A DNA stretch of 14,869 nucleotides from an uncultured Phycisphaerales bacterium (GTDB taxonomy: Bacteria; Planctomycetota; Phycisphaerae; WQYP01), in assembly GCA_903868035.1 (NCBI GenBank), contig CAIPTQ010000154.1, forward strand, positions 1 through 14,869, in the 5' to 3' direction. Shown here in pieces: positions 1 through 14,869 of the stretch. The notes under the pieces were generated by a model that saw only the letters and a program-made list of their open reading frames with translations, was not told where the DNA came from and did no database searches. The first letter of the stretch is position 1, and every line of letters starts with the position of its first letter. The position numbers and the translations under genes are program-made.

Positions 1-11
1 ATATAATCGAA

Positions 12-584
12 TTATGTTCGTTCGTACTGAAGTGTATATGTTTGATCCAGCCAGACGCGCATTTCGTCACTACTTACCTCGTCGTAACCAGGTTCCAACT
101 GTTGCGGTGTGATGGTCTTGCGAAACTCTGCGGCCTGTGCGGATCGATCATACACCGTGCGCAGTTCACCCTTGTCGAAAATAAGTTCGCGAACCAGTTG
201 AAATTTCCATGCCGGAGGAAAACCTGAATGCACATAAAGCTCTTGAATAAATCCCGCCCCCAGCAGCAGACCACCCGTAAAGCCCACGGGAACGTTGAGC
301 GGACGATAAACGGCGGCGTCGAATTGATTCGTTACGGGAGCAATACCGCAATATATTACGACTTGGGGGTGCTTTTCTGGATCTTGAAAAAGCATTAGCT
401 CGCGCAAGAGCAGATGATTTTGATGCACGGCGTAAGCACAAACGTAACCACGCCAGCAGGAGGTGAGAACCGGTGCCGGAAACAGACCGTGCATGGCAGG
501 CTGGAATAGCCCGACACCACTGATGCCGGCGATGTAATAATGACACTCTTCAAAATGTACTCGGTCACTCATTTGTGCCGTCAT
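12..584 (-). CDS. Conserved hypothetical protein, about 190 aa
   Basis: I do not recognise a named family with a known function. The protein is soluble, with no signal peptide or membrane segment, and is rich in aromatic residues. Two blocks look conserved in style. The first is a Gly/Cys/Trp block around residues 18-50, with GLF at 25-27, CWRGYVC at 43-49 and cysteines at 14, 43, 49 and 79. The second is a C-terminal block around 97-135, with FTGGLLLG followed by ELYVHSGFPPAWK. From memory (not checked), similar short proteins occur as uncharacterised genes in planctomycetes, verrucomicrobia and cyanobacteria. The ATG at 584 has a GAGGG ribosome-binding site six bases upstream; an internal ATG at 572 is an alternative. 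It is transcribed divergently from the helicase across a 282-bp gap. The gene is complete, ending in TAA close to the left edge. I assign no function. Confidence 0.7.
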   Translation of the reverse strand: MTAQMSDRVHFEECHYYIAGISGVGLFQPAMHGLFPAPVLTSCWRGYVCAYAVHQNHLLLRELMLFQDPEKHPQVVIYCGIAPVTNQFDAAVYRPLNVPVGFTGGLLLGAGFIQELYVHSGFPPAWKFQLVRELIFDKGELRTVYDRSAQAAEFRKTITPQQLEPGYDEVSSDEMRVWLDQTYTLQYERT

Positions 585-659
585 GGGATACCCTCAAATA
601 CGACGCCTTGTTGAGCAAATCGAATGGCCAATCGTATCGCGACCAATCTACACGCACAA

Positions 660-687
660 TGGTGGAAACTCACTGGTGGAAACTCAC
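660..687. repeat. Perfect 2 x 14-bp tandem repeat
   Basis: The unit TGGTGGAAACTCAC occurs twice head-to-tail without mismatch and is followed by TG, which begins a third unit. It lies in the divergent promoter region, about 100 bp from the hypothetical gene start and 180 bp from the helicase start. It may be a replication-slippage duplication or a pair of binding sites for a regulator. The sequence alone does not decide. Confidence 0.8.
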
Positions 688-828
688 TGCGGATGCTCCG
701 TCGAAGGGGCGACGCACGGCTGTGGGTGGGAGTCACTGAAAGAAATATGATGCCGATGCCGCGCGGGCGATCAACACGCGAAATCACGGGAAAGGGACTC
801 TTTGCGTATGGGCGTAAGAATCATTCGC

Positions 829-864
829 CATTAGCATATCCGACTAATTACTGTTAGGCTAATG
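829..864 (+). promoter_or_regulatory. Inverted-repeat hairpin overlapping the helicase ribosome-binding region
   Basis: CATTAGC (829-835) is the exact reverse complement of GCTAATG (858-864). Nested inside, CTAA (844-847) pairs with TTAG (854-857) around a six-base loop, leaving an eight-base bulge on the left. The right arm ends two bases before the helicase ATG at 867, and the only Shine-Dalgarno-like bases (AGG, 856-858) lie in the paired arm. The structure could mask translation initiation or act as an operator with alternating TTAG/CTAA half-sites. The function is inferred; the inverted repeat is visible. Confidence 0.5.
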
Positions 865-866
865 AA

Positions 867-2366
867 ATGAGCGTCTGGTCTGAAATAAGTAAGCTTGCGA
901 AGCGTTTGCTTGGTAGCGACGCCCCAACCCCGGTCGATCTGTCGCACATTGATCGAGAGCTTTCCCCCGTTCGAACCCCTACGTTGGAACGCCCCAGCTA
1001 CCCTAAATCCCCAAGTTGCCACGAGACAGAACACATTGAGGTCCTCCCAGAATATAAATTCGTCCTGGAGGCGATTGGGAAAGGATGTCCGGGCATTTTT
1101 GTCACAGGCCGAGCAGGGACTGGCAAATCGACGCTAATCCGTTATCTTTCTGAGAAGGTCAAAAACTGTGCTGTCGTCGCGCCCACGGGACTCGCAGCCA
1201 TCAATGTACATGGTTCTACCATACACTCGTTTTTCAGCATACCACCACGCACGCTGAATCCCGATGAAGCCTTCACACCTCGCAGACAGATGATCCCCGT
1301 AATTGAGTGCTTGGGCGCGTTGATCATCGACGAGGTTTCGATGGTCACGCCCGACCTGGTGGACTGTATCAGCAATTCACTGCAGCAAGCAAGGGGCGAC
1401 CCGCGACCCTTTGGCGGCATTCCGGTGGTATTTGTTGGCGACCTCTTACAGTTACCGCCGGTGGTTCGCGATCCAGAAGTTGCCCGATACTATACAGACC
1501 GTTATCGAACGCCCTATTTTTTCTCAGCGGACGTGTTTAAGAATGAAAAAATGTTACGAATCCAGTTAACCAAAGTGTTTCGCCAGACAGACCTGGAATT
1601 CATCGAGCTGTTGGATCGGATTCGGCTCAATAGTGACCACCGGGATGCCGTTGCTCGAATCAATAGGGAATGCTACCGAGATCGCGAACCGAATCCCGAG
1701 CCATCGCTATTTCTCGTGCCCACCAACGCGGCTGCACGCGGAATCAATAGCCAGAACTTGAACGTCCTAGACTCGCCGATTATGGAGTTTGATGCCATCG
1801 TGGAAGGAAACTTTGATGTTCAGCGCGACCGCTTTCAGGCACCACATCGCTTGCAGCTCAAGGTCGGAGCCCAAGTGATCTTCGTGAAGAACAACAAGCC
1901 TTATTGGCTCAATGGCACCTTGGGGCGGGTGACCAGCATCGATGAAGTCTACCTGAGAGTTGAACTCGCTAAATCAGGGAACACTGTGACGGTGGAGCGT
2001 GCGACTTGGGAGAAAATTCAATATGAGTACGACCCCACTGAGAAGCGGATTGTAAGTAAAGTCGTCGGAACCTTTAAGCAGTTTCCGGTTACGCTTGGCT
2101 GGGCGATAACAATCCACAAGTCGCAGGGCATGACCCTCGATTCGGTAAGGATCGATCTTGGCAGAGGAGCGTTTTGCTCGGGGCAGACTTACGTGGCGTT
2201 GTCTCGGTGCCGCACAATCGATGGGATCTCTCTGGATCGCCCGATATCGATGAATGACGTTATGGCCGACACCACAATTTTGGAGTTCTATAGGCGCTTG
2301 CAGGAAATGAGTAATCAAGAGGAGAAAACGGATCAGACGCCAGACAATGACGGGGCCATTGCCTGA
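867..2366 (+). CDS. PIF1/RecD-like superfamily 1 DNA helicase, 499 aa
   Basis: An ATP-dependent 5'-3' DNA helicase of the PIF1/RecD2 type, predicted to be cytoplasmic. All expected motifs are present. Walker A is GRAGTGKST (81-89), motif Ia is APTGLAA followed by GSTIHS (105-121), and Walker B is LIIDEVSMV (152-160). Motif III is GDLLQLPPV (191-199) and VFRQTD is at 237-242. A UvrD_C_2-like end carries TIHKSQGMTLD (415-425) and motif VI YVALSRCR (442-449). The first ~55 residues are not conserved, and the acidic last ~20 residues look disordered. The length matches stand-alone bacterial PIF1-like helicases. The ATG at 867 has only a weak AGG upstream, inside a hairpin. Its neighbours are a divergent hypothetical gene and the repeat-bearing gap at 2401. 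PIF1 family members unwind forks, G-quadruplexes and R-loops; bacterial copies often sit in accessory regions. The base composition is less GC-extreme than that of the glycan genes to its right. Confidence 0.93.
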   Translation: MSVWSEISKLAKRLLGSDAPTPVDLSHIDRELSPVRTPTLERPSYPKSPSCHETEHIEVLPEYKFVLEAIGKGCPGIFVTGRAGTGKSTLIRYLSEKVKNCAVVAPTGLAAINVHGSTIHSFFSIPPRTLNPDEAFTPRRQMIPVIECLGALIIDEVSMVTPDLVDCISNSLQQARGDPRPFGGIPVVFVGDLLQLPPVVRDPEVARYYTDRYRTPYFFSADVFKNEKMLRIQLTKVFRQTDLEFIELLDRIRLNSDHRDAVARINRECYRDREPNPEPSLFLVPTNAAARGINSQNLNVLDSPIMEFDAIVEGNFDVQRDRFQAPHRLQLKVGAQVIFVKNNKPYWLNGTLGRVTSIDEVYLRVELAKSGNTVTVERATWEKIQYEYDPTEKRIVSKVVGTFKQFPVTLGWAITIHKSQGMTLDSVRIDLGRGAFCSGQTYVALSRCRTIDGISLDRPISMNDVMADTTILEFYRRLQEMSNQEEKTDQTPDNDGAIA

Positions 2367-2400
2367 ATCGGAGCGAAACTCCATGAAGGCCGCTCCCCTC

Positions 2401-2500
2401 AGGCATGCTTTTGACGCAGATATTGCATGCGGTGCAACGTACATGGCCGGACATGCGAGCAGAAATCCACCCGCCCTCACAGCGTCAAAAGCATGGCACC
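2401..2500. repeat. 100-bp inverted-terminus element, copy 1
   Basis: This stretch aligns without gaps to 10171-10270: 100 bases each, 13 differences by my count. The ends form a perfect 14-bp inverted repeat, CATGCTTTTGACGC (2404-2417) against GCGTCAAAAGCATG (2482-2495). The interior carries a small hairpin, TTGCAT-GCG-GTGCAA (2423-2437). It contains no gene and lies between convergent genes. It is a MITE/REP-like dispersed element or a structured noncoding element. The right end, GCATGGCACC, is repeated at 2593 after an apparent insertion. Confidence 0.85.
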
Positions 2501-2592
2501 TAACGCCGTAAACACTTCACGGCAATTATCGTGGGCAATCCGCATGGCACAAGGGTTTCGTGAATTAAACGGGCGGCGTAGTTTACGGCGTT
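2501..2592. mobile_element. Possible 92-bp MITE-like insertion abutting the 100-bp element
   Basis: A perfect 12-bp inverted repeat, AACGCCGTAAAC (2502-2513) and GTTTACGGCGTT (2581-2592), bounds this piece. A shorter inner inverted repeat, TTCACG (2516-2521) with CGTGAA (2559-2564), lies within it. It is flanked by the 10-bp direct repeat GCATGGCACC (2491-2500 and 2593-2602). That is what a target-site duplication would look like, and the other copy of the 100-bp element has no such insert. Against a simple reading, GCATGGCAC occurs a third time inside (2542-2550), giving three copies at exactly 51-bp steps. There is no coding capacity. Confidence 0.5.
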
Positions 2593-2628
2593 GCATGGCA
2601 CCCGACGCGGGGAATTGGGATCAGGTCG

Positions 2629-3708
2629 TCAGGTCAAACCCATCACGGCGAACGCGGCGGTAAAGCGGTGCCGCCAGGTGTGTTGGGCGAGCGCCCGGCG
2701 ATGACCGGCCAGGCGGATGTGTTCGCGTTCTTCCTCGTGCGCCAGGTAGTAGCGGATTTTTTCCGCCATGTCCGGGAGGGAGTGGTAGAAGACTATCTCC
2801 TTATCCGGGGTGAAGAACTCCGCCAGTTCGTCCATCGCCTCGACCATGTAGAAGCCGCCGCTCATGGGCACTTCGAAGTCGCGCAGGCGAACCTGCACGA
2901 CGCGCCGGCCGGACTGGTGGGTTTCGCCGCAGGTGGAGAAGCCGAGGTTGATTTTGCTGCGGGAGAAGGTTTGGATCATGGCCTCATCGTCGAGCGGGCC
3001 GCCGGTCACGGATGCCGGCAGGCGCCGGAGGGGGCTATCCTGGGGCGGGGGGTATTGGGGGTCGATGATCCAGCCGTGGCCCCAGACGCGGACGTTGATG
3101 TGGTGGTGGAGGAGGTTTTCGATGTATGCCGGGCGATCGCCGTAGGCCTGGCCGACGAAGGAGACGTCGAGGTCGCGGGGGAGGTCGTAGGGGTGGTAGA
3201 GGGCGGGGTTGGCGGCTTCCTGACAATAGAGGGGGCGGGCGCCGATGGCGCGATAGTCCGGGAGGCGGAATTTCTCCGGCACGAGGCACCAGTCGTAATG
3301 GGGGGAAATTTCGCGCACGAGATGGAACTGGTGGGCGGCGTTGCAGTACCAGTTGACCGTGGTGATGCCCAGGGCGCGGATGGCGTCCAGGGTTTCGGGC
3401 AGGACGCAGGCGTCGAAAAAGTAGGAGAAGAAGAGGTCGAGGGGCTGGCGGGCGTGGGCGGTTTGGATTTGGGCCAGCAGGGCGGCGGAGGCGCGGGGGC
3501 GGCTGGCGCGGATGAAGTCCGCCTGCCGGGGGTTGGCGGGGTCGAGATTGCGAAAGACGGGGGTGAGGTCGTAGTCGAAGGGGACGAGGTCGTGGCCCAT
3601 GGCGACGAGGGTCTGGTAGAGATTGGCGTACCAGAGGATGGAGTGGACGCCCTGGAACCAGGGGTTGGGGGTGGAATCGGAGGCGTAGAAAATACGCAGC
3701 GGGCGCAA
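2629..3708 (-). CDS. CgeB-type glycosyltransferase (GT-B fold), 359 aa
   Basis: Predicted to transfer a sugar from a nucleotide donor onto a surface glycan or protein; donor and acceptor are unknown. The N-terminus is a typical Rossmann start, LRIFYASD, with a long N-terminal domain. DVSFVGQAYGDR (181-192) opens the second domain. The C-terminal third has the hallmarks of the Glyco_trans_1_2/CgeB family: RSKINLGFS (250-258), VRLRDFEVPMSGGFYMVE (273-290), KEIVFY (303-308) and HTWRHR (343-348). I chose the TTG at 3708 because a GAGGA ribosome-binding site sits seven bases upstream and the Rossmann strand starts at once. A GTG at 3756 would add 16 residues of low-complexity sequence. It is divergent from the GDPD-like gene and convergent with the helicase. 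The coding strand is strongly C-rich, which creates long false open frames opposite. Confidence 0.88.
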   Translation of the reverse strand: MRPLRIFYASDSTPNPWFQGVHSILWYANLYQTLVAMGHDLVPFDYDLTPVFRNLDPANPRQADFIRASRPRASAALLAQIQTAHARQPLDLFFSYFFDACVLPETLDAIRALGITTVNWYCNAAHQFHLVREISPHYDWCLVPEKFRLPDYRAIGARPLYCQEAANPALYHPYDLPRDLDVSFVGQAYGDRPAYIENLLHHHINVRVWGHGWIIDPQYPPPQDSPLRRLPASVTGGPLDDEAMIQTFSRSKINLGFSTCGETHQSGRRVVQVRLRDFEVPMSGGFYMVEAMDELAEFFTPDKEIVFYHSLPDMAEKIRYYLAHEEEREHIRLAGHRRALAQHTWRHRFTAAFAVMGLT

Positions 3709-3740
3709 GGTGGAATCCTCACGAGAAGAACGGCTTGTGG

Positions 3741-3775
3741 CCGATAAAAACGGCACAGGTCCGCTTGTTTATCGG
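3741..3775. promoter_or_regulatory. Inverted repeat in divergent promoter region of the glycan genes
   Basis: CCGATAAA (3741-3748) and TTTATCGG (3768-3775) are perfect reverse complements separated by 19 bases. They lie between the CgeB-type gene, read leftward from 3708, and the GDPD-like gene, read rightward. An operator for a dimeric regulator controlling both directions would fit, but no regulator gene is visible in this window. I see no clear sigma-70 promoter. Confidence 0.35.
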
Positions 3776-3861
3776 TTCCGCGGGGCCGGGTGGATCAATC
3801 TGTCTGGGTGGCATGGCGCATGGATCGACAACGCAACAGCACGGGGCGGGAGCGGGGAGGC

Positions 3862-4494
3862 GTGGAGATTCTGGCGCATCGCGGGTGGTGGGAGCGGGCG
3901 GCGGAGCGGAACACGCTGGCGGCGCTGGAGCGGGCGTTTGCGGCGGGGCTGGGTGTGGAGACGGATGTGCGCGACTGCGCGGGGGAGATTGTGATTTCGC
4001 ATGACCCCCCCGCCGGGGTGGGCGCGGGCATGGGGTTGCGCGGGATGCTGGCGAGCTATGTGAACGCGGGGCGGCCGGGAAGTTTGGCGCTGAATGTGAA
4101 GGCGGATGGTTTGCAGGGGATGGTGATGGGGCTGCTGCGGGAGTTTGATATTCGGCGCGGATTTATGTTTGACATGTCGATTCCGGATACGCTGCAGTGG
4201 CTGGAGGCCGGGGCGCGGGTGTTTGTGCGGCAGAGCGAGTATGAGCCGGTGCCGGCGCTGTATGAGCGGGTGGCGGGGGTGTGGCTGGATGGATTGGCGG
4301 GGGATTGGTTTACGCGGGAAGTGATCGGCGGACACCTGGCGGCGGGGAAACAGGTGGCGGTGGTGTCGCCGGAGCTGCACGGGCGCGAGCCGGCGGCGGT
4401 GTGGGGGATGCTGGCAAGTTTTGAGCAGGATGGAATTTTGCTCTGCACGGATCGGGTGGCGGAGGCACGGAGGTTTTTTCATGGGCAAAATTGA
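3862..4494 (+). CDS. GDPD/PI-PLC-like phosphodiesterase family protein, about 210 aa
   Basis: Related to glycerophosphodiester phosphodiesterases, a TIM-barrel fold, in the short form found in polysaccharide clusters. The protein begins MEILAHRGWW, with the HRG signature at 6-8. N17 follows in the ERNT context, then VETDVR with E33 and D35, and the catalytic-type pair H47-D48 in ISHDPP. Where canonical GDPDs have a Glu-x-Lys on the next strand, this has LNVK (77-80), so one metal ligand may be replaced. FDMSIPD (103-109) and VWLDGLAGDW further on fit the same subfamily. I chose the GTG at 3862 from the family's usual start and a GGGAG nine bases upstream. In-frame starts at 3790 (GTG) and 3820 (ATG) would add an unconserved Arg-rich leader. 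The 3' end overlaps the HAD gene by 14 bp, so the two are probably co-translated. The substrate is unknown; it may process a glycerol-phosphate or other phosphodiester precursor. Confidence 0.75.
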   Translation: MEILAHRGWWERAAERNTLAALERAFAAGLGVETDVRDCAGEIVISHDPPAGVGAGMGLRGMLASYVNAGRPGSLALNVKADGLQGMVMGLLREFDIRRGFMFDMSIPDTLQWLEAGARVFVRQSEYEPVPALYERVAGVWLDGLAGDWFTREVIGGHLAAGKQVAVVSPELHGREPAAVWGMLASFEQDGILLCTDRVAEARRFFHGQN

Positions 4495-5116
4495 GGCGGT
4501 TATTTTCGACATGGATGGCGTGCTGATCGACGCCAAGGACTGGCATTTTGAATCGCTGAACAAGGCCCTGGCGCTGTTCGGCTATTCGATCAGCCGGTTC
4601 GACCATCTGGTGACTTACGACGGGCTGCCGACGAAGAAGAAACTGGAGATGCTGTCGCGGGAGCGCGGCTTGCCGGCGAAACTGCATGAGTTCATCAACC
4701 GGCTGAAGCAGGACTATACCATGGAGATGATTTATACGCGGTGCAAGCCGATCTTTCAGCACGAGTATGCGCTGGCGCGGCTGCATGCGGAGGGGTATCG
4801 GCTGGCGGTGGCTTCGAATTCGATTCGCGCGACGGTGGAACTGATGATGGAGCGCGCGGCGCTTAAGCCGTACCTAGAGCTGCTGCTGTCGAACCAGGAT
4901 GTGACCCGGGCCAAGCCCGATCCGGAGATGTATACGATCACCATTCAGCGGCTGGGCTTGCAGCCGGGGCAGTGCCTGGTGGTGGAGGACAACCAGAACG
5001 GCATCAAGGCTGCGGAGGCGGCCGGGGCGCATGTGATGGTGGTGGGTGACGTGATGGACGTGACGTATCCGAGCATCTGCGAGAATATTGCCCGGGCGCA
5101 AAGGAGTGCGGCATGA
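4481..5116 (+). CDS. HAD-superfamily phosphatase / phosphomutase-like hydrolase (HAD-IA), 211 aa
   Basis: A soluble haloacid-dehalogenase-type hydrolase, expected to remove or move a phosphate on a small sugar or polyol phosphate. Motif I is FDMDGVLID (9-17), with nucleophile D10 and acid/base D12. The helical cap spans about 18-85. Motif II is ASNS (111-114), motif III is K145 in AKPDPEMY and motif IV is VVEDNQNGIKAA (167-178). The length is normal for the beta-phosphoglucomutase/phosphoglycolate phosphatase branch. The ATG at 4481 has a perfect GGAGG seven bases upstream; an earlier in-frame ATG at 4421 lies deep in the preceding gene and is rejected. The gene overlaps the GDPD-like gene by 14 bp and the following nucleotidyltransferase by 4 bp (ATGA). 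That suggests dephosphorylation of an intermediate in the same pathway. The specific substrate cannot be read from sequence. Confidence 0.9.
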   Translation: MGKIEAVIFDMDGVLIDAKDWHFESLNKALALFGYSISRFDHLVTYDGLPTKKKLEMLSRERGLPAKLHEFINRLKQDYTMEMIYTRCKPIFQHEYALARLHAEGYRLAVASNSIRATVELMMERAALKPYLELLLSNQDVTRAKPDPEMYTITIQRLGLQPGQCLVVEDNQNGIKAAEAAGAHVMVVGDVMDVTYPSICENIARAQRSAA

Positions 5117-5862
5117 AAGTGCTTGTTCCCATGAGCGGGTCCGATGCGGCGTTTCGCGAGGCGGGTTATCCACGATGTAAGAGCCTTATCGAGATCAACG
5201 GCAAGGCGATTATTCAGCATATCTACGAGAACTTGCTAAGCCTAAAGCCGGAGCAGTTCATTTTTGTGATCCGCAAGGAAGATCATGCGCAGCATCATCT
5301 GTCGGATGTGCTGGGGCTGCTGGCGCCCGGGTGCCGGGTGATTGTGGCGGAGGGGAACACGGCCGGGGCGGCATGTACGGCGCTATTGGCGGTGGAGGCC
5401 ATTGGGGCGGATGAGGAGTTGGTGATCGCCAATGCGGATCAGATCATCCGGGCCGACCTGTTTGCCATTATCCAGGGATTCCGCCAGCGCGGCTTGGATG
5501 GCGGGACCATAGCGTTTGATTCCATCCATCCGCGGTGGTCGTATGTGCGGGTGAACGAGGCGGGGCTGGTGACGGAGGCCGCGGAAAAACGGCCCATTTC
5601 GCGGCACGCGACTGCGGGGTTCTATTATTTTCGGAAGGGCGGGGATTTTGCGACGGCGGCGATGGGCATGATCCGCAAGGCGGCGCATGTCAACAATGTC
5701 TATTATGTGTGTCCGACATTTAATGAGATGATTCTGCGGCAGGCGAAGATTGGGGTGCATGAGATTCGTCCCGAGCAGTATTTCTCGCTGGCGACGCCGC
5801 AGGATGTACAGCGCTATGAGGAGCGGCTCAGCCGCCAGTGCGCGGAGGTGGTGCATGCGTAA
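5113..5862 (+). CDS. Sugar/polyol-phosphate nucleotidyltransferase family protein, 249 aa, degenerate signature
   Basis: A member of the NTP_transferase (GT-A-like) family that makes NDP-activated precursors. The N-terminal nucleotide-binding loop reads PMSGSDAAFREAGY (6-19), whereas its paralogue at 6178 reads PMAGRGKRFIDAGF. The glycine-rich G-x-G-x-R signature is therefore missing its conserved Arg and second Gly. K23 is kept, though PKPL has become RCKSL. Conserved later blocks are GAACTALLA (85-93), IANADQ (105-110), WSYVRV (142-147), AEKRPIS (157-163) and the VNNVYYVCPTFNEMI region (193-207). It starts on the ATGA overlap with the HAD gene, with AGGAG six bases upstream, and overlaps the cupin gene by 8 bp. 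It could be an active enzyme with altered nucleotide specificity, or a regulatory or inactive partner of the second nucleotidyltransferase. Confidence 0.88.
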   Translation: MKVLVPMSGSDAAFREAGYPRCKSLIEINGKAIIQHIYENLLSLKPEQFIFVIRKEDHAQHHLSDVLGLLAPGCRVIVAEGNTAGAACTALLAVEAIGADEELVIANADQIIRADLFAIIQGFRQRGLDGGTIAFDSIHPRWSYVRVNEAGLVTEAAEKRPISRHATAGFYYFRKGGDFATAAMGMIRKAAHVNNVYYVCPTFNEMILRQAKIGVHEIRPEQYFSLATPQDVQRYEERLSRQCAEVVHA

Positions 5863-6193
5863 GGCGCGGCTGGAAGATATGAAGGCCGGATGGTTCGTCG
5901 GGGCCTTTTCGCCGACGGCACTAAAAACGGATGCTGCGGAAGTAGCGGTGAAGCATTATGCCGCGGGGCAGGGTGAGAAGCGACACTATCACAAGGTGGC
6001 CACGGAGGTGACGGTGATCGTTGCCGGCGAAGTGGAGATGAACGGCGTGCGCTATGGAGCGGGGCAGATTATCGTGATTGAGCCGGGCGAGGTCACCGAT
6101 TTTAAGGCCGTGACGGCGGCGACGACGGCGGTTGTGAAGATACCCGGTGCGCTGAATGACAAATATATGGAGACCGCATGCTCAACATCGTGA
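5855..6193 (+). CDS. Small cupin-domain protein, 112 aa
   Basis: A single-domain cupin (beta-barrel). The metal-binding region includes RHYHKVATEV with H44, H46 and E51, followed by VIVAGEVEMNG (54-64) and IIVIEPGEVTDF (72-83). The usual fourth metal ligand His is not obvious and D82 occupies that area. The end, VVKIPGALNDKY (93-104), is a block I associate with cupins encoded next to nucleotidyltransferases in LPS and capsule clusters. The start ATG at 5855 is preceded by GGAGG six bases away; a longer open frame from 5750 is an out-of-frame shadow of the preceding gene. It overlaps the upstream gene by 8 bp and the downstream gene by 16 bp. Its role is probably isomerase, epimerase or sensor of a pathway intermediate; no activity is assigned. 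Confidence 0.85.
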   Translation: MRKARLEDMKAGWFVGAFSPTALKTDAAEVAVKHYAAGQGEKRHYHKVATEVTVIVAGEVEMNGVRYGAGQIIVIEPGEVTDFKAVTAATTAVVKIPGALNDKYMETACSTS

Positions 6194-7932
6194 TGCCGAT
6201 GGCGGGTCGCGGCAAGCGCTTTATCGACGCGGGTTTTACGACACCCAAGCCGCTGATACCGGTGTATGGCCAGCCGATGACGAAGTTGGTGATCGACAAC
6301 CTGCGCCCAGCGCGGCCGCATCGATTTATTTTTCTGATTTTGCAGGAGCATATCGACGCGTTTGGGTTCGACCAGCATTTGCGAACGTGGGAGCCCGGGT
6401 GCGTCATCGTGCCGGTGAGGGAAGTGACGCAGGGGGCCGCATGCACCGTGCTGTTGGCGCGGGAGCATATAGATAGCGAGATGCCGCTGATGATCGCAAA
6501 TTGCGATCAATGGGTGGATGTGGATATTGACGAGTACCTGTCGCGGATGGACCAGCAGGGAGCGGAGGGGCTGATCATGACGATGTCGTCGGATGATCCG
6601 AAGTGGTCGTATTGCCGATTTGACGATGCGGGGCGTATGGTGGAAGTAGTGGAGAAGCAGGTGGTGTCGAACGAGGCGACGGTGGGTATTTACAACTATC
6701 GGCGGGGGAAGGATTTTGTCGCGGCGGCGGAGGCGATGATCGCATCGAACCTGCGGGTAAACAATGAGTATTATGTGGCGCCGGCGTATAACCAACTTAT
6801 CGCGCAAGGACAGAAGATCGCTTATTTCAACGTGGGCCGCGAGTATGATGGCATGTATGGGCTGGGCATTCCCCAGGATCTGGAGATATTCAACAAACTG
6901 GCGGATCGCCTGGTGACGCGCCTCATGCGGATGGCCAAGATTGAGGGGCGAGCGGCGATTTTGAATCGTTTGGCGACGGCCGTGGGGCAGAGCCGCAACA
7001 CGAAGGTGACATTCCACGAGCGGCCGATTTACGCGGACCAGATCGGCACTTTGTCCGATCCAATGCGCGAACCCATGCGTGCGGGGATTGTGCTGCAGGG
7101 GCCGATCCGGCGGGAGGAGGATTTCACGCTGAATACGGTGCGGTTGTATCGGCGGCACTTTCCGCAGGCGGCGATTGTGGTTTCGACGTGGGACAGCGAA
7201 GATGGGGCGGCACTGGAGCAGATGCGCGGCGCCGGGGCGACCATTTTGACGAGCGCGCTGCCGGCCGTGCGCGGGCCGGGTAATGTGAATTGCCAGATTG
7301 TCTCGACTTTTGCGGGGGTCAACTGGTGCCGGGGGCAGGGGGTGTTTCACATTTTGAAGACACGCACGGATCAGAGGCTGTACGCACCGAATGCATTGGA
7401 TTTCATGCGGGCGACGCTGGAGGCATTCCCGCTGAGGCCGGGGTTGACGCAGCGGGCGCGCATACTGGGCATCAGCCATGATAGTTTCAAGTTCCGGCTA
7501 TATGGATTGGGCGATCATCTGCTGTTCGGCACGACCGACGATATGCAGGCGTTCTGGTCCGTCGCCCAGGATATGCGACCGTTCAATGATCCGGTGAATC
7601 CGACGTGGAATGAGGCTTCGCTGCGGAACGTAGTGGAAACGTATCTGGTGAGCGAATACCTCAAGAAGATCGGCAGGCCGGTGTTGTGGACTTTGGCCGA
7701 CAGCCTGGCGGCGTATGCGGAGAATTTCTGCATCATCGACCAGGAGGATATCGATTGGTACTGGCCGAAATATGATGCCCACAAGGAGCATCGCATGCTG
7801 GCGTATGATGCGGTCAAAAACACACAGGAGTTGACATTTCGCGACTGGCTGCTGTTGCAGCGCGGGTGCGTGGATGTGAGCATGATGCCCGAGGCGGGTT
7901 TGCACGTGCCGTATGGCGGGCGGATGTATTGA
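6178..7932 (+). CDS. Bifunctional nucleotidyltransferase - WavE-type LPS synthesis protein, 584 aa
   Basis: Two domains in one open frame. Residues 1 to about 245 form a complete sugar-phosphate nucleotidyltransferase: MPMAGRGKRFIDAGF (6-20) with PKPL (23-26), GAACTVLLA (86-94), IANCDQ (106-111), WSYCRF (143-148), VVEKQVVS (157-164), VNNEYYVAPAYNQLI (194-208) and GLGIPQDL (228-235). After a linker of about 50 residues, residues 299-570 match the WavE family seen in Vibrio LPS core synthesis. That part has AGIVLQGPIRREEDFTLNTV (302-321), STWDSEDG (336-343), LKTRTDQRLY (393-402) and GDHLLFGTT (445-453). Known WavE proteins are thought to act in glycan transfer, so activation and transfer may be combined here. 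GGAG lies five bases before the ATG, and the gene overlaps the cupin by 16 bp. The N-terminal domain is paralogous to the preceding nucleotidyltransferase but keeps the intact signature. Confidence 0.9.
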   Translation: MLNIVMPMAGRGKRFIDAGFTTPKPLIPVYGQPMTKLVIDNLRPARPHRFIFLILQEHIDAFGFDQHLRTWEPGCVIVPVREVTQGAACTVLLAREHIDSEMPLMIANCDQWVDVDIDEYLSRMDQQGAEGLIMTMSSDDPKWSYCRFDDAGRMVEVVEKQVVSNEATVGIYNYRRGKDFVAAAEAMIASNLRVNNEYYVAPAYNQLIAQGQKIAYFNVGREYDGMYGLGIPQDLEIFNKLADRLVTRLMRMAKIEGRAAILNRLATAVGQSRNTKVTFHERPIYADQIGTLSDPMREPMRAGIVLQGPIRREEDFTLNTVRLYRRHFPQAAIVVSTWDSEDGAALEQMRGAGATILTSALPAVRGPGNVNCQIVSTFAGVNWCRGQGVFHILKTRTDQRLYAPNALDFMRATLEAFPLRPGLTQRARILGISHDSFKFRLYGLGDHLLFGTTDDMQAFWSVAQDMRPFNDPVNPTWNEASLRNVVETYLVSEYLKKIGRPVLWTLADSLAAYAENFCIIDQEDIDWYWPKYDAHKEHRMLAYDAVKNTQELTFRDWLLLQRGCVDVSMMPEAGLHVPYGGRMY

Positions 7933-7947
7933 TTATTTATACCACTT

Positions 7948-8898
7948 GTGAACATCGGGTTATCCATGGCACTTAGCCTGAACTTTTTTCATATGGGAAT
8001 GAGCAACGAGGATGTTGCGCTGCGCTTTATGGGGATATACGAGGCGCAATTCCGGGGACTGGAGCGGGCCGGGGCGAGGGTGCGATTTTCGATGGATCGG
8101 CCGGATTCCACGGCGGATTGCGTGGTGGCCACCGCCAGCGAGGCGGATATTCGTCGCGCCGCGCGGGAAACGGACCGGCCGCTCATTTTGTATGTGCCGC
8201 AGGTGGATCAGTGGTGGGCGCGGGAGCTGTTAGCCGAGTTGCGAAACCGTATAGTGTTTGTTTACGGGCCGGCTATGTCGGAGGTGACAGCGGCGGCTTA
8301 TCTTGAGGTTGGACTAACGTATCATTACCTGCCGTTTGGCGCCGATCCGGATTTGATGCGCCCGCTGCATGTGCCGGCGCAGTATGATGTGGTGTTTTTA
8401 GGCGGTCTGCGGCATCGGAGCGGCTATCAACCCTATGTGGAACCGCTGCTGCAGAAGATTGACGCCAAGCGGATGCTGATCATAGGCGGCGGATGGGAGA
8501 AGTATGGCCTTGCGGCGAAATCGGTGGCGTATGGGCCTTTGGTCAACACCCTGTACAATTCAGGTCGTGTGTGCATCAATTTTCACGCGCCGGAGCAGTG
8601 CCGGGGGGTGGAGACGCAACTCGATTTGAACAACCGCGTGTTTGACCTGGCGATGGCGGGGTGCGTGCAGGTGTGCGACAATCCGGAGGCGGTGCTGCGG
8701 CATTTTGGGGCGGGGGAGGTGTTTGCCGAGGCGACGCCGGAGGCGTGGGTCGCGCGGGTGCTGGAATGCCTGGCGATGCCGGAGGAACAGCTAGAGGTGT
8801 ATCGCAAAGCGGCGCGAGCACGGGCGTTGACGGAGCATACTTGGGAAGAACGCGGACGGACAATGCTTTCATGGATCACGCGACATTTGAAGGTATGA
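7948..8898 (+). CDS. CgeB-like glycosyltransferase, 316 aa
   Basis: A second GT-B glycosyltransferase of the Glyco_trans_1_2/CgeB type, soluble and without membrane segments. The N-terminal half is divergent. YHYLPFGADPDLMRPL (125-140) and YDVVFLGGLRHRS (146-158) mark the domain junction. The C-terminal domain shows INFHAPEQCRGVETQLDLNN (210-229), then RVFDLAMAGC (230-239) and HTWEER (297-302), the usual signature end of this family. It follows the fusion gene by only 15 bp and precedes the methyltransferase by 6 bp, so it belongs to the same operon. Neither possible start has a strong ribosome-binding site. I give the GTG at 7948, whose product starts with a plausible first beta strand (MNIGLSMAL); an ATG at 7966 would remove six residues. 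Donor and acceptor are unknown. It is shorter and more distant than the CgeB-type protein at 2629. Confidence 0.8.
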   Translation: MNIGLSMALSLNFFHMGMSNEDVALRFMGIYEAQFRGLERAGARVRFSMDRPDSTADCVVATASEADIRRAARETDRPLILYVPQVDQWWARELLAELRNRIVFVYGPAMSEVTAAAYLEVGLTYHYLPFGADPDLMRPLHVPAQYDVVFLGGLRHRSGYQPYVEPLLQKIDAKRMLIIGGGWEKYGLAAKSVAYGPLVNTLYNSGRVCINFHAPEQCRGVETQLDLNNRVFDLAMAGCVQVCDNPEAVLRHFGAGEVFAEATPEAWVARVLECLAMPEEQLEVYRKAARARALTEHTWEERGRTMLSWITRHLKV

Positions 8899-8904
8899 TA
8901 GTGT

Positions 8905-10119
8905 ATGCAGACGCCGGCGCAAGAGCTATTTTCACCAGATTGCCAGCGAATATTCGCCGGGTGGGGCATTATGCCAAGCGAATTGGAGCTTGGCATCCAC
9001 CGCGCACTCAGCTCACGGACACTCAAGCCGGATGACAACCATCTACGGGCGGCGGCGGCATGGTTGCACCGGCTCATGGCACATCATCTTGCTCATTCGC
9101 GTTATGAGGGATGGACGCTGGCGGAAGTGCTGGGCGAGAAGACGGCATTGGTGCTGCGGATGGCTTATCAGCATGTGCCGGCGTTGGCGGCGGAGCTGGA
9201 GCTGCCGGATTCACCGCTGCATGCCATTGAAGCGGCGGCACGGTTTTTACCCCCCTATCCACCGGCACCTTCCCGGCATCTCGAGGCGCTGCGCCAGGCG
9301 GTTGCCGCCATCGACCTGCCGGTGGAGACGCCAGCAGGCGCCGACCCAACGTGGCATGCCAATCGGCGGCGTCTGCAGCAATTGGTATTGCAGGACAATC
9401 CGGCGCGATTCTTGTCGTGGCCGGTGGTGATGAACAGCATGTTCATGAATAATGCGGGAGTCGCCGGGCCGGAACTGGCGGCGCTCCAGGCGCGGGCGGA
9501 TTATGCGATGCGGTGGCTGCCGGCGCTGCGGGAGGATGCACTGGGCGCGCCGGCGCGAACGCCGCTGCATGTGGAATCCTCCAACAATTTGATCCATCAT
9601 GCGTACAACCTATTACAACTGGAACTGCATGCGGGCATTCCAGTGGAACGGCTGGCGTCCATTTTGGAATTTGGCGGCGGATATGGATCGTCGGCGCGGC
9701 TGGCGTTCCGGCTGGGATTTCGGGGGCAATATGTGATATTTGATTTGCCAGAGTTCTCGGCATTGCAGCGGTTCTATCTAGGATCGCTGGGTTTTCCAGT
9801 TGAGGAGAGCGGCATAACCAATGGATGCATCCGGTGCCTGACCGCGCTTGACGACTTGCGGAACACGCTGCCGGTGCCGGATTTGTTCCTGGCCACGTGG
9901 TCATTGAGCGAAACACCGGTCGCGTTTCGCGACCACATTCTACCCTTTGTGATGCACGCACGGCATGTACTTGTGGCGTATCAGGAGCGCTTTGGCGAGG
10001 CGGACAATGTCGCGCATTTTGCGGATGTGGCCCGGCAATTGGCGCCGTGCATGTGCAAGGATTATGCAATACCGCATTTGCCGGGGAATCGTTATCTGGT
10101 GGCGCATCCAATGTTATAA
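8905..10119 (+). CDS. Putative sugar O-methyltransferase, SAM-dependent, 404 aa
   Basis: A class I SAM-dependent methyltransferase resembling the NanM-type putative sugar O-methyltransferases of polysaccharide clusters. An N-terminal helical region (about 1-215) precedes the Rossmann domain. The SAM-binding motif I is ILEFGGGYGSSAR (253-265), the acidic end of strand 2 is VIFDLPEFS (277-285), and a post-motif block LFLATWSLSETP (327-338) follows. SSNNLIHHAYNL (225-236), just ahead of motif I, fits this family. The likely role is capping or decorating a sugar hydroxyl in the surface glycan built by the neighbouring genes. It starts six bases after the glycosyltransferase stop, with only a weak AGG upstream, and ends the plus-strand run. 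The next gene converges on it across a gap containing the second 100-bp element. Confidence 0.82.
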   Translation: MQTPAQELFSPDCQRIFAGWGIMPSELELGIHRALSSRTLKPDDNHLRAAAAWLHRLMAHHLAHSRYEGWTLAEVLGEKTALVLRMAYQHVPALAAELELPDSPLHAIEAAARFLPPYPPAPSRHLEALRQAVAAIDLPVETPAGADPTWHANRRRLQQLVLQDNPARFLSWPVVMNSMFMNNAGVAGPELAALQARADYAMRWLPALREDALGAPARTPLHVESSNNLIHHAYNLLQLELHAGIPVERLASILEFGGGYGSSARLAFRLGFRGQYVIFDLPEFSALQRFYLGSLGFPVEESGITNGCIRCLTALDDLRNTLPVPDLFLATWSLSETPVAFRDHILPFVMHARHVLVAYQERFGEADNVAHFADVARQLAPCMCKDYAIPHLPGNRYLVAHPML

Positions 10120-10170
10120 TTGATCCGGATGCCAAAGTCCGCGCGGCACAGAGCGTATCCCAAGTTCCAC

Positions 10171-10270
10171 AGGCATGCTTTTGACGCTGATATTGCATGC
10201 GATGCGGCGTACATGACCGGATATACAATTGGAAAGCCACCCGCCCTCACCGCGTCAAAAGCATGGCACC
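10171..10270. repeat. 100-bp inverted-terminus element, copy 2
   Basis: The same length and orientation as the copy at 2401, with 87 of 100 positions identical by hand alignment. The 14-bp inverted termini (10174-10187 and 10252-10265) are unchanged, as is the run CCACCCGCCCTCAC before the right arm. The internal hairpin becomes TTGCAT-GCG-ATGCGG (10193-10207): all three substitutions in its right arm keep pairing if G-T wobble is allowed. This copy has no extra insert at its right end. It sits between the convergent methyltransferase and large glycosyltransferase genes. Confidence 0.85.
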
Positions 10271-10299
10271 CCGCGAGGGAAACTGGATGACGCGATCAT

Positions 10300-12672
10300 T
10301 CAGCCAATGTTGGTGGCGATATGGTGGATGAAATCCCGCCAGCGGGCGTCGTAGCTCAGGTCGCGCAGCAGCACCTGGCGAATGCCCGCGGCGGCCCGGT
10401 CACGGGCGCTGTCGGAACCGATATATTCATCGGCCAGCCGCGCAAATGCCGCGGCATCGTTGAACATGATCTGCTCCAGGCCGGGGATGAGCACCGGCGC
10501 GGGCACCAGGGTGCGCCAGATGCGGAAACCGGGGAAGACGCGGGTGCGGTCAAAAGCCGCGTATTCCGGGGCGATTTCCCGCCATAATTCATGCAGTTCC
10601 GGGCCGGCGCGCGCCAAGTCGGCGAGGGTGACGATGCCTTCCGCGGCGGCCAGTTGGCCCATGCGATAATGATGTTGAATGCGGACCTCATCCTGCGTGC
10701 GGTGCGCCTGGCGGATGAGGAAGAAACCGCCGGCCGCCCAGCCATCGAGCAGGCGCGAGTGCAGCACACCGGTCTCGATGATCTGCAGGTTGATGCGGCT
10801 GGCGCGATACACGGCCTGGGCCTGCTCGCCGGGCAGCGCGGCACCGGCGGCCCAGGGGCCCAGGGTCGGGTGGGCGGCCCAGCCGTTGCCCCAGAGCTTG
10901 AGCTTTTTGCCGCGGGAGGCGCACCAACGTGCCACCCAGCCGAGCGTTTCGTGGCGAAACACGCGATCCACCAGCAGCCGCAGATCGGCCAGCAGCGCGT
11001 TGACCACCGGCGGCGGCGCGTTTTTGCCGATGCCCGTGCGGCGGATCAAGTCCTGGAGTTCGAGGAATTCCCAGGCGCGGCCGCCGCGCGTGGCGGAGAT
11101 CACTTCCTGGCAGGTGGCGTCAAAGAGGGGGAGAAAGTCGGTAGCGCCCCGCCACTTGATGCGCAGGTTGTCGCGCAGTTGTTCGGGCGTGCCGGAGGCG
11201 TGTGAGACGTAGCTGACATCGCCGCCGAAGCGGGCGATTTCTTCCGGCGTCGCCGGTCCCGGCTGATAGCGGTGGGTCATGCCCGCCGGGTGGCAGAAGA
11301 TGCATGCCGAGATCGGCCAGTTCAAGTGAAATGAGCCGAAGATCGCCCCGTGCCCCGCCACGAAGGTCAGGCCCTTCATGTCCGCCAAGGCCCCGGGATC
11401 GCGCATGCACTGGAGGTTGTCCTGGTCCCAGCACAGGGCCGGGATGTTGCGCGGCAGGTCAGGAATCTCGTAGCGCATGCGCGAGATCGACACGAGTAAA
11501 TCCGGCTTGAGGCGGTCGATCATCCCCACGTAATCCTTTTCGAGGGATTGGTCGTCAGGCTCCATACAGATGTCCATCTGTATGTTCATTCCCCCGGCCT
11601 GGGCCACCGCCTGTAGTTCCTCCATCGAGTACCGGAGCACCGTCGAATAGCGCGTGGTGATGCCCAGCACGCGCAGCGGCGAGCCGACGCCCGCGGCGGC
11701 ATCCGCGAAGCGCTGGCGCCATGCGGCCGCGTCGATGCCGGCATAATGGGCCGTGATGCGTTCCCGTGTCCGGCAGCGCTCCTCCGCACGCGCGGCACAG
11801 AGCGCCTCAACTCCGGCCTGCAAGTTCAATGCCGCGCGCGGGCGCAGGGGATCGACCACGAACGTCGTGGGTGGCGTCCACCCCGGTGTGTCCCGCAGCG
11901 CCGCGAAAAACCGCCCCCCCGCGTCCGCACCAATGAACATCCGCAGCCGCGGGCCGGCCAGCCAATTCTGCCAGTTATGCAGATGCAGCACCATGCACAC
12001 CGCCGCCAGGTTCGGCTCCACGATATACAGCGGCGGGGAGTAGTTCAGATATGAATGATCGCTGACCGCCAGAATGTGGGGGATCAGCCACCCGTACCCC
12101 AATCCATCGAAGGCCAGCGGCCCGCGCAACTGCCCCTGGAAGCCCTCAGCGGAGATGCCGGCCGCGGCCCCCTTGAAATTCTGCAAGCCGCCGAGCCAAG
12201 CCTTGCAGGGGCTGGCGTGCGTGGTGTCAAAAATGTGGAAGTTGCCGTCGCCGGCCTGATGCAATTCGTAGCGCGCGGCATGGTTCTGCTCGGGGCTTTC
12301 CCAGGCCGCCAGCAGCGGCGCGGTGGCGATGCCGCGCTGTTCGAGCGCCCGCAGATTCGCCTGAAACCGCCGGCGCCGGCTGGACCAGGGGACCAAACCC
12401 GCCGGCAGGCGTTCGAGAGTCTGCCGCAGACCGTCCTGGGCATCTGTTTTTTCCGGCGTGCCGAGCAGCGCCATCATGCGCCGCGCCGCCGCGCCCATCT
12501 CCAGCGCCGCCAGCGCCCGCACATAATTCAATCCGGCAAGCGCATCGCCCTGGTCCAATTCCCACAGGCCCGCAGCCGCCTCCGCCACGGCATAAGGATC
12601 CTGCCGCACGTTCGCCACCTCCAGCAATTTTCGCAACGTTTCGCGTGCAACCATAGGCGTGTCCAAAATCAT
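10300..12672 (-). CDS. Large two-part glycosyltransferase-like protein (MAF/DUF115-like N-part, CgeB-like C-part), 790 aa
   Basis: Probably a glycosyltransferase with an added module. Residues 1 to about 110 are helical and Ala/Leu-rich, perhaps TPR-like. Residues about 135-275 resemble the Rossmann part of motility accessory factor/DUF115 proteins: GLGYGWLIPHILA (190-202), PPLYIVEPNLAAV (213-225) and RLRMFIGADAGG (242-253). Residues 333 to about 785 look like a GT-B enzyme with LRVLGITTRYST (333-344), CWDQDNLQCM (414-423), VSYVSHASGTPEQLRDNL (486-503), LKLWGNGWAAHP (591-602) and the CgeB-like block YRASRINLQIIETGVLHSRL (622-641) then LDGWAAGGFFL (642-652). I chose the ATG at 12672; a TTG at 12708 would add 12 residues, and an internal ATG at 12654 is also possible. 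None has a strong ribosome-binding site. It is the last gene of the minus-strand operon, 60 bp after the membrane protein gene. Domain assignment of the first third is by pattern only. Confidence 0.75.
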   Translation of the reverse strand: MILDTPMVARETLRKLLEVANVRQDPYAVAEAAAGLWELDQGDALAGLNYVRALAALEMGAAARRMMALLGTPEKTDAQDGLRQTLERLPAGLVPWSSRRRRFQANLRALEQRGIATAPLLAAWESPEQNHAARYELHQAGDGNFHIFDTTHASPCKAWLGGLQNFKGAAAGISAEGFQGQLRGPLAFDGLGYGWLIPHILAVSDHSYLNYSPPLYIVEPNLAAVCMVLHLHNWQNWLAGPRLRMFIGADAGGRFFAALRDTPGWTPPTTFVVDPLRPRAALNLQAGVEALCAARAEERCRTRERITAHYAGIDAAAWRQRFADAAAGVGSPLRVLGITTRYSTVLRYSMEELQAVAQAGGMNIQMDICMEPDDQSLEKDYVGMIDRLKPDLLVSISRMRYEIPDLPRNIPALCWDQDNLQCMRDPGALADMKGLTFVAGHGAIFGSFHLNWPISACIFCHPAGMTHRYQPGPATPEEIARFGGDVSYVSHASGTPEQLRDNLRIKWRGATDFLPLFDATCQEVISATRGGRAWEFLELQDLIRRTGIGKNAPPPVVNALLADLRLLVDRVFRHETLGWVARWCASRGKKLKLWGNGWAAHPTLGPWAAGAALPGEQAQAVYRASRINLQIIETGVLHSRLLDGWAAGGFFLIRQAHRTQDEVRIQHHYRMGQLAAAEGIVTLADLARAGPELHELWREIAPEYAAFDRTRVFPGFRIWRTLVPAPVLIPGLEQIMFNDAAAFARLADEYIGSDSARDRAAAGIRQVLLRDLSYDARWRDFIHHIATNIG

Positions 12673-12732
12673 GTGATGTGCCCATCCATTATCGGTGCGC
12701 GCCGGCAATCCCGTACACCCAGGGGAATGGAA

Positions 12733-13695
12733 TCAGACCGGGCGGGAAGCCGGCGCGGTGCGCGTCAGGAGCATGCCGCCGAGGCCCAGGAACATTTCGA
12801 CGAGGAGCTGGAAGATGCGTTGGAGGATGGCGATGGCGGTGCCCAGGAGGATGGCCCGGGAGTGATCCACGCCCAGGGCGGTGAATTGGAGCGCGGCGGC
12901 AGCGCCAAGGGCGGCTTCGCGGATGCCCGCGCCGCCGGGGAGGAGGCTGGCCATGCCAATGATGACGGAGAGGGCGAACGCCCCGGCGAACCACCAGCAG
13001 TCGAGGAGGGGCACGAGATGGACACACTGACAGGATCCCCACATGGCCAGCCCGCCAAAGAGCCAGCAGGGGATGAAGGCCAGGACTGCCAGGGCGAGGG
13101 TGCCGGCGGCGAGGCGGTCCTGGGGCGGGACTTCGGCTTTTTTCATCTTGCGGAGCAGGCGGTTGACCAGGCCGTAGAAGACGGGAGGAGCGCAGGCGGC
13201 GCTGAGGAGCGCGACTCCGGCGATGGTGACGGGCCAGAGCAGGACGCGGTATTTGGGGTCCACTTCATCGGCGATGCGGACAATGGCGAGCATGCCGGCC
13301 AGACCGCCGCTGATCATGTAGAGGGCGTTTTCGAGGAGGGTGGAGAGGGTGCAAGTGGCGGGGTCCATGCCGAAGCGGGAGGTGCGTTCGATGCGCATGA
13401 GCAGCAGGATCACCTTGCCGGGGATGTATTTGCCCATCTGGCTGTAGGTGTAGGAGGCCAGCAGGGGCAGGGCGGGTGAGCGGTCGCCCATCTTGCGCGC
13501 GAGCCAGCGCCACACGAGGGCGCTGGTGAGCATGCTGCCGGAGAAGCCGGCGAGGGCGACGGCACCCCAGAGCCATTGAATGTCCAGGTGCATGTCATCA
13601 ACCTTGCGCCAGGCGGCATGGAGCTGATGGGCGACGATGGCGGCGACAGCCAGGAGGATGACGACCTTAAGCCAGAAAACCCATTTGCCTTTCAT
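12733..13695 (-). CDS. Flippase-like polytopic membrane protein (AglD/MprF-type, LPG synthase TM family), 320 aa
   Basis: An integral membrane protein with about seven or eight hydrophobic segments. Clear ones fall near 8-24, 42-62, 115-140, 152-172, 197-217, 236-252 and 281-310. Family landmarks are MGKYIPGKV (87-95) and LLPGGAGIREA (251-261), both typical of the lysylphosphatidylglycerol synthase transmembrane/UPF0104 family. That family is often encoded beside glycosyltransferases and is proposed to handle lipid-linked intermediates. It has no catalytic aminoacyl-transfer domain, so it is not a full MprF. The ATG at 13695 has GGAGG five bases upstream, and its ATGA overlaps the stop of the GT4 gene, showing translational coupling. 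Lipid-linked sugar transport is an inference from context. Confidence 0.88.
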   Translation of the reverse strand: MKGKWVFWLKVVILLAVAAIVAHQLHAAWRKVDDMHLDIQWLWGAVALAGFSGSMLTSALVWRWLARKMGDRSPALPLLASYTYSQMGKYIPGKVILLLMRIERTSRFGMDPATCTLSTLLENALYMISGGLAGMLAIVRIADEVDPKYRVLLWPVTIAGVALLSAACAPPVFYGLVNRLLRKMKKAEVPPQDRLAAGTLALAVLAFIPCWLFGGLAMWGSCQCVHLVPLLDCWWFAGAFALSVIIGMASLLPGGAGIREAALGAAAALQFTALGVDHSRAILLGTAIAILQRIFQLLVEMFLGLGGMLLTRTAPASRPV

Positions 13696-14869
13696 GCGTT
13701 CCTCCCGCCGGTCGCAAGCAAGCGCCGCGCCACTTGGGGAACAATCAGCAGGGGACTGGTGCGCCGATACCAGGCCTCAAACGCCTGGCGCGCCCCCGTG
13801 CGCAACAGGGCCAGTTTCGCCGGATCGTCCAGCAGCGCCAGTTTTCGCTGCAGGTCATCGACGTCCCCGCTGCGGAACAGCGCGCCGCCGTGCCCCGCGC
13901 GGACCACGCCGCAGGCGGCCCCCACGACATCACTGGCGAGCACGGGGGTGCCGGCGGCGAGGGCCTCGCCGACGACGATGCCATGAGGTTCGTAGCGGGA
14001 AGGCAATACGAACAAATCCGCGTGCGCCATGAGGGCGAGATTTTCGGAAGGCTGCTGAAAACCCAGCAGGAATATGCTCGTGCCGGCCGCGTCGCCCGCC
14101 AGAGACCGCAGTTCGGCCTCCATCGGCCCGGTGCCGGCGATCACATATTTCCACCCGCGGTCGGCGCAGCGGCCGGCGCGGAAGGCGCGGATCATCAGGT
14201 CCAACCCCTTCACGGGCACGAGCCGGGCGGACGAATACACCATGTGGTCCGCGCTGCCCAGGCCCGCCTGGGCCAGGATCTCGGCACGCGGCCGGCGACG
14301 GGCCTCTTCGATGCGGGGGTAATCCGAGTAGCAGGCGCTGACGACGATTTTGGCGCGGGCCGGGGGGCCGCCGTAGTAGCGCCAATAGGCGACGCCGCGG
14401 GAGTTGGCGGTGAGGAGGCAATCGACCTGGGCGGCGAGTTTTTTGAGGAGGAGGCGTTTCAGGCAGCGTTTGACGCGGATACGCAGGCCGCGGCCGCGAT
14501 CGGCACGGAGATTCGAGTCGCTCCACATGGCGACGGGAACGCCTCGGGCGTGGCCTTCGGCGATCAATTCGCGAAAGGTGCGCTGGCCGTAGCCCGAGAC
14601 GATGATGGCGTCGGGGCCCAGGGGGCCGTCGCCCAGGGCGCGGAGGTCGGCGCGCCAGTCCACGTGGTATTGCTCGCGCATGGTTGGGGGGCGGTTCTCC
14701 TTCCCGGGGAGAACGCGGAGGAAAAGGGTTTGGGCGGCGGCGGGAAGGGCATTTTGGGCGTAGGTGCCGGGGCCGCGGTGGGCGAAACCGGCGATCCAGT
14801 CGAACTCATCGGAGTGGGCGGCGGTCATGCCGGGGAGGAAGTAGCCGGTGCCGCCGGCGAGGTCGTCGA
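13692..14869 (-). CDS. GT4-family glycosyltransferase, 5' end beyond the window
   Basis: A retaining GT-B glycosyltransferase of family GT4 acting on a lipid-linked or surface glycan; the donor is unknown. Numbering from the internal ATG at 14828, the substrate-domain part includes DAIIVSGYGQRTF (73-85). The donor domain has SSARLVPVKGLDLMIRAF (199-216), YVIAGTGPMEAEL (228-240) and FLLGFQ (253-258). The classic E-x7-E motif is EPHGIVVGE (280-288), followed by AAGTPVLASDVVGA (291-304). The frame stays open from 14828 to the window edge and encodes DLAGGTGYFLPG, which fits the N-terminal part of a GT4 fold, and no ribosome-binding site precedes the 14828 ATG. I therefore take that ATG as internal and the gene as truncated by the window. 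It overlaps the membrane protein gene by 4 bp. Confidence 0.9.
   Translation of the reverse strand, partial: DDLAGGTGYFLPGMTAAHSDEFDWIAGFAHRGPGTYAQNALPAAAQTLFLRVLPGKENRPPTMREQYHVDWRADLRALGDGPLGPDAIIVSGYGQRTFRELIAEGHARGVPVAMWSDSNLRADRGRGLRIRVKRCLKRLLLKKLAAQVDCLLTANSRGVAYWRYYGGPPARAKIVVSACYSDYPRIEEARRRPRAEILAQAGLGSADHMVYSSARLVPVKGLDLMIRAFRAGRCADRGWKYVIAGTGPMEAELRSLAGDAAGTSIFLLGFQQPSENLALMAHADLFVLPSRYEPHGIVVGEALAAGTPVLASDVVGAACGVVRAGHGGALFRSGDVDDLQRKLALLDDPAKLALLRTGARQAFEAWYRRTSPLLIVPQVARRLLATGGRNA

Follow-up and report, generated by a model that had tools for sequence, protein, structure and literature searches.

Five overlapping genes and their surroundings

Five overlapping genes on the forward strand were identified in the window (the whole 14,869-nucleotide stretch of DNA analysed here). 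A GDPD-like gene (3862-4494), read from the sequence as an open reading frame of 210 amino acids with a GTG start, is followed by genes for a HAD-IA hydrolase (4481-5116), a nucleotidyltransferase-fold protein (NT1, 5113-5862) and a small, single-domain cupin (5855-6193). The last open reading frame (NT2-WavE, 6178-7932) joins a domain that is, judged from its sequence, a canonical sugar-phosphate nucleotidyltransferase (NT2, 6178-6900) to a WavE domain (PF07507, 7033-7932) with conserved QGP, STW and K-x-RTD stretches. These coordinates agree with the overlaps reported in the initial annotation, which are 14 bp between the GDPD-like and HAD genes, 4 bp (ATGA) between HAD and NT1, 8 bp between NT1 and the cupin gene, and 16 bp between the cupin gene and NT2-WavE. 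The ribosome-binding sites that it had placed inside the preceding genes from the HAD gene onward were also located, as four Shine-Dalgarno-like sites: GGAGG at 4469-4473 (forward strand) within the GDPD-like gene, 7 nt from the ATG of the HAD gene; AAAGGAG at 5100-5106 within the HAD gene, 6 nt from the NT1 start; GGAGG at 5844-5848 within NT1, 6 nt from the cupin start; and GGAG at 6169-6172 within the cupin gene, 5 nt from the NT2-WavE start.

The start of the GDPD-like gene is uncertain. The GTG at 3862 agrees with family N-termini to about three residues in most of the aligned rows listed; GGGGAGG stands only 1 nt from this codon, and an alternative in-frame ATG at 3820 would give a protein of 224 amino acids, as in the database entry P0001. 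Directly downstream of the five genes, and on the same strand, lie a glycosyltransferase-like gene (PF13524, 7948-8898), which we take to be CgeB-like, and a gene for a putative sugar O-methyltransferase-like protein of NanM type (8905-10119), whose score of 26.5 bits is below the curated cut-off of 44. Both represent the context of the locus and are outside the core described below.

Linkage, fusions and distribution of the cassette

Genome loci were anchored on the GDPD-like gene, and the best 80 of 393 were compared together with the window (81 sources). Within 7 kb of this gene, HAD was present in 78 of the 81 sources, NT1 in 75, NT2 in 72 and cupin in 56, and the exact order GDPD-HAD-NT1-cupin-NT2 was found in 43. 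HAD was missing at this distance from only three sources (L014, L019 and L070), and the sequence of L070 ends 47 bases past the GDPD match. The 75 sources that have GDPD, HAD and NT1 cover 13 named phyla. The core of the cassette is defined as GDPD-HAD-NT1-NT2, to which cupin, SnoaL-like or extra NT modules may be added. The transfer domain of the initial annotation is indeed fused to NT2 in the window, but it does not belong to this core, as the 7-kb neighbourhood contains WavE in 32 of the 81 sources.

Natural fusions include NT1-NT2, NT2-WavE, NT2-SnoaL, NT2-GT2 and NT1-cupin, with NT3 following the fusion in 15 sources, and they support the involvement of these proteins in one pathway. NT2 is also fused to methyltransferase domains in some sources, and both GT2 and methyltransferase domains can occupy the place of WavE. 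We consider it very improbable that the cassette serves salvage or repair, in which GDPD and HAD would dispose of phosphodiesters or bisphosphates that are dead ends, with a known sugar-1-phosphate being recycled by the NT proteins; the pairing of a phosphodiesterase with a phosphatase and the accessory, patchy distribution would fit such a role, but it leaves the NT2-transferase fusions and the close linkage of the families unexplained.

In genome samples of Pseudomonas and Rhizobiaceae, NT1/NT2 were found in 8 of 199 and 5 of 199 genomes, each time adjoining GDPD. The corresponding hypergeometric values for co-occurrence (1.7e-13 and 4.0e-10) come from samples that each include their seed genome, and they assume independent genomes, an assumption that does not hold. 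One more Pseudomonas genome, G554, lacks NT1, and its match to GDPD is weak and incomplete (E 5.7e-26). Together with the linkage across the 81 sources, the two samples clearly refute a chance co-occurrence of the families, which had been named as an outcome that would count against the initial annotation, and the initial annotation is supported in that the genes do form a co-inherited set, located among genes of glycan assembly. The cassette recurs in very different bacteria and is not local to the window. Among 199 Planctomycetota genomes sampled, the seed genome alone encodes NT1/NT2, which indicates that the cassette is sparse there; relatives include a Phycisphaerae metagenome-assembled genome (P0015 and P0128, 56% and 78% identity). 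The phylum label changes 16 times on the tree, the least possible number being 12, and is mostly clustered, suggesting that transfer between phyla has been limited or old.

One glycan lead was set aside. The O-polysaccharide of Azospirillum doebereinerae GSF71 (L001) has a repeat of three rhamnoses and one glucosamine, with two O-acetyls (PMC7372237). This structure sheds no light on the cassette, and a different locus may be responsible for it.

Conserved and altered residues of the encoded proteins

The GDPD-like protein matches the Pfam family PF03009 weakly (E 0.0078, 16.8 bits, below the gathering cut-off of 23.6). Residues H6, R7, E33, D35 and H47, which correspond to the His-Arg, Glu-x-Asp and His catalytic or metal residues of GDPD, are invariant in 43 sequences. 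Equally invariant in these 43 cassette sequences is Asn78, at the position of the presumed third metal-ligand Glu in the E-x-K motif, a further metal ligand of GDPD. Canonical GDPDs aligned at this position have Glu in five of six cases and Asp in one, the six being those among 16 fetched loci that matched the cassette profile. The cassette protein represents a short, divergent branch with an altered metal site, for which the GDPD reaction should not be assumed. The phosphodiesterase proposed earlier is not supported as stated, and any such activity is putative in view of the altered site and the score below the Pfam cut-off.

The HAD protein matches HAD_2 (E 9e-35) and has conserved DMDGV, Lys and Glu-Asp residues. 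Among the 25 of 41 NCBIfam matches listed, no models other than TIGR01509 and TIGR01549, both of them general for HAD-IA, passed their cut-offs, and scores stayed below the curated values for the bPGM (85 bits vs 189.4), HxpB (85.2 vs 191) and PGMB-YQAB (116.1 vs 153.35) models. We assign the protein to the HAD-IA hydrolases, at some distance from the models for beta-phosphoglucomutase and hexitol phosphatase.

These two proteins bear on a polyol-phosphate variant, in which GDPD would free glycerol or polyol phosphate from a glycerophosphodiester, HAD would trim it, NT2 would make a CDP- or UDP-polyol, and WavE would add a teichoic-acid-like decoration. We regard this variant as unlikely. It is consistent with the gene content, the GDPD-type N-terminal motifs and the distant similarity of HAD to hexitol and mannitol phosphatases, but the GDPD branch lacks the Glu of five of six canonical relatives and falls below its family cut-off, and HAD is under all hexitol, mannitol and bPGM cut-offs. 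In addition, the glycerol-3-phosphate cytidylyltransferase model (TagD type) is absent from the NCBIfam matches of NT1 (seven) and NT2 (nine) at E <=0.01. The polyol or phospho-decorated building block named in the initial annotation was a guess, and is not supported as stated.

Both NT proteins of the window match PF00483 and PF12804. NTP_transferase E-values are 2e-7 for NT1 and 3e-12 for NT2, and the PF00483 scores (31.1 and 47.3 bits) pass the cut-off of 21.2. The GxGxR loop and a Lys are functional residues of sugar-phosphate nucleotidyltransferases. NT2 of the window carries the signature AGRGKRF...PKPLIP (family form AGxGxRF...PKP), and its loop arginine is kept in 71 of 72 sequences, the remaining row being a gap. 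The arginine occurs in only one of 75 NT1 sequences, where an AGSDAAF-type loop replaces AGxGxRF. NT2 is closest to nucleotidyltransferases by sequence and structure model, and a model of the NT1 half of a relative agrees with the same fold. The two activating enzymes proposed earlier are not supported as stated: NT2 retains the expected arginine, whereas NT1 has lost it.

Both genes are named 'glycosyltransferase family 2' in RefSeq, labels that hide the cassette. They would suit a reading of NT1 and NT2 as glycosyltransferases, with the cassette building a glycan from ordinary NDP-sugars and no new donor, as would the missing loop arginine of NT1. Such a reading is nonetheless quite improbable, since 71 of 72 NT2 sequences retain AGxGxRF...PKP, nucleotidyltransferases are the best fit to NT2 in both sequence and structure, and NT2 occurs in fusions with GT2, WavE or methyltransferase domains.

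When an NT1-NT2 fusion was modelled with AlphaFold, the domains were predicted confidently (mean pLDDT 91.5), but the model, with a pTM of 0.54, shows no interface between them. Paired nucleotidyltransferase paralogues are likewise found in GMPPA/GMPPB, a regulatory and catalytic guanylyltransferase pair, and 7d72 is among the Foldseek matches of the NT1-NT2 model. GMPPA/GMPPB form a human complex with extra domains, whereas the pairing of NT1 with NT2 is inferred from fusion. NT1/NT2 offer a clean case of a paralogue that lost the loop arginine and yet continues to be inherited together with its partner, to which it can even be fused.

The cupin matches Cupin_2 (PF07883) with an E-value of 3e-5 and 24.1 bits, below the cut-off of 27.2. 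Its HxHxxxxE motif (H47, H49 and E54 in family numbering), a metal motif, is invariant in 56 of 56 members. WavE (PF07507) passes its cut-off of 27 with 43.7 bits (E 3e-11). A sequence search of WavE against solved structures gave E-values of 0.21 and 0.45 at best, and the matches listed in the structure search of NT2-WavE all fall on the NT2 domain. As these fold searches gave no identification, WavE is kept as a putative glycosyltransferase.

Known routes and proposed function

Consistent with the earlier statement that no characterised pathway has this set, no title or abstract start among the matches listed from open-licence PubMed Central literature describes it; the search term 'WavE' also matches a common word, and subscription papers lie outside this coverage. 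The best match of both NT1 and NT2, by sequence and by model, is PDB 4evw, a capsule-type nucleotidyltransferase of Vibrio cholerae RC9 that is presumably 'BcbE-like' and whose entry name gives no tested reaction. It keeps the arginine (AGMSSRF) that NT1 lost, and NT2 has the full GxGxR. A BcbE-like protein (IPR016873) occurs in the capsule cluster of Vibrio sp. KMM 8419, and the main text of that source nowhere uses the terms glycerophosphodiester, cupin, phosphodiesterase or nucleotidyl (PMC11641403).

Heptose, CDP-glycerol and CDP-6-glucitol routes were compared, the first two having been named in the initial annotation, and none of the three matches. The GDP-D-glycero-D-manno-heptose route of Campylobacter jejuni likewise uses a phosphatase and a nucleotidyltransferase to form a capsule donor, but depends on two further enzymes, sedoheptulose-7-P isomerase and C1 kinase, and the word cupin is absent from the main text of the source (PMC10680097). 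Neither isomerase nor kinase domain is among the Pfam and NCBIfam matches of the five proteins. Similarly, capsule formation by the CDP-6-D-glucitol route involves a nucleotidyltransferase, which activates a phosphate that is non-anomeric, but the enzymes of this route belong to PF01128 and PF01370 (PMC10918830), in contrast to PF00483 and PF12804 of the NT proteins in the window. PF01128, PF01370 and any oxidoreductase are absent from the five proteins in Pfam at E up to 0.01.

Beyond the directly observed gene order, co-occurrence, fusions, kept and lost residues, and NT1 and NT2 folds, we consider it fairly probable that the five genes represent, in the window, an accessory cassette that is widespread and moves horizontally, and that this cassette makes an unusual nucleotide-activated unit, which a dedicated transferase then receives for use in a surface glycan. 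A monophosphorylated precursor would be supplied jointly by the GDPD-like enzyme and the HAD phosphatase, through its release from a phosphodiester and the removal of a phosphate, and NT2 would convert this precursor with NTP to NDP-X. NT1, having lost the catalytic loop, may be a partner or regulatory subunit of NT2, as in GMPPA/GMPPB, or may perform a changed transfer reaction. The metal-motif cupin (SnoaL in other lineages) might isomerise or shape NDP-X, a step that is not universal since cupin was not detected in 25 of the 81 sources. WavE, here fused to NT2, would transfer X onto the glycan, its part perhaps being taken in some other fusions by the GT2 or methyltransferase domains.

Possible, though rather doubtful, is a split or tandem nucleotidyltransferase machine made up of NT1 and NT2, with the loop-less NT1 carrying out a new reaction that moves a phospho-unit produced by the altered GDPD and HAD. 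The product would then belong to an as yet unknown class of nucleotide-activated glycan precursors, and the cassette would be spread between phyla and partly carried by cyanophages. With the donor-forming cassette as the favoured reading, the joint presence of GDPD, HAD and NT1 in 75 sources of 13 named phyla, with no characterised member in the literature searched, points to a gap in the known donor pathways for surface glycans of bacteria, and once the donor is defined, presence of the cassette would predict glycan chemistry.

Viral contigs scanned with GDPD gave four relatives (best 39% identity), and none were found with NT1. A cyanophage fusion taken for HAD-NT1 was rejected as such, as its NT domain is nearer NT2 (311 vs 278 bits in L082) and has the arginine. 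The only GDPD match in these phages is weak (14.7 bits in L082, none in L083). With an NT2-like, arginine-bearing NT domain and GDPD weak or absent, these cyanophages carry a related partial set rather than the full cassette.

Gene set and locus setting

Five genes on the forward strand of the window, encoding a GDPD-like protein (3862-4494), a HAD protein (4481-5116), the nucleotidyltransferase-fold proteins NT1 (5113-5862) and NT2-WavE (6178-7932) and, between these two, a cupin (5855-6193), form a tightly coupled cassette. ORF and sequence reading confirmed the successive overlaps of 14, 4, 8 and 16 bp proposed in the initial annotation, as well as Shine-Dalgarno-like sites within the upstream neighbor, at 5-7 nt spacing, for the HAD gene and every later gene. 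The start of the GDPD gene is ambiguous (GTG 3862 or ATG 3820).

The neighborhood looks like a surface-glycan locus that contains three PF13524 genes. A glycosyltransferase-like gene with this Pfam match, which we take to be "CgeB-like", lies upstream on the reverse strand (2629-3756); a second is found downstream on the forward strand, followed by a sugar O-methyltransferase-like gene; and in the third (10300-12708, reverse strand), whose product has 802 aa, the match lies at the C terminus after a long N-terminal region. Past the forward-strand genes, the reverse strand also carries the gene of a membrane protein whose flippase-like match is weak (18.7 bits vs a cut-off of 43.2) and a GT4-type gene. 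A helicase-like ORF (867-2366), matched by RecD2/TraA models below their cut-offs, adjoins the locus in a stretch of lower G+C content (0.51-0.53 up to 2.5 kb vs 0.57-0.68 in windows from 2.0 kb on).

Scanning one genome per species with the GDPD-family alignment yielded 393 relatives. In 81 sources (the best 80 of the 393 loci plus the window), HAD lies no more than 7 kb from the GDPD gene in 78; the corresponding numbers are 75 for NT1, 72 for NT2, 56 for cupin and 32 for WavE. For the 59 loci that are 18 kb or longer, the counts of these five families, in this order, are 58, 57, 58, 43 and 25. The same-strand order GDPD-HAD-NT1-cupin-NT2 is exact in 43 of 81 sources, or 45 if interposed WavE matches are disregarded. 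Because these loci are anchored on GDPD, whole genomes were tested as well, each sample including its own seed genome. NT1/NT2 occurred in eight and GDPD in nine of 199 Pseudomonas genomes, adjacent in the eight common to both sets (the ninth GDPD genome has a partial, weak match), and both occurred in the same five of 199 Rhizobiaceae genomes. These counts clearly speak against a chance co-occurrence of the families. Of 72,556 plasmids, 27 have a GDPD match with E to 1e-5, and 26 match NT1 with E to 1e-15; all 20 GDPD records among the matches listed (20 of 27) were also in the NT1 set.

Domain fusions and residue patterns

Among the 120 homologs of NT2-WavE that were listed, of 471 in all (0.55-1.75 of its length, short proteins excluded), 73 are NT2-SnoaL, 16 NT1-NT2, eight NT2-WavE (including the window) and one WavE-NT2; eight join NT2 to another long region, where precomputed Pfam domains include GT2 for two proteins and methyltransferase types for three, and 14 have no recognized second domain. 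SnoaL-like proteins are joined to NT2 in many metagenome proteins. A 111-aa SnoaL-like protein also occurs between NT1 and cupin (L046:11980-12315, L008:12010-12345) or as an NT1 tail (L009:11249-12334, L063:11257-12351), the tails being recognized by eye and as profile seeds. The protein P0237 is an NT1-cupin fusion. NT1 and NT2 form a single protein in 16 loci of one Pseudomonadota clade, 15 of which were aligned. In 15 sources, including Azospirillum doebereinerae GSF71 (L001:12421-13449), the pair is followed by NT3, a third NT-like protein that is more degenerate; the block is inverted in two of these, and no cupin was seen in the 15. Locus L023 has an NT3-class match in a different arrangement.

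The NT2 loop retains both Gly, Arg and Lys in 71 of 72 sequences (the remaining row is a gap), and Asp110 is present in all 72. NT1 has the loop Arg in one of 75, keeping Lys23 in 68 and Asp109 in 69. In the L001 fusion, the NT1 half matches nucleotidyltransferases, as does NT2 of the window; for each, the best hit is 4evw, a capsule-type nucleotidyltransferase from Vibrio cholerae RC9. Among the structural matches of NT2-WavE, the third is BFVD A0A2H4UUJ1 from Bodo saltans virus; this protein bears the name "Glycosyltransferase/phospholipase" and could be another NT fusion.

The GDPD-like protein scores under the Pfam cut-off. H6, R7, E33, D35 and H47 are fixed in 43/43 aligned sequences, as is Asn78 at the E-x-K motif position where five of six canonical relatives have Glu; compared with these relatives, the family is shorter past the His-Asp motif. 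HAD motif residues are near-invariant across 78 domains, and no specific NCBIfam model reached its cut-off among the 25 matches listed. The cupin HxHxxxxE motif is present in 56/56 sequences, and WavE, a putative glycosyltransferase, conserves QGP, STW and K-x-RTD stretches.

Proposed pathway and known systems

The cassette probably encodes a donor pathway. Its gene linkage, fusions and residue patterns are observed directly; the reactions are all inferences. The GDPD-like protein and HAD would prepare a monophosphate that NT2 activates, with NT1 helping or carrying out an altered step; the cupin or SnoaL protein may then modify the activated unit, and WavE or another transferase would attach it. 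A polyol phosphate in particular is an unlikely substrate.

The cassette does not match the heptose (PMC10680097) or CDP-6-glucitol (PMC10918830) routes as described in the consulted parts of these sources, nor, judged by NCBIfam matches of the cassette proteins, the CDP-glycerol route. The initial annotation knew of no characterized pathway with exactly this set, and no work on it was found among the papers listed by searches of open-licence PubMed Central. We file the cassette, as an apparently undescribed variant, under nucleotide-activated glycan precursor pathways.

Distribution and mobility

GDPD, HAD and NT1 were concatenated for 75 sources in 13 named phyla. The resulting quick tree, whose deep branches are weak and in which 23 rows have an unusual composition, mainly groups by phylum with some cross-phylum placement (16 label changes, where the minimum is 12 and shuffled labels need 37.6 on average). 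The row closest to the window is a Chlorobiota MAG (57% identity), and median pairwise identities are 46.7% for GDPD, 59.0% for HAD and 40.4% for NT1.

We argue that the cassette is accessory and mobile because it is rare in Planctomycetota (NT1/NT2 in one of 199 genomes, the seed genome itself), has plasmid copies and is present as a partial set in cyanophages. Downstream of IS elements, a conjugative IncP plasmid of P. aeruginosa PA83 carries NT2-GDPD-HAD-NT1-cupin together with WavE and a GMC oxidoreductase (L081:7238-15683). Synechococcus phages DSL-LC03 and S-8S55 encode a HAD-nucleotidyltransferase fusion (L082:1797-3182 and L083:5341-6726). This phage fusion adjoins glycosyltransferase genes and a second HAD.
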